Of a stretch of 64,000 nt of DNA, positions 1 through 64,000 are shown piece by piece; within the stretch, counting starts at the first letter, position 1, and every line of letters starts with the position of its first letter. The notes under the pieces are model-generated. The model ran no database searches. It was given only the letters and a program-made list of their open reading frames with translations, and was not told where the DNA came from. A program made the position numbers and the translations under genes. The stretch is from Amycolatopsis cihanbeyliensis. GTDB lineage: Bacteria > Actinomycetota > Actinomycetes > Mycobacteriales > Pseudonocardiaceae. The stretch is from assembly GCF_006715045.1 (NCBI RefSeq), contig NZ_VFML01000001.1:1116001-1180000 (forward strand), given 5' to 3'.

Positions 1-159
1 CGCTGGCACGTCGAGGTGCGCGACGGTGAGGCGACCATCGTCGACGAGTTCGACAGCGAGATCGACCGGCGAGTGGCGACCGTCCTCGCCGAGGGCGTCG
101 TCGGCGTGCTCAGGGCCCGCTGCGTCGCCGCCACCGCGAGCGAAGGGGCCGGCCGATGA
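1..159 (+). CDS. C-terminal fragment of a BON-domain (probably CBS-BON) protein
   Basis: The reading frame is open from base 1 to a TGA at 157-159 and gives 52 residues. The pattern VEVRDGEATIVDEF...VLAEGVVGVLRAR matches the BON strand-helix-strand seen at the C-terminus of the CBS-BON protein at 1049-1720. The 5' end is outside the window, so upstream CBS domains are inferred, not seen. The stop overlaps the start of the next gene (ATGA), indicating translational coupling with the universal stress protein gene. Confidence 0.6.
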   Translation, partial: RWHVEVRDGEATIVDEFDSEIDRRVATVLAEGVVGVLRARCVAATASEGAGR

Positions 160-1027
160 CCGCACACAACCTGCCGGTCCTGGTCGGCGTCGACGGCTCC
201 GAGGCGTCCCGGCTGGCCGTGTCCTGGGCCGCCGACGAGGCCGTGCGCCGGATCGCGCCGCTGCGGCTGGTGCACTGCTACGGCCTGCCGCCGTTCAGCT
301 ACGCCGAAGGGGTTCCGCCCTCGGGCTGGACCGACGCGTTGCGCAGCCGGTCCGGGCAGTTCCTCGCCGCCGCCGAGCAGCAGGCCCGGCATGACCGGCC
401 GTCCCTGGCGGTGACCACGGAACCGGTCGCGGACACCCCGGTTCCGGCACTGCTCGAACTGTCCACATCGGCCCGGCTCGTGGTGCTCGGCTCCGCCGGT
501 ACGGGTGGCTGCGTCGGCCTGCTGCTCGGCTCCACCGTGAGCTCGGTCGCGGCCCACGCGCACTGCCCGGTCGCGGTGGTACGGGAACGCCCCGACGGCA
601 CGGTACCGGCGGCCGGGCACGTCCTGCTGGGCGTTGACGGCGGCCCGGTCGGTGAGGCTGCGATCGCGTTCGAGGAGGCCGCGCTGCGCGGGGCACCGCT
701 GGGCGCCCTGCACGCCTGGAGCGACGCCGACGACACCCAGGTATTCAGCACGTCCCGGCTCGCCTTCGACTTCGAGCCGCTGCGTGACGCCGAGGAGCGC
801 GTACTCGCCGAGCGGCTCGCGGGAGAAGTACCCCGACGTGCACGTCGAGCGCGTCCTGGTGCGGGACAAGCCGAGGCGAAGGCTGCTCGAGCACAGCCAG
901 CAGGCCCAGCTGTCGTGGTGGGAAGCCGGGGCCGGGCGGTTTCCGCGGCCTGCTCCTGGGTTCGACCAGCCAGGCGATGCTGCACCACGCGCCGTGCCCG
1001 GTGATCGTCGTACGACCACCGCACTGA
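156..1027 (+). pseudogene. Universal stress protein, two USP domains, frame-disrupted in the second
   Basis: The first USP domain is intact (LVGVDGSEASRLAVSWAADEA, then a glycine-rich loop with LGSTVSSVAAHAHCPVAVV). The second starts at HVLLGVDGGPVGEAAI and runs in frame to about base 830. There the frame changes to give EKYPDVHVERVLVRDKPRRR, changes again near 910 before VVVGSRGR, and again near 937 to give GFRGLLLGSTSQAM and a C-terminus ending in VIVVRPPH at the TGA 1025-1027. Compared with the intact paralogue at 19086-19991 the breaks look like small losses, two of them a single G. It is either a recent pseudogene or a working gene with sequence errors. USPs of this type bind ATP and belong to DosR-type dormancy regulons. 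Confidence 0.75.
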
Positions 1028-1048
1028 CCAGCCGAGACGGGAGACATC

Positions 1049-1720
1049 ATGCGAAACCCCACCGTGGCCACGGTGATGACGAAGCACCCGCGCACCGTCC
1101 GACCGGAGACCGGGTTCAAGGAGATCGCCGAAACCTTGGCGGACCAACAGATCAGCGCCGTACCGGTCGTCGACGACGACGGAACACCGGTCGGCGTGGT
1201 CTCCGAGGCCGACCTCCTGGCCAAAGAGCAACGCTGCGAGCACGATCCGCGGGCGCACTGGCTCACCAGTCACGCGGAACGGGACCGGCGGCGCAAGGCC
1301 GAGGGCAGCACGGCGCGGGACCTGATGACCACGCCGGTGCACACCGTGGAGGAGCACGTCGAACTCCCGGTGGCCGCGCGCCTGCTCGCCCGCACCGGCC
1401 TACGACGGCTGTTCGTCGTCCGCGAGGGAAAGCTGGTCGGCGTGCTCTCCCGGCGGGACGTGCTCACGGTCTTCCTCCGCTCGGACGAACAGCTCAGATC
1501 CGACATCGAGCACGAGGTGTTCCAACGCGCGCTGGGCGCGGACCCGCACAGCATCCGGATCAGCGTGCGGAACGGGACCGTGACACTGCTCGGCCGGCTC
1601 GGCAACCGGACCGAGGTCGCGACCGCGGGCAGGCTCGCCGCACTGATGCCCGGCGTGGTCGGCGTGCGCAACCGCATGGACTTCGTCTGGGACGAACCGA
1701 CCAGCCGCAGGCACCGCTGA
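1049..1720 (+). CDS. CBS-BON domain protein (Hrp1-like with BON tail)
   Basis: The protein has 223 residues: a CBS pair (about 1-60, TVATVMTKHPRTVRPET; and about 88-145, ARDLMTTPVHTVEEH) followed by a BON domain (about 155-215, ISVRNGTVTLLGRLGNRTEV). CBS pairs usually bind adenosyl ligands; BON domains are usually linked to membranes or lipids. Hypoxic response protein 1 of Mycobacterium has the CBS pair only, so the BON tail is an addition common in other actinomycetes. A GGGAG ribosome site precedes the ATG. The gene lies just downstream of the universal stress gene, and a strong hairpin follows at 1730-1757. The ligand is unknown. Confidence 0.85.
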   Translation: MRNPTVATVMTKHPRTVRPETGFKEIAETLADQQISAVPVVDDDGTPVGVVSEADLLAKEQRCEHDPRAHWLTSHAERDRRRKAEGSTARDLMTTPVHTVEEHVELPVAARLLARTGLRRLFVVREGKLVGVLSRRDVLTVFLRSDEQLRSDIEHEVFQRALGADPHSIRISVRNGTVTLLGRLGNRTEVATAGRLAALMPGVVGVRNRMDFVWDEPTSRRHR

Positions 1721-1729
1721 CATGCCGGT

Positions 1730-1757
1730 GTCCCTCCGCCGGGCTCAGCGGAGGGAC
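1730..1757 (+). terminator. Stem-loop terminator between convergent genes
   Basis: A perfect 10-bp inverted repeat (GTCCCTCCGC and GCGGAGGGAC) with an 8-nt loop lies 10 bases after the stop of the CBS-BON gene and before the 3' end of the converging minus-strand gene. There is no U-tract, as is usual in actinomycetes. It could serve both directions. Confidence 0.6.
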
Positions 1758-1887
1758 CACCACGGCCTCCGCGATTACTCGACGATCACCTGGTGCCCGC
1801 CCGCCGGTTCGCAGAGTGACCCGCCTCGGCGCCCGGTGGGCTGCCGTACCGCTCGCCGCACCGCACCGGGCCAAGCGCGGTGGTAGG

Positions 1888-2481
1888 TCATTTCCGGCTC
1901 CAGCCGGACTCCACCTTCTCCCACTCACGGTCCCACGCCGCGTACCGCGACCGGTCGATCATCCAGCGCGTTCCCACGAACGTCAGGGCACACGCGGCGA
2001 GCACGGCCAACCAGCCCAGCACGGCCACGCTCACGGCCTCACCGACCGCCTTGCCCGGCGTGTCCGGGGCGTCCACCCGGTTACCGGCCTGGTCGAGCCA
2101 GACTGCTACGTCGGTTCCCGCCTTGGCTCCCCGTGCTGCCTCGATCACGCCCTCGACCATCGACCCGTCGGGCCGGAGCCACCGCGCGCGGGCGGACTCA
2201 TCGCCGCTCACCCCGCGCGCACCGGCGATGGCCGCGGGAACGTCGGCAAGCAGGGTGGCCGTGGCCTGATGACGAGTGGCCAGTTCGGACTGTGCGGCCT
2301 GGTTCTGGCTCGCGTAGATCTCCGAACCCAGCGCGGCGGCCAGCGGCAGGGCCAGCAACGCGACCAGCGCAAGGAATCCAGCGAGCACACCGAGCGCTCG
2401 GTCACCGGGCCGGGAGAGCTCACCTCGGGGCGGACACAGCACCTTCCAGTACCGAATTGCCTTGAAGTCCTTGGTATCCAT
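1888..2481 (-). CDS. Rv1733c-like membrane protein
   Basis: The protein has 197 residues. It starts with a short cytoplasmic segment, then one transmembrane helix (about 28-52, ALGVLAGFLALVALLALPLAAALG), an extracytoplasmic central part of about 90 residues with VAVWLDQAGNRVDAP, and a second helix (about 145-170, AVSVAVLGWLAVLAACALTFVG). It ends in a basic tail, RYAAWDREWEKVESGW. This layout, and the VWLD motif followed by a second helix and a YAxWxREW-type tail, match the Rv1733c family of actinomycete latency-associated membrane proteins. The biochemical function is unknown. A broken paralogue lies at 3926-4515. The neighbourhood of stress proteins supports a role under hypoxia or dormancy. 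Confidence 0.75.
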   Translation of the reverse strand: MDTKDFKAIRYWKVLCPPRGELSRPGDRALGVLAGFLALVALLALPLAAALGSEIYASQNQAAQSELATRHQATATLLADVPAAIAGARGVSGDESARARWLRPDGSMVEGVIEAARGAKAGTDVAVWLDQAGNRVDAPDTPGKAVGEAVSVAVLGWLAVLAACALTFVGTRWMIDRSRYAAWDREWEKVESGWSRK

Positions 2482-2550
2482 GGTTTTCCGGTCTCCTTGT
2501 GTCCCACGTTCCTTTACTGAAAGGAAGTTTGAACTTGCGACCGTCGGAAG

Positions 2551-3069
2551 CTAAGGGCCGTTGGTCATCGGAAACGACGACCAACAACCCCGGGTCGGCG
2601 AGCACTCGGCCGGTCGGCTCACCACATTCGCTGTGTGCTGGGAAACCACCACGGTCGGGGTGCCGGCAAGGCCGAGGCAGGAAAGACCGATCTGGCCGAG
2701 TCCGAACGTCCCCGGCAGCGCCCGGCCACGCGCACCGAGCACGAGGAACTCGGCACCGCGGGCGGCCTCCGCGAGTGCGGGTGCGACCGGGTCGGGCAGG
2801 CTGGCCGTGACCACGGCCGGGCCGAGGCCGGTCTCGGTGCGCGCGCGGGCGATCGCGTGCCGCAGCAACGATCTCGAGTCGCGGCGGAGGCGCCGCGGGT
2901 CGTGCCAGACGAAGTCGGCCATCGTGCCCGCGGTCCACACGTGCACCGCGCGCACCGCGCAGCCACGGTCGGCCGCTTCGCGTAATGACCACTGCAACGC
3001 CAGCTGGCTCATCGCGGATCCGCTCACCCCGACCACGATCGGAGCTGCCACCTCGCTGCCCTCGGTCAC
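2551..3069 (-). CDS. Single-domain universal stress protein with atypical C-terminus
   Basis: I place the start at the GTG 3069-3067, which overlaps the TGA of the upstream CBS-BON gene (GTGA). The reading frame is open further upstream, but that part is not USP-like. The product is 172 residues. The N-terminal strand APIVVGVSGSAMSQLALQW and the middle segment AEFLVLGARGRALPGTFGLGQIGLSCLGLAGTPTVVV match the USP fold. The nucleotide loop is G-A-R-G-R-x9-G-Q rather than the usual G-S/T, so ATP binding may be altered. After the last strand there are about 30 extra residues rich in Ser, Pro and Cys with no USP similarity. These could be a frame error near the 3' end. Confidence 0.7.
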   Translation of the reverse strand: MTEGSEVAAPIVVGVSGSAMSQLALQWSLREAADRGCAVRAVHVWTAGTMADFVWHDPRRLRRDSRSLLRHAIARARTETGLGPAVVTASLPDPVAPALAEAARGAEFLVLGARGRALPGTFGLGQIGLSCLGLAGTPTVVVSQHTANVVSRPAECSPTRGCWSSFPMTNGP

Positions 3070-3638
3070 GACGCCGCGCTGTCTGCGGTGCGAACCTCGG
3101 TCCGCAGCACACCCGGGACGGTCCTGGCGAGCGCGTCGAGCACGCCGCGTTCGGCGTCGTCGCGCACCTCGCCCGTGATCGTGACCGTTCCCCGCACCGC
3201 CTCGACCGTCCACCGGCCACGGTGGCCGGTGTAGTCGGCGAGCAGCGCCCGCACGTGACTCGCCACGACGTCATCCGGACGCACCATCGGCCGCAGCAGG
3301 TCACGCCTGCTGATCACACCGACCAACACCCCGTGCTCCACCACCGGAAGGCAACGCAACCTGTCGCGCAGCATCCGCGCGGCGACGCCCTGCACGTGGG
3401 TCTCCGGCGTCACGACCTCGACGGGCGCGGTCATCACCGCGGCCACCTTGCCGTCCTCCTCGCACGCCATGCCGCGCAGCGCATCCGATTCGGTGAAGAT
3501 GCCCAGCACCTTGTCGTCCTCGTCCACCACGGGCAGCGCGGCGAACTCGGGTCCGGTAAGCAGCACGATCGCCTCGCGGATGGTGGTGTCCGGCCGGACC
3601 CTCACCACCGGCCTGGTCATGATCTCGCTCGCGCGCAT
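3066..3638 (-). CDS. CBS-BON domain protein (Hrp1-like)
   Basis: The protein has 190 residues: CBS 1 (about 1-60, MRASEIMTRPVVRVRPDTTI...LPVVDEDDKVLGIFTESD), CBS 2 (about 65-125, VAAVMTAPVEVVTPETHVQGVAARML...VLVGVISRRDLLRPM) and a C-terminal BON domain (about 135-185, WTVEAVRGTVTITGEVRDDAER). It is a paralogue of the gene at 1049-1720 but lacks the insert between the CBS domains. It probably senses adenine nucleotides; the ligand is not shown by sequence. Its stop overlaps the start of the downstream USP gene, so the two are translationally coupled. Confidence 0.85.
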   Translation of the reverse strand: MRASEIMTRPVVRVRPDTTIREAIVLLTGPEFAALPVVDEDDKVLGIFTESDALRGMACEEDGKVAAVMTAPVEVVTPETHVQGVAARMLRDRLRCLPVVEHGVLVGVISRRDLLRPMVRPDDVVASHVRALLADYTGHRGRWTVEAVRGTVTITGEVRDDAERGVLDALARTVPGVLRTEVRTADSAAS

Positions 3639-3651
3639 GGGATGCCTCCGA

Positions 3652-3915
3652 TCAGTTGTGCCCGGCCTGGATGGCGGCCTGCAGGCCGATGAGCCTTCTG
3701 CGTTCGTCCTCGTCGAGGCGGGCCTGCTCGGCGCGGCTCACCACGTGCGCATCCGGCCCCGGGAAGATCAACGAGATCCGGTCGTCGGCCAGCCATCTGA
3801 CGAGGTAGGGCGGTGTCCCGTCCCGGTCGCGGATCTCGGCGATCTGGCCACGCTGGTCGGTACTGCCGGTGGCGGTGCCCCTGACCACCAGCCAGTCGCC
3901 TGGTTGCGCTCGCAT
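3652..3915 (-). CDS. DUF1918 domain protein
   Basis: The protein has 87 residues starting MRAQPGDWLVVRG at the ATG 3915-3913, with a GAGGGGAC ribosome site upstream. The pattern GDWLVVRG...RGQIAEIRDRDGTPPYLVRWLADDRISLIFPGPDAHVV is the DUF1918 family, a small SH3-like fold common in actinobacteria and often near stress genes. Function is unknown. A longer frame extends upstream, but it runs through the Rv1733c-like gene and is not used here. It lies 10 bases after that gene and 13 bases before the CBS-BON gene, so it probably belongs to one minus-strand operon. Confidence 0.8.
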   Translation of the reverse strand: MRAQPGDWLVVRGTATGSTDQRGQIAEIRDRDGTPPYLVRWLADDRISLIFPGPDAHVVSRAEQARLDEDERRRLIGLQAAIQAGHN

Positions 3916-3925
3916 CGCTGTCCCC

Positions 3926-4515
3926 TCATGCCTCCGCCCGGCCACGGCCGACCTTCCGTAGCTCTCGGCCCCACTGCGCGTAGCGCCACCGGTCAGCCAG
4001 CCCGTGCACGGCACGAACGACCAGACCGAGCAGGGTCGCCACGGCCAGCCAAGCGCCCACCGCGACCCACACCCCTGCGCTGACCGCCTCGGCCTCGCCG
4101 ATGGGCGCGGGTACCACGGCGTCGCGCTCATCCACCCAGATCGGCACCCGCGTCCCGGCGCTCGCCCGCCCGCGCGACCGTGACCATGCCCTCCCGCTCG
4201 GCGCCGTCGGACAACTGCCATCGGGCCAGGACCTCGGTGTCGCGACGGACCTGGGCGCCGTCCACCTGGATCCCCGGTGGCGGCGCGTCGGCCAGTAACA
4301 CGGCCACCGCCCGCCGCCTGCTCTGCTGTTGCCGCGCGGCGCGTTCGACCTGCCCGGAGTAGGTCTCGGAGCCGATCGTCGCGGCAAGTGGCAGCGCGAA
4401 CAGAGCAAGCCAGTACGGCGACGACCAGTACCACCGACTCGACACGGTCGCAGCCGCGGGCGAGCGGGTTGTTCCCCGGGAACAGGACGCGCAGGTACCG
4501 GAGCGGCTCGGTCAT
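3926..4515 (-). pseudogene. Rv1733c-like membrane protein, frame-disrupted
   Basis: The start MTEPLRYLRVLFPGNNPLA is at the ATG 4515-4513 with an AGGAGG site. The first helix begins in this frame (VVLVVAVLA), continues in a second frame as LALFALPLAATIGSETYSGQVERAARQQ...DTEVLARW, then moves to a third frame giving RASAGTRVPIWVDERDAVVPAPIGEAEAVSAGVWVAVGAWLAVATLLGL and the basic tail WRYAQWGRELRKVG. The joined product matches the intact paralogue at 1888-2481 along its full length (VPIWVDE is equivalent to VAVWLDQ). Two small indels therefore separate it from an intact gene. It is either a young pseudogene or mis-sequenced. Confidence 0.7.
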
Positions 4516-4575
4516 CGCGGCACCTCCTTCGCTCGCTGTGCCAGAGACTGTCGTCGCCGCGCTCCGCCCGGTGTA

Positions 4576-4589
4576 GGGGCTTTGGTCCT
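4576..4589. promoter_or_regulatory. Candidate DosR/DevR box before hsp20
   Basis: The sequence GGGGCTTTGGTCCT matches the mycobacterial DosR consensus core GGGACTTNNGTCCC at 10 of 12 fixed positions. It lies in the divergent gap between the Rv1733c-like gene (minus) and hsp20 (plus), about 130 bases before the hsp20 ATG. Two weaker look-alikes lie nearby (around 4600-4611 and 4640-4656). Both flanking genes have homologues in the mycobacterial DosR regulon, which supports the reading. Matching was done by eye. Confidence 0.5.
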
Positions 4590-4717
4590 CGTGGAGTGGC
4601 CAAGGGTCCTGCCGGAGGTAACCACCTCGGGTGTCCGAAGGCCCTACGCGCGCGGGCTCGACGGCGCTGTAATGACGGTGGTGCGAAAACCCACCACCAT
4701 GCAGAGGAGGACACACG

Positions 4718-5143
4718 ATGAACCTTCCCGTTCGCAGGCACACCCACACCGTCCTGCCCGATCTCGCCGAGATCTTCGAGACCATCACGCCGTTCGCCGG
4801 GCTGCGTCCGCTGCTGGACAGCCACACGATCCGGATCGAGGACAAGGTCGAGGACGGCAAGTACGTGCTGCGGGCCGAGATCCCCGGTGTCACCGCGAAA
4901 GATCTGAACGTCTCGGTGCACAACGGACTGTTGACGGTCGAGGCCGAACGCTCGCAAAGCACATCGGGCAAAGGCCGCTCGGAGTTCCGGTACGGGTCGT
5001 TCAGCCGGACCGTCTCCCTGCCGGCCGGGGCGGCCGAGGACGAGATCAGGGCCGACTACGCCGACGGAATCCTGACCGTCGCGGTCGCGCTGGCCGAGCA
5101 GGAGGACATCAGGAAGCACATCGAGGTCAACGAACCGAAGTAG
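4718..5143 (+). CDS. Hsp20/alpha-crystallin small heat shock protein
   Basis: The protein has 141 residues. The N-terminal region is LPDLAEIFETITPFAGLRPLL. The alpha-crystallin domain (about 42-130) contains YVLRAEIPGVTAKDLNVSVHNGLLTVEAERS and a later segment ending ADGILTVAVAL, which carries the A-x-x-x-G-I/V-L motif. It is an ATP-independent holdase chaperone. The size and position are like HspX/Acr, the major DosR-induced protein of Mycobacterium, but I do not claim orthology. The ribosome site AGAGGAGGA is well spaced before the ATG. A DosR-like box lies upstream at 4576-4589. Confidence 0.9.
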   Translation: MNLPVRRHTHTVLPDLAEIFETITPFAGLRPLLDSHTIRIEDKVEDGKYVLRAEIPGVTAKDLNVSVHNGLLTVEAERSQSTSGKGRSEFRYGSFSRTVSLPAGAAEDEIRADYADGILTVAVALAEQEDIRKHIEVNEPK

Positions 5144-5204
5144 CACCGACCGGTGGTGGCTCGCCCGCGAGCCACCACCATCACCAGCCGATGGGATACC
5201 GATC

Positions 5205-5789
5205 ATGAAGGTCGCCGCTGCGCAGCAGCCGGTGCACGAGCCCGCACTGCTGATCGACCAGTTCGCCCCGCACAGCCAGTTCCACAGCGCCCGGCACCGG
5301 ATCATCGACGCCGCACCGGAGGAGGTGTACGCCGCGGCCCGCGGACTCGACCTCACCCAGGTACCCGAGCCACTTACCGACGCGGCGCGGTGGCTTCGCT
5401 TCCTTACCGCACAGGGACACACCTGGACGAGGCTGGCGCAAGCTCCGGAGTGGACCTTGCTCGCCGAACGGCCCGGCAAGGAGATCGTCTTCGGCGCCGT
5501 CGGCGGTTTCCTGCCACCCACAACCGGCTGGCTCGAGCTGGAGCCACGGGACTTCCGCGACTTCGAGGAGCCCGGTTACGGCAAGCTCGTCGCCGGGGTG
5601 TCCTTCCGGCCATACGGGCATCGCCGCAGCCTGGTCAGCCACGACGTGCGGATCGTCCTCGCCGACCCACGAACCTGGGCTCGGTTCCACCGCTACTGGC
5701 CGCTGACCGCACCGCTGGTCGGCAGATACCAGACCGCGACGCTCAAGGACATCGAGGCCGCCGCGACCACCCTCACCCCCGCCCGCTGA
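5205..5789 (+). CDS. SRPBCC-like hypothetical protein
   Basis: The protein has 194 residues with no signal peptide or membrane segment. The opening [22 protein letters not shown] and the closing segment [44 protein letters not shown] resemble the first strand-helix and the last strand-helix of SRPBCC (START/Bet v1-like) proteins, which bind hydrophobic ligands. No ligand or reaction can be assigned. It sits between hsp20 and the PEP synthase gene on the same strand, 13 bases before the latter, and is probably cotranscribed. The family call is moderate. Confidence 0.6.
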
Positions 5790-5802
5790 ACCGGAGGAAC
5801 CC

Positions 5803-8040
5803 ATGCCACAGCACGTCGTCTGGCTGTCCGAAGTAACCATGGCCGACACCGCTCTGGCGGGTGGCAAGGGGGCCAACCTCGGCGAGCTGACGTCGGCCGG
5901 GATGCCGGTCCCGCCCGGGTTCGTCGTCACCGCGCCCGCCTATCTCGCCTCGATGGAGGCCGCGGGCGTGCGCGCCGAACTCCGCGACGCCGTCACCGCC
6001 AAGCGCACCGATCCGGCCGCCGCGGACCGGCTGCGCGGGGTCGTCGGCAAGGCCGGGATCGCCGCCGAGGTGGCGGTCGAGGTCCGGCGGGCCTACCGCA
6101 CGCTGGGCACGGACCTTCCGGTCGCGGTGCGCTCGTCGGCCACCGGTGAGGACAGCGCGGGAGCGTCGTTCGCCGGGATGAACCGCACCATCACCAACTC
6201 CGTCGGCGAGGACGCGTTGCTGGACAGCCTCGTCGCCTGCTGGGAATCCCTCTTCGGGGCCCGCTCGCTCGCCTACCGTGCCGAGCGCGGGATCGCCGAG
6301 GAGCCAGCCATCGCCGTGGTCGTCCAGCAGATGGTGGACGCCGAGCGCGCCGGGGTGATCTTCACCGCCGACCCGTCCACGGGCGATCGCGACCGGATCG
6401 TCGTCGAGGCGGTCTACGGGCTCGGTGAGGTACTCGTTTCCGGAGCCGTCGAACCGGACACCTACGTGCTGTCCAAACCGGACGCCGCGGTGCTGCGCAC
6501 GAGGATCGGCAGGCAGCACCACAAGATCATCCGCGGGGACGCGGGTGCCGAGCAGCGCGTCGAGCTCGGTGAGCAAGGCCACGGGCAGGTGCTGCGGCCC
6601 GCTGAGGCCGTCGAGCTGGCCCGGCTGGCCATGCGCGTCGAACAGCACTACGGCGCCCCACAGGACATCGAGTGGGTGATGTCCGATGGGCAGACCTGGC
6701 TGGTGCAGACCCGGCCGATCACCACCCTTACCGAGCACGCCGCAGCACCGGACGACACGGTGCTGGCATCCGGACTCTCCGCCGCCCCCGGGGTGGCCAC
6801 CGGCCCCGTGCGGGTGCTGCGGACGCCCGCCGACGAGGACCGGCTCCGTCCCGGCGAGATCCTGGTCGCCGAGATGACCAACCCGGACTGGATGCCCGCC
6901 ATCCGGCGCGCCGGCGCGCTGGTCACCGACCAAGGCGGGATGACCTGCCACGCCGCCATCGTCGCCCGTGAGCTCGGGGTGCCCTGCGTGGTCGGTACCC
7001 GCTCGGCCACCCGCGACCTGCACGAGGGCCAGGTCGTCACCGTGGACGGCGCGGCGGGCACCGTCCGGGCGGGCGGGCGCGCCACCAGCACGGCGCCCGC
7101 GCCCCCCGAACGGGCGCAGGCCGACGCTGCCGAGGCGCTGGCCACCAGGCTCTACGTCAACCTCGCCCTGCCCGACCAGGCTGAACGCGTCGCCGCGCTG
7201 CCGGTCGACGGGGTGGGCCTGCTGCGCGCCGAGTTCATGCTCACCGAGGCGCTGGCGGGTCGGCACCCGCGCAGCTTCCTCAGCACGCAAGGACCCGACG
7301 AGTTCGTTTCGGCGCTGTCCGCGTCGCTGCTGCGGATCACCCGCGCCTTCGGTATCCGGCCGGTCGTCTACCGGGCGACCGACTTCCGCAGCAACGAGTT
7401 CCGCGGGCTCGCCGGGGGCGAACAGGTCGAGCCCGCCGAGCACAACCCGATGATCGGCTACCGTGGCTGCTACCGCTACGTCCACGATCCCGAACTGTTC
7501 CGGCTCGAGCTGCGCGCACTGGCCAAGGTCCGCGAGCAGACCCCCAACCTGCACCTGATGCTGCCGTTCGTGCGCACTCGCTGGGAGCTCGAGGCCTGCC
7601 TCGAACTGGTCGACGCGAGCCCGCTCCGGCACCAGCGTGGGCTGCATAGATGGGTGATGGCCGAGGTTCCCTCGGTGGCCTACTGGATCGGCGAGTACGC
7701 CCGCATGGGCATCGACGGCCTCTCCATCGGCAGCAACGACCTCACCCAGCTGATGCTCGGCGTCGACCGGGACTCGCAGGTCTGCGCACCACTGTTCGAC
7801 GAGGCCGACCCCGCCGTGCTGGACGCGATCGGCCGGATCGTCCGCGCCTGCCACGAAGCCGGGATCACCTCCTCGCTGTGTGGCCAGGCACCTTCGACCG
7901 ACCCCGGCTTCGCCGAGCACCTGGTCCGCGCCGGGATCACCTCGATCTCGGTCAACGCGGACAGCGTCCCGGCCGCGCGGCGCGCCATCGGCTCCGCCGA
8001 GCGCCGCGTGCTGCTGCGGCGAGCCCTGCCACGGACGTGA
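5803..8040 (+). CDS. ppsA: Phosphoenolpyruvate synthase
   Basis: The protein has 745 residues, a little shorter than E. coli PpsA (about 790). It has an N-terminal ATP-grasp-like nucleotide domain ([41 protein letters not shown]), the mobile phosphohistidine domain ([25 protein letters not shown], His about 383) and a C-terminal TIM barrel ([40 protein letters not shown], Cys about 693). All catalytic motifs are present. The enzyme makes PEP from pyruvate, ATP and water. The ribosome site GGAGGAA precedes the ATG. It is followed by a convergent operon. In this setting it probably serves anaplerosis or gluconeogenesis during energy stress. Confidence 0.9.
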
Positions 8041-8057
8041 CCGCGACAGGCCGGTCA
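8038..8057. terminator. Weak hairpin between convergent genes
   Basis: TGACCG and CGGTCA form a 6-bp stem with an 8-nt loop across the 14-base gap between the ppsA stop and the stop of the GNAT/acyl-CoA synthetase gene. It is the only candidate for a bidirectional terminator here and is weak. Confidence 0.3.
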
Positions 8058-10709
8058 CCCTCGCAGGTACCGCAGATAGGGGTCGGTGGCCGGGTGCTGG
8101 TGCACCCGGATCCGCCCGTCGAGCACCACCACGCCCGCCGGGGTGGCCACCAGGGGGTTCAGGTCGAGCTCGGCGACCTCGGTGACGAGCTCGGCCAGCG
8201 CGCTGACCCGCAGCAGCACGTCGCGCAGGGCGTCGGTCAGGACTCCTTCGGCGCGCAGGGCGGCCGAGCAGCGGAGCCCACCGAGCAGCCGGTCGGCGTC
8301 GCTACCGGTCAGTGGGGCCAGCCGGGCGGCCCGGTCGTCGACCAGATCGGTGTCCACGCCGCCGAGGCCGAAGACCACCAGCGGGCCGAACACGTCGTCG
8401 GAGCTGATGCCGACCAGCAGTTCCCGGCCGGGCGCTGCCATCGGCTGCACCACCACGCCACGCAGGGCGTCGCCGAACCGGTCCGCGAATCCCGTCCAGG
8501 CCGCCCGGATGCCCACGGTGTCCCGAACGTCCAGCAATACCCCACCGGCCCCGCTCTTGTGCAGGACGCCTTCCGCTACGGCCTTGACGGCGACCGGGCC
8601 GCCGAACCGGTCGTGGGCCGCGACGGCTGCCTCCTCGTCCGCGGCGAACTCGGTGGCTGTCACCGGGATGCCGAAACAGCCGAGCAGTTCGGTGACCGTG
8701 GCCGGTTCGAGCCAGCCGCCACCGGGGTGGCCGGTCATCCAGTCGGCCACCAACCGCCGCGCGAGGGTGAGCTCGAGGTCGGCGAACTCCGGGGGCTGTC
8801 CCTCCTGCAGGCGCAGCCACTCGGCGTAGGTGGCCAGCTTGCCCAGTGCGGCGGCGGCCTGTTCCGGGTCGGCGTAGCTCGCGGTGGCCGGTGTACCTCC
8901 CGTGTCGCACAGCGCCGCGACGTGCTCGGCCTGGCCGGGGCGGACCGCGAGCACCGGCTTGCCGCGCCGGGTGACCGTGGCCAGCTCGGCGCCGGGATCG
9001 CCGAGCGCGGTCGGTAGCGCGGCGGCGATCACCACGTCCACCGCCGCGTCGGTGAGCAACGCACGCACCGCTCCGGCGAACGCGTCGGGAACCACCGCGG
9101 CGCTGGTGTCGACCGGGTTGCGCACGCTGGCCTGCCGCGGCAGCAGCGAGCGCAGCCGATCTTCCGTCGCCGCCGCCAGTTCGGGCAGCACCAGCCCGTG
9201 CCGGGCGCAGGCGTCTGCGGCCAGGACGCCGGTGCCGCCGGCGTTGCTGATCACCGCGACCCGGTTGCCCGCGGGCAGTGGCTGCCAGCGCAACGCGGCG
9301 AGCACGGTCAGCAGCTCGCTCACCGAGTCCACCGCCATCACCCCGGCCTGCTCGAACAACGCGTCCCTGGTCACGGCCGGAGTCGCCGTCGCGGCCGTGT
9401 GCGAGGCCGCGGCCCGCTGGGCGGCAGGGGTGCTGCCCGCGCGGATGGCGAGCACCGGCTTCTCCCTGGCGAGCGCGCGGGCGAACCGGGAGAACTTGCG
9501 GGGGTTGCCGAAGGATTCGAGGTACAGCACGGCGGCCGCGGTTCGCGGGTCGCGCCGCCACCACAGCAGCAGGTCGTTGCCACTGACGTCGTACTTGTCG
9601 CCCGTCGACACCAGCGCCGACACACCGAGCCCGGCCGAGCCGAGCAGCTCGGTCAGTGCGATCGCGACGCCACCGGACTGGGTCAGCACGCCGATGTCAC
9701 CGGCGGGTGGCGCGGCCCGCAGGAACGTCGCGTTCATCCCGATGCCGGGGTCGGTGTTGGCCACCCCGATGCAGTTCGGCCCGACCAGCCGCATGCCGTG
9801 GCGGCGCACGGACTCCCGCACCCGCTGCCCCAGGGTCCCGTTCAGTCCGGCCGAGACCACCACGACCGCGGCGACTCCGGCCGCGCCGCACTGCTCGACC
9901 GCGTCGGGCACCGCGACGGCCGGCACGCAGACCACCGCTAGCTCGGGCACCGAGGGCAGGTCCGCCACGGCGGGGCCGCACGGCACGCCGAGCACCTGCT
10001 CGGCGTGCGGGTTGACCGCGAACAGCTCACCGGCGAACCCCGCGTCGAGCAGATTGCGCAGCACTGCGTTACCGACCGCGTCCGGTCGGCGGCTCGCGCC
10101 GACGACCGCGATCGACTCCGGCGCGAGCACTCGGCGCAGGCTGGCGGTAGCGGCCACCCGCTCCCGGTCGGCCACCGCGTCCAGGTACCGGTCCCCCGCG
10201 TCCACCGCGAGCTCCACCGAACGTTCCGGCCCGGTGCCGGTCAGCACCAGCGGCAGCCCGAGATCGCGCAACACCCGGATGATGCCCGCGTTCTCGGCGA
10301 GCACCACCGCCACGAGGCGGGCGATGCCGTGCTCCCTGGCCACGGAGACCAGCTGCTCCAGCAGCAGCGTACCGACGCCACCTGCCTGGGCCGCCCCCTC
10401 GACGACGAGCGCGACTTCGGCGGCGCCGGGCTCGGCGGTGGCCTCGTAGCTGGCGACGCCGATCAGCCGGCCGGACAGGAAGGCTCCCGCCGAGGCGTGT
10501 CGCGGTCCCGTCTCGGCGGCGATCCGGCGGACGAGGTCGCCCAGCCGCGAGGGCCGCGGGCCGAAGAACCTGAAGTAGCTGTCGCGTTCGTCCAGCCTGC
10601 GGTGCAGCGCGAGGATCTCCGCGGCGTCGCCCGGCGTCAGCGGGCGCACCAGAACGACCCGGCCATCGGCCAGCAGCGAGTACCTGCCCTGCTCATGCGC
10701 ATCGCGCAT
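8055..10709 (-). CDS. GNAT acetyltransferase fused to ADP-forming acyl-CoA synthetase
   Basis: I use the ATG 10709-10707, preceded by GAAGGAGGG; the product has 884 residues. An N-terminal GNAT domain (about 15-175) contains RPLTPGDAAEILALHRRLDERDSYFRFFG and a V-E-G-A-A-Q-A-G-G-V-G-T CoA loop. The NDP-forming acyl-CoA synthetase parts follow: CoA-binding Rossmann (SIAVVGASRRPDAVGNAVLRNL), succinyl-CoA ligase-like flavodoxin domains (LTQSGGVAIALTELL), a loop with His (RAAASHTAATATP) and a C-terminal ATP-grasp (GPVAVKAVAEGVLHKSGAGGVLLDV). The SHTAA histidine, the phosphorylated residue in active ADP-forming acetyl-CoA synthetases, is retained, so the enzyme may make ATP from acyl-CoA. Pat-type lysine acetylation is the alternative. 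It overlaps the end of the carbamate kinase gene by 17 bases. Confidence 0.85.
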   Translation of the reverse strand: MRDAHEQGRYSLLADGRVVLVRPLTPGDAAEILALHRRLDERDSYFRFFGPRPSRLGDLVRRIAAETGPRHASAGAFLSGRLIGVASYEATAEPGAAEVALVVEGAAQAGGVGTLLLEQLVSVAREHGIARLVAVVLAENAGIIRVLRDLGLPLVLTGTGPERSVELAVDAGDRYLDAVADRERVAATASLRRVLAPESIAVVGASRRPDAVGNAVLRNLLDAGFAGELFAVNPHAEQVLGVPCGPAVADLPSVPELAVVCVPAVAVPDAVEQCGAAGVAAVVVVSAGLNGTLGQRVRESVRRHGMRLVGPNCIGVANTDPGIGMNATFLRAAPPAGDIGVLTQSGGVAIALTELLGSAGLGVSALVSTGDKYDVSGNDLLLWWRRDPRTAAAVLYLESFGNPRKFSRFARALAREKPVLAIRAGSTPAAQRAAASHTAATATPAVTRDALFEQAGVMAVDSVSELLTVLAALRWQPLPAGNRVAVISNAGGTGVLAADACARHGLVLPELAAATEDRLRSLLPRQASVRNPVDTSAAVVPDAFAGAVRALLTDAAVDVVIAAALPTALGDPGAELATVTRRGKPVLAVRPGQAEHVAALCDTGGTPATASYADPEQAAAALGKLATYAEWLRLQEGQPPEFADLELTLARRLVADWMTGHPGGGWLEPATVTELLGCFGIPVTATEFAADEEAAVAAHDRFGGPVAVKAVAEGVLHKSGAGGVLLDVRDTVGIRAAWTGFADRFGDALRGVVVQPMAAPGRELLVGISSDDVFGPLVVFGLGGVDTDLVDDRAARLAPLTGSDADRLLGGLRCSAALRAEGVLTDALRDVLLRVSALAELVTEVAELDLNPLVATPAGVVVLDGRIRVHQHPATDPYLRYLRG

Positions 10710-11628
10710 TGTGCCCTCCTTCGGGTAGCACCCTGGTTCCAGCGGTCCCGGCGAGGATCGCGGCGGCGTCGGCCAGCTCGCCGATGGCGGCGGCCCGGCC
10801 CTGTTCGGTGAGAAATCGGCGGCAGGCCTCGACCTTGGGGCCCATCGAGCCATCCGGCAGGCCGAGCCGTTCGAGATCGGCCGCGGTCGCCTCGGTGACC
10901 GGTCGTGCCGACGGGGTGCCGAAGTCGCGGTACACCGCGGGCACGTCGGTGAGCAGCAGCAGCGCGTCCGCGTCGAGCCGCTCGGCGAGCAGCGCGGCGG
11001 CGAGGTCCTTGTCCACCACCGCTTCCACGCCCCGCCGGTTACCGTCGGCGTCGACGGCGACCGGCACGCCCCCGCCACCGGCGGCGATGACCACGGCCCC
11101 CGCCTGGACCAGCCTGCGGATGGTGCCCAACTCGGCGACGTCGCGTGGTTCCGGCGAGGGGACAACACGCCGCCACTGGCGGCCGTCCCGGCGCAGGTCC
11201 CACCCGTGTGCGGCCACGACGGTCGCTGCCTCGGCGCGGTCGTACCCCGGTCCGATGAACTTGGTCGGCCACGCGAACGCCGGGTCTTCGGCGTCGACGA
11301 GGGTCTGCGTGAGCACCGCGGCCACCTCGCGGCCCGGCAGCGCGGTACCGAGAGCGGCGGCCAGCCAGTAGCCGATCATGCCCTGGGTCTCGGCCACCAG
11401 CACGTCCAGTGGGTACGGTCGCTCCAGCGCGCGGTCGGCGCTGGTTTCCAGGGCGAGCATGCCGACCTGCGGGCCGTTGCCGTGCACGAGCACCACGTCG
11501 TGTTCGGCGGCCAGCCCGGCCAGCGAGCCGACCGCGACCGTCAGGTTGGCCTGCTGGACGGCCGCGTCCGCGCGCTGGCCGCGGCGCAGCAGCGCGTTGC
11601 CACCGATTCCGATGACAAGCCTGCTCAC
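10693..11628 (-). CDS. arcC: Carbamate kinase
   Basis: The start is GTG 11628-11626, overlapping the TGA of the upstream carbamoyltransferase gene. The 311-residue length is normal for the family. Motifs are VIGIGGNALLRRG, VLVHGNGPQVGML, ETQGMIGYWL, VIAAGGGGVPV, GVEAVVDKDLAAALLAERLDADALLLLTDVPAVY and GSMGPKVEACRRFL. It converts carbamoyl phosphate and ADP to ATP, ammonia and CO2, the energy-yielding step of the arginine deiminase pathway, in the cytoplasm. The neighbours on both sides are pathway genes in the same operon. Confidence 0.93.
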   Translation of the reverse strand: MSRLVIGIGGNALLRRGQRADAAVQQANLTVAVGSLAGLAAEHDVVLVHGNGPQVGMLALETSADRALERPYPLDVLVAETQGMIGYWLAAALGTALPGREVAAVLTQTLVDAEDPAFAWPTKFIGPGYDRAEAATVVAAHGWDLRRDGRQWRRVVPSPEPRDVAELGTIRRLVQAGAVVIAAGGGGVPVAVDADGNRRGVEAVVDKDLAAALLAERLDADALLLLTDVPAVYRDFGTPSARPVTEATAADLERLGLPDGSMGPKVEACRRFLTEQGRAAAIGELADAAAILAGTAGTRVLPEGGHNARCA

Positions 11629-12569
11629 CGGTCCCGCCTCTGCCCATGCAGCTTGCCGCCCAGCAGCGCGGTCAGTACGGTCTGCGCGACCGGCTGCCGG
11701 TTCGCGGCCTGCTGGAACACGACCGACCGGGGACCGTCGATGACCTCGGCGGTGACCTCCTGGCCGCGGTGGGCGGGCAGGCAGTGCAGGAACACAGCGT
11801 CCGGTGCGGCCGCGGCCAGCACTGTCTCGTCGACCTGGTAGGGCGTCAGCGCGGCCCTGCGCGCGGCCGCTTGCTCGGCGGGGTCGCCCATGGAGACCCA
11901 CACGTCGGTGTAGACCGCACTGGCGCCCCGTGCCGCCGTCTCCGGGTCGTCGGTCCAGTCCACAGTGCTGCCCGTCGTCGCGGCGATCCTTCGCGCGGTG
12001 GCGATCGCGGTCGGATCGGGTGGGTAGGCCGCCGGGGTGGCCAGGGTGATGTCGACGCCACAGAGGGCGGCGGCCTGGGCGAGGCTGGCGGCGACGTTGT
12101 TGCCCGCGCCGAGGTAGGCGATCCGTCGGCCGTCGAGGTCGCCGAACACCTGCCGCAGGGTGAGCAGGTCGGTGAGGCTCTGCAGCGGGTGGTGCCCGTC
12201 GGTGAGCGCGTTGATCACCGGAACGGTCGCGGCACGGGCGAACCGCGTCAGGTCCTCGTCCGAGGACGTGCGGACGATGATGGCGGCCGCGTAGCTCGAC
12301 AGCACCCTGGCGGTGTCCTCGATGGTCTCGCCCCGGCCGAGTTGCAGGTCGGTGCCGGTGAGCATCGTCGGCGACCCGCCGAGGCGCAGCACGGCCGCCT
12401 CCGTGGACACCCTGGTCCGGGTGGACGGTTTGGTGAAGTGCAGCGCCACGAGCCGGTTGTGCAGCAGCATCGGTTCGTGGTCGGGGTCGGCGGCGTAGCA
12501 CTGGGCCAGCCGCAGCACTTCGCCGGTGTCGGCCGTGCTCAGGTCGGCCGTGGTGAGCAGGTCCTTCAT
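11625..12569 (-). CDS. arcB: Ornithine carbamoyltransferase (catabolic by context)
   Basis: The start is ATG 12569-12567 and the product has 314 residues. Carbamoyl-phosphate motif KPSTRTR, the segment LGAGNNVAASLAQAAALCGVDITLATP, VYTDVWVSMGD and the ornithine-site motif VFLHCLPAHRGQEV are all present. In the deiminase pathway it runs in the direction citrulline plus phosphate to ornithine plus carbamoyl phosphate. The sequence alone does not separate catabolic from anabolic enzymes; the location between arcA and arcC does. It overlaps arcC by four bases. Confidence 0.93.
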   Translation of the reverse strand: MKDLLTTADLSTADTGEVLRLAQCYAADPDHEPMLLHNRLVALHFTKPSTRTRVSTEAAVLRLGGSPTMLTGTDLQLGRGETIEDTARVLSSYAAAIIVRTSSDEDLTRFARAATVPVINALTDGHHPLQSLTDLLTLRQVFGDLDGRRIAYLGAGNNVAASLAQAAALCGVDITLATPAAYPPDPTAIATARRIAATTGSTVDWTDDPETAARGASAVYTDVWVSMGDPAEQAAARRAALTPYQVDETVLAAAAPDAVFLHCLPAHRGQEVTAEVIDGPRSVVFQQAANRQPVAQTVLTALLGGKLHGQRRDR

Positions 12570-12583
12570 CGGGGTCCCTTTCG

Positions 12584-13783
12584 TCAGGTCCGGTCGCGTT
12601 CGATCGGGCAGCTCATGCAGCGCGGCCCTCCCCGGCCCCTGCCCAGTTCGCTGCCGGGGATGGTGATGACCTCGATGCCGTTGCGGCGCAGCATCGTGTT
12701 GGTGGTGACGTTGCGTTCGTAGGCGACGACGACGCCCGGCTCGACGGCGAGCACGTTGTTGCCGTCGTCCCACTGCTCACGTTCGGCCGCGCGCACGTCC
12801 TGCTCCGCCTGCAACACCCGCACGGCGCCGAGTCCCAGCTCGGCGGCGACGGTGTCGAAGAGTTCACCGTTCTCCTCGACGGCGGGCCGCGGGCTCGTGC
12901 CCGTCCGTCCCGGCCGCAGGGTGAACGACCGCAACCCGCCCAGCCCTGGATAAATGGTGAACGCGTCGGTGTCCACCATGGTCAGCACGGTGTCCAGGTG
13001 CATGAACGCGCGGGCACGCGGCAGCTGGACCGCGATGACCGCCCGCGCGGCATCCGCGGTGAACAGCCGGTGCGCCAGCAGCTCGATCGCCTCCGGGGTG
13101 GTGCGCTCGCTCATGCCGACCATCAGCACGCCGGGCGCGAGCACGTGCACGTCGCCACCCTCCAAGGTGCCCGGTTCGTCGTCCGGCCCGATCCAGCGCG
13201 GCATTCCGGCGTCGACGAACAGCGGGTGGAACCGGTACACCGCGTCCACGTGCACGCTTTCCCTCCGCCTGCTCGCTTTCGCCATCGGGTTGACGGTCAG
13301 TCCCTCGAACACCCGGCAGGAGGGGTCCCTGGCGAACAGGTGGTTCGGCAGCGGGCGCAGCAGGAAGTCATCCGGCGCGGCACTCACCAGGCGCAGGCTG
13401 GGGGTGCCATGCTCGCCGAGCTCACCGCGGGTGATCCCGCCGACCAGGGTCCTGGCCAAGTGCGCCGCGTCCATCGCGGCGAGGGCCTCCCTGAGCGCGG
13501 GCGCGGCTTGTGCCACCACCCGGTCGAGCACCCACGACCCGGCCTGCTCGTCCTTGAGGGTCTCGGCGAGCAGATCGCCGAACAGGTGCACCGTCACACC
13601 GCGTTCGCGCAGGGTATCGGCGAACACGTCGTGCTCCTGGCGTGCCCTGCGCACCCACAGCACCTCGTCGAACAGCAGGTCGTCCTTGTTGGACGGGGTA
13701 AGCCGCAAAAGCTCCAGGTCCGGACGGTGCAGCACCACCCTGCGCAGCCTGCTCACTTCACTGTACACACCGGACAGTTCCAT
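12584..13783 (-). CDS. arcA: Arginine deiminase
   Basis: The start is ATG 13783-13781, sharing a base with the stop of the antiporter gene. The protein has 399 residues. Family motifs are [20 protein letters not shown], the FARDPS segment, [33 protein letters not shown] (catalytic His) and the C-terminal catalytic cysteine in [12 protein letters not shown] (Cys about 389). It hydrolyses arginine to citrulline and ammonia in the cytoplasm. The genes after it (arcB, arcC) complete the pathway to ATP. The operon lies downstream of a DosR-like box, suggesting use under low oxygen. Confidence 0.95.
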
Positions 13784-15171
13784 CACGCCGCCTCCAGCCC
13801 GGTGTAACCACCGTCGGCAGGTGCCGCGGTCTCCGCGGTGTCCCGCTCGCCGCGGCGCTTGCGGTAGGCCAGCCACACGTAGACGGGCATACCCGCGAGC
13901 AGCAGCAACAACCCCTTGGCCATCACCTCGTAGCCCGCGCCCGCGATGGCCCACACCGAGTAGCCGAAGGCCAGCACCGCGACCAGGCCGTGCCAGAACA
14001 GCCTGCGGCCATGGAACCGCTCCCGGTCGGTCACCAGCAGCATCAGCTGCGCCATGGCCGAGTAGGCGTAGGGCACCAGCGTGGTCAGGGTCGCTAGCAG
14101 GATCACGAAGGTGAACTGCTCGACGAGGGTGGCCGTGTAGTTCATCGCCATCAGCGCGGTGACCAGCACGCTAGAGACGACCAGCCCGACCACCGGCGTG
14201 CCGTTGCGGCTGGTGCGGGCGAATACCGCCGGGAACAGGCCGTCCTTGGCCGCCGCCATCGGCACCTGGCCCTGCAGCAGGACCCAGCCGTTCAACGCTC
14301 CGAACGCGGCGATCACCGCACCCGCCGCCACGGCGTTACCGGCCCACCCGCCGAACACCGCGCCCGCCGCGTCCGCGAACGGCGCGGTGGACTCGGTGAG
14401 TCTGCCGCGCGGCACCACACCCAGCACCGCGACCGTGCCCAGCACGTACACCACCGCCGTGACGACGGTGCCGATCATGGTGGCCCTCGGGATGGTCCGG
14501 CGGGGTTCCCGCACATCACCCGCGGGCACCGTGGCCGACTCGATCCCGATGAACGCCCACAGCGTCAACGCCGCCGCGGCCGTCACCGCACCGAACCCGC
14601 TCTGCTCGCTGGCGTTGAACGGCGTGAAGTTCGCCGGGTCGGCGAAGAACGGGACGATCAGCGCCACCACCAGCAGCGGCACCAGCTTGAGCACCGTGGT
14701 CACCAGCTGCACGATCGCACCCTGGCGGACGCCCATCGCGTTCACCGCGGTGACGCCCCAGATCGCGGCCAGTGCCACCAGCATCGCGGCCAACCGGTTA
14801 CTCGCCAGCACCGGGAAGAAATGCGCGAGGTAGCCGACGAAGGCCACGGCGATCGCGGCGTTACCCGCCCAGATCGCGATCCAGTAGCCCCACGCCGTCT
14901 GGAAACCGAGAAAGTCACCGAACGCCCTGCGCGTGTAGGCATACGGTCCTCCCACATCCGGATGGCGCTTGCCCAACCGGGCGAACACCAGCGCCAGCAG
15001 CACCGCGCCCAGCGAGGTGAACAGCCAGCCTACGATGCTCACCGCACCGTAGGACGCCAGCGAACTCGGCAACAGGAACACCCCGGATCCGATCATGTTA
15101 CCCACCACGAGCGCGGTCGCCGCCCACAGACCAAGGCCACGCCCACTCCGGCGAGACACCGACCTCGTCAC
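13783..15171 (-). CDS. arcD: Arginine/ornithine antiporter, APC family
   Basis: The protein has 462 residues and about 12 hydrophobic helices. The N-terminal motif [21 protein letters not shown] is the APC substrate-binding loop, and [25 protein letters not shown] is the conserved second motif. The GTG start (15171) has a good GGGAGGAAG site and overlaps the stop of the small upstream gene (GTGA). Family membership is certain; arginine/ornithine exchange is inferred from its place as the membrane gene of a complete deiminase operon. Confidence 0.85.
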
Positions 15172-15371
15172 GCTTCCTCCCTCGCATCCGTCGGCGTGTC
15201 TTGCCCGCCGGCGTCCGCCTCCTCATCCGGTGTGGACTCGCCGCTGTCGTCGTGGTACCGCTGCGCCAGGAGATAGCGCTGGATACCGCGTTCCGCCAGT
15301 TCGCCGACGTCGCGACTACTCGCACTCCTGCGGGCCTCCCACGAGGCACGCGCACTTTCTCGTCCGTCCAT
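15168..15371 (-). CDS. Small acidic protein, first gene of the arginine deiminase operon
   Basis: The ATG 15371-15369 has a GGGAGG ribosome site seven bases upstream and gives 67 residues. An in-frame GTG at 15386 is possible but less well placed. The middle, RDVGELAERGIQRYLLAQRYHDD, should form an amphipathic helix. The C-terminus is acidic and probably disordered (DEEADAGGQDTPTDAREE). There is no signal peptide or membrane segment. The stop overlaps the antiporter GTG, which argues for real translation and coupling. I do not recognise the family. It might regulate or assemble with the transporter or ArcA. Confidence 0.55.
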   Translation of the reverse strand: MDGRESARASWEARRSASSRDVGELAERGIQRYLLAQRYHDDSGESTPDEEADAGGQDTPTDAREEA

Positions 15372-15482
15372 GCCATGGCCTCCCACCGTTCGGTGTCGCG
15401 GGACCGCTTCTCGTGATCCGCCACCACAGCGAAACTAGGCGGCACGGCCGTTGCCTCGAAGTGGGAATTCGCCCTCCTCAGC

Positions 15483-15499
15483 AAGGACGAACGTCCCTT
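15483..15499. promoter_or_regulatory. Candidate DosR/DevR box before the arginine deiminase operon
   Basis: Read on the minus strand, the sequence contains GGGACGTTCGTCCT, matching the DosR core GGGACTTNNGTCCC at 10 of 12 fixed positions and forming a good inverted repeat (plus strand AAGGACGAACGTCCCTT). It lies in the 132-base gap between the P-type ATPase gene and the small first gene of the arc operon, about 110 bases before that start codon. This is the most symmetrical of the three sites found. Confidence 0.6.
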
Positions 15500-15503
15500 T
15501 CGA

Positions 15504-18218
15504 TCAGGGCATCTCGGACCGCGTCTGTCCATTTCGGCCCCTTTGGCCGCGGCGGTCGAAGCGGCGCCAGAGCACCTTGTCCGACTCGACGACGGCATAG
15601 GCCACGAGCCCGATGCCCAGCGCGAGCAGCCACGCCTCGGCGCCGACGGGCGCGGTGTGGAAGAGCGTGTTCAGTATCGGGACATAGGTGATCAGTGCCT
15701 GCAGCCCGAGCATGAGCGCGATCCCGCCGAGTAGCCACGGGTTGCGGCCCCGGGCGCGGAGCCGGTCCAGTGAACGGCAGCTGATCAGGTACATCACCTC
15801 GACGAGGACGAAGACGTTGATCGCGGCGGTGCGCGCCTCGGCGACCGGAACGCCCGAGGCCAGCTGTGCCTGGAACACCGCGAAAGCGCCGCTCACCAGC
15901 ACCAGCGAGACCAGCAGGATGCGGCGTACGAGGTCGCCGGTCAGCAACGCCTGTCCTGGCGACCGTGGCGGCCTGTCCATGATGCCGGGTTCCTTCGGCT
16001 GGAAGGCCAGGGTCAGGCCGAGGAACACGGCGGTGGTCATGTTGATCCAGAGGATCTGCACCGGCAGGATCGGCAGCGTGGCGCCGACCAGGATCGCCAC
16101 GAGGATCACGAGCCCTTCGGCGATGTTCGTGGGCAGGGTCCAGGCGAGGAACTTGCGGAGGTTGTCGAACACCCCCCGGCCCTCCTCGACAGCCGCCTCG
16201 ATCGAGGCGAAGTTGTCGTCGGTGAGCACCATGTCGGCCGCTTCCTTCGCCGCCTCGGTGCCCGCTTTGCCCATCGCGATGCCGATGTCGGCCTGGCGCA
16301 GCGCCGGCGCGTCGTTCACCCCGTCCCCGGTCATGGCGACAACCTGCCCCCGCCGCTGCAACAACCGCACCAGGCGCAGCTTCTGCTCAGGGGACACCCT
16401 GGCGAAGACCGTCGTGTCTGCGAGCTCGTCGTCCGGGGTCGTCGCGATGGCTGCACCACTGACCGTGCGCCGGGGCAGGCCGAACGCGTGCCCGATCGCC
16501 TCGGCGGTCGCACCGTGGTCACCGGTGATCATCTTGATCTCCACCCCCGCCCGGCGGCAGGCGGCGACGGCGTCCATTGCCTCGGGCCGGGGTGGGTCGT
16601 GCATCAGCTGGAGGCCGAGGAAGGTCAGCCGGCCCGGCAGGTCCTCCTCCCGGAGCACCTCGGTACCGCGAGGAGGGGTAAACCGGGCGAAGGCCAGCAC
16701 CCGGAGGCCGCGTCCTGCGTGCTCGGTCGCGATCGCGCGTACGGCTTCCCGGTCGAGTTCGACCCGGGTACCCGCCGCGTCCAGCTGGTCCGCGCACAGG
16801 GCGAGCACCCTTTCCGGGGCGCCCTTCACGTAGCCGGTCAGCCGTCCGGCCCAGTCCCGGTGCAGGGTGGCCATCAGCTGCCGCTCGGATTCGAAGGGCA
16901 GCGTGTCGACCCGCTGGTCGGCCGGCCGCTCGAGTCCGGCCTTGGCCGCGACGACGAGCAGGGCGCCCTCGGTCGGGTCGCCGACGATCTGCCAGCCGTC
17001 GTCGGTGACGCGCAGGGTCGCTTCGTTGCAGTGCACACCGGCCAGCAGACATTCGGCGAGTGCGTGATCCCGGCGGAGGTCGCCGGCCAGCTCGCCCTCG
17101 GGGGCGTAGCCGCTGCCGGTGACCGGGTAGGTGTTCTCGGCGGTCAGTACGGCGGTCACGGTCATCTCGTTCGCGGTCAGCGTGCCGGTCTTGTCGGTGC
17201 AGATGACTGTGGTGCCGCCGAGCGTCTCGACAGCGGGCAGCCGCCGGACGATGGTGTGCCGCCGCGACATCCGGGTCACCCCGATGGCCAGCACGATCGT
17301 GACCGCGGCGGGCAGCCCTTCCGGGATCGCGCCGACGGCCAGCGCCACCGCGGCGACGAACGTGTCCCCGAACGGGTCGCCCCGCAGCAAGCCCACCAAC
17401 ATGGTCAACGCGGCAAGTACCACGATCACCACCGCGAGCTTGCGGCTGAACCCGGCGAGCTTGCGGGTGAGCGGCGTCCCGGTGGACCCGGCGCCGCGGG
17501 TGAGCCTGCTGATCAGGCCCAGCTCGGTGTCCGCACCGGTCCCCGTGACCAGGGCCATTCCGCTTCCCCGGGTGACGATCGTGCCCGAATGGGCCAGGTT
17601 CGTCCGGTCGGCCAGCACGGCGTGCGACGGCAAGGCAGCCGCCGACTTCCCCGCGGGCACGGACTCGCCGGTCACCGCGGACTCGTCGATCTCCAGCGAC
17701 GTGGCCCGGACGAGGCGCACGTCGGCGGGCACCTTGTCGCCCGCCTGCAGTACCAGCAGATCACCCGGGACGAGTCCGGCGGCGGCGACCCGGCGGGTGG
17801 CGCCGTCACGCACCACGGTCGCCTCGCTGGCCGCCATCCGGGCCAGCGCGTCGATGGCCTGCCTGGCCCTAGCCTCCTGCACGTACCCGATCACGGCATT
17901 GAGCAGCACCACTCCGAGGATCACCCCGGCGTCGACCAGTTGCCCCAGCGCCAGTGTCACCGCGACGGCGGCCAGCAGCACGTAGACCAGGGGATCGTGG
18001 AACTGTCTGAGCAGTCTGCGCAGCGCCCCGCCGTCGGACTCGGTGGGAAGCGTGTTCGGCCCGTGGGCGGCCAAGTGCCGCCCGGCCGCCTCCGTGGTCA
18101 GGCCGCTAGCGGAATCTGTGTGCAGTTCCTCCGCGACCTCGGCCACGGTCAGCCGGTGGGCGCGTGATCGCAACGGGTCAGTGCCGCCCGTGACGGCGAC
18201 ACGGGTTTCGGTCGTCAT
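15504..18218 (-). CDS. P2-type cation-transporting ATPase (CtpF-like)
   Basis: From the ATG at 18218 the product is 904 residues; an in-frame GTG lies at 18227. It has the cation ATPase N-terminus ([21 protein letters not shown]), actuator domain ([17 protein letters not shown]), phosphorylation site [16 protein letters not shown], hinge [37 protein letters not shown] and about ten membrane helices. The layout is of SERCA/PMCA-like calcium or PMA-type ATPases, and the length is like mycobacterial CtpF, a DosR-regulated pump. Substrate cannot be read from sequence. It is transcribed away from the devR-like gene, with a DosR-like box in the shared gap. Confidence 0.88.
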
Positions 18219-18305
18219 GGTGTCCACTCAACGCGCGGCGGGGAAACCGGTTGTAGAGCACAAGGTCATCGACGTGACCGCCGACGGCACCGAGCCGCCG
18301 AATTG

Positions 18306-18319
18306 GTGACCTTGGTCCC
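18306..18319. promoter_or_regulatory. Candidate DosR/DevR box before the regulator gene
   Basis: GTGACCTTGGTCCC matches the DosR core GGGACTTNNGTCCC at 10 of 12 fixed positions. It is about 83-96 bases before the GTG of the response regulator and about 90 bases before the divergent P-type ATPase start, so it could serve both genes and give autoregulation, as in Mycobacterium. Confidence 0.5.
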
Positions 18320-18401
18320 CTGGATTGGATACTTGGTCCACGTCGAAAGACCTGTTCTCGTCGTAGCCTGGTGGGAAACACATGAGGAAGGTGATGTCCC
18401 G

Positions 18402-19046
18402 GTGATCACGGTGTTCCTGGTCGACGACCACGAGGTTGTCCGGCGCGGTGTGGCCGACCTGCTGGAGGCCGAACCCGACCTGACCGTGGCCGGGGAAGCC
18501 GCCTCTGCCGCTCAGGCGCTGGCCAGGATCCCTGCGCTGCGCCCGGATGTGGCCGTCCTCGACGTCCGGCTCGGCGACGGCAACGGCGTCGAGTTGTGCC
18601 GCGAGCTGCGGTCCCGGCTGCCCGAACTCAACTGCCTCATGCTCACGTCCTACACCGACGAGCAGGCCATGCTCGACGCCGTCCTCGCCGGCGCGGGCGG
18701 CTACGTCCTCAAGGACATCCAGGGCCTTCAGCTCGTCCACGCCGTTCGCCAGGTCGGCGCCGGCAAGTCGCTGCTCGACAACCGCGCCGCCGCCACCCTC
18801 ATGGCCAGGCTCCGCGACAACACCGCCGACACCGGCCCGGCGGCCGGGCTCACCGAGCGCGAGCGCACCCTGCTCGATCTCATCGGTGAAGGCCTCACCA
18901 ACCGGCAGATCGCCGAACGTATGTACCTGACCGAGAAGACCGTCAAGAACTACGTCTCCCGGCTGCTCACGAAGCTCGACCTCGAACGCCGCACCCAGGT
19001 CGCGGTGCTGGCCGCCAAGCTGCACGGACAACGCAAGCCGAACTGA
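18402..19046 (+). CDS. devR: NarL/LuxR-family response regulator, DosR/DevR-like
   Basis: I choose the GTG 18402, which gives [15 protein letters not shown] at the start, in place of a longer frame. The product has 214 residues. The receiver domain has Asp8/Asp9, phospho-acceptor Asp54 ([13 protein letters not shown]), a Thr/Ser in [13 protein letters not shown] and Lys in GYVLKDI. The C-terminal LuxR HTH is [44 protein letters not shown]. From memory, long stretches agree with M. tuberculosis DosR, including SLLDNRAAA and [12 protein letters not shown]. It probably activates the surrounding stress genes under hypoxia. No partner sensor kinase (DosS/DosT type) is in the window. Confidence 0.88.
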
Positions 19047-19080
19047 CCGGTCCGTGCGGGGCTCGCCCACACGGACCGGT
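19046..19080. terminator. Strong hairpin between devR and a convergent USP gene
   Basis: An 11-bp perfect stem (ACCGGTCCGTG and CACGGACCGGT) starts at the last base of the devR stop and is followed on the plus strand by TTTCCCTC. It ends five bases before the USP stop, so it can terminate transcription from both sides. Confidence 0.7.
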
Positions 19081-19085
19081 TTCCC

Positions 19086-19991
19086 TCATCCGGCCGGTTC
19101 GGGCCGCACGACCAGCACCGGGCACTCCGCGTGCTGCAGCAGGGCCTGGCTGGTCGAACCGAGCAGCATCCCCCGGAACCCGCCACGCCCCCGGCAACCG
19201 ACCACCAGCAGCCGCGCCCTCGCCGACCACTCCAGCAGCTGATGCCGCGGCCGGTCCCTGGCCACCACCCGCTCGACCTGGACATCCGGGTACTTCTCCT
19301 GCCAGCCCGCGAGCCGCTCGGCCAGCGCACGCCGCTCCACCTCGTCCACCGACTCCCACGTCGAGTTGAACCTGGCCGGGCTGAACACCGTGTCGTAGTC
19401 ACCGTCCAGCCAGGAATGCACCGCCACCAGGGGCGCACCGCGCAGCGAGGCCTCCTCGAACGCGACCGCGACTGCCCGCTCACTGGCCTGGCTGCCATCG
19501 ACACCCACCACCACGGGACCATCGGCAGGCACGTCCTCGCCGTCCCTGCCCCGCACGACCACTACCGGGCAGTGCGCGTGGCTGGTCACCGCGACGGCCG
19601 TCGAGCCGAGTCGCATCCCGGCGAACCCACCACGGCCCGACTCACCGAGGACGATCATCCGCGCCTCGCGGGACAGCTCGATCAGTGCCGGGATCACGGG
19701 GTCCCGCACCAGCGAGGTGCCGACCTCCCTGCTCGCTCCGGCCTCCCTGGCCGCCTCGGCAGCCCCGGTGAGGATCCGTTCGCCGTCCTGTTCCAGTGCG
19801 CCGAAAAAGTCCAGCGGCACCGCAAGGCCGTTACCGTAGTACCCGCCGGTCACGGCGACGGCGTGCACCACACGCAACCCGAGCCCGCGCTCGGCCGCCG
19901 TCTGCGCGGCCCACCGCACGGCCCGCTTCGTGCCCGCCGATCCGTCCACGCCGACGACGATCTCGCCGCCAGCCGCCTTGTCCTGACTCAT
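19086..19991 (-). CDS. Universal stress protein, two USP domains
   Basis: The protein has 301 residues. Domain 1 (about 8-148) starts EIVVGVDGSAGTKRAVRWAAQ and has the ATP loop GESGRGGFAGMRLGSTAVAV. Domain 2 (about 155-298) starts GPVVVGVDGSQASERAVAVAF and has GCRGRGGFRGMLLGSTSQALLQHAECPVLVVR. Both loops keep the G-x2-G-x9-G-S/T pattern for ATP binding. It is of the tandem type found in DosR regulons (Rv1996, Rv2005c, Rv2623-like). It is the intact reference for the broken paralogues at 156-1027 and 20025-20930. It lies 33 bases after the latter, so the two probably share a promoter. Confidence 0.92.
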   Translation of the reverse strand: MSQDKAAGGEIVVGVDGSAGTKRAVRWAAQTAAERGLGLRVVHAVAVTGGYYGNGLAVPLDFFGALEQDGERILTGAAEAAREAGASREVGTSLVRDPVIPALIELSREARMIVLGESGRGGFAGMRLGSTAVAVTSHAHCPVVVVRGRDGEDVPADGPVVVGVDGSQASERAVAVAFEEASLRGAPLVAVHSWLDGDYDTVFSPARFNSTWESVDEVERRALAERLAGWQEKYPDVQVERVVARDRPRHQLLEWSARARLLVVGCRGRGGFRGMLLGSTSQALLQHAECPVLVVRPEPAG

Positions 19992-20024
19992 CGCTCGTTC
20001 TCCTTCTCTCCTGAACTGGGTTAC

Positions 20025-20930
20025 TCAGCTGTTGCCGGTCGAGGACCGGGCCACGATCACCGGGCACAGCGCGTAGGACATCACCGTCTGGCTGGTCGAA
20101 CCGAGCAGCATCCCCGGCCACATCGCCCCTGCCCCGGCTGCCGACCACGAGCAGCTGTGCCCTGTCGGCCATCGCCAGCAGCTCGTCGGCGGGTGCGCCG
20201 TGTCGCAACTCCCTGCGCACGGCAACGTCGGGGTACTTGTGCTGCCAGCCCGCGAGCCGCTGCGCGAGCAGTTCCCGCTCGCTTTCCTCGACCGCGGGCA
20301 GGTCCATCCGCCACCGGGTCTGCTCGAACACCGCGGCTAGGAACGCGTCGTCCCACACGTGCACCGCCACCAGCTCGGCGGCTCGTGACGACGCCTGGTC
20401 GAAAGCGATGGCGATGGCCCGCTCACTGGCGGGCGAACCGTCCACGCCGACCACCACCGGGTCGGAGACCGGTGGTGGTCGGCGCCCGCGTGCGCGCGAA
20501 CCAGCGCCACCGGGCAGGCGGCGTGCGCGGCCAGCGCGACCGACGCCGAACCACCAGCACCCGGCCCAGCGGCCGAAGCCCCACCGTGCCCAGCACCAGC
20601 AGGCTCGCCGACTCCGCCGCGTCGCACAGCACCTCGGCCACCCTGCCTTCGCGCAGTTCCAACCGCGGCCGCGAACCCGGCACGGCCTCGCGGGCAACGT
20701 CCCGGGCCGCCGCGAGCGGCGACTCCCCCTGCGCCCGCAGCGCACCGTGCAGATCCTCCCGCATCGGCAGCGGCCGCGGGTAAGCCAGCGACACGTCGTC
20801 GAGCACGTGCACAAAGCACAGCTCGCGGCCCCGCCGAGCCCCCCTCGGCCGCCGCCCACCCCACCGCCTGCGCCACCGACGCCGAACCGTCGACACCGAC
20901 CACGACCGCACCGCGCGGAGTACCGGACAT
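20025..20930 (-). pseudogene. Universal stress protein, two USP domains, several frame breaks
   Basis: The start MSGTPRGAVVVGVDGSASVAQAVGWAAAEGG is at ATG 20930-20928. The protein then continues through several frames: FVHVLDDVSLAYPRPLPMREDLHG and ASLLVLGTVGLRPLGRVLVV; GSASVALAAHAACPVALVRA; PVVVGVDGSPASERAIAIAF to QLLVVGSRGRGD; and VAGMLLGSTSQTVMSYALCPVIV with a stop at 20027-20025. The summed protein is a full-length tandem USP with all motifs, so four small indels separate it from an intact gene. Several breaks are in Gly codons in G/C runs, the last in the same GRGG loop that is broken in the USP at 156-1027. Sequencing error is a serious alternative. Confidence 0.75.
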
Positions 20931-20999
20931 CGCAGCTCACTCCTCACCGACTCGTCTGTTTCCCCGGACGCTACGAAGGTTTCGGGCCGCGCCGCGGCA

Positions 21000-21029
21000 G
21001 TCCTTCGTCACCACCACGAAGGACCTTCG
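21000..21029. promoter_or_regulatory. Nested palindromes in the divergent USP/DoxX promoter region
   Basis: GTCCTTCGT (21000-21008) and ACGAAGGAC (21016-21024) form a perfect 9-bp inverted repeat, and CGAAGGACCTTCG (21017-21029) is a perfect palindrome around one base. The half-site GTCCTT is also that of the DosR-like box at 15483-15499, but the DosR spacing is not kept (about 8 of 12 positions). It is probably an operator for the USP pair and/or the doxX-like gene. Confidence 0.4.
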
Positions 21030-21152
21030 CCACCCAGCGCACTGCCCGCGGACGGATGCCAACCAAGGACCCACCATCCGGAGACCTCCGACCCCGGACA
21101 GGCTCGCCGAAACACGCCAACCTCGAGCCAGCCACCAACAGAGGAGGACCCA

Positions 21153-21734
21153 ATGTCCATTCGAGACAAGTCGACCCACGCCGGACACACCCACCACACG
21201 CCGGAACCCGGGACACCGCAGCACACCCTCGCCGGTAAGGTCGCCGCAGTCACCCGGATCGCGATGGGACTGCTGTTCCTGTGGGCCTTCGCCGACAAGG
21301 CCTTCGGCTGGGGCTACGCCACCCCCGCCGCCAAGGCCTGGACCGACGGGGGCTCCCCCACCAAGGGCTTCCTCAGCGGCGTCGAGGTCGGCCCCTTCGC
21401 CGAGACCCTGCGCTCCTGGGCAGGCGCCTGGTGGGCCGACTGGCTGTTCATGCTCGGCCTGCTCGGCATCGGCATCGCCCTGCTCCTCGGCATCGGCCTG
21501 CGCCTTGCCGCCCTCACCGGCACGCTCATGATGCTGCTCATGTGGATCGCCGAGTGGCCCCTCGACCGGTTCACCGAAGCAGGCGAACCCACCCGCTCCA
21601 CCAACCCCCTCATCGAGTACCACGTCATCTACGCACTCGTCCTGATCCTGCTCGCCGCGGTCAGCGCCGGACACACCTGGGGCCTCGGCCACCGCTGGAC
21701 CCGGCTCACCCAACACCACCACTGGCTGCACTAA
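21153..21734 (+). CDS. DoxX/DoxD-like membrane protein
   Basis: The protein has 193 residues. A His-rich cytoplasmic N-terminus (HAGHTHHTPEPGTPQH) is followed by four hydrophobic segments: VTRIAMGLLFLWAFADKAFG, WLFMLGLLGIGIALLLGIGL, LAALTGTLMMLLMWIAEWPL and EYHVIYALVLILLAA. The motif RIAMGLLFLWAFADKAFGWG is typical of DoxX/DoxD family membrane proteins, some of which are thiosulfate:quinone oxidoreductase subunits or redox-stress partners. The N-terminal histidines could bind metal. The AGAGGAGGA ribosome site is strong. The gene diverges from the USP pair and is followed by a perfect terminator hairpin. The exact electron donor is not known. Confidence 0.8.
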   Translation: MSIRDKSTHAGHTHHTPEPGTPQHTLAGKVAAVTRIAMGLLFLWAFADKAFGWGYATPAAKAWTDGGSPTKGFLSGVEVGPFAETLRSWAGAWWADWLFMLGLLGIGIALLLGIGLRLAALTGTLMMLLMWIAEWPLDRFTEAGEPTRSTNPLIEYHVIYALVLILLAAVSAGHTWGLGHRWTRLTQHHHWLH

Positions 21735-21740
21735 CCCCAC

Positions 21741-21765
21741 CGAGCCCGGGAACAACCCGGGCTCG
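21741..21765 (+). terminator. Perfect terminator hairpin after the doxX-like gene
   Basis: CGAGCCCGGG and CCCGGGCTCG form a 10-bp perfect stem with a five-base AACAA loop, starting seven bases after the stop codon. Confidence 0.75.
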
Positions 21766-21970
21766 CCCCATCTCTCAAGCCGACCACCCGGTGCTATGGC
21801 GCAGACAGCGTGCTACCGCGATCGCTCCCAGCCTCGACGGGGGTCCCTGCGGGTGCCGAGCTGCGTAGCTTCCCGGCTGCGGTAGACGACGCAGGGGCCT
21901 GTCGGGTAGCCGAGCGGCATAGAGACACGTGCACGAGCCGGCTGAAGGCCAGAACGCGAACAGCGCCCAG

Positions 21971-22672
21971 GGGACTGTCTCGTAATTGATCTTGTGGTTG
22001 GTGTTGCTGGTGTTGCTCAGCCAAGGAGGTGGATGTTGTGCAGGTGGGCGATTCCGGACACCGTGTCGTTGAGCGTGCTGGCGGCGCGGCGGTAGTCGCG
22101 CAGGATCTTCCAGCATTTCATCCTGGCCAGGGCGTGCTCGACGCGGGCACGAATCGTACGGTGGCCAGCGTTGAGGTCTTCCTTCCAGTCCGGCAGATCA
22201 CTACCGTCACCAGGCTTGCGATATGGCATGATCACCTCGGAGTTTCCCTGGTAGCCGCCATCGGCCAGCACCGGGCGTCCGGCCAGTTCCTGCTGGATTC
22301 CGGAGTCCCGGTAGACGGTACAGTCGTTGCGGTTGCCCGGATGCGCGTCGCCGGTGGCGATCACCCGGTGCGCCGCGGAATGCGACACCCCGAACAGCGG
22401 CCCGATCTGGCGCATCGTCAGGTTCGTCCGCCAATAGGTCGCCACCAGCAGCACACGATCGGCCAGGTCAAGCCGCCACTGACGACCAGGACGGCCATCG
22501 GCGATCTCCTCACCACCACGCGCCGCCACCACCCGCACCAGCTTCCGGAACTGGCCCGGCTCCAACCCCGTGAACGGGGCAATCCACTCCGACCGCGACG
22601 CCGAGATCACCCGCACCACAACATGATCAACCACCGGCACAACCACACCCACACCGGGTTACGAGACAACCC
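21971..22672 (-). mobile_element. IS5-family element, internally deleted
   Basis: Imperfect terminal inverted repeats are visible: GGGACTGTCTCGTAA at 21971-21985 and TTACGAGACAACCC at 22659-22672. They enclose one transposase frame. At about 700 bp the element is shorter than usual for this group, in keeping with the transposase deletion. I could not find a convincing target-site duplication. Confidence 0.7.
22017..22652 (-). pseudogene. IS5-family transposase with internal deletion
   Basis: The frame is open for 211 residues. The N-terminal helix-turn-helix part (GLEPGQFRKLVRVVAARGG...TMRQIGPLFGVSHSAAHRVI) is joined directly to the catalytic part (ATGDAHPGNRNDCTVYRDSG, VLADGGYQGNSEV, RARVEHALARMKCWKILRDYRR). 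In relatives about 50 residues lie between these, including the first catalytic aspartate (DGTLVP-type motif), and here they are missing. The frame is kept but the DDE triad is incomplete, so the enzyme should be inactive. Confidence 0.75.
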
Positions 22673-22685
22673 TTAGGCTCACGGC

Positions 22686-23157
22686 ATGAGCACACAGCAC
22701 CTACGAGCCGCCCGCGTCACAGACCCACGGCCCCTGCTGCTGTCGCTCAAACCACGCTTCGCCGAAGCCCTGCTCGACGGCACCAAGACCGTAGAACTGC
22801 GCCGGACACGCATCACCGCGCCCCCAGGAACCCCACTCATCCTCTACGCCAGCGCCCCCACCATGGCCGTTGTCGGCGTGGCGACCCTGCACCAGAACGA
22901 AACCGACACGCCCAACCACATCTGGCGTCGTCACCGCCCCCGGGCTCGGATTCACCGGGACCGAGTTCAACACCTACCTCCACGGCACCACCCTCGCCAC
23001 AGCCCTCACCATCACCGAGCCCCAGCGACTCCTCGAACCACCCAGCCTCGCCGCACTCCGCACGACCTCCACCTTCCGACCACCACAGAGCTACCGCTAC
23101 CTCACCAATCTCGACCCCGCCGTCCTCCACCACGCACTCGCCTCCCTCACCACCTAA
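22686..23157 (+). pseudogene. ASCH-domain protein, one frame break
   Basis: From ATG 22686 the product reads PLLLSLKPRFAEALLDGTKTVELRRTRITAPPGTPLILYASAPTMAVVGVATL, an ASCH fold (RNA-binding, PUA-like). Near 22915-22930 the frame changes and continues as APGLGFTGTEFNTYLHGTTLATALTITEPQRL...YRYLTNLDPAVLHHALASL with a stop at 23155-23157. One small indel separates it from an intact gene of about 157 codons. It sits next to the IS5 remnant. Sequence error is possible. Confidence 0.6.
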
Positions 23158-23288
23158 GTTGTTTAGCGACTAACCAACCGACAGCTCTGGCCCGCTCCGA
23201 CTGATCCTTCCGCGTTCCATACCGGACCTCGGTCCACACCTCGCCATGAGCAACCGACGATATGGCGCACGACGCCGGAGAGAAGTTG

Positions 23289-24404
23289 ATGATTCGTCAC
23301 GCCATCGTGGCCGGCGGCGGAATCGCCGGTCACAGCGCCGCTCTCGCACTGCTACAGGCCGGTATCGCCGTCACCGTGCTCGAGGCCCGCCCCGACGACA
23401 ACGACCTCGGCTCGTTCCTACGGCTCAACCCCAACGGCCTCGACGCGCTCAACGCCATCGACGTTCTCGATCCGGTGGTCGACGCCTCGTTCCCCATACG
23501 CCACGTCGACCGACGGGCCCTGGACGGCCAGGTGCTCGTGCACCGCCCCCTCACCGACCCGCTGCCTGGCCGCAACCTCGGCGCCCGGTTCATCACGTGG
23601 GCCAATCTGGCCAGAGTCCTTCGTGACGAAAGCACACGCAGGGGCGCCACGGTCCGCCACCGTGCGCCCGTCCTCGGCGCGGAGGCTACCCGCAACAGCG
23701 TGCACGCTCTGCTCGCGGACGACGACCCAATCGAGGGTGACGTACTGATCGGCGCCGACGGCACCCGATCCACCATCCGCACCGTCATCGATCCTGCGGC
23801 CCCAGCACCCGACTACTGCGGATCCCGCACCATCTACGGTCATACCCCTCGACCTCCCACGCACACCCCGCCAGCACCCGCACAACTACGGTCCTACGGT
23901 GGCCCGAAGGCGTGGCTTGCCCACATCGACGACCCCGACACCGGCCACACCTATTGGTTCACCAACATCAAGACGTCCGAGCTGCTGCCCGATCCCGGCC
24001 CAACCACCGAGGACTGGCGCATCGAGCTACTCCAGCGCTGGAACGACGACGACATCCCAGCGGGCATCATCAAGATGGCCACCCGCATCCGAGCGTCCGA
24101 CGACCGGGCGCTACATCACCTTCCTCGCTGGCACACAGACCGCCTCGTAGTCATCGGCGATGCCGCCCATGCCGCGCCACCCAGCACCGAACAGGGCGGT
24201 TCGATGGCAATCGAAGACGCCGCGGTGCTCGGGCGGTGTCTTCGCGACTTGCCCCTGCACCTTGCCCTGGCTCGCTTCGAACAGGAACGCCGGGAACGAG
24301 TCGAGACGATCATCGCCATCGCCACCGGCCACCACACAACGACAACCGGACCAGAATGGTCCTACCACCACCACATCGAATGGACGCAACGAATCGTGCC
24401 GTGA
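23289..24404 (+). CDS. FAD-dependent monooxygenase (PHBH/UbiH class)
   Basis: I start at the ATG 23289 with GGAGAGAAG before it; a longer frame from 23262 is possible. The product has 371 residues. Motifs are the FAD GxGxxG (IVAGGGIAGHSAALALLQAG), the DG motif (VLIGADGTRSTIR) and the GD motif (VVIGDAAHAAPPSTEQGGSMAIEDA). These define class A flavoprotein monooxygenases that hydroxylate small aromatics or tailor natural products with NAD(P)H and O2. No pathway neighbour is present, so the substrate is unknown. It stands alone between an IS5 remnant and an IS256 element. Confidence 0.85.
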   Translation: MIRHAIVAGGGIAGHSAALALLQAGIAVTVLEARPDDNDLGSFLRLNPNGLDALNAIDVLDPVVDASFPIRHVDRRALDGQVLVHRPLTDPLPGRNLGARFITWANLARVLRDESTRRGATVRHRAPVLGAEATRNSVHALLADDDPIEGDVLIGADGTRSTIRTVIDPAAPAPDYCGSRTIYGHTPRPPTHTPPAPAQLRSYGGPKAWLAHIDDPDTGHTYWFTNIKTSELLPDPGPTTEDWRIELLQRWNDDDIPAGIIKMATRIRASDDRALHHLPRWHTDRLVVIGDAAHAAPPSTEQGGSMAIEDAAVLGRCLRDLPLHLALARFEQERRERVETIIAIATGHHTTTTGPEWSYHHHIEWTQRIVP

Positions 24405-24604
24405 CGAATGACCGAGGTCCAGTGGCGGAGAGCACGTGCCGCCTGCGGCCGGGCCAGCGACGTCATCTACCTGGCCCCAGCTGGTGACAGTCCGAATCAG
24501 TACCGACCGGTTTCTACTGACCGCGTTCTCCCTGTCGGTCACATCACTCAGCCTGCCGCTATCCCACCTACTCCACGACGCGGCGAATCAACACCACCCT
24601 GAGG

Positions 24605-26024
24605 ACCACATCGGGACTGTCCGTGATCTTGTGGGTGGTGGGTGATCTTGACCATGCTGGAGCGGTCGCTCCGGCTGGGAAGGATCTAGGTTGACAAGCG
24701 AAGACAGGGTGGTCGGCTCGGCCGCTGACGGGAACTCCTCTGGTGATGATCTTGATGTGCGGGTTGCCCGGGAGTTGATCGACAAGGCTCGTGCGGATGG
24801 CGTGTCGCTGGTCGGCCCGAACGGGCTGTTGCGGCAGGTGACGAAGACGGTGCTGGAGTCGGCGCTGAACGCCGAGCTCGATGATCATCTGGGTTATGCG
24901 AAGGGCGATGTTGCCGGGAAGTTCGGGGGGAACGAGCGGAACGGTTCGTCGTCGAAAACGGTACGGACCGATGTGGGTGATGTGCGGATCGACGTGCCCC
25001 GGGACCGGCAGGGGACGTTCACTCCGCAGATCGTACCGAAGTACGCTCGCCGGGTCGAGGGGTTCGATGATGCGGTCATTTCCCTGTACGCTAAGGGGTT
25101 AACGACCGGCGAGATTCAGGCACACCTGGCCGATATTTATGATGCTCGGGTGTCGCGTGAGCTGATCTCGAAGATCACCGATAAGGTGGTTGACGATCTG
25201 AATTCGTGGCAAGCCCGGCCGCTGGATCGCGTGTATCCCGTTGTGCTGATCGATGCTATTCATGTCAAGATTCGTGATGGGGCGGTGGCGAACCGGCCGA
25301 TCTATATCGCGGTGGGGATCACTCTGGCTGGTGAGCGGGATGTGCTGGGCATGTGGGTCGGCACCGGCGGCGAAGGCGCCAAGGGCTGGCTGAACCACTT
25401 GTCTGACTTGAAGAACCGTGGTGTCGAGGATGTCCTGATCGTCGCCTGTGACGGCCTGAAGGGGCTCCCCGAGGCGATCGCCGCGTTGTGGCCCCAGGCG
25501 GAGGTCCAGTTGTGTGTGGTGCACCTGGTGCGGGCGAGCCTGCGTTACGCCTCGAAGAAGTACTGGTCGGCGATCACGAAACGGCTCAAGCTGATCTACA
25601 CCGCGCCCACCGCGGAGGCCGCCGAAGTCGAGTTCGTCGAATTCTGCGCCGAGTGGGAGGAACGCTATCCAGCGATGGTCCGGTTGTGGCGTAACAGTTG
25701 GGAACAGTTCACACCGTTCCTTGCCCATCCGCCCGAGTTGCGGAGGCTGGTGTACACCACGAATGCGATTGAGAGCCTGAACGCCCGGTTTCGGCAAGCC
25801 ACGCGGCGGCGCGGTCATTTCCCGAATGATCAGGCTGCGCTCAAAGTGCTCTATCTCGTGATCAATAATCCGCTCAAGAACCGTTCCAATATCACTGGAA
25901 AGGTAGTAGGCTGGAAGCAGGCGTTGAACGCGCTCGCCATGCACTACGGCGACCGGCTCGACGTGCAGCAGTGACAGGGTGATCACATCACCACCCACAA
26001 GATCGCTGACACTCCCACCACATC
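24605..26024 (+). mobile_element. IS256-family insertion sequence with 8-bp target duplication
   Basis: Terminal inverted repeats of about 28 bp (24613-24640 and 25989-26016) share the inner block GATCTTGTGGGTGGTG; the outer parts have mismatches. The element is 1404 bp. Directly outside are identical 8-bp copies of ACCACATC (24605-24612 and 26017-26024), the target duplication length expected for IS256. The transposase is intact, so this is a young and possibly active insertion. Confidence 0.92.
24691..25974 (+). CDS. IS256-family (mutator) transposase
   Basis: The start is TTG 24691 with AAGG upstream; the product has 427 residues, normal for the family. Family motifs: GLLRQVTKTVLESALNAELDDHLGY, VPRDRQGTFTPQIVPKYARR, LYAKGLTTGEIQAHLADIY and the catalytic residues in VVLIDAIHVKIRDG (D), VACDGLKGLPEAI (D) and TTNAIESLNARFRQATRRRG (E). 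The middle LCVVHLVRASLRY is the C/D-x2-H signature. All three acidic residues are present, so it should be active. Its codon use is less GC-biased than the neighbours, consistent with transfer. Confidence 0.95.
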   Translation: MTSEDRVVGSAADGNSSGDDLDVRVARELIDKARADGVSLVGPNGLLRQVTKTVLESALNAELDDHLGYAKGDVAGKFGGNERNGSSSKTVRTDVGDVRIDVPRDRQGTFTPQIVPKYARRVEGFDDAVISLYAKGLTTGEIQAHLADIYDARVSRELISKITDKVVDDLNSWQARPLDRVYPVVLIDAIHVKIRDGAVANRPIYIAVGITLAGERDVLGMWVGTGGEGAKGWLNHLSDLKNRGVEDVLIVACDGLKGLPEAIAALWPQAEVQLCVVHLVRASLRYASKKYWSAITKRLKLIYTAPTAEAAEVEFVEFCAEWEERYPAMVRLWRNSWEQFTPFLAHPPELRRLVYTTNAIESLNARFRQATRRRGHFPNDQAALKVLYLVINNPLKNRSNITGKVVGWKQALNALAMHYGDRLDVQQ

Positions 26025-27124
26025 CGGATAGGTCAACGTTTGTTCCCGTCGTGTGCCTGGGATACGTACAGGCCAGGCACTTGTTCGTCGCAGAACAACG
26101 CCATCGAGGGCGTCCTTCCAGGGCAAGGGCGGGCAGTCGTGGCGCTAGCAGGGTGAGTTGTGCTTCGACGTCGTACCGATCCTTCGTGTTGCCGTTGGCG
26201 GAGTTGCTGGGCAGCACGCTGTACCTTCTTGACCGGGTCACAACGTCCGAAGTCGAACCATCCGCCGTGGATTCGATACTTTGTGGAAGTGTCTATGCAG
26301 TGCGTCCTCGAGGTCGCGGTGTAACTGGGCGGGCCGCGACGCGGAGTCCCGCTGGCTTCCGGCGGCGCTCGTCCTCTTCATCCCGCTGGCTCGGACTCAA
26401 CTCGTGGAGCCGGCGGATCCTCTTCGTGTTGCCGTCCGCGTCGGGCTCCTGTACATATTCGGCGGCACCGGCCTGGACGAGTTCCTGGATGGCGAGTTGC
26501 ACCTTCGTGGTGTCGGTCGAGATGTAGGGCAGCAGCCAGTTCCGTTTGACTCCGCGGTATGCCCGCCGCGGGCGCGGCCGTTTCGGACGAGGTTGAGCCG
26601 GCAAAGGCCGTAGAGCATGATCGTCTGCGGCGAAAGCCCGGACAGGAACAGCTACCGTGGCATGAGAACCGGAAGTCGAGCGTAGCCGCGGCCGACGACA
26701 ACACCGCATTCATCTCAGTTGATGCCCCTCTGTGCCGACATAGCGGGTGCTATTCCAAGTTTGTGGCCACATAACGCACGAAGCTGACCTTAACGATGAG
26801 CACCGACAGAACCGGGCACCAGCGGCTCAGCCGATGTCTAACCAGCCGGTCCACCTGCCGTTTCACGTGGTCATGTGCAGTCGGGTTCTGTCGTCGACAG
26901 AACCGATGTCCGTATCCGGCTGTGCTTACTGCTGGCCGCGCCCTCGCGGTAGTCCGCGGACGACGCCGCCGGGTGCCAGTGCTGTCCGCAGGTGGGTGAT
27001 CTCCTCGTGCTACGCAGCCAGCCGTGAGATCGCCGCGATAGGGACTGTCCGACGAATGTCGGTGGATCCGGCTTGGCGGTCCGCTCATCGCGGGCACATC
27101 AAGGTGTCCTGGCTACAGGGAAGC
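26025..27124. other. Gene-poor degraded stretch next to the IS256 element
   Basis: No intact gene is supported over this 1.1 kb. On the minus strand around 26300-26640, pieces of a possible DNA-binding protein can be read across two frames: LSPQTIMLYGLCRLNLVRNGRARGG, then WLLPYISTDTTKVQLAIQELVQAGAAEYV. The second piece looks like a winged-helix recognition part. No start or complete frame remains. Other frames here look random. Confidence 0.4.
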
Positions 27125-28369
27125 TCATGGTTGTTCCGGGAGGTGGTGATCGGTGGGTGGGTGCTCGGTGAGGGCGTTGGCGATCATGGCGGCGGTGAGG
27201 ACCCGGGCACCGTGCGGCGTGGTGGGGTCGTGGCCGGTGAGGGTGCGGATGCGGTGCAGGCGGTAGTTGAGGGTGTTGCGGTGTATGTGGAGCGACGCGG
27301 CGGCTTCGGCGCGTTGGTGGTTGCTGTCGATGAGGGCGCGCAACGCGTCAAGAAGGTGCGGGTGTCGGTTGACTGGCCGTAACAGCTCGGCGAGGCAGTC
27401 GCGGGCCGGGCCTGGTTGGGCGACTTGGTACTCGATGGCGAGATCGGTCAGCCAGTACGCGGCGGGCGGACGGCGCAGGGTGCCCGCGAGGTGGAGCAGT
27501 TCGGTGGCCAGCCGGTGGGCGTGCGGAATGGTGGCGTGACTGGTGGCCAGTGCGATACCGGCGCGGCACCGGGCGACAGCGGCGGAGTCGATACGCCGGA
27601 GCACGCGTTCGGCGGCAGCCCGCTGCTGCGGCTCGTGCTGGTCGGGGGTAACGGGCAGGAGGAACACTCCGCCGTCGCGGTCGAAGGTGGCCAGTACTGG
27701 TTCGGTGTCCAGCGCGGCCTGCAGTCGGCGGAAGCGGCTGGTCGCCGCGCGGGTGTCGGTGGACTGGTTGGGTTCGGGGATGTCCACGGTGAGGACGAGG
27801 TACCGTTCGGCGAGCTGGTGGCCGGCCCGTTCGGCGGCGCGCTGGGCGGGGCGTCCGGCGAGCAGGGCCGCGGCCAGCGAGTAACGGCCTTCGCGCTGCG
27901 CCCATTCCTCGTGCTGCTGCTCGGCGTGGTAGGCCTGCGCGATGCGGGGCAGCAGGTCGGCGAGAAGGCCGAAGATGCGGCCGACCAACGACACCAGGTC
28001 CGGGTCCAGGTCCAGGGCGTCGGGCTCACCGGGTTCGCCTGGTTGCTCGCCGGAGGTGGTGGCGATACGCCAGAGTTCCTCGGCGGCCAGCGGGTAGATG
28101 CGCAGTACGGCGTCGAGTGGCAGGCCGTCGCGGACGCGTTCGGCTGCCCAGCTGATCGGACCGGCGAGTTCGGCCTCGGTGAGGCCGCGATCCTCGACGA
28201 CGGCGGTGAGGAACAGGTCGATCACCGCGCGAACGTTCGCGACCAGGTCCCTCTCCAGAACCGGGCCCGGCAGCCGCTGGTAGGCCGGGATGTTCTGCAC
28301 GCATCGGGCGGTCACTGCGGCGGCGACGTCCTGGCCGTGACTGGTCAGGGCCTGTACGACTCCGATCAT
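27125..28369 (-). CDS. PucR/CdaR-family transcriptional regulator
   Basis: The start ATG 28369-28367 has a GGGAGG site; the product has 414 residues. The N-terminal part (about 1-150) is a helical RsbT-type sensor segment (LERDLVANVRAVIDLFLTAVVEDRGLTEAELA). A central GGDEF-like region follows (YLVLTVDIPEP; GIALATSHATIPHAHRLATELLHLA). The C-terminal PucR HTH is LLDALRALIDSNHQRAEAAASLHIHRNTLNYRLHRIRTLTGHD. Such proteins usually activate catabolic or secondary functions; the effector is unknown. It is divergent from the lipase gene, which starts 144 bases away and is its likely target. Confidence 0.88.
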   Translation of the reverse strand: MIGVVQALTSHGQDVAAAVTARCVQNIPAYQRLPGPVLERDLVANVRAVIDLFLTAVVEDRGLTEAELAGPISWAAERVRDGLPLDAVLRIYPLAAEELWRIATTSGEQPGEPGEPDALDLDPDLVSLVGRIFGLLADLLPRIAQAYHAEQQHEEWAQREGRYSLAAALLAGRPAQRAAERAGHQLAERYLVLTVDIPEPNQSTDTRAATSRFRRLQAALDTEPVLATFDRDGGVFLLPVTPDQHEPQQRAAAERVLRRIDSAAVARCRAGIALATSHATIPHAHRLATELLHLAGTLRRPPAAYWLTDLAIEYQVAQPGPARDCLAELLRPVNRHPHLLDALRALIDSNHQRAEAAASLHIHRNTLNYRLHRIRTLTGHDPTTPHGARVLTAAMIANALTEHPPTDHHLPEQP

Positions 28370-28512
28370 TCGACCCTCCCGACGGTTTGTTCCGGTGCAC
28401 AAACCTGCGCGGAAATATCTGCGCATCATGCCAGCAGACAGCGCCCTGCGCACCGGAGATGCTGTTCCGGACACCTGTTCGCGCCGGGACGCGGCCTGTG
28501 GAAAGGAACGGC

Positions 28513-29760
28513 ATGACAAGGTTCACATCGGTGCTGTGCGGCGTCCTGACGGCGCTGTTGCTGTGCGCCTCGGTGCCCGGTGCGGTGTCCGCGGCCCCCA
28601 CCGGCACCCAGCAGGTCCTGCTGCCCAGGGACGATCCGTTCTATGTCCCCCCTGCCGGATTCGAGTCCAGCCCGAACGGGACGGTGCTGCGGTCGCGCCA
28701 GGTCACCGCCGTGGCCTATGTCCTGCCGGTGCCTGCCAGCACCTACCAGGTGCTGTACAAGTCGGTGGACAACCACGACCGGCCGGTGGCCGAGGCCGCA
28801 ACGGTGCTCGTGCCCAAGGGTGAGTGGCGTGGGCAGGGCCCACGGCCGCTGCTGTCCTACCAGGTCGCGGAAGACTCGCTCTCCACCCGGTGCCAGCCGT
28901 CCTACACGCTGCGGGCGGGCTTGTTCGGCTCACCGGCCGGGGTCGGCACATACGAGTTCACCCTCTCGCTGGGCGCCCTGCTCAGGGGCTACGCCGTGGT
29001 CTACTCCGACTACCAGGGTCCACGCTCCGAGTTCGCGGCCGGGCCGCAGGCCGCGCACGCCGTCCTCGACGGGATCCGCGCCGTGCAGCACTACGCCCCC
29101 GCGGGCCTCGACTCCCAGGGCCCGGTCGGGTTGTGGGGCTACTCCGGCGGCGGCTTGGCCACCACCTGGGCTGCCGAACAGCAAGCCTCCTACGCTCCCG
29201 AGCTCAACGTGGTGGGCGCGGCGGCCGGGGGTGTCCCGGCCGACCTCGAAGCCATGCTGAAGCACAACGACGGCGGTCTCGGCGCCGGCCTGGGACTGCT
29301 CGGGGTGATGGGCCTTGCCCGTGCCTTCCCCGAAGCCGGTGTCCAAGCCCTGCTGAACGACCGCGGCCGCGAGCTGTTCGCGGACAACGCCGACGCCTGC
29401 ACCCTCGACGTCGCGCTGTTCCACCCCTTCGACCGGCTGGCCAACTACACAACCGTCCCCAAGCCCGCGGACTCCGCACCTGCGCGGTACCTCTACCGGG
29501 TCAACAACACGGGTAAGACGACTCCGGACTTCCCCGTCTACAACTACCACGGCACCGTCGACGAGTTCGTTCCGCTCGCGCCGGTCGACGCCCTGGTAGG
29601 CGGTTATTGCGCGGACGGTGGCACCGTGGCCGTATCCCGCATCCCGCTCGCCGGACACATCACCGGCGAGGTCGTCGGTGCCGGTGACGCACTCGGATTC
29701 CTCACCGACACCTTCAACGGCAAGCCAACCCGCAACGACTGCGCGAAGCAGTCCCGCTGA
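28513..29760 (+). CDS. Secreted lipase (LIP family, alpha/beta hydrolase)
   Basis: The start is ATG 28513 after GAAAGGA; the product has 415 residues. A signal peptide is clear: basic MTR, hydrophobic SVLCGVLTALLLCASVPGAVSA, cleavage near AVSA-AP. The mature part begins DDPFYVPPAGFESSPNGTVLRSRQV, typical of the secretory lipase family (Candida lipase A-like). The nucleophile elbow is GLWGYSGGGLATTW, followed by the acid in YNYHGTVDEFVP and the His in PLAGHITGE. Extracellular ester or triacylglycerol hydrolysis is expected. The beta-helix protein gene follows 13 bases later, so they are likely one operon facing a PucR regulator. Confidence 0.9.
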   Translation: MTRFTSVLCGVLTALLLCASVPGAVSAAPTGTQQVLLPRDDPFYVPPAGFESSPNGTVLRSRQVTAVAYVLPVPASTYQVLYKSVDNHDRPVAEAATVLVPKGEWRGQGPRPLLSYQVAEDSLSTRCQPSYTLRAGLFGSPAGVGTYEFTLSLGALLRGYAVVYSDYQGPRSEFAAGPQAAHAVLDGIRAVQHYAPAGLDSQGPVGLWGYSGGGLATTWAAEQQASYAPELNVVGAAAGGVPADLEAMLKHNDGGLGAGLGLLGVMGLARAFPEAGVQALLNDRGRELFADNADACTLDVALFHPFDRLANYTTVPKPADSAPARYLYRVNNTGKTTPDFPVYNYHGTVDEFVPLAPVDALVGGYCADGGTVAVSRIPLAGHITGEVVGAGDALGFLTDTFNGKPTRNDCAKQSR

Positions 29761-29773
29761 GCCAGGAGGAACG

Positions 29774-30805
29774 ATGGCCACGCGAAGGTTGCCGGTGATA
29801 CTGGCCGCCGGCCTGATGGGGCTGATGTTGCCGGTGACCGCGCAGGCGGCTCCGGCGCAGAGGTCCGGTGACGTGACGTACACGGTGGACAGTACGGCGG
29901 ATGCGCCGGATGCCGACCCCGGTGACGGGCAATGCCGGAGCAGGGAGGGCACGTGCACACTGCGGGCGGCGACCATGGAGGCGAACGCGGGCCGGGGTGC
30001 GACGATCGTGGTTCCCGCGGGCCACTACCTGCTGACCGTCGCGCCGCCGCCGCTGCCACTGGGCCCGTTCCCGGACCCGGCCACGGGGGATCTGAACATC
30101 CTGCGGCCGACCACGATCGTCGGCGCCGGGATGGGCCGGACCGTGATCGACGCGGGTGGTATCGACCGGGTCTTCTACAACGGTGCCAACAGCACGATTC
30201 GCGACCTGACCATCACCGGCGGGGTGACCAAGGAGCGCGAACTGGTGTTCATCACCGGAGGCGGCGGGATCTTGAACGTGTCCCGGCTGCAACTGCAGCG
30301 GGTGGAGGTGACCGGGAACAGGGCGGACTACGGCGGCGGGGTCTTCAACATTCCGCTGTCCGACCTGACGATCTCGGACAGTATGGTGCGCGGGAACTCG
30401 GCGGGCGAGGCAGGCGGGATCCGGTTCGACTGGACGGGCAAGGTGGTCAACACAACGATCACCGGTAACGAGGCGATCAACCCACACTGGATCACCCATC
30501 CGGCATCGCTGGGCGGACGCGGCGGCGGCATCGACCTGCGCGGCCCGGGACCGCTGACCATCACCGGCTCCACGATCACCGGAAACCGCGCTACCGACGA
30601 AGGCTCGGGGCTCAACGCGGCACCGGCCTATCTGGACTCGCTGGTGCCCCCGAACACCGGATTCCCGCTGAGCGTGGTGATTCTGAAGAACTCCACAATC
30701 GAGGCGAACCTGGAGTCGGCCAACTGCACACGGGCCTTCGCCGCGTTCCTCACCGACGGCGGACGGCTGGATCGGACCTGCCACAACGACCCGCCACGGT
30801 CCTAG
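29774..30805 (+). CDS. Secreted CSLREA-type right-handed beta-helix protein
   Basis: The AGGAGGA site precedes ATG 29774; the product has 343 residues. It has a signal peptide (VILAAGLMGLMLPVTAQA) and then the CSLREA-type motif QCRSREGTCTLRAATMEANA. The rest is made of beta-helix coils with N-x-A-D/T-I-R-D-L-T-I-T-G patterns (STIRDLTITGG, LQRVEVTGNRADYGGGVFNI, LTISDSMVRGNSAGEAGGIRF, TITGSTITGNRA). There is no visible sorting signal. Such proteins bind or cleave polysaccharides or act at the cell surface; no catalytic residues can be assigned. It is cotranscribed with the lipase. Confidence 0.85.
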   Translation: MATRRLPVILAAGLMGLMLPVTAQAAPAQRSGDVTYTVDSTADAPDADPGDGQCRSREGTCTLRAATMEANAGRGATIVVPAGHYLLTVAPPPLPLGPFPDPATGDLNILRPTTIVGAGMGRTVIDAGGIDRVFYNGANSTIRDLTITGGVTKERELVFITGGGGILNVSRLQLQRVEVTGNRADYGGGVFNIPLSDLTISDSMVRGNSAGEAGGIRFDWTGKVVNTTITGNEAINPHWITHPASLGGRGGGIDLRGPGPLTITGSTITGNRATDEGSGLNAAPAYLDSLVPPNTGFPLSVVILKNSTIEANLESANCTRAFAAFLTDGGRLDRTCHNDPPRS

Positions 30806-30979
30806 TGTCGAGAGCCCGAAACTCGTGCCGTCAGTCCTTGCGGGGGAACCGAGTGGACGAGGCCGACGTCCGGTGGCCAAGAGAAACGCTGCCCTTCCTG
30901 TCGAACGAACCGCAGGCGCCTGGCGGTGCTGCGCGCCCACGCTGCTCGCGTTGCCGGACGAAGGCTGATCGCCGCGTCG

Positions 30980-31612
30980 CTACTCGGGCGTGACGCCGCA
31001 CCGGGGTGGCAGGTGCAGGCGGACCAGCTCGACCAGGTGGCGGTGGACGTCCTCCAGCGGGCGGACGGAACGCGTGCTGAGCGCAAGGATCACCGCGCCT
31101 TCGACGGCGCTGATCGTGAATGTGGCCAGTGACCGTGCGGTGCCGGGTTCGACTCCGGAGTCGGCGAGCTTGGTGGCAATGAGGTCGTTCCACTCGGTGA
31201 AGGCCTCGGCTGCCGCGGCGGGCAGGCCCGGGGCATCATGGCCGGCGAGCGCGGCAGCCACGACGGGGCAGCCGGCCGTGAAGTCGGTCGTGGTCAGAGT
31301 CTCCTGCCACATCCGTACGAATGACTCCAGCGCGTCGAGAGGGTCCCCGACCTCGGTCGCGGCGGCGATGGCGGCGGTGAGGACCTGGCCCGCTACTCGA
31401 GTGGACTCCTCGACGAGTTGCTGCTTGCCCCCGGGAAAGTGCTGGTAGATCGACCCGCGTGCGGTGTTGCTCGCCGTCAGCAACTCGGTGACCCCGGTGC
31501 CGGCCACGCCCCGGCGGCGAACCAGGTCGATGGCACTGGTGATCAACCGCTGTCGTGGTCCGGGGGGCCTGTGGACGTCGTCCGGCGCAGGGTCTTGCGG
31601 TAGACCATTCAT
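30980..31612 (-). CDS. TetR/AcrR-family repressor (LmrA/YxaF-like)
   Basis: The protein has 210 residues. The N-terminal HTH is RQRLITSAIDLVRRRGVAGTGVTELLTASNTARGSIYQHFPGGKQQLVEE, with the GSIYQHFPGGKQQL recognition helix typical of the LmrA/YxaF group. The C-terminal ligand domain contains FTAGCPVVAAALAGHDAPGLPAAAAEAF, another hallmark. It probably represses itself and the divergent oxidoreductase operon through the palindrome at 31627-31637, which lies between the two starts. The inducer is unknown. Confidence 0.88.
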   Translation of the reverse strand: MNGLPQDPAPDDVHRPPGPRQRLITSAIDLVRRRGVAGTGVTELLTASNTARGSIYQHFPGGKQQLVEESTRVAGQVLTAAIAAATEVGDPLDALESFVRMWQETLTTTDFTAGCPVVAAALAGHDAPGLPAAAAEAFTEWNDLIATKLADSGVEPGTARSLATFTISAVEGAVILALSTRSVRPLEDVHRHLVELVRLHLPPRCGVTPE

Positions 31613-31626
31613 TCTACTACTCTTCG

Positions 31627-31637
31627 GTAACTGTTAC
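31627..31637. promoter_or_regulatory. Candidate TetR operator
   Basis: GTAACTGTTAC is a perfect palindrome around a central T. It lies 14 bases outside the TetR start and 35 bases before the start of the divergent oxidoreductase gene, the usual place for an operator of this repressor family. Confidence 0.5.
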
Positions 31638-31672
31638 TCATAGTCACACTTGCTGTCGTGGAGCGAGGAACC

Positions 31673-33460
31673 ATGATGATGCCATCGAACACACGTGCCG
31701 GGCAGGACGCCGGCTTCGACGCCATCGTGGTCGGCGCGGGCATCGGCGGGATGGTCAGCGCCGCCTACCTGGCCGCGGCGGGTAAGCGCACCCTGCTGCT
31801 CGAGGCCTACGACGTCATCGGTGGCTGCACGCACGCGTTCCGCCGGGCCGGCAAGTGGGAGTTCGACGTCGGCGTGCACTACCTGGGTGACTGCGGTCCG
31901 GGCGGGGCGATCCCGACGATCCTGCGGGGAGTGGGGCTGGACCGGAAGGTCGAGTTCCTGCCGCTGGACCCCGCGGGCTTCGACACCATCGTCTTCCCGG
32001 ACCTGACCGTGCGGATCCCGGTCGGCTGGGACAACTACCTGAACAACCTGTGTGCCGCGTTCCCCGCCGAACGGCAACGGATTCGCAAGGTCGTCGGCAT
32101 CCTGCGCCGGATCGGCGGCAGCATCGACCACAGCCGCACCCCGGCGTCGCTGGGCGGCCAGGCCGCGTTCGTGCGGCGGGCCGGGTTCGCCGCACGATGG
32201 GCGATGCTGCCACTGACGACGTTGCTGGACGCACACCGGCTCAGCCCGCGGCTCAAGGCGGCGATGTCGGTGCAGTACGGCACCTATGCCAGTCCGCCGC
32301 ACCGCACGCCGGTGGCGGTACACGCGTTCATGCTGCAGAACTTCCTCAGCGACGGAGCCTGGTTCCCGCGGGGTGGCGGGCAGGTCCTCTCCGCCCGCCT
32401 CGGCGAGGTCATCGTCGCGAACGGCGGACAGATCCGCACCCGATCCACGGTCCGGCGGATCCGCACCGAGCACGGCGCCGCGACGGGGGTCGAGCTGGCG
32501 GACGGCACCCGGTTCGACGCACCCATCGTGGTGTCCAACGCCGATCTGAAGCGGACCTATCTCGACCTGGTCGGCCGCGAGCACCTCAGGCGCCGCACGA
32601 TCCGGCGGGTGGAGCGGTTCCGGATGTCGCAGCCGTTCTTCAACTGCTACCTCGGCGTGGACGTCGACCTCGGCCAGTGGATACCGAACACCAACTTCTA
32701 CTCGGTGCCCACCGCCGAAGACGTCACCTCGCTGTTCAGGGACCTCGCTGAGAATCGGGGCGACTACACTCTCGACGAACGCATCGAGCAGGCCCGGCGG
32801 CGGCTGCCCGCCTATGTCAGCGTGACCACCGTCAAGGACCCCGGCAACCCGCACGCCGCCCCGCCCGGTTCGTCGGTACTCGAGGTGATGACCCTGGTCC
32901 CGGGCGAGCCCGAGGCATGGGGCCTCGACCGCTGGCCCGAGCCGAGCGACAATAGCTACCAGGACCATCCCGGCTACCGGCGCATCAAGGAAGCCTTCAC
33001 CGAGATCATGATCCGCCGGGTCAAAGAGGTCATCCCCGGCATCGAGAACCACATCGTCTGGCGGGAAGCGGCCACGCCGCTGACTCAGCACCGCTACACC
33101 CGAGCCAGCGGCGGCACCCCCTACGGCCTCGAACTGTCGATCGGTCAGTTCGGTCCCCTGCGCCCCGGCGTGCGCACCGAGATCGCCGGTCTGTACCTGT
33201 GCGGCGCCTCCACCGCCTGGGGCCCCGCCGTCGAAGGCGCGATGCTCTCCGGCCTGCACGCCGCCGGGGCCGCCCTCGGCCGCGACCTGGACGCCGAGAT
33301 CCGCGCGGGCACGACCTACGGCCGGCCACCGACCGGCCCGGCGGATCCACCCGACTGGGATGCCCTGGCCACCGCCAGGAAACTGGCCACCCGCGCACCC
33401 CGAACGCCCCCGGCACCGGCCCACACCACCGAGCAGGCGACAGGAGCCACCCCACGATGA
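31673..33460 (+). CDS. CrtI-like FAD-dependent oxidoreductase (phytoene desaturase superfamily)
   Basis: I use ATG 31673 after GAGCGAGG; the product has 595 residues. The N-terminal dinucleotide fold is FDAIVVGAGIGGMVSAAYLAAAGKRTLLLEAYDVIGG. The C-terminal FAD segment is TEIAGLYLCGASTAWGPAVEGAMLSGLHAAGAAL. The middle is of the amine oxidase/phytoene desaturase type (FDVGVHYLGDCGPGGAIPTILRGVGL), as in all-trans-retinol 13,14-reductase-like enzymes. Isoprenoid, lipid or steroid double-bond chemistry is likely; there are no carotenoid synthesis genes nearby. The gene overlaps the next by ATGA, so the two enzymes probably act on one substrate. Confidence 0.85.
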   Translation: MMMPSNTRAGQDAGFDAIVVGAGIGGMVSAAYLAAAGKRTLLLEAYDVIGGCTHAFRRAGKWEFDVGVHYLGDCGPGGAIPTILRGVGLDRKVEFLPLDPAGFDTIVFPDLTVRIPVGWDNYLNNLCAAFPAERQRIRKVVGILRRIGGSIDHSRTPASLGGQAAFVRRAGFAARWAMLPLTTLLDAHRLSPRLKAAMSVQYGTYASPPHRTPVAVHAFMLQNFLSDGAWFPRGGGQVLSARLGEVIVANGGQIRTRSTVRRIRTEHGAATGVELADGTRFDAPIVVSNADLKRTYLDLVGREHLRRRTIRRVERFRMSQPFFNCYLGVDVDLGQWIPNTNFYSVPTAEDVTSLFRDLAENRGDYTLDERIEQARRRLPAYVSVTTVKDPGNPHAAPPGSSVLEVMTLVPGEPEAWGLDRWPEPSDNSYQDHPGYRRIKEAFTEIMIRRVKEVIPGIENHIVWREAATPLTQHRYTRASGGTPYGLELSIGQFGPLRPGVRTEIAGLYLCGASTAWGPAVEGAMLSGLHAAGAALGRDLDAEIRAGTTYGRPPTGPADPPDWDALATARKLATRAPRTPPAPAHTTEQATGATPR

Positions 33461-34710
33461 CCGGCACCCCGCGCCTTTCCGACCCGCTGCCACTGCCGTG
33501 CGGGCAGACCCTGCGCAACCGCATCATGAAATCCGCCCTCAGCGAAGCACTCGCCGACCCGGCGCACGCCCCGTCCACCGAACTCGAGACGCTCTACCGA
33601 AGGTGGGGCGTCGGCGGTTACGGGCTCGTCGTGACCGGCAACGTCATGGTCGACCACCGCCAACTCGGCGAACCGGGCAACGTCGTCATCGAGGACAAAC
33701 GCGACCTCGCCGCGCTGACCCGCTGGGCCGCGGCCTGCCACGACGGCGGCACCCCGATCTGGATGCAGCTCAACCACCCCGGACGCCAGGCCAACGCCCT
33801 GGCCGGCCGTAGGCGGCCCGTCGCCCCCAGCGCCACCGCGGCGAAAGTGCCCGGTGCCGTCACCCCCCGCGCGCTCAGCGGCGCCGAGATCGAGGACCTC
33901 ATCGACCGCTTCGCCACCACCGCCGCGGTCGCCGAGACCGCGGGCTTCGACGGCATCCAGATCCACGCCGCCCACGGCTACCTCATCGCCCAGTTCCTGT
34001 CCCCGCTGGCCAACCAGCGCACCGACGACTGGGGCGGCGACCCCACCCGGCGGCTCCGGTTCCTGCTGGAGATCGTGCGCCGCATCCGGGTCACCGTCGG
34101 CCCCGGCTTCGCCGTCGGCATCAAACTCAACTCCGCCGACTTCCAGCGCGGCGGATTCTCCGAAACCGAATCGCGCGACGTCGTGGCCCGCCTCGCCCAG
34201 GAAGGTCTCGACCTCATCGAGATCAGCGGCGGCAGCTACGAAGCACCCGCCATGATGGGCACCACCCGTTCAGCCAGCACCCTGGCCCGCGAGGCCTACT
34301 TCCTCGACTACGCCCAGACCGTGCGCCACCTCGCCCGCGACGTGCCGCTGGCCGTCACCGGCGGCTTCCGCTCGCACGCCGCCATGGCCACCGCCATCGC
34401 CCACCGCACCTGCGACCTCATCGGACTCGGCCGACCCACCTGCACCACCCCGGACGCCGCGAACATCCTCCTTCAACCCAACCAGACCCAGTTGCCCGTT
34501 CGTACCGTGCGCTTCGGTCTCCGCCGCACCCTCGGACTCGTCGCCGACCTCAAGACCCTCGACGGAGCACTGGACCTGCAATGGCACACCGACCAACTGC
34601 ACCGCCTCGCAGGCGGCGCCGAACCCGATCCAGGCCGGCCACGATGGAAAACCCTCGTGGCCATGCTCAACCGCAACGGGCTCGCCGCCTTCCGCCGCCA
34701 ACGCCAGTAG
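33457..34710 (+). CDS. Old Yellow Enzyme-family NADH:flavin oxidoreductase
   Basis: The ATG 33457 overlaps the stop of the preceding gene; the product has 417 residues. The FMN TIM barrel is clear: LRNRIMKSALSEALAD, WMQLNHPGRQ, the substrate-binding motif FDGIQIHAAHGYLIAQFLSPLANQRTDDWGGD, and VGIKLNSADFQRGGFSETES. The C-terminal part PLAVTGGFRSHAAMATAIAH...LIGLGRP binds the FMN phosphate. These enzymes reduce activated double bonds. Together with the CrtI-like protein and the TetR repressor it forms a compact unit, perhaps for an enone or isoprenoid compound. Confidence 0.9.
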   Translation: MTGTPRLSDPLPLPCGQTLRNRIMKSALSEALADPAHAPSTELETLYRRWGVGGYGLVVTGNVMVDHRQLGEPGNVVIEDKRDLAALTRWAAACHDGGTPIWMQLNHPGRQANALAGRRRPVAPSATAAKVPGAVTPRALSGAEIEDLIDRFATTAAVAETAGFDGIQIHAAHGYLIAQFLSPLANQRTDDWGGDPTRRLRFLLEIVRRIRVTVGPGFAVGIKLNSADFQRGGFSETESRDVVARLAQEGLDLIEISGGSYEAPAMMGTTRSASTLAREAYFLDYAQTVRHLARDVPLAVTGGFRSHAAMATAIAHRTCDLIGLGRPTCTTPDAANILLQPNQTQLPVRTVRFGLRRTLGLVADLKTLDGALDLQWHTDQLHRLAGGAEPDPGRPRWKTLVAMLNRNGLAAFRRQRQ

Positions 34711-34999
34711 CGCCGATCACCCACGACCGGACGTGAGCAGCCAGCTGAAAAGCGCACCGGTTATCCGCAACAGCAGGCGTGCCGCCGCGGCCAAGACGCC
34801 TGGTTCGTACGTCGGAACGTCACATCCTTCGAAACTGTCATAGCGACAGCGCCGAACACGCAAGAACTCGCCACCGAGGAAATGCCACGAAACATGACTA
34901 CGGTGGGGCGACGCGGTGTGGCGCCGGGGACACCGCCTGACACCGGCCGGAGTGACGGCAGAGCATGATGCCTGAGCGCTCGCTGTTGTCGTCCCAGTC

Positions 35000-35170
35000 G
35001 ACCACATGGCTGCTCACGATGTTGACCATCCCGTCGATGATCGCGGGGCCACTTCGCTCCAGTGCCCGCAATGCGGTTGTGACGACCGCCTCCGGTTCCC
35101 GGCATTGTCGGTCTTGTTGGGCGGTCTCCGTGGCCCGGAAACCCGAGGCGACCACCACATCAGCGTCGGC
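35000..35170 (-). pseudogene. C-terminal fragment of a short-chain dehydrogenase
   Basis: The reading ADVVVASGFRATETAQQDRQCREPEAVVTTALRALERSGPAIIDGMVNIVSSHVV looks like the end of an SDR oxidoreductase. The N-terminal half, with the cofactor and catalytic motifs, is missing; IS630-type sequence abuts it on the upstream side. There is no start codon in a sensible place. Similarity is by eye and moderate. Confidence 0.4.
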
Positions 35171-35194
35171 TTTCGATAGCAATTCCGGTTGTGC

Positions 35195-35445
35195 CGCGGG
35201 CGCCCCGGACGCGGCTCGTCAGCCAGCCCGGCCAGGCCGTGCTCGATGAACCGACCCCGCCACGTACCCACCGTCGGCACCGACACCCCCAGCGCGGCAG
35301 CCACGCCCTTGTTGAACGCACCAGGCTCCGCACATGCCAGAACAATCCGGCAGCGCAACGCATACGCCTACGTCGACGTCGCCGCCCGCACCCCACGCAC
35401 CAGTTCCCGACGGTCGGCCTCGGTCACCGTCAACTCGGCTGTCAA
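35195..35445 (-). pseudogene. N-terminal fragment of an IS630-family transposase
   Basis: The segment TAELTVTEADRRELVRGVRAATST is followed by a TAG and then by LRCRIVLACAEPGAFNKGVAAALGVSVPTVGTWRGRFIEHGLAGLADEPRPGRPR. This is the helix-turn-helix start of IS630 transposases, ending in the usual GLADEPRPGRPR. The DDE domain is absent and a stop interrupts the frame. No inverted repeats were recognised. Confidence 0.7.
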
Positions 35446-35652
35446 GTGCGCGATCGACCAGTTCTTCGAGGGCTTGTGGCCGAATGTCTGTCAAGCCCAG
35501 CGACCACTTCGTAGATCGACACGTTGATCCCGGCTGTCCGCCCCGCATGACCAGCGCCAGCACGCACGCTGGTGTTCGGCTGCCTGGCTGGGGCGCTCAA
35601 ACCGTGCCGACTTCGAACCGCCGGTGATCGCGCTTCAGCTGTCCACAGGAGA

Positions 35653-35810
35653 CTACGGCTTCAGCACGCCGGGCCAGAGGTATTTGTCCGCGGGAACTGT
35701 CCCGTTGCGGAACCATTCCTGGAAGAAGCCGCTGGGGTGCTGTCCGGTGATCTGCTCTGCGAACGCTGACCCGAACCGATCCTCCGCGGTTGTTCCGGGC
35801 ACCAACGCGA
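35653..35810 (-). pseudogene. C-terminal fragment, possibly M1-family metallopeptidase
   Basis: A minus-strand frame ending at the TAG 35655-35653 reads EDRFGSAFAEQITGQHPSGFFQEWFRNGTVPADKYLWPGVLKP. The pattern ITGQ-x4-FFQEWF resembles the last helices of M1 aminopeptidases. Nothing upstream supports the catalytic domain (no HExxH). It is a remnant at best, and the family call is tentative. Confidence 0.3.
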
Positions 35811-35872
35811 GCCCGTGGGCGGTAGCAAGCCAGGTGGCCGCCTACACGAGGTGTTGTTGCACTCGGTCGATG

Positions 35873-35892
35873 GTGAGTGTACAGTCACTCAC
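35873..35892. promoter_or_regulatory. Candidate TetR operator overlapping its own start region
   Basis: GTGAGTGTACAGTCACTCAC has 7-bp half-sites (GTGAGTG and CACTCAC) around six bases and directly precedes the GTG of the tetR gene. A related palindrome lies at 36603-36620. Autoregulation is likely. Confidence 0.6.
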
Positions 35893-36477
35893 GTGAACGA
35901 GGAACGAGCGACACTGTCTACCTCCGAGGCCCGCCGGGAGACCGTCGTGACCAGCGCCGTGACGGTGTTCGCGCAGGGCGGGTACGCCGGCACGCCCATC
36001 ACGGCGGTCGCCGAGCACGCGCGGATCTCACCCGCGTATGTGTTCAAGCTGTTTACCGGCAAGGTTTCACTGTTCGTCGCGGCACTGGAGCGGTGTTACG
36101 AACGGATCCTTGGCGCACTCGAAGACGGGGCCGCGCAGGCCACGACACAGACCCCGGCAGGCGTACTGCATGCGATGGGCGAGGCTTACGCCGCCTTGAT
36201 CGCAGATCGGGATCTGCTGATGCTCCAGGTCCACGCCCAGGCCACCACCGACATACCGGAGATCGCCGAGGCTGTCCGGGATGGCACGGCCCGCATCACC
36301 TCGTTGGCCACCAGCCGTTCCCGCGCGAGCGCGGCGCAGGTGCAGCGGTTCGTCGCTTATGGACAACTGTGCCACCTGCTGACCACACTCGACGCCTTCA
36401 GCGTCGACGAGCCGTGGGCGGCCACGCTGACCGACGGCGTCCGACACCACCCCGCGGAAGGAGGTGAGCAGACATGA
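35893..36477 (+). CDS. TetR-family regulator
   Basis: The GTG 35893 gives 194 residues (MNEERATLSTSEARRE); the frame is open further upstream but that part is not TetR-like. No clear ribosome site precedes the GTG, and the operator palindrome abuts it, so the mRNA may be leaderless. The HTH is RRETVVTSAVTVFAQGGYAGTPITAVAEHARISPAYVFKLFTGKVSLFVAALERCYERI. The C-terminal domain is helical and ends HHPAEGGEQT. It probably represses itself and the small downstream genes through the two palindromes. The stop overlaps the next start (ATGA). Confidence 0.85.
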   Translation: MNEERATLSTSEARRETVVTSAVTVFAQGGYAGTPITAVAEHARISPAYVFKLFTGKVSLFVAALERCYERILGALEDGAAQATTQTPAGVLHAMGEAYAALIADRDLLMLQVHAQATTDIPEIAEAVRDGTARITSLATSRSRASAAQVQRFVAYGQLCHLLTTLDAFSVDEPWAATLTDGVRHHPAEGGEQT

Positions 36478-36554
36478 CCCGCACCGCAGCGCGATGGATC
36501 GCACTCATGCCGCTGGCAGTTCTCGACGTCATCATGTTCGTCGCCTGGAACTGA
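36474..36554 (+). CDS. 26-residue single-helix membrane protein ending in AWN
   Basis: The ATG overlaps the tetR stop, and GGAGGTGAG lies just upstream. The product is MTRTAARWIALMPLAVLDVIMFVAWN read in two parts: a basic N-terminus (MTRTAARW) and one hydrophobic helix (IALMPLAVLDVIMFVAWN). It should insert in the membrane with the C-terminus out. It is too short for usual gene callers. The C-terminal AWN recurs in the next small gene, which argues that both are real. Confidence 0.55.
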   Translation: MTRTAARWIALMPLAVLDVIMFVAWN

Positions 36555-36602
36555 CCAACCCCCGCCCGCGGTTCGACGGCGGGCGCTTCTTTTGACCGCA
36601 GA

Positions 36603-36620
36603 AGTGATTGACCAATCACT
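36603..36620. promoter_or_regulatory. Second candidate TetR operator
   Basis: AGTGATTGACCAATCACT is a perfect 7-bp inverted repeat with a four-base centre. It is followed by CACG, as is the palindrome at 35873-35892 (CACTCACG in both). It lies 21 bases before the second small membrane protein gene. Confidence 0.55.
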
Positions 36621-36640
36621 CACGTTTCGAGGAGTATTCC

Positions 36641-36754
36641 ATGACCCAGAAAGCCCACAGCCGCACCCCCGTTCCCGGCGAACTCGTCGCCTGGCGAACC
36701 ACGCTCGCGGTCCTCGTTATCGCCGCCGTACTGATGCTCGGCGCGTGGAACTAG
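36641..36754 (+). CDS. 37-residue single-helix membrane protein ending in AWN
   Basis: A GAGGAG site lies seven bases before the ATG. The product has a polar N-terminus (MTQKAHSRTPVPGELVAWR), one transmembrane helix (TTLAVLVIAAVLMLG) and ends AWN, like the 26-residue protein 87 bases upstream. It is immediately preceded by a TetR-type palindrome. No family is known to me. A membrane partner or regulator of the following oxidoreductase, which is now truncated, is one possibility. Confidence 0.55.
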   Translation: MTQKAHSRTPVPGELVAWRTTLAVLVIAAVLMLGAWN

Positions 36755-36807
36755 CAGACCGTCCAGCACGGCGATCGACAGTATCGACCCACCCCAGGAG
36801 AGCACCC

Positions 36808-36900
36808 ATGAGCAGCAGCACAGACCTGCACGTCGTACTCGGCGCCGGGCCGGCGGGTACCTCGCGCGGACCTGGCACCGGAGCGGCCGAGGCCGGGTAA
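36808..36900 (+). pseudogene. Truncated NAD(P)-binding Rossmann protein
   Basis: After an AGGAG site, ATG 36808 starts MSSSTDLHVVLGAGPAGTSRGPGTGAAEAG and stops after 30 codons. The start DLHVVLGAGPAGT is the first strand and glycine loop of NAD-dependent epimerase or reductase proteins. The following GTSRGPGTGAAEAG no longer fits, so a deletion probably removed most of the gene. TetR-small membrane protein-epimerase would be the ancestral order. Confidence 0.5.
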
Positions 36901-37142
36901 GAGTGATTCGGACGTTGGTTGAACGGAGCCCGGAGCCGTTGTCTTCGAGACAGGCGCCGGGCTCCGGTCTGCGGTGGGTGTGTGACCGCCCCGCCGTCCG
37001 GTCAGCGGCTGAGGAATTCCTATGGGCTGGGGCGCCTTGACTACGAACTGTCGGCCTGATGCCCAGTCACGGTCGCCGAGTTCTCAGAGTTCTCCCAGAA
37101 GTGTTCCGAGAATGCTCAGACTGCCCCGGCAGGGTCGTGAGC

Positions 37143-37430
37143 ATGACAAACATCGACCTACAAGGGCTGACCAAACGGTACGGGCCGGACACGGTGGTGG
37201 ACGACGTATCGTTCACCGTCGAACCCGGGCAGGTGACCGGCTTTCTCGCCCCGAACGGCGCAGGCAAGTCCACGACCATGAAGATGATGTCGGTCTGGCC
37301 GCCCCGACCCAGGGTTCGGTCACGATCGGCGACCGGCATTACGGTGACCTGCCCGCACCGCTGACCGAGGTAGGTGTGCTGCTCGGCGACTTCTTCTGGG
37401 CATCCGATCCGGCCGCCCGGCAGGACGGCG
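37143..37430 (+). pseudogene. ABC transporter ATPase fragment, frame-broken
   Basis: ATG 37143 starts TNIDLQGLTKRYGPDTVVDDVSFTVEPGQVTGFLAPNGAGKSTTMKMM, with the Walker A motif as APNGAGKST. The next codons need one more G to read SGLAAPTQGSVTIGDRHYGDLPAPLTEVGVLLG, which is the normal continuation of a drug or lantibiotic-type ABC ATPase. After about 37400 similarity is lost. The Q-loop, signature and Walker B are absent, so it is a real remnant in addition to the frame break. Confidence 0.65.
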
Positions 37431-37736
37431 TTGGAACGAATGCCGTTCACTCCGCCTCCGATGGCCAGCACACGGCTGATCCGGGCGATCGCTCCTTTGC
37501 CCCGACACAGCCATGCGCGGCATCGCCAACCGCCACCACGTGACCCCCACGCCGGACAGACATGCGGACCCGGTCCGCCCCATCGAAGTACAGTCCGGAT
37601 CGGCATTCGCGGCCGCGAACCACTCCTGGATCCGTCTTCGGGGCGCCGCCGCCAGCACTTGACCTCAACCCGAGTCGAGGTTCTACGGTCATGGTCGACT
37701 GGCGCGGGAGTCCCCACAGAGTTCAAGGAGCAGGTA

Positions 37737-38009
37737 GTGATCGTCACCATCGCCAACGTCGCCGACCCCGATCGGTTCCTGAACGTCTTCGAGACCGTCG
37801 GCGCGGAGAAGCGGCGGGAGCACGGCTGCCGAGGCGCCTGGGTCTATTTCGATCCCGACGACACGCACCGGGTGTGGTCCGTCTTCGACTGGGACGCGAA
37901 GGACTACGACAAGTTCCTCGCGGACCCTGAGATCCCGGCCATCGCACGAGAGCTCGGGATCGAGGCGCCGCCCGTACACGCCGTCGCCGCGACCGAACTC
38001 GACGCCTGA
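37737..38009 (+). CDS. Small dimeric alpha-beta barrel protein (ABM-like)
   Basis: AAGGAG lies six bases before the GTG 37737, giving 90 residues: VTIANVADPDRFLNVFETVGAEKRREHGCRGAWVYFDPDDTHRVWSVFDWDAKDYDKFLADPEIPAIARELGI. The beta-alpha-beta-beta order with a central YFDPDDTHRVWSVFDW strand pair is like antibiotic biosynthesis monooxygenase (ABM) or stress-responsive dimeric barrel proteins. Catalytic function is not shown. It stands alone in a degraded stretch; codon use is normal. Confidence 0.6.
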   Translation: MIVTIANVADPDRFLNVFETVGAEKRREHGCRGAWVYFDPDDTHRVWSVFDWDAKDYDKFLADPEIPAIARELGIEAPPVHAVAATELDA

Positions 38010-38107
38010 CCACTACGCAGGAAGAGGTTTCGACATGGGATGGGACCGGAACACGCCACGTACCTGCCGTCGTCCCCGGTAGTCGCTGCGCAGAGACCGG
38101 TGGACGG

Positions 38108-38478
38108 GTGACCGCGGTCGGCGGCGGGGGTACCGACCTCTCGGTCGTGGTCGAGCACGCGCGCGGCGAGCTGGGCCGGGCGACGCCGTGGAGGTCGGGT
38201 GCGAGTCGTATCGGACGGACACGATGGCGGCCTCGGTCCGCGCCGAGGTCAACGGCGGCATGGTCACCACGGTGGCGGCTCGACCGCAGCGGACCCGGTT
38301 GGAGTGGCTGTTGTGGGTCGATCCGGCGAGCGGGCGCAGCGAGTTCGACCGGTCGAAGGACTCGGTGCGGGCGGCGACGTGGGGCAAGTTCAAGGACCGC
38401 TTGGCGCATCTGGCCGGTTGGGATGCGCTGGCCGACCGAGCAAGGGATGATCCCGCTCCACTCGACACCACCGAGTGA
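38108..38478 (+). pseudogene. Hypothetical protein with one frame break
   Basis: From GTG 38108 the reading is VTAVGGGGTDLSVVVEHARGELGRA. Near 38180 it must change frame to continue GDAVEVGCESYRTDTMAASVRAEVNGGMVTTVAARPQRTRLEWLLWVDPASGRSEFDRSKDSVRAATWGKFKDRLAHLAGWDAL, ending at 38476-38478. The second part could be its own 96-codon gene from GTG 38188. I do not recognise a family. A missing G or C in a GGGC run would explain the break. Confidence 0.35.
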
Positions 38479-38481
38479 CCC

Positions 38482-39315
38482 ACATGTCCGCCAGCCCGGA
38501 GAGCCGAAGCCCACACGCTCGGAGATCACGACGACCGTTGACACTGGTACGTACTCGACCACCTGCGCGACCGGCACGCCCGCTGTTCGGCATGGGCACC
38601 AACACCGCCGGCTGGGTTCCGGCTCCGCAAAGGGCCGCCCGCCAGAGCTCGACCCCGCAGTCACCCGGGCCGGCTACGCCTGGGCCGCTCAAACCTCACC
38701 GTTGCGGAAAGCCGCGGCTCACGACACACACGGTCGCATGCTGATGTTGTACGAACCGCACAGCGCTGAGCTGCCGGATCTCCAGCTAAGCAGGAGTCGC
38801 GACGGCTGCTGACGCGCTCCACGTGCCACGGACCGGCGCCTCCACCCCCGCGCCATCCCATCCGACCCAACTCCCCACCGCGGCTTCGCCCGACTTCGGC
38901 AAGACGTAGTCGCGCACGTGCAACCGACACCTCCTGACTGTCTACAGTGCACGCTGAGGACGCTCCTCCAAGTGGAGCAACGAACCACACCGGCACGCCC
39001 ACAGGATTTTCACCATAATCGCGTCTCACGAAAATAACCGGATACACGGTACCGGTGGTCGCCGAGACGGTGTCCTCGGAGATCCCGGCACCTCGTTCGC
39101 CCCCGCAACCGGCTCTGACGCCGCGCACGACCTGCGGGGCGAACCTGGCCCCGGCAGGCCGAACCCGGCGTGTCAGTACCGCTTACACCGTTCACCGGCC
39201 CGGGGGCGTGGATGTCAAGGAGGCCCAAGACTTCTCGAATCGTCGTTGCTCGCCCGACGACTCTTGTTGATCGTGAGTATCCCGGGTAACCGGGAACCAA
39301 CACAAGGAGGAAATC
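38482..39315. other. Gene-free stretch upstream of the lasso cluster
   Basis: No coding frame here has convincing protein features. Around 39003-39035 the sequence is AT-rich for this genome (GGATTTTCACCATAATCG, GAAAATAACC), a plausible promoter zone for the lasso operon. At 39280-39295 the hairpin TCCCGG-GTAA-CCGGGA lies eight bases before the AAGGAGG of the precursor gene and may affect its translation or bind a regulator. Confidence 0.4.
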
Positions 39316-39432
39316 GTGGAGAAGGATCTGTACGAGCCGCCGACCATGGAGAACATCGGCTCCTATGACGAGGAGACCGGTAGCATCGTGGTGGTTATCG
39401 CGGACGGAACCTCGAACCGGGGCTGGTTCTGA
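39316..39432 (+). CDS. Lasso peptide precursor
   Basis: GTG 39316 with AAGGAGG five bases upstream encodes 38 residues, too short for the usual gene threshold. The leader MEKDLYEPPTMENIGSYDEE has the actinobacterial YxxP motif (YEPP) used by the RRE protein and ends with Thr-Gly. With the conserved Thr at -2 the core is SIVVVIADGTSNRGWF: Ser1 to Asp8 would form an eight-residue macrolactam, with an eight-residue tail and bulky Trp-Phe at the end. If cleavage is one residue earlier, the ring would be Gly1-Asp9. There are no cysteines, so it would be a class II lasso. The cyclase, RRE and protease genes follow directly. Confidence 0.9.
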   Translation: MEKDLYEPPTMENIGSYDEETGSIVVVIADGTSNRGWF

Positions 39433-39517
39433 CGGACCGTCCAGTACCGGGGCGTGACGTACCGTCTGCTCGTCGGTGACGCCACGCCCCGGCCACTATC
39501 GCGCCTTGGGGGCACCC

Positions 39518-41332
39518 ATGCTCGGAAGCAACCACTTCTTCGTCGTCCTCCCGGACACGGAAGTGGGTCCGGAGGTGGCACGGCTGCCCGCGCTCGCGGC
39601 GGATCTGCGGACGATCCGGTACCCGTCCGGCCGGCCCTGGATGGTCGGACGCTGGCGCGACGAGGAAATGCTCGCGGTACACACCGGCGACCGCGGGCTC
39701 GCCATCGTCGGTACCTTCGGGGCGGACCGCGCCGCGCTGCTCGCGCAGGCACGGGCCCTGCACGACCTCGACGCGCTGACCACCTTGCACCGGCGGTGGG
39801 CGGGCAGCTACCACCTGATCGGCTCGGTCCACGGGTACACCAGGGTCCAGGGCACGGCCTACGGGGTGCGGAGGGTGTACCACACCGAAATCGGCGGCAC
39901 GGTGATCGCGGCCGACCGGGCCGCGGTGCTCGCGCGGCTGACCGGTGCCGACGTGAACCGATCGGCATTGGCCACCAGGCTGATGCTGCCGACCCCGTAC
40001 CCGCTCAACCTGCTTCCGTCCTGGCACGGCGTCACCCCGGTACCGCCCGGGCACTACCTGCTGATGGGTGACCGGGCCGGCGCGCCGCTCCACCGGCGGT
40101 GGCACCGGCCACCGGAGCCGGGGCTGCCCGGTTCGCACGGCGCGGGGCGGGTGCGGGCCGAGCTGGCGACCGCGGTCGCCCTGCGCGCGGAGCCGGGGGG
40201 TGTGGTCGGCACGGACTTCTCCGGCGGCCACGACTCGACGTCGGTGGCGTTCCTGGCTTCCCGCCACCTGCCGCCGAAGGACCTGGTCGCCGTCACCGCG
40301 GTGGACGACGCGCGGACCAGCGCCGACGCTCGCTGGGCCCGGCGGGCGGCTGCGCATCTGCCCGGTGTGCGGCACGAGGTGCTCGACGGCGCACGACTTC
40401 CGAAGTTCTACGAGGATGTGTTCGACGGCGAGGACCGCTTCGACGCTCCCTCGGCGACGGTCACCGTCCGGAACCGGATCACCGCCACCGCCCGGTGCGC
40501 CCGCGAGTTCGGTGCGCGCACCCTGCTCACCGGCTTCGGCGGCGACCTGCTCTTTCTCGGCCTGCCCGCCCACTACCACTCCCTGTTGCTGCGGCGACCG
40601 TTGCTGAGCTGGCAGCGGCTGCGGGGCTACCGGGCGCTGTTCTCCTGGAAGTGGAAGGACACCCTGCGGGCACTGGTGGATCGCCGCGACTTCGCCACCG
40701 CGCTGGCTTCGGTCGATCCGCGCAACACGGAGGCGATGACCTACCGCACCGTGCGACTGGACTGGCTCTACCCGCCCCGGCTGCCGGCCTGGATCACCGA
40801 GGAGGCGATCGGGTTGATCGAGCGGGAACTCACCGCGGCCGACGGTACCGCCCCGCTGGGTCCCACCCGCGGCAGGCATATCGAGCTGGCCGCGCTGGAC
40901 ATCGCAGCCGAGGACTTCGCCGTGCTCGACGACCTGACCAGGCGGGCTGGCATTCCCGCCGCCGCGCCGTACCTGGACGACCACGTGGTGGACGCGGCGC
41001 TGTCGGTGCGGGTGGAGGATCGCACGTCCCCTTTCGCCTACAAGGGCCTGCTCACCGAGGCCATGCGCGGCATCCTCCCCGAGGAGATGACCGAGCGGGA
41101 GACCAAGTCGGGCAGCGCCAACGCGCCGAGCCTGCGCCGGCAGCGGGCCCGGCTGGCCACGATCTGGGACGACTCGGCGCTCGGGGCGCTCGAGCTGATC
41201 GACCCGGAACGGGTGCGTGCCCTGTGCGCCACGCCGGACGCCAAGGACATGGCCGACAACGGCCTCGACACGACACTGGCCTGCGAGGCGTGGGCGCGGA
41301 CCGCGCTCCCGGAAAGGGTGCTCCCAGGATGA
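39518..41332 (+). CDS. Lasso peptide macrolactam synthetase (asparagine synthetase-like, C protein)
   Basis: I prefer ATG 39518 (MLGSNHFFVV); a GTG at 39476 would add 14 residues. The product has 604 residues. The N-terminal glutaminase-like domain (about 1-200) lacks the catalytic Cys2, as is usual in lasso cyclases. The C-terminal ATP-pyrophosphatase domain has the SGGHDSTSVAF loop (about 234-244), TLLTGFGGDLLFLGLPAHYH and RETKSGSANAPSLRRQ. It should adenylate the ring Asp side chain and join it to the core N-terminus. The end overlaps the RRE gene by ATGA. Confidence 0.93.
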   Translation: MLGSNHFFVVLPDTEVGPEVARLPALAADLRTIRYPSGRPWMVGRWRDEEMLAVHTGDRGLAIVGTFGADRAALLAQARALHDLDALTTLHRRWAGSYHLIGSVHGYTRVQGTAYGVRRVYHTEIGGTVIAADRAAVLARLTGADVNRSALATRLMLPTPYPLNLLPSWHGVTPVPPGHYLLMGDRAGAPLHRRWHRPPEPGLPGSHGAGRVRAELATAVALRAEPGGVVGTDFSGGHDSTSVAFLASRHLPPKDLVAVTAVDDARTSADARWARRAAAHLPGVRHEVLDGARLPKFYEDVFDGEDRFDAPSATVTVRNRITATARCAREFGARTLLTGFGGDLLFLGLPAHYHSLLLRRPLLSWQRLRGYRALFSWKWKDTLRALVDRRDFATALASVDPRNTEAMTYRTVRLDWLYPPRLPAWITEEAIGLIERELTAADGTAPLGPTRGRHIELAALDIAAEDFAVLDDLTRRAGIPAAAPYLDDHVVDAALSVRVEDRTSPFAYKGLLTEAMRGILPEEMTERETKSGSANAPSLRRQRARLATIWDDSALGALELIDPERVRALCATPDAKDMADNGLDTTLACEAWARTALPERVLPG

Positions 41333-41586
41333 CGATGACCTTCCACGAACACGTGACCATGACCGAGACCGACTACGGCGTGGTTCTCCTTGATCTGCGC
41401 AGTGGTCAGTATTTCCAGCTCAACCCCACGGCGGCGACGGTGGTTCGGATCCTGCGTGACGGGGGTGACGTCGCGGGCGCCGTCGATGCCGTCGTCGGTG
41501 CCTTCGACGTGGACCGGCAGCGCGCCGAGCAGGATGTCACCGCGTTGCTGAGCGACCTGCGAGACTCCGGAGTGCTGGCGCCATGA
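41329..41586 (+). CDS. Lasso RRE protein (PqqD-like, B1)
   Basis: The protein has 85 residues and a PqqD/RRE fold: FHEHVTMTETDYGVVLLDLRSGQYFQLNPTAATVVRILRDGGDVAGAVDAVVGAFDVDRQRAEQDVTALLSDLRDSGVL. It binds the leader (YxxP) and presents the precursor to the protease and cyclase. Both its start and stop overlap the neighbouring genes by four bases, so cyclase, B1 and B2 should be made in a fixed ratio. Confidence 0.92.
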   Translation: MTMTFHEHVTMTETDYGVVLLDLRSGQYFQLNPTAATVVRILRDGGDVAGAVDAVVGAFDVDRQRAEQDVTALLSDLRDSGVLAP

Positions 41587-42029
41587 CGTTGCCGATTATG
41601 ATCCCATGGGAGAAACGCGACCGGAACCGCTCGCTGCCCCTGCGGGTCCGTACCCGGCTGGCGATCGCCGGTGCCTGGTTACTCGCCCGGCTGCCCGCCC
41701 TCCGCCTGCGCCGGGTGCTGGAGCGCCTGTGCCACGGTGTCCGGCCCAGCACGTTCGACGAGGCTACCGCGGCGCGCCGCTCGGTGCTGTCGGCCAGCAT
41801 GCCGCTGCATGGCTGGCATGCCTGCCTGGCCCGGTCTCTCGCAATCGCGCTGCTGTGCCGGATCGAGGGCCACTGGCCGACCTGGTGCAGCGGAGTGACC
41901 GCCAGCCCGCCACCGCGCCCGCACAGCTGGATCCAGGTGGGCGACCGACCGGTGGGTGAACCCGAGGACTTGAAGCTGGCACTTCTGATGACCGTGCCGA
42001 ACGGCCCACGTCGCGGCACGAGCGGGTGA
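41583..42029 (+). CDS. Lasso leader peptidase (B2, transglutaminase-like)
   Basis: The protein has 148 residues. The cysteine protease fold shows the catalytic Cys in MPLHGWHACLARSLAIALLCRI (Cys81), then HSWIQVGDRPVGEPED with His114 and Asp121 as the likely partners. It removes the leader after Thr-Gly. The start overlaps the B1 stop. No lasso ABC transporter (D gene) or tailoring gene follows; the nearest exporter is the DrrAB pair on the opposite strand at 42918-44710. Confidence 0.92.
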   Translation: MTLPIMIPWEKRDRNRSLPLRVRTRLAIAGAWLLARLPALRLRRVLERLCHGVRPSTFDEATAARRSVLSASMPLHGWHACLARSLAIALLCRIEGHWPTWCSGVTASPPPRPHSWIQVGDRPVGEPEDLKLALLMTVPNGPRRGTSG

Positions 42030-42214
42030 CCCGACCCGTCCGCGGGGCAGGCGCCTCCGGCGGACCGTCATGCCGCCGCCCGGAACGCGGGCGCGGCATC
42101 GAGGACCTGCGCCATGCCCTTCGCGCGTGCGGCGGACGGCCGGATCTCGCGGCGATGCTTCGGCGCGCACACCTAGTGCCGTATCAAGCCACGTTGCCTA
42201 GCTAGTGGCCCGAA

Positions 42215-42301
42215 GTGCCCTGAACGTGGCGTTTGAGACGTCAGATGTCTCAATAGTGCCGTTCGCGACGGTGAGCGTCCGGAAAGCCACGTTCAGGGCA
42301 C
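42215..42301. repeat. Long intergenic inverted repeat with nested palindrome
   Basis: GTGCCCTGAACGTGGC (42215-42230) is the exact reverse complement of GCCACGTTCAGGGCAC (42286-42301). Between them TGAGAC (42234-42239) and GTCTCA (42247-42252) form a second small inverted repeat. A partial copy, AGCCACGTTGCC, lies just before at 42187-42198. The repeat sits in the 451-base gap between the converging lasso and NRPS clusters. It may be a dispersed intergenic palindrome of the genus or a bidirectional terminator. Nothing else is seen in this gap. Confidence 0.8.
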
Positions 42302-42480
42302 CCGTCCGGCGGGCAATCCGTAACAGCGGCAACGTTCTGTGCGGCGGCACCAGCGACTGACGTTGTTCACCGGGGGCTCGTTCCGGCCGGTTCGAGCGGT
42401 GCGTGACCGGAGCCGAGCACCGTTGGCCGCCAAGGATCAGGCAGCCCTCCCCCGCGAATGCCGGGAACGCGGTGCGGCGG

Positions 42481-42804
42481 TCAGACCGTGCGAGGGCGGT
42501 TCTCCGGAAAAGGGGTGATATCGCGCGGATACGCGGTGCCCCGCGATTCCGCCGCCCCCGACACCTCCTTGATCCCCTGGAACAGCGCGAGTGCCGCGCG
42601 GACCGAGGGAAGGAGCTTCTTACCGATCGGGGTCAGCTGGACACCCCGCACGCTGTGCACGAACAACTGCGCCTGCAGGGCCTGTTCGAGCGAGGCGATC
42701 AGCTGGCCGACGACAAGCCGTGACGAGCCGAGTTGCTGTGCCGCCGCATCTATCCTACCCGTCTCGCTGACCAGGACGAACGCCCTCAACTCCTGCTCAT
42801 GCAT
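42481..42804 (-). CDS. LysR-type HTH protein, short form
   Basis: The protein has 107 residues, about a third of a normal LysR regulator. The N-terminal HTH is present: MHEQELRAFVLVSETGRIDAAAQQLGSSRLVVGQLIASLEQALQAQLFVHSVRGVQLTPIGKKLLPSVRAALALF. The start of the linker helix follows, then a non-LysR tail ending in PRDITPFPENRPRTV. The effector domain is absent. It may be a truncated remnant or an HTH-only regulator of the NRPS cluster. The gene is the last of the minus-strand series. Confidence 0.65.
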   Translation of the reverse strand: MHEQELRAFVLVSETGRIDAAAQQLGSSRLVVGQLIASLEQALQAQLFVHSVRGVQLTPIGKKLLPSVRAALALFQGIKEVSGAAESRGTAYPRDITPFPENRPRTV

Positions 42805-42917
42805 AGTGGACCGACCTCGTCGTCCAGGCCCAGGAAACAGATGACATCGTTACCACCCCCAGGTTGCGGAACCCCGTTGCGATCAGGATGTACGCCGTGA
42901 ATCTGGAAACACACCGA

Positions 42918-43745
42918 TCACTCCCTGTTGAAGCCACGCACCGCGACCGAGCCACCGGCCAGTGCGATCACCGTGCAGACACCCACCGTGATGAACACGG
43001 CGCCGCCGGTCGGCTCGCCGAGCACCATGGCCCTTGCCGCGTCGATGCCGTAGGTGAGCGGGTTGATCGCGGCGAAAAACTCGATGTAGTCGGGCATGCT
43101 GGCCAGCGGCACGAACGCGGAGGAACCGAATTGCAGCACCATCAGCAGCAACATGCTCAGCGTGTGCAGGTTCTCCGAACCACCCAGCCAACTCGCCGCG
43201 GCCAGGAACACCCAACCGAAGCTCCACGAGATGACCAGCGAAAGCAGGACGGCTCCCAGCATGCCCGGCACCCCGCCCGCCGCCGTGAACTCGAAGACCA
43301 CCATCGCGGTGATCAGCAGGATGGTCACCTCGATCGCGGCGCGGACCAGGCCCGCGATACTGCGCCCGACCAGCACCGAAACTCGGCTGATCGGCATGGA
43401 TCGCAGGCGGGAGATCACCCCGTTCTTCATGTCGGCGGCCAGCCCGACTCCCGTGCCCACGGCCGCCGCTATGCTGGTCACCACGATAATCGCGGGCATC
43501 AAATAGTCCACATAGGACACATTGTCGGGGAAATAGGACGTCTCCCCGATGGCGCGCAGGACCTGGCTGAACAGCAACAGCAGCACGAGCGGCTGCAGCA
43601 GGCTGAAGAAGATCCGGGTCGGGGAGAACACCGGCCGCAGCGAGCGGCCCGCCAGTACCACGATCTGGGTACCGATGCCGCTCCCCTCCCAGCTCTGCCC
43701 GGTGAGGACGGCACGCTCGTGCTTCCGCTCGGAGACAGCCGTCAT
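42918..43745 (-). CDS. ABC-2 type permease (DrrB-like)
   Basis: The start ATG 43745-43743 overlaps the stop of the ATPase gene; the product has 275 residues. It has six hydrophobic segments, the first in the region SLLQPLVLLLLFSQVL, and the ABC-2 motif MKNGVISRLRSMPISRVSVLVGRSIAGLVR, the cytoplasmic loop diagnostic of the DrrB/NodJ group. It should form the membrane part of a drug exporter with the 43742-44710 ATPase. Context suggests export of the NRPS product and/or self-resistance. Confidence 0.9.
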   Translation of the reverse strand: MTAVSERKHERAVLTGQSWEGSGIGTQIVVLAGRSLRPVFSPTRIFFSLLQPLVLLLLFSQVLRAIGETSYFPDNVSYVDYLMPAIIVVTSIAAAVGTGVGLAADMKNGVISRLRSMPISRVSVLVGRSIAGLVRAAIEVTILLITAMVVFEFTAAGGVPGMLGAVLLSLVISWSFGWVFLAAASWLGGSENLHTLSMLLLMVLQFGSSAFVPLASMPDYIEFFAAINPLTYGIDAARAMVLGEPTGGAVFITVGVCTVIALAGGSVAVRGFNRE

Positions 43746-44710
43746 GTCGGCACCCCCGAGTGCGCCTCGGCCACGGCGTCCCCGCTCCCGGTCAGCGCGA
43801 GGTAGACATCGTCCAGCGTCGGCTCGGTCAGCGCCAGCTCGGCCGGTTCGATCCGCGCGTCGTCCAGTGCGCGGACGACGGCGGCCATCCGGCTGGAATG
43901 CTCGAGCGGTGTGACCACAAGCTGCCGGGAGTCGTCCCTGCTCGGCCCGAACCCGGCTTGCCGGATCGCCGTGAACGCCGCGGACACGGCGGATGCGGAG
44001 CGCAGCCGGATGCTCAGGCTCTGCTGCCCCACCTGGCTCTTCAGCTCGGTCGGCGTCCCGGAGGCAGTCACCCTGCCGCGGGACAGCACCACGATCGAGT
44101 CGGCCAGCCGGTCGGCCTCGTCGAGGTACTGGGTGGTCAACAGAACCGTGGTGCCTTCGGCAACGAGTCGCTGGACGATCTCCCACATGGCGGCCCTGCT
44201 GCCGGGGTCGAGGCCGGTGGTCGGCTCGTCGAGGAACACCACCTGCGGCAACCCGACCAGGCCAGCCGCCAGGTCCAGCCTGCGCCGCATCCCACCTGAG
44301 TAACCGCCGACCGCGCGGTCGGCCGCCTCGGTGAGGCCGAACACCTCCAGCAGCTCGGCCGCGCGGGTTCTGGCCTGGCGCCGGGTCGCGCCCAGCAGCC
44401 GGGCGATCATCACCAGGTTCGCCCTGCCGGTCAGGTCCTCGTCGACCGAGGCCAGCTGGCCGGTCAGCCCGATCCTCCTGCGCACCTGCTTACTCTGGCC
44501 GACCACGTCGAAGCCGGCCACCCGCGCGGTCCCCGCGGACGGGGTGATCATCGTGGTGAGGATGTTGATCAGGGTGGTCTTACCGGCCCCGTTGTGGCCC
44601 AGCAGGCCGAGCACCGTGTTCGGGGGCACCTGGATACTCACCCGGTCGAGCGCGACCACGTCGCCAAATGTCTTGCCGACCTCGGTCGCCTCGACCACCG
44701 GCTCGGTCAT
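43742..44710 (-). CDS. ABC transporter ATPase (DrrA-like)
   Basis: The protein has 322 residues: Walker A LLGHNGAGKTTLI, signature YSGGMRRRLDLAAGLVG, Walker B VVFLDEPTTGLDPGSR and switch His region TTQYLDEADRLADSIVVLSRGR. The C-terminal extension (about 230-322) ends EPTLDDVYLALTGSGDA, the DrrA-type tail required for exporter assembly. It energises the adjacent permease. A second DrrA/DrrB pair lies at 59681-61473, so the cluster has two related exporters. Confidence 0.92.
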   Translation of the reverse strand: MTEPVVEATEVGKTFGDVVALDRVSIQVPPNTVLGLLGHNGAGKTTLINILTTMITPSAGTARVAGFDVVGQSKQVRRRIGLTGQLASVDEDLTGRANLVMIARLLGATRRQARTRAAELLEVFGLTEAADRAVGGYSGGMRRRLDLAAGLVGLPQVVFLDEPTTGLDPGSRAAMWEIVQRLVAEGTTVLLTTQYLDEADRLADSIVVLSRGRVTASGTPTELKSQVGQQSLSIRLRSASAVSAAFTAIRQAGFGPSRDDSRQLVVTPLEHSSRMAAVVRALDDARIEPAELALTEPTLDDVYLALTGSGDAVAEAHSGVPT

Positions 44711-44846
44711 CGATCCTCCACCCCCGGCAAACCCTTTCGGCGGTGACGCTACGAGCCACGCACCGGGAGCTCAAGCGGAACGTAAGAATCTGAATACTCT
44801 GCCGACCAAAGTATCGTGGTTTCCACCCTGGTGGGACGGGAACGCC

Positions 44847-46088
44847 CTATTCCAGGCGCACCGGCAACGTCTCCAGCCCACGTGTCATGTTGGCCTGCCA
44901 GCGCAGCTCGGCGGCGGGTACGGCCAGCTCGATCCGGGCGAACCGGTCCAGCAACGCGGAGAACGCCACCTTGGCCTCGAGCCGGGCCAGCGGGGCACCG
45001 AGGCAGTGGTGTATACCGTGCCCGAAGGCGGTGTGCCCCCCGGCGTCCCTTGTGCTGTCGAACCGGTCGGCGTCGGGGTAACGTTGCTGGTCACGGTTGG
45101 CCGAGCCGAGGGCGGCGAGGATGAACTCGTCACCGGGGACCCGCACGTCACCGATGTCCACCGGTTCGCTCGTGTACCTGAGCGTGGCGACGTGCAGCGA
45201 GTTCTCGTAGCGAAGAAGCTCCTCGATCACGCTGGGGAGCAACGAGCGATCGGCGCGCAGGGCCGCCAACTGCTCGGGATGGCTCAGCAGCACGAACGTC
45301 CCGTTGCCGATCAGGTGGGCCGTGGTGTCATAACCGGCGACGAGCAGCTGGAACACCATCGAGACCAGCTCGTCCTCGCTGAGCCGGTCCCCGGAGTCCC
45401 GCACCTGGATCAGTCCCGAGATCAGCGTGTCGTCGGGAGACCGGCGTTTCTCCGCGATCAGCCCGGCGAGGTAGCCCGCCATCTCGTCCGCCACCTGGCC
45501 GAGGTCATCCGCACCAGCCGCGACGATCATCTTGTCCGCGATGGTGGCGAACCGCTCCCGGTCCCGCTCGGGTACGCCGAGCAGCTCGGAGATCACGGTG
45601 ATCGAGAACGGGAAGGCGAACGCCCGCAACAGATCGACCTGCTCGCCGGCCAGCCCGGAAAGCAGCCGGTCGGCGATGCGCTCGACCTCCGGGCGCAGCG
45701 ACTCGATCCGGCGCGCGGTGAACACCGCGCTGACCAGCTTACGCAGCCGCTGGTGGTCCGGTGGATCCATGTTGAGCATGTGCCCGACCAGCATGCGCCG
45801 GCCGGGAGAGGGCTCACCGGCGTCCGGCTGCCCCGCGGGCGCGCCCTGCTCCGACCGGCCGAGCTGGCGCGCGGTCAGCTCCGCGACCCGGGCCGGGTTC
45901 TTGCGGATCCGGGGATCGGCGAGCACGGCGCGAACGTCCTCGTACTCGCTCACCAGCCACATCCGCAACCCGTGGAAGACCACGGGCCGGACCGGATGCT
46001 CCGCACGGAACCGCTCGTACAGTGCATACGGGTCGCGCACGAAGCCCATGTCCAACTGCTCGGCTTCCGCGGTCGTGTGCTCGGCCAT
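44847..46088 (-). CDS. Cytochrome P450
   Basis: I start at ATG 46088 ([12 protein letters not shown]) with GGAGGG upstream; the product has 413 residues. I-helix oxygen-binding motif AGYDTTAHL, ExxR motif as EELLR, PERF-region PDADRF and heme loop [15 protein letters not shown] with the cysteine ligand. It is a soluble class I bacterial P450 that needs ferredoxin, none of which is encoded nearby. It is likely a tailoring oxidase for the NRPS product. It lies 49 bases after the other P450 gene. Confidence 0.92.
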
Positions 46089-46137
46089 GAGTCCAGCCCT
46101 CCAGTCGTGGTTCGGCACCTCTCGCGGTGCAACGGCG

Positions 46138-47391
46138 TCAGGTGCCGGCCGACGCCAGCCCGTTCTCGTCCGGATGGAACCGGACCGGCAGCCTGGAGAC
46201 GCCGGCCATCAGATTGGAATGAATCGGCCGTGGCTCGCCGGTGACCTCGAAGCCGGTGGTGAAGGAACGCAACGCGTCCAGCAGTTCCCTGACCTCGACC
46301 CTGCCGAGGAAGGCGCCGAGGCAGAAGTGCGGCCCGTAGCCGAAGGTGACGTGCTTGTTGGGCTTCCTGCCGAGGTCGAAACGGTACGGGTCGTCGAACA
46401 CCGCCTCGTCCCGGTTCGCCGCGATGTTCCACAACGTCACCACCTCGCCCTCGGCGATCCGCTGCCCGCCGACCTCGACATCGGTCAGCGCCGTGCGGCC
46501 GAAGTGCATGGCCGGGGTGGCCCAGCGCAGGACCTCCTCGGTAGCGGTGTCCAGGTCGACCTCGCCGTCCTTGAGCAGCCGCCACTGGTCCGGGTGCTGG
46601 GTCAGGCTCAGCACCAGATCGCTCATCGTCAACCTGCTGGTCTCGTCTCCACCGAGAATCAAGCTGTAGCAGTTGAACACGATGTCGTGGTCGCTGATCA
46701 GCTCGCCGTCCACCTCGGTCTGGGTGAGCACGCTGATGACATCGTCCTTCGGGTCCTTGCGCCGCTCGGCGACCAGGTCGGTGAAGTAGAGCAGGATCTC
46801 GTTGCGGGCCAGCCAGGCGTCCGCCTCGGACTGGTCCGCGTCGTCGGAGCTCAACGCCGACTTGGTCATGTTGAGCAGGTGTGAACGGTCCTCCACCGGC
46901 ACGCCGAGCAGGTTCGAGATGGTGGTGATCGGGATCTGCGCCGCGATATCCTTGGCGAAGTCGCACTCACCGCGCCGCACCGCCTCCGCCACCAGCTCAC
47001 GGGTGTTCTCCCGCACCCATTCGGACACCCGCTTGAGCGCGCGCGGCGAGAACGCCTTGAGCATCACGTTGCGCAGGTCCTTGTGCCGCTTGCCGTCGGT
47101 GACGGCGAGCATCTGCCCGGCCGCCGAGTCACTTCCGGCCAGCAGGGTGACCAGCACGTTGCCCTTCTCCGACGTGAAGTTCTTGTCGTCGCGGTACACG
47201 GACATCACGTCGGCGTGCTTGCTGATCACCCAGAAACCGGGGTTGCCGTCGACCGGCGGGTGCCAATGGACCGGAAACTCGGAACGCAAGCGCCGCCAGT
47301 ACTCCGTCATGTCGTTATCGATATATGTACTCGGATCGACCAGGTTGATCGCCAGGATCTCGTCCGGCACATTGCTCGTTCGCGTGCTCAA
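46138..47391 (-). CDS. Cytochrome P450, possibly acting on carrier-bound amino acid
   Basis: The TTG at 47391 gives 417 residues ([20 protein letters not shown]), with a GAGG site five bases upstream. The I-helix is [13 protein letters not shown], an unusual form with Glu and Ser; the ExxR motif is EEVLR and the heme loop is [15 protein letters not shown]. The GGDETSR type resembles, by memory, P450s that hydroxylate carrier-protein-bound amino acids or peptides. That role is an inference from the position directly after the large NRPS gene, with a 171-base gap. Confidence 0.9.
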
Positions 47392-47562
47392 CTTGTCCTC
47401 GCCTCCACGGTGTCCCCTTCCAGAGTCGGGTTGTTCAGCTCAGCACCATGTCCCACCGCCACCTGCGGTGACCACTCATGCCGGTACGGCGACCGCGAGT
47501 CGCCGTACCGTTCTGGATCACCCGCGCAACGGCACCGGGAGCGGGTTCGAGCGTGACGGCCG

Positions 47563-50500
47563 TCATTTGATGTCCCGCAGCTTTTCGGTGATTATCCGGC
47601 CGACCTCAGCGGCTGGTTCCGGCTGCATCATATGCGCGTGGGTACAGCCGACCACCCGATATTCGATCTTTCCATCCACATACGGCCGCCAGCGCTCGGC
47701 CCGCGTGGCCAGCTCGGTATCGGGGATCGCGCGATCCTGCTCGGCGACGACCATGAACAGGTCACCGGGATAGACGGTGGGCCGGAAGTCCCGCAGTATT
47801 CGCCAGTTGTTGGTGAACACCTTCGCCAGCGAAGCGATGTCGGACTCGCTGAGCGTCGCCAGCACGCTCTGCCGCTCGCGCAGGATCTCGGCCACCTCGG
47901 CATAGCTCACCCGTTCCGTGCCCAGCCGTGCCAGGTCGTATCCGGCGTGGTCGAGCAGGCCACGCAGTGTCTCCTGCTCGTCGACCTGATGCTCGGCGGG
48001 CATCTGCTCGTGGTCGATCGGGTACTGGTCGAGATTGGCGAGCAGCCCGACCTCCTCGCCCTCGGCTCGCAACTGGGCCGCGATGGCGTGGATGACCAAG
48101 CCGCCCTGGGACCAGCCGAGCAGATGGTACGGACCGGTCGGCTGCACGCCGCGCATCAGCTCGACGTAGTCGGCGGCCATCTCCTCGACGCTTCCCGGCA
48201 GCTCGGCTTCCGGATCGGCAAGGCCCCTCGCCTGCAGGCCGTAGATCGGATAGTCGGCGTCGACGTGCCGGAGCAGCACGGAATAGACCCAGCTCAACCC
48301 GCCGACCGGAGGCGCGCAGAACAGCGGCGGCTTGCTGCCGGTCGGCCGCAGCGGCAGCAGCACGTCGAGCGAGTCCCGCTCGGCGTCACCGACCAGCCGC
48401 GGCACCAGCTCGGCCACCGTGACCGCCTCGAAGATGGTCCGGATGTTCAGCTTCACCCCGAAGGTAGACCGGATCTTGGCGACGAGGGACATCGCCATGA
48501 TGCTGTCCCCACCGAGTTCGAAGAAGCTGTCGTGGACACCGACGACCTCGGCTCCAAGGACGTCCCGGAACAGTCCACAAAGGATCTCCTCCTGCGGGGT
48601 GCGTGGCCCGGTCGAGTCCGCCCGTTCGGTGGCGGGCGCCGGCAGCACCTTCCGGTCGAGCTTGCCGTTCGGGGTGAGCGGGAGCTCGGGCAGCGTCACG
48701 AAGGCCGCGGGAACCATGTACTCGGGCAGCTTCCCGGACAGCCGGTCACTCAGCTCCCGCGCGCCCGGCTCGGTCCCCTCCCCCGCGGGCACGACGTAAG
48801 CGACCAGCTGCCGCGCACCGGGCCGGTCCGCACGCACGACCGTCGCGGCCGCGGCGATATCCGGATCCGCCGTGAGCGCCGCGGTGATCTCGCCGAGCTC
48901 GATGCGGAAGCCGCGGAGCTTGACCTGGTCGTCGGCACGCCCGACGAACTCCAGCTGCCCGTCCTGCCGCCACCGCACCATGTCGCCGGTGCGGTACATC
49001 CGATCGCCCGCCTTCCCGAACGGGTCGGCCACGAACCGCTGTGCCGAAAGACCCGGCCGGTTCAGGTACCCGCGGGCCAGCCCGGCTCCGGCGACGTACA
49101 ACTCACCGGTCACCCCCACCGGTGCCGGCCGCAGCAGGTGGTCCAGGACGTAGACCCCGCTGTTGGCCACCGGCCGCCCGATCGGCGGCACCGTGTCACC
49201 GGAGAGCGGCTCACTCATCGTGGCGCACACCGTGGTCTCGGTCGGGCCGTACGCGTTGATCATCCGGCGCCCCGGTGACCACTGCCGTACCAGGTCCGGG
49301 GTGGCCGCCTCACCCGCCACGACCAGGGTCATCCCGTCCGGCAGGCCACCCGTGGGCAGCGCCGACACCACCGCGGGCGGCAGGGTCGCGTGGGTCACCT
49401 CCTGCTCGGCCAGCAGGTCCGCCAGCGGCTGGCCGGCGAGCCCGCCCTCGGGCGCCAGTACGAGCGTCGCCCCGGACAGCAGGCTCATGCACAGCTCCCA
49501 GAAGGCCGCGTCGAAGCTCACCGGGGCGAACTGCAGCACCCGGCTGCCCGGTCCCACGTCAAGGCGTTCCAGCTGGGACGCGAGCAGGCTCGCCGCGCCC
49601 CGGTGGGTGACGACCACACCCTTGGGCCTGCCCGTCGACCCCGAGGTGTAGATGACGTAGGCCGGGTTCGACCTGGCCGGCGCCGCGCGGTCCACCGCGT
49701 CGTCCGGAAGGGCCGCCAGCGCCGCGGCCGTGTCCTCGGCGTCCAGCAGGACGCGGGGGATCCCCGGATCCGGGAGCCCGCCGGCCACCCGACCGGTGGT
49801 CAGCAGCAGCACCGGCGCGGAGTCCTCCAGCAGGAACGAGATGCGCTCGGCGGGATACTCCGGATCGACGGGAAGGTATGCCGCACCGGCCTTCAGCACC
49901 GCCAGCAACGCGACGATCAGCTCGGGCGAGCGGGGAACGGAGACCGCGACGAGGCATTCGGCCCCGATGCCCCGCTCCACCAGGAAGCGTGCCAACCGGT
50001 TGGCACGCGCATCGAGCTCGGCGTAAGACAGCGTGACCTCGCCGGACAGTAGGGCCGGCGCGTCCGGCGCGGACCGCACCCGCTCCGCGAACAGTTCGGG
50101 CACCGATGCGGAAGGCACCGCGCGCTCGGTGTCGTTCCAGGTGCCCAGCACCCGCTGCCGTTCCTCGCCGCGCACCAGCTCGACCCGCCCGACCGGCATG
50201 TCCGGGTCGGCGACCATCGAGTCGAGCACAGCGCGGAACCGGCCGGCGACAGCCTCGATCCAGTCCCGCTCCAGCAGGTCCGGCCGGTAGCTGAACCGCA
50301 GCCGCAACCTGCGGCCCGGCATGACGACGACGCTGATCGGGTAATGGCTGGCGTCCGCGCCGTAGACCCCGACCGTGCGCACGCCGAGGCCGGATCCCGC
50401 GGAGTCACCGAACGCCGCGTCGTCCAGCGGGTAGTTCTCGGTGACCGTCATGGTGTCGAACAGGGTGTCCACCCCGACCAGGCGCAGCAGGTCGTGCAGC

Positions 50501-53500
50501 CCGAGGTAGTGATGGTTCATCAACGAACCCTGCTGCCGCTGCACCCGTTCGAGCAGCCCGGCCAAGGACTCCTCGCCACGGAGCTGGACACGCACCGGCA
50601 GGGTGTTGATGAACAGCCCGACCATCGTGTCCACACCGGCCACGTCCGGCGGCCGCCCGGACACGGTGCTGCCGAACACGACGTCGTCGCGACCGGTCAG
50701 CTGGCCGAGCAGGATGCCCCAGGCGGCCTGCACCAGGGTGTTCAGCGTGACACCACACCGGCGGGCGAGCGCGGTGACCTCGGCCGTCTCACTCTCCGGC
50801 AGGTCGAGCAGCACGTCGTCGGGCACGGTGGACACCTGGCCGGTGGCCTCCGGCGCGACCAGCGTCGGTTCGTCCACTCCGGACAGAACATCCAGCCACG
50901 CCCGCTCGGCGGCCTTCCGGTCCTGCCCGCTCAGCCAGGAAAGGTAGTCCCGGTAGGGGGCCACGGGCGGCAGGTCGGCGTCGTCGCCGGCCGCGTACAG
51001 CCGGAACAACTCGCCCATCACCAGCGGGCCCGACCAGCCGTCCAGCAGGATGTGGTGGCTGGTGAACACGAACCGGAACCGCTGCTCGCCCAGCCGCACC
51101 AGGGTGAACCGCAGCAGCGGCGGCCGCTCGAGGTCGAACCGCCGCACCCGGTCGGCGGTCATCACCTCGCCCAGCCTGGCCCGCTGCTCCTGCCCGGTGT
51201 CGCCGGAAAGGTCGACCTCGAACCACGGGAGGTCCACCTCGGCGCGCACCACCTGCACCGGCCGGTCGAGGCGTCGCTGGTGGAAGCCCGCCCGCAGGTT
51301 CGCGTGCCGCCGCATCAGCAGCGATGCCGCCGTGCGGAGCCGCTCCACGTCGAGCTCGCCCTCGAGGTCGACGCCGAGCTGTGCGGTGTAGACATCCAGC
51401 TCGTCCTCGTCGTACTGCGCATGGAACAGCAAGCCCTCCTGTAGCGGGGCGAGCGGGAGGATGTCCTCGAGCGGCTCAGGCTCGGCTTCCTCGACCATGT
51501 CGATCTCGTTCTGGGCCAGCGGCACCAGCGGCAGGTCCGAGGGACTGTGCCCGCCCGCGTTCGGCCGCTCGACATGCCGGACGAGGGCTTCCAGCGCGCT
51601 GAACCAGTGCTCGCCGAGCTCCCGGATCTCGTCCGCGGTGAACAGCTCGCTCGCCCACGTCCATGCCGCCACCAGCTTGGGGCCGTCCGGGCCGTCCTGC
51701 GTCTGCGCGTTCAGCTCGATGGCGTGCGCCAGCGGGCGGTCGGCCTCGTCCCTGCCGGGAGCGTCCACCGGCTCGGGAGCGAAGTCCCACTCCCGCAGGG
51801 CGTGCTCGGCGGACCGGGTCCCGACGGCGAACCGGCCGAGGTAGTTGAAACCCACCTGCGGATGCGCCTTGCCGGCCAGCAGCGGGCTGGTCTGCTGGTT
51901 GAGGTAACGCAGCAGCCCGTAGCCGAGCCCGTTGTCCGGCAGCCCACGCAACTGCTCCTTCACCTTCTTGAGCGCCCTGCCGGCGGCGGGCCCACCGGCG
52001 CGGAAGGTATCCCAGTCCTGCTGGCCCGGATCGAGCCGGACGGGAAAGAGGCTCGTCAGCCAGCCGACCGTGCGGGAGAGGTCGACGTCGTCGAAGATGT
52101 CCTCCCTGCCGTGGCCCTCCATGTTGACCAGCACGGGACTGCCGCCCTCTCCGCTCCTGCGCTCGCGCCACTCGGCGAGGGCGACCGCGAAGGCGGTGAG
52201 CAGCACGTCGTTGATCCCCGCGTGGAACGCCGCGGGCACGGTGGTGAGCAGCGCCGAGGTCAGCTCGGTCGGCAGCGACAGCATCTGCACCCGCGCGGTG
52301 GCGGTCACGTCGCGCTCCGGGTCCAGCGGCCGGTCCGCCAGCCGCGGGTCGGGCTCGTTCAGCACGTCGAGCCAGACCGGGAGTTCCTCGGTGCGCTCCT
52401 GCTGCTGGGCGGCGTCGTTCAGCCGTTGCGCCCACTCGCGGAAGGAGGTGTGCACCGGTTCCAGTTCCGGGGTCTGCCCCGCGTTCACCGAGGTCCACGC
52501 CTGAGCGAGATCGGGCACCAGGATGCGCCAGGACACCCCGTCCACCACCAGGTGGTGCGCGGCGATCAGCAGCCTGCCCTGCTGCCGCGGGCCGGCGTCG
52601 AACCAGACGAACTCGACGGTCTTCCCGCTCTCCGGGTCCAGCCCGCCCCAGACCTCCTCGGCCTGCTCGGCGACGCACGCCCGGAACCTGGCACTGTCCA
52701 TCCCGGACGTGTCGACCCTGCGGATGTGGTCGGCCGCGCGGATCTCGCCACGTGGCGGAATATCCAGGTTCCACACCACGCCGCCGGCGCGGCGCAGTCG
52801 CATCCGCAACACGTCGTGCCGATCGAGCAGCGCCTGTACCGCCTTCTCCAGGCTGTCCGCGCCGAGCTCGGCGGGCACGACGAGCATCATGGTCTGGTTG
52901 AACCGGCCGACGCCACCGCCGCGCTCGCGCATCCAGTGGATGATCGGGGTGAGCGGCACCGACCCGATGCCCTCCTCGCTCGCGGCCGGCGCGACCTGCC
53001 CCGCCGGTGTGTCCACAGTGGCCACCGCAGCCAGCCCTGCCACCGTCTTGTACTCGAACACGTCCCGCGGGGACAGCTTGACGCCCTCCTTGCGGGCGAG
53101 ACGGACAAGCTGGACGGACATGATGCTGTCGCCACCCACGTCGAAGAAGTTGTCGTGGATGCCCACCCTGTCCAGCCGGAGGATCTCGGCAAACAGCTCG
53201 CAGAGGGTCTCCTCTACCGGGGTGCGCGGCCGGTCACCCGTGGACGTCACGTACTCCGGGGCGGGTAGCGCCTTGCGGTCCAGCTTGCCGTTCGGAGTCA
53301 GCGGGAACTCCTCCAGCGCGACGACCGCGGACGGCACCAGGTGGCCGGGCAGCTCGGCGGCCAGCCGGTCACGCAGTTCGGTGGGCACCGGGGTCACGCC
53401 CGGTTCCGACACGACATAGGCGACCAGCCGGTCTCCTTGCGGATCCGCGCGGACGACCACCTCGGCCCTGGCCACCTCCTGCTGGGCGAGCAGCGCGGAC

Positions 53501-56500
53501 CTGATCTCGCCGAGCTCGATCCGGAACCCGTGTACCTTCACCTGTTCGTCGGTGCGGCCCAGGAAGGTCAGTTCGCCTTCCGGCGTCCAGCAGGCAAGGT
53601 CGCCGGTGCGGTACAGCCGGTCCCCGGAACCGAAGGGGTTCGCCACGAACCGCTCGGCGGTCAGGCCGGGCCTACCAAGGTATCCACGGGCGACGCCGGC
53701 GCCCGCGACGTACAGCTCGCCCGTCACGCCCGGTGGTACCGGCCGCAGCATGGAGTCCAGTACGAACGCGCGGGTGTCGTTGATCGGCGTGCCGATCGGT
53801 GGCACGACCGCACCGGCCAGTGGGCCGCTCATCGTGGCGCAGACCGTGGTCTCGGTCGGGCCGTACGCATTGATCATCGTCCGGCCCGCGGACCACCTGC
53901 CGACCAGTTCCGGCGGCGTGGCCTCGCCCGCGACCAGCAGCACCATGCCAGCGGGCAGCTCGTCGGTCGCCATCGCGCCCAGCGCCGCGGGGGGAATCGT
54001 CGCGTGCGTGACGCCCCGCTCGGCGAGCAGCGCCGCCAGCGGCGCGCCGGGGCTCAGCCGTTCCGGCGGCGCCAGCACCAGCGCGGCTCCGGTCAGCAAC
54101 GCCTGCACGACCTCGGCGAACGCGGCGTCGAAGCTGGGCGAGGCGAACTGCAGCACCCGGCTGCCGGGGCCGAGCCCCATCGCGTCCCGGTACGCGGCGG
54201 CCAGGCCGACGAACCCGGCGTGCGGGACGACGACACCCTTGGGCCTGCCGGTGGAACCGGAGGTGTAGATGAGGTAGGCCGGGTTCCGCGGGCTGACCGG
54301 GACATCCGGTGCCCCGCTCGGCGCGTCCGCGACCCTGCGCGCCGTCGCGGGGGCATCCAGCACCAGTGGCCGCCCGGGGTCGAGCTCCCCGAGGGTGGCC
54401 GACAGCGCCTCGGTGGTCACCACGACACCGGGTCGGGCGTCGCTCAGCAGGTAGGCGATCCGATCGGCGGGATACTCCGGGTCGATCGGCAGGTAGGCCG
54501 CACCGGCCTTGTGCACGGCGAGCGCCGCGACCATCCAGTCGACCGACCTCGGCAGCAGGAGCCCGACGACCCGCTCGGGCCCGGCACCTTCCGCGCGCAG
54601 CACGTGTGCCAGGCGGTTCGCCCGCTCGTCGAGTTCCGCGTAGGACAGCTCGGTGTCCTCGGCCAGCACGGCGGGATCGTCCGGTGCCGACCGCACGCGC
54701 TCGGCGAACAGCTCGGGGAACGTCCGCGCGGGCAGGTCCAGGGTCGTGGCGTTGGCCGAATCCATGATCAGCCCACGTTCGTCCGGCGTGAGCAGGTCGA
54801 TCTCGGTGAGTCGCTGCGTCGGATCGTCCGCCACCGTGTCCAGCAGCCGCGCCAGGCGGTCGATGATGCTTCGCACGGTGGCCCGGTCGAACAGGTCACG
54901 CCGGTAGTCGACGTACCCGGCCAGGCCGGTGGGGGCGCCTTCGGTATCGGTCGTCTCGTTGAAGCTGAACGCGAGATCGAACTGGGTGGCGTTGATCGAG
55001 ACAGGGTGCGCCGCGAAGTCCAGTCCCGTCGTGTTGGCCGCGCTCGGATCGTCCAGCGGGTGACGGCGGTTCTGCAGGTTGAGCCAGACCTGGAACAGCG
55101 GGTGCCAGGCAAGGGAGCGTTCCGGGTTCAGCACCTCGACCAGCCGCTCGAACGGCACCTCCTGGTTGGCGTACGCCGCGAGGTCGAACTCCCGAACCCT
55201 GGTGAGCAGCTCGCCGAAGGTCGGGTTGCCGGAAAGGTCGGTCCGCAGCACGAGCGAGTTCACGAAGAACCCGACCAGGCCCTCCAGCGCGCTGTCGTTA
55301 CGGCCGGCGACCGGGGAACCGAGTGGCACGTCCTGGCCCCCGCCCAGCGCGGACAGCAAGGCCGAAAGGCCCGCCTGCAACACCATGAACAGGCTCGTCC
55401 CGGACTGCCTTGCCAGCGCCGCAAGCTTGCCGTGCAGTTCCGGCCCGAGCTCGACGGCGAGGGTGTCGGCGGTGTAGTCCGCCTTCTCCGGTCGAGCGCG
55501 GTCGGTCGGGAGCGGTAGGACATCGGGCAGCCCACTCAACCGGTCCTGCCAGAACTCCAGCTGCTTCCGGATGGCGCTGTCCGGATCGCTCTCCGAGCCG
55601 AGCACATCGTAGGTCCACATGGTGTAGTCGGCGTACTGCACGGGCAACGGCTGCCAGGACGGCGCGTGCCCCCCGATCCGGGAGACGAAGGCCTCGGCCA
55701 GGTCGGTGAAGAACGGTCCCTGCAGGGAGATGCCGTCGCCCGCGATGTGGTGCAGCGCGATGACCAGCACGTGCTCGTTCCTGTTCAGCGCGAACAGCGT
55801 CGTGCGCAGCGGCGTTTCGGCCGTCAGGTCGAAGCCCCGCCGTGCCTCGGTGGCGACGGCGTCGTCGAGTTCTTCCTCGGATACGGGAACCACGTTGAGT
55901 TCGGGACAGCCCATCTCCGGGTCCAGAATCTCCTGGTACGGCGTTCCGTCGACCTCAGGGCAGACCGTCCGCAGGCTCTCGTGCCGGGTCGCGACGTCGC
56001 GCAACGCCAGGCGCAGGGCTTCCCGGTCCAGCTCGCCGCTGATCCGCAGGGCCATGCTGAGGTTGTGCGCGGAGTTGTCCGTGTCGAAACGGTTCATGAA
56101 CCAGAGCCGGCGCTGAGCATAGGACAGCGGTATCCGCTCCGGCCGCTCCACCGCGCGGACGGCGGGGCGGGCCTCCGCCGCGCCGCCGATCCTCGTCACC
56201 AGCTGCGCAACGGTCGGCGCTTCCCAGAGCGCGCGCACCGGGAGCTCGACGGCGAACACCGCGCGTGCCCGGCTGACCAGGCTGGTGACATGCAGCGAGT
56301 GCCCGCCGAGGTCGAAGAAGTTGTCGTGGATACCGACCCTGCCCAACCGGAGAACCTCGGCGAACAGCCCGCAGAGGATCTCCTCCTGCGGCGTCCGGGG
56401 AACATCGTCGGTGACCATTCCCGCGAAGTCGGGTTCGGGTAGGGCCTTACGGTCCACCTTCCCATTCGGCGTCAACGGAAACTCATCCAACACCACAAAC

Positions 56501-59298
56501 GCCGACGGCACCATATAATCCGGCAACCGCTCACCCACACACCCAGCCAACACACCCACATCCACCACACCACCAGACACCGGAACCACATACGCCACCA
56601 ACCGACGCACACCCCCACCATCCGACACCACCACCACACACCGACCCACACCCACACACCCCGCCAACACAGCCTCAACCTCACCCAACTCAATCCGAAA
56701 ACCCCGAACCTTCACCTGATCATCAGCCCGCCCCACAAACTCCAACACCCCATCACCACGCCACCGCACCACATCCCCCGTCCGATACATCCGCTCACCC
56801 ACACCACCAAACGGACACGCCACAAACCGCTCCGCCGTCAACCCAACCCGACCCCGATACCCACGAGCCACACCCTCACCCGCAATATACAAATCCCCCG
56901 CAACACCCACCGGAACCGGACACAACCCCCCATCCAACACAAACACCCGATTATTCAACACCGGCCCACCAATCACCGGAACACCCTCACCCACCACCGA
57001 CGCCGTCGACCACACCGTCGTCTCCGTCGGCCCATACAAATTCGTCACCTCACCCGACAACCCCACCAACCGCTCCGCCAACCCCACCGGCAACGCCTCA
57101 CCACCCACCAACACCCGCACACCCGCCACCACATCCGGACACTCCGCCACCAACGCCTCCCACAACGTCGGCGTCGCCTGCACCACCGAACCACCCGACA
57201 CCTCCACCAACTCACCCAACCGCGCCACATCACGCACCTCATCACGCCCAGCCACCACCACAGCCGCACCCGACACCAACGGCACAAACAACTCCAACAC
57301 CGCAATATCAAACGCCACCGTCGTCACCGCCACCAACCGATCACCCCACGACAAACCAAACCGATCCCGCATCCCCACCACAAAATTCGTCAAATTCCCC
57401 CGCGACACCACCACACCCTTCGGACGCCCCGTCGAACCCGACGTATAAATCACATACGCCACACTCGACCACAACACCGAACCCCGCAACTCACCCACCA
57501 ACACATCCTCACCAGACAACCCCACCAACCAATCCCCCACCACCGGATCATCCAACTCCACCCGACACACACCCTCCACATCAGGAACCACACCCCCCAC
57601 CACAGAATCCGTCAACACCACACCCGGACACGCATCCCGCACAATAAACTCCACCCGCTCCCTCGGATACTCCACATCCAACGGAACATAACCACCACCC
57701 GCCTTCAACACCGCCAACAACGCCACCACCAAATCCACCCCACGCGGCAACGCCACACCCACCAAACACTCCGGCCCCACACCCAAACCCACCAACAACC
57801 GCGCCAACCTATTCACCCGCACATTCAACTCACCAAACGACACACACTCCCCACCCACCACCAACGCAACCCCATCCCCACCAACACCCACAACACCCTC
57901 AAACAACCCCACCACAGAACAACCACCCACAACACCACCAGAACCATTCCACCCCACCAACACACAATCCCGCTCAACCCCAGAAAGCACATCAACCCTG
58001 CCGACCGGAAGGGACGGAGCGTCGTGGAGCTGGTTCAGGACGGAGACCAGCCGCTCGAGGACGCGCTCGGCCTCCTCCCGGTCGAACACGTCGGGCCGGT
58101 AGCCGAGGCGCAGCCGCAACGTGCGCCCGGGGATGGGGAACAGGGTGAGCGGGTAGTGCGTGGCGTCCTGCCCGGTGGCGCCGGTGACCCGCAACGGGCC
58201 CGCTTGCATGCCGTCGCCGTCACCGCCGCCGACGGGGTAGTTCTCGAAGACCACCAGGGTGTCGAAAAGCCTGCCGTTGACCGAGGTCTGCGCCTGCGCC
58301 TCGGAAAGTGGGATGTGGTGATAGTCCAGCAACTCGCCCTGCTGACGCTGCACCCGGTCGAGCAGCTCCAGCCAGGACTCGGCCGGATCGACCCGAACCC
58401 GCACCGGTAGCGTGTTGATGAACAGCCCGATCATGGTTTCCACGCCCGGAATGTCGGCGGGTCGACCGGAAACGGTGCCACCGAACACCACGTCGTTCTG
58501 GCCGGTGAGCTTCCCGACCAGCAGGCCCCACGCCGCCTGCACCATCGTGTTCAGCGTCAGGCCGTGCTCGCGCGCCAGCGTGGTCAGCCCGCTGGTGACC
58601 TCCTCGGACAGCTCGGTGAGCACGTCCTCCGGTGGACTGGTCACCAGGTTGCTCGCCGCGGGCGCGACCAGCGTCGGCGAGTCCACACCGGACAGCGCGT
58701 CCCGCCATGCTTCCTTGGCGGCCTCCCGGTCCTGTTTCCCGAGCCAGGCAAGGTAGTTCCGGTATGGCGTCACCGGCGGGAGCGCGTCGGCACGGCCGCC
58801 CTCGGCGTAGAGGGTGAGCAGCTCCTGGATCAGCAGCGGGCTCGACCAGCCGTCGAGGAGGATGTGATGCGTGGTCAGCACGAACCAGTAGCTGTCCGCC
58901 GACAACCGGATCAGCGTGAACCGCAGGAGCGGCGGGCGTTCCAGGTCGAAGCGTTGGGCGCGCTCGCCGGCGAGGAACTCACGAAGACGGTCGGAGAGCT
59001 CGTCCTCGGTGCATCCGGAAAGGTCCAGCTCGGACCAGGGGAGCTCGACGTCGCGCTGGATCACCTGCATCGGCTCGCCGTTCTTGCGCCTGCGGAACCC
59101 GGCGCGGAGGTTCGCGTGCCTGCCCAGCACGGTGCCCGCGGCGGCGCGCAGCGCCCGCACGTCCAGCTCACCCTCCAGCTTTACCGCCAGCTGGGTCGTG
59201 TAGACGTCCATGGCATCGTCGTCGTACTGCGCCTGGAAGAGCAAGCCTTCCTGCAGTGGCGACAGGGGAAGGATGTCCTCGATCCGTGACCGCTTCAC
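47563..59298 (-). CDS. Trimodular NRPS: C-A-PCP / C-A-PCP-E / C-A-PCP-TE
   Basis: Start GTG 59298, 3911 residues. Module 1: C (DCL type, HHILLDGWS about 144), A (A3 core about 613), PCP (GGHSLH about 996). Module 2: C (LCL type, HHIAGDG about 1182), A (about 1672), PCP (GGDSIMS about 2057), E ([10 protein letters not shown] about 2247, EGHGRE). Module 3: C (HHILLDGWS about 2752), A (about 3216), PCP (GGDSIMA about 3596), TE with GWSQGG about 3730. Pocket codes read by eye: A1 DILQLGLVWK (glycine); A2 DAATLAAVCK (unusual, aromatic-like, alanine at the Trp239 position); A3 DAWTVAAVCK (phenylalanine). The DCL start fits the upstream NRPS ending in E. Expected end of the peptide: D-X, Gly, D-aromatic, Phe-like, then TE release. 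Confidence 0.95.
56455..57995 (-). other. Glycine A domain with foreign codon use (domain swap)
   Basis: Within the large NRPS, the coding strand here ends most codons in G or T (GTG, GGT, TTG, TGT, GAT), while both sides use C or G. On the plus strand this shows as long runs of CAC, CCA and AAC. The change is abrupt at about 57995 (protein [17 protein letters not shown] linker) and about 56455 ([12 protein letters not shown]10). The unit is therefore almost exactly one adenylation domain. Confidence 0.8.
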
Positions 59299-59374
59299 TC
59301 GCAGAGCTCCCTAGCCGTCTTCGTAACCGTCACACGCCTGGTAATGTCAAGACGAAATCGGAAACTGTTCGCCA

Positions 59375-59392
59375 GGAAACCGGCCGGTTCCC
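59375..59392. promoter_or_regulatory. Palindrome upstream of the large NRPS gene
   Basis: GGAAACCGGCCGGTTCCC pairs at eight of nine positions and lies about 77 bases before the NRPS start in a 382-base gap. It is a possible operator. The rest of the gap (59299-59680) holds no gene; an AT-rich patch GAAATGAGAATCTCTCTATC lies at 59490-59509 and may be promoter. Confidence 0.35.
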
Positions 59393-59680
59393 GCCGACAG
59401 TCGATCAGGCGCCGACGTTGTGCACCGGTTCGAGCTTACTCACCTGCGACGTACGGAAGGAATGCGCGCGGGGGGCACCACGAAGATTTGAAATGAGAAT
59501 CTCTCTATCAATGCCTGTTGCCGAGCACGCGGCGCGGCCGGTCGGCGAGGGCGGCGGGGCGCCGAGTGGGCGCCTGCCCGAGGCGAGGAACCGGGGGCCT
59601 TGCGGCAGGCGAGTTCCGCCGCCCGGTGCGCGGGCGACGGAACCGGCGGTGCGGGCGGGTCCTGTTCCCGCGGGGCCAGG

Positions 59681-60481
59681 TCAGCGAGCGGCCGCGCGCT
59701 GGAAGGCGCGAACGGCTTTCGGTACGGCGATGGCGAACAGCACGGCCAGGCCCAGCAGCGAGAACAAGACCGGATTCCGCACCGGCAGGCCGGCGTCCGC
59801 CCCGATGCCGGTGGGATTGCCCCACATCTCCCGCGCCGCGGTGGTCACCGCGCTGACCGGGTTCCACTCGGCGACGGTGCGCAGCCAGCCGGGCAGGTTG
59901 CTGAGGGGGAAGAACGCCGCGGAGAGGAAGGCGAGCGGCATGGTGACGAAGGAACCGATCGCGTTGACCGCCTCCGCGTTACGCATCGCGAGCCCGATCC
60001 ACGCCCCGAGCCAGGCCATCGCCAGGCCGAGCAGGAAGATCAGCAGGAAGCCGCCGAGCACGGCCAGCACCCCACCGCTGATCCGCCACCCGATGAGGTA
60101 CCCGACGGCCGTCATCACCATGCACGAGATGACGGTCGTCACCAGGTCCGAAACGGTACGTCCGATCAGTACCGAAACGTGCGAGATGGGCAGCGAGCGA
60201 AACCGGTCCACCAGCCCGTTGTGCAGGTCGGTGGCGACGCCGACAGCCGTGGTCGATATCCCGGCGAGCATCACCATCGTGAAGATGCCGGGCATGATGT
60301 ATTCCTTGTAGTCACCGCCCGGTACCTGCATCGAGCTACCGAACAGGTAACCGAATATGACGACCATCGCCACCGGCATGATGGTGGCACTGATCAGCTT
60401 CTGCGGGACCCGCTTGGTGTGCCGTAGGTGCCTGCCGATCAGCGCCGCCGAATCGCTCAGCAGCAGGTTCATCGCGGTCAT
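59681..60481 (-). CDS. ABC-2 type permease (DrrB-like), second exporter
   Basis: The ATG 60481-60479 shares a base with the ATPase stop; the product has 266 residues. It has six membrane segments (SATIMPVAMVVIFGYLFGSSM; VLAVLGGFLLIFLLGLAMAWLGAWIG) and the ABC-2 loop HNGLVDRFRSLPISHVSVLIGRTVSDLV. The C-terminus NPVLFSLLGLAVLFAIAVPKAVRAFQRAAAR is typical of DrrB. It partners the ATPase at 60481-61473 and sits between the two NRPS genes on the same strand, strongly suggesting export of the NRPS product. Confidence 0.92.
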   Translation of the reverse strand: MTAMNLLLSDSAALIGRHLRHTKRVPQKLISATIMPVAMVVIFGYLFGSSMQVPGGDYKEYIMPGIFTMVMLAGISTTAVGVATDLHNGLVDRFRSLPISHVSVLIGRTVSDLVTTVISCMVMTAVGYLIGWRISGGVLAVLGGFLLIFLLGLAMAWLGAWIGLAMRNAEAVNAIGSFVTMPLAFLSAAFFPLSNLPGWLRTVAEWNPVSAVTTAAREMWGNPTGIGADAGLPVRNPVLFSLLGLAVLFAIAVPKAVRAFQRAAAR

Positions 60482-61473
60482 CACACTGCTCCCGTTCCGT
60501 TGGCCACGGCGGCGACGTCTCTCGCGCCGTCGCCGTGCCGGCGATTTCCGGTCAGCTCGAGGAAGACATCGTCCAGCGACGGTCGCCTGACGACGAAGTC
60601 GACGACGTCGATACCGCCGCGTTCCAGCGCGTTCGCGGCGGCGGCGATGCCCCGCACGCCGGTCTCCAGTGCCACCGAGACCCGCAGCCCGGAGTCGTCG
60701 ACCACCGGGGTGGCCGGTTGCGCCTCGGTGAGCGGCTCGATCGCGGCCGCCGCCATCTCGGTGGTCGACACCGAGATCTCGAGCCGCTCGCCGCCGACCC
60801 TCCGCTTCAGCTCGTCCGGGGCGCCCTCGGCGACCACGCCGCCCTTGTCGATCACGGCGATCCGGTCGGCGAGATAATCGGCCTCCTCGAGGTACTGCGT
60901 GGTCAGCAGCACGGTGACGCCGGCGGCCACCTGCTCCTTGACCATGTCCCACAGCGCCGCGCGGCTGACCAGATCGAGCCCGGTAGTCGGCTCGTCCAGG
61001 AAGAGCACCGGTGGTCGAGCCATCAGGCTGGCCGCGAGGTCCAGCCTCCGCCGCATCCCGCCCGAGTAGGTCCTTACCGGACGGTCGGCCGCATCGACCA
61101 GGTCGAACCGCTCCAGCAACTCGGCAGTGCGCTCCCTGGCCCGCTTGCGGCCGATATGGTAAAGCGTGCCGATCAGGGTCAGGTTCTCCCTGCCGGTCAG
61201 CCAACCGTCGAGCGCGGCGTACTGGCCGGTGAGGCCGATCCGCTTACGCACTTCCCTTGCCTGCCGGACCACGTCGAAGCCGGCGATGCTGGCGCTGCCC
61301 GCGTCCGGCTCCAGCAGGGTCGCCAGCATGCGCACCAGTGTGGTCTTCCCGGCCCCGTTCGGACCGAGCACGCCGAACACGGTGCCGGAGTCGACGGTGA
61401 GGTCGACATCCTTCAGCGCTTCCACGTTGCCGTAGCGCTTGCACAGCCCTTCCGCCGAGATCGCGATACCCAT
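60481..61473 (-). CDS. ABC transporter ATPase (DrrA-like), second exporter
   Basis: I use ATG 61473 (MGIAISAEGLCKRYG), with GGAGG upstream, in place of a longer frame; the product has 330 residues. Walker A VLGPNGAGKTTLV, signature YSGGMRRRLDLAASLMA, Walker B VLFLDEPTTGLDLVSR and the DrrA tail (PSLDDVFLELTGNRRHG) are all present. It is a paralogue of the ATPase at 43742-44710. The gene is 223 bases downstream of the first NRPS. Confidence 0.93.
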   Translation of the reverse strand: MGIAISAEGLCKRYGNVEALKDVDLTVDSGTVFGVLGPNGAGKTTLVRMLATLLEPDAGSASIAGFDVVRQAREVRKRIGLTGQYAALDGWLTGRENLTLIGTLYHIGRKRARERTAELLERFDLVDAADRPVRTYSGGMRRRLDLAASLMARPPVLFLDEPTTGLDLVSRAALWDMVKEQVAAGVTVLLTTQYLEEADYLADRIAVIDKGGVVAEGAPDELKRRVGGERLEISVSTTEMAAAAIEPLTEAQPATPVVDDSGLRVSVALETGVRGIAAAANALERGGIDVVDFVVRRPSLDDVFLELTGNRRHGDGARDVAAVANGTGAV

Positions 61474-61696
61474 GAGGTTCCTCCACCCACGAAATGGTGG
61501 CGAGACCCGGCGACTCCACCGTGCCTTCGGTCTCACGCACGTGGCCCGAGGCGGGAACCACGGTACGACCAGATGGTTCCCGCCCAACGGATTGCCTGCG
61601 ACAGTAGTCGCGGCGCACCCGCGAAGACAGCTCCCTTCAATGCTTTCGATGCGATCCGGGGCAGTGCGGCCCGGGCGCCCCGCGCCGGATCGGTGC

Positions 61697-64000
61697 TCAC
61701 TGCGCGCTCAGCTCGTCCTCGAGGTCGTCCAGCTCGTCCTGGCTGACCTCGATGAGGTCCATATCGGACGGTGTATGACGGCTGTCCCCGACCTGCTCGG
61801 CATGCTGGACAAGGGATGCCAGTGCCCGGAACCACGACTCGCCGAGAGCACGGACGGCCGGCTCGTCGAGCAGCGCATCGGGCCACTGCCAGGTCACGTC
61901 CAGCCGCGGTCCGTCCGCGTGGTCCTGGACGTTCGCCGTGATCTCCAGCGCGTGCGCGACGGGCATGTCCGGGTCCACCCCGCCGAGCGCCCCGCCTTCC
62001 GGCGCCAGCGCCCAGTCCTCGGCAGCCGTCCCGGTCGACGTTTCGAAGCGCCCGAGATAGTTGAACCCGACCTGCGGCGTCGGGAGCTGGGCGAGCGTGG
62101 GTGCGGTTTCCGGATTGAGGTAGCGAAGCAGTCCGTAGCCGATGCCGTTGTCCGGCACCGACCGCAGCTGCTCCTTGATCCGCCGAAGCGCCTCGCCCAC
62201 GGCGGCGCCGCCGCTCCACACCTGGTCCCAGTCCACCCGGCCGGGGTCGAGTGAGACGGGGTAGATGGTCGTGAACCAGCCCACCGTCCTGGACAGCTCG
62301 GCGCGCTCGAAGATCTGCTGCTCACGGCCGTGCCCCTCGGTGGACAGCAGCAGACCCTCGGTGGCGCCACCGAAACGGCTCCGCCGCCAGTCGGCGAAGG
62401 CGAGCGTCAGCCCGGTGAGCAGCACGTCGTTGACGGAGGCGTGGAACACCGCCGGCAGGGTGGTCAGTACCGCCGCGGTGGTCTCGGTCGGCAGCGACAT
62501 GCTGACCGAACGCAGCGTCCTGGTCAGGTCCCGCGCCGGGTTCACGGCAAGCTCGGCCAGCGGCGCGGGCGCGCCCGAGAGCCGCTGCTGCCAGCCGGGC
62601 AACTCGGCGACCCGCTCGGGTCGCCGAGCCTCGTCCACCAGCAGGCGCGCCCACTCCCGCAGGGCCGTACCGACCGGCTCCAGCCGGGCATCGCCCTCCG
62701 AACGCTCGGCGTCCCACGCGACGGCCAGATCACCCGGCAGGATGCGCCAGGAAACCCCGTCCACCACGAGGTGGTGCACGGCCAGCAGCAACCGACCACG
62801 CTGATCCGGGCCCGCGTCGAACCACACCGCCTGCACCATCGAGCCGCCGTCCGGATCCAACCGGGTGAGCGCCGCCGCACCGTGTTCGACCAGTACGTCC
62901 CGGCGTGCGGCCTCGTCCAGCCCGGCGATGTCCACCCGCCGGATCAGATCGGCCGCTCGCACCTGCCCACGCTCCGGGACCTCCAGCGTCCACTCCTCGC
63001 CGCTACGGCGGAGCCGGGCGCGCAGTGCGTCGTGGTGATCCAGCAAGGTCTGCAGCACCCGCGCCAGCCGTTGCTCGTCGAGCTCCGCGGGCGCCTGCAT
63101 CAGCATCGACTGGTTCAGCCGGTCGATCGGACCGCCCCGGTCCCGCAGCCACGCCACGACCGGGGTCATCGGCACCTCGCCGATGCCCGCGTCCGCGTCC
63201 GCTTCCGCGAGGGGCGTGCTCCCCTCCGCCGTGGTCGCCGCCGCGGCGAGCTCGCGGATGGTCCGGTGCCGGAAGACCTCGCGTGGCCCGAACATCAGTC
63301 CCGCCTTGCGGGCGCGGGTCACCAGCTGGATGGCCGTGATGCTGTCGCCGCCGAGGGAGAAGAACCCGTCGTCGACACCGACCTCCGCGACACCGAGCAG
63401 CTCGGCACACAACCGGCACAGCACCGCTTCCTGCTCGGTGCGGGGATGTGTGTCGGAAGCGGGGGCGAGCTCGGGTGCGGGCAGTGCCTTGCGGTCGAGT
63501 TTCCCGTTCGGGGTCAGCGGCAGGCTGTCCAGCGTGACGAGCAACGAAGGCACCATGTAGTCGGGCAACCGACTACTCGCGTACTCCCGGATCGCCTCCT
63601 GGTCGACCGCGCGCCCCGGGGCCGCCACCAGGTAACCGACCAGCCGTTTCGACCCTGGCGCCTGCTCATGTGCGACCACGGCGGCCTGGTCGACGTCGTC
63701 GTGCCGGGCCAGCACGGTCTCGATCTCGCCGGGCTCGATCCGGAAGCCCCGGATCTTCACCTGCTCGTCGGCCCGGCCGATGAACTCCAGCTGCCCGTCC
63801 TGCCGCCAGCGGACCACGTCGCCGGTGCGGTACATCCGCTCCCCCGGCGCGCCGAACGGGTGCGCCACGAACCGCTCGGCGGTCAGCGACGTCCGCTTCA
63901 GGTACCCGCGCGCCAGTCCTGCCCCGGACACGTACAGCTCGCCCGGCATGCCGACCGGAACCTCACACAACGCACCGTCCAGCACGAACACTCGGGTGTC
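61697..64000 (-). CDS. NRPS, C-terminal part: A-PCP-E
   Basis: The frame is open to the right edge, so at least 767 residues are seen and the start is outside the window. Visible: the end of an A domain ([73 protein letters not shown]), a PCP ([15 protein letters not shown]) and an epimerization domain ([48 protein letters not shown]). It ends with an acidic tail [15 protein letters not shown] that may dock to the start of the next NRPS ([12 protein letters not shown]). The specificity pocket lies off the window. It delivers a D-residue to the DCL condensation domain of the large NRPS. Confidence 0.95.

Follow-up and report, generated by a model that had tools for sequence, protein, structure and literature searches.

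GRINS, a known kind of recoded repeat whose source paper is said to be that of Nivina in PNAS in 2021, with an abstract that reportedly mentions other gene families as well, are the closest described counterpart of the sequence considered here. Criteria and surveys of GRINS are given in the available text of two papers for polyketide synthases (PKSs) and PKS-NRPS hybrids, with a cut-off of more than 25% for GC and TA skew in one (PMC10394414) and a skew cut-off above 0.15 in the other (PMC9899208), and GRINS have an entry in the reference list of a further paper (PMC11915812). A second precedent comes from the NRPS genes wolG1 and wolG2, for which a shared nucleotide skew is noted in the accessible part of the report (PMC9205934). 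In the mostly open-access literature searched, including the available text of PMC10394414, PMC9899208, PMC11907408 and PMC9205934, we found no description of GRINS in an NRPS adenylation (A) domain. Here we describe a GRINS-type element in an NRPS that is very probably just this: a glycine-type A domain that coincides with a tract nearly saturated with G and T on its coding strand and is present in two identical copies through recent intermodule gene conversion.

The window analysed is a stretch of 64,000 nt from Amycolatopsis cihanbeyliensis (G000:C1:1116001-1180000), whose genome comprises 7.4 Mb in 2 contigs. Three consecutive NRPS genes, with open frames of 4761, 3697 and 3915 aa, form an assembly line with ten A domains (four in gene 1, three in gene 2 and three in gene 3), and the element lies in the third gene. 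The features that the argument needs are the following.

47563..59298, minus strand: NRPS gene 3 (3911 aa), modules 8-10, C-A(Gly)-T / C-A-T-E / C-A-T-TE, from condensation/epimerization-type matches, with T and TE read from the sequence
58009..59298, minus strand: condensation (C) domain of module 8, ordinary codons, 32% identity to the module 4 C domain
57994..58029, minus strand: 5' border, the last codons before the repeat, different in modules 4 and 8
56455..57999, minus strand: skew island, 515 successive G/T-ending codons that make up one complete glycine-type A domain
56425..57993, minus strand: exact repeat of 1569 nt, 100% identity to G000:C1:1190509-1192077 (module 4, gene 1, outside the window)
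56425..56454, minus strand: 3' border, 30 nt of host-style codons (10 residues) common to both copies, after which they diverge
56164..56406, minus strand: carrier (T) domain of module 8, ordinary codons, 57% identity to the module 4 T domain

Gene 3 is flanked by two cytochromes P450 and two DrrA/DrrB-like ABC transporter pairs (42918-47391 and 59681-61587).

The original prediction held that about 1.5 kb of one A domain switches to G/T-ending codons with sharp borders while the flanking C and T domains keep the host style. The switch is real and stronger than claimed: third positions of codons 434-948 of gene 3 contain no C and no A, so that 515 of 515 codons end in G or T, and the coordinates proposed (56455-57995) are right to within 4 nt. 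Both borders are indeed sharp, one lying at the Asp-Val-Leu of the C-A linker and the other directly after NGKV inside A10, and the C and T domains of module 8 have ordinary codons. Elsewhere in the gene the longest G/T-ending run is 11 codons, and at the rest-of-gene frequency of G or T at third positions (G/T3, 0.52) a run of 515 codons has a probability of about 10^-147. Even in 342 kb of other DNA from the same genome (12 stretches near some other condensation-domain matches and 8 arbitrary stretches), the longest G/T-phase run spans 32 codons. Within the run, third positions are G (0.67) or T (0.33), compared with G 0.46, C 0.45, T 0.06 and A 0.04 in the rest of the gene, and coding-strand GC and TA skews are 0.674 and 0.582, compared with 0.026 and 0.024. 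The first two codon positions shift likewise (G1 0.58 vs 0.43; T2 0.38 vs 0.29 in the rest of the gene). Over codons 437-957 (n=521), 51 of 53 Leu codons are TTG, His is absent, and Val and Gly account for 22.6% and 16.5% of residues, compared with 9.0% and 8.3% in the rest of the gene. Since residue composition is altered as well, the difference is more than one of codon table alone.

Selection on the mRNA or on translation could in principle produce such a tract, if G/T codons keep the message open or pace ribosomes, and the repeat described below would then be a separate event. Predicted mRNA folding is weaker in the tract, at -0.245 vs -0.438 kcal/mol per nt, as this explanation would have it. 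However, the amino acids change too, with a 33:1 bias among the classed changes (see below) whose cost is not accounted for by selection on codons, ordinary codons are used in the eight remaining A domains of the ten-module line, and the association of skew with repeats would have to be a coincidence. Thus, we consider selection of this kind unlikely. The tract also contains two G-quadruplex motifs, vs none in the rest of the gene, and its Gly codons move to GGT, interrupting G runs. One more island (L193), with skews above 0.3 over at least 450 bp, appears in the 342-kb sample. In the window itself (22017-23190), a weaker island at 22441-22920, whose plus strand is skewed toward C and A by means of about 0.33 and 0.40, overlaps and adjoins a DDE transposase-like open reading frame at 22017-22652 (Pfam DDE_Tnp_4, HTH_Tnp_4).

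A DNA search of the same genome returned a 100% match at G000:C1:1190534-1192077, which extends to exact identity over 1569 nt (the lower coordinate of the module 4 copy, 1190509, is derived from the offset), and across the whole genome the search showed two full-length copies only. These lie 18 kb apart, in modules 4 (gene 1) and 8 (gene 3) of one assembly line. Module 4 stands at the end of gene 1 and is followed by an E-type domain. Around the identical block the two modules differ: their C domains share 32% identity (127/391) and their T regions 57%, and by scores the module 8 C domain is of the same kind as the C domain opening gene 2 and that of the last module, whereas the module 4 C domain differs. 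An identical block beside dissimilar C and T domains means that a complete A domain has been copied from one module to another. The natural exchange of a whole A domain that had been predicted is thereby borne out as regards the unit moved, a block with joints in the C-A linker and just past A10, but not as regards a foreign source, the second copy being in the same cluster. Identity begins at GAT GTG CTT (Asp-Val-Leu in the C-A linker), two codons into the G/T-only run of module 8, and the borders of skew and repeat lie no more than 6 nt apart at one end and 30 nt at the opposite end. Other same-strand repeats of at least 200 bp and at least 75% identity in the 90-kb stretch amount to a single 211-bp match at 75%. 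We infer that the copying took place by gene conversion, probably repeated, although a single recombination event fits the copies equally. A comparison of the linkers, and of the truncated module 4 A domain in the Streptomyces line described below, gave no preference for copying from module 4 to module 8 over the reverse.

One may argue that two copies exactly identical over 1569 nt arose from misassembly, by duplication of a single skewed A domain, and a database protein (P0007, 2964 aa; longest contig 30,518) does equal residues 948-3911 except for its start residue, beginning where the G/T run ends. Nevertheless, both copies run on into distinct complete modules with open frames, and two congeners have the same arrangement, which makes an artefact hardly credible. 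As an observation in its own right, the start of P0007 at residue 948 (window position 56455) falls on the last G/T codon, which suggests that the skewed A domain is dropped at this point during gene calling or assembly.

The specificity code of the skewed domain is DILQLGLVWK, which we take to stand for glycine, and it fits the glycine-activating domain that was predicted from the sequence. Core motifs A3, A4, A5, A7, A8 and A10 are present and in order, and PDB sequence matches are NRPS A domains, the best of them (1.9e-153) being linear gramicidin synthase subunit A. Residues at highly conserved columns are retained at 157 of 169, within the ordinary range (152/176 to 169/170 in ordinary relatives), which indicates a protein under constraint. 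The skewed domain probably still activates glycine.

How the residues have changed bears on where the codon style came from. The skewed domain was compared with the majority residue of 12 ordinary glycine domains, leaving aside the identical copy in module 4, three near-duplicates and four non-actinobacterial domains, and a change was classed where one class of base change at codon position 1 or 2 accounts for it. Among 94 changed columns, 44 could be classed: 33 went from C/A to G/T, one went in the reverse direction and 10 stayed within class. In eight of the 12 ordinary relatives, for which the change spectrum is given, the pooled counts are 93 from C/A to G/T vs 129 in reverse. The skewed Gly domain of strain NBRC 109706 gives 29, 5 and 9 (43 of 73 columns classed). 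A 33:1 bias from C/A to G/T in the protein speaks for recoding on the spot and not for the codon table of another species. A deaminase-like process acting on the coding strand in one burst, with C to T and A to G changes only, would supply part of this spectrum, since these changes make up 8 and 8 of the 44, and Leu CTG to TTG is of this kind. However, C to G and A to T, with 10 and 7 cases, occur just as often, and Thr is ACG in 16 of 16 cases in the tract (rest of gene: ACC 118, ACG 68, ACT 2, ACA 2), where C to T alone would give mostly ACT. With transitions and transversions both common and Thr all ACG, a pure deaminase burst is highly improbable, and we rejected an origin by deamination only because the two are mixed. 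The choice between G and T fits the relative use of G/T-ending codons in the rest of the gene better than it fits a C-to-T rule, with Gly as a departure (GGT 55, GGG 31).

The original prediction attributed the codon style to horizontal exchange, in which the A domain would have come recently from an organism that normally uses G/T-ending codons and would not yet have been ameliorated. Sharp borders are in keeping with this, and so is the fact that the genus yielded no near-identical relative with ordinary codons among the matches listed. In 79 other genomes of the genus, with four candidates scored per genome, no donor was found among the matches listed, the best being 74% over 824 nt, 80% over 521 nt and 68% over 1478 nt. 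Nor was one found among plasmid records, of which 155 matched; the best of them (68% over 91% of the query) is itself a skewed A domain. A phage search with the A domain gave no match. When the module 8 C domain was searched against 390 genomes of the family, the best identity outside its own genome was 56% among the matches listed (four candidates per genome). Horizontal DNA before amelioration should have its nearest relative in another lineage, with matching genome-wide codons, and no such relative appeared among the matches listed from the genomes sampled. Foreign donor codons are therefore not supported, given the identical copy in the same cluster and best matches listed from the genus that are 68-80% alike over 521-1478 nt.

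A tree points the same way; of its 51 A domains, chosen from 345 collected, 26 are Gly-type and the remainder come from this line and that of Streptomyces sp. NBC_01214 or are other skewed domains. It places the skewed domain among the actinobacterial glycine domains, in a clade with support 96/93, on an end branch of 0.71 and with no firm position inside the clade, a long branch that a horizontal origin would also allow. Skewed domains do not make up a single group: the Gly-type domain of NBRC 109706 belongs to the glycine clade, its Thr-type domain groups with module 1 of our line and other domains of that code (DFWNVGMVHK, presumably Thr; 95/85), and the G053 pair sits by itself on a very long branch, with no ordinary-codon relative in the tree. 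The fine placement is unsafe because the program flagged the skewed domain and several others for odd amino-acid make-up. The skewed Gly- and Thr-types thus group by specificity and not by skew. Moreover, the same dialect occurs in A domains of other codes and species, the protein changes follow the skew, and an absence of C- and A-ending codons from 515 matches the codon table of no genome that we know of. With a full-length identical match in the same cluster, a recent foreign origin is thus very unlikely.

A homologous line allows the position of the domain to be compared directly. The cluster of Streptomyces sp. NBC_01214 is likewise laid out in 4+3+3 modules, and the A domain of its module 8 (the same glycine code, DILQLGLVW; 56-57% identity) is encoded by ordinary codons (G/T3 0.48). 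The codon style is hence not universal at the homologous A domain, a circumstance on which the original prediction had made itself depend. C domains at the same position share 50-62% identity between the two lines. Three of ten C domains (modules 2, 7 and 8) are closer to another NBC_01214 position, by a margin of 0.01-0.02, as are four A domains (2, 3, 7 and 9), and the T domain of our module 8 scores 0.67 to the NBC_01214 module 5 T domain vs 0.54 to that of its module 8. Judged by these sequences, the NBC_01214 line is a homologue and not a close orthologue. Its module 4 A domain (L162 gene 1, residues ~3660-3870) is shortened to about 210 residues, and its last module (L164/L163, end of gene 3) consists of C, T and TE, with no A domain; modules 4 and 10 look as if the A domain were loaded in trans or had decayed. 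NBC_01214 also has a repeat of its own, 2456 nt at 89.7% identity and less strongly skewed, in two adjacent gene 1 modules (L162 6319-8756 and 9529-11966), with an 840-nt skew island in each of the two modules.

Similar islands occur in other actinobacteria. Outside the genome studied, A domains with G/T3 of at least 0.93 are, among the loci gathered, the G053 pair and the Thr-type and Gly domains of NBRC 109706. Their runs start at reference positions 423-471 and end at 898-990, compared with 437-951 here, on a reference where WNG lies at 453, A10 at 947 and the T motif at 998. Five tabulated domains all prefer GTG over GTT, GGT over GGG, and ACG, CCG, GCG and TCG, and Leu is TTG in 50 of 50 cases both in our domain and in G053, and in 47 of 57 and 49 of 59 in the NBRC 109706 domains. 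A Streptomyces plasmid (NBC_01435) carries a skewed A domain that likewise starts abruptly after the C domain. The congener G001 has two islands, 206 and 204 codons long and made up wholly of G/T-ending codons, which begin past A5 and extend to the T domain; the two modules carry different codes (DAATVAAVC and DVQYVAHVV), so that the tract spares the specificity pocket. The G001 pair has 13 differences in 668 sites, all within the outer 27 and 9 nt, and the G053 pair six in 1748 sites, all within the outer 17 and 3 nt; these stretches are local alignments, in which mismatches at the ends are expected, and it is their absence inside that counts. Together with our pair, G001 and G053 are the members of the genus with the most intense islands among these loci, at a mean GC skew of at least 0.58, a line set after seeing the list; G058 comes next (mean GC skew 0.53), with partners 92% and 71% alike.

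More broadly, 52 islands come from 25 of 128 loci (overlapping or near-duplicate loci excluded), and 50 of them have G/T on the coding strand; the loci were collected by similarity to this A domain, and the rates are not a census. One of the only two in the opposite direction is a glycine A domain at L171 (G393:C11) 1621-2340, with C/A on the coding strand, G/T3 of 0.25 and a GC skew of -0.29. Leaving out four islands in stretches shorter than 12 kb, a repeat of at least 90% identity is found in the same stretch for 25 of 48 islands, the members of a pair being counted twice, vs five of 138 control windows, and the other 23 islands have no such repeat in the gathered stretch. The Gly- and Thr-type islands of NBRC 109706, which are nearly saturated, had no near-identical copy among 40 candidates scored for each; the best matches in that genome were 71% over 1386 nt for one and 69% over 1655 nt or 78% over 313 nt for the other. 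Hence, intense skew does not require a repeat at present. In summary, pairs in three genomes are identical inside, end with the skew and fit conversion, while two saturated islands of NBRC 109706 stand without a close copy.

Besides gene conversion between modules, our preferred reading, we infer that skew and conversion are causally linked. We propose a model whose basis here is the strand bias and the link to repeats. A G/T-rich non-template strand would favour R-loops or exposed single strands during transcription, which is the weakest step; these in turn would promote intermodule recombination as well as mutation or repair with a strand bias, and skew and homogenisation would thereby reinforce each other. 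A more tentative idea, which we find possible but doubtful, is that a G/T-saturated strand in NRPSs acts as a self-homogenising exchange cassette, in which the recoded A domain, or the part after the pocket, is converted as a unit and the skew borders are tolerated fusion points. If so, these borders would be a map of natural fusion points for A-domain engineering. Should skew and conversion be linked, searching NRPS genes for uninterrupted runs of G/T-ending codons would yield a catalogue of natural exchange units and fusion points useful for engineering. The locus itself is an unusually clean natural example of a whole A domain copied between modules whose C domains are unrelated and whose T domains differ, with joints readable to the nucleotide, and the complete recoding of third positions (515 codons, with a 33:1 bias in the classed protein changes) makes the cause of GRINS testable by mutation spectra.

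Set beside the described systems, the element extends the GRINS phenomenon to NRPS adenylation domains. Where GRINS call for a repeat of at least 500 bp in the same line at more than 80-90% identity, this one measures 1569 nt at 100%, and its GC and TA skews are far above both published cut-offs. GRINS are defined in assembly-line PKS genes, whereas this gene is an NRPS, and for this reason we keep the label "GRINS-type". The likeness thus lies in a tract of about a kilobase with a near-identical region in the same line, GC and TA skew far beyond 25% and a recoded protein, and the difference in the NRPS gene, in a unit that is one complete A domain, and in G/T third positions without exception over 515 codons. 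With wolG1 and wolG2 the locus shares the exchange of A-domain DNA between NRPS genes of one genome (PMC9205934). According to the accessible text of that report, the region from A2 to A5/A6 was exchanged, the specificity changed and the minor parent lies ~3 Mb away (PMC9205934). In contrast, the block described here reaches to A10, both copies carry the glycine code and are separated by 18 kb, and the skew stops where the block stops.
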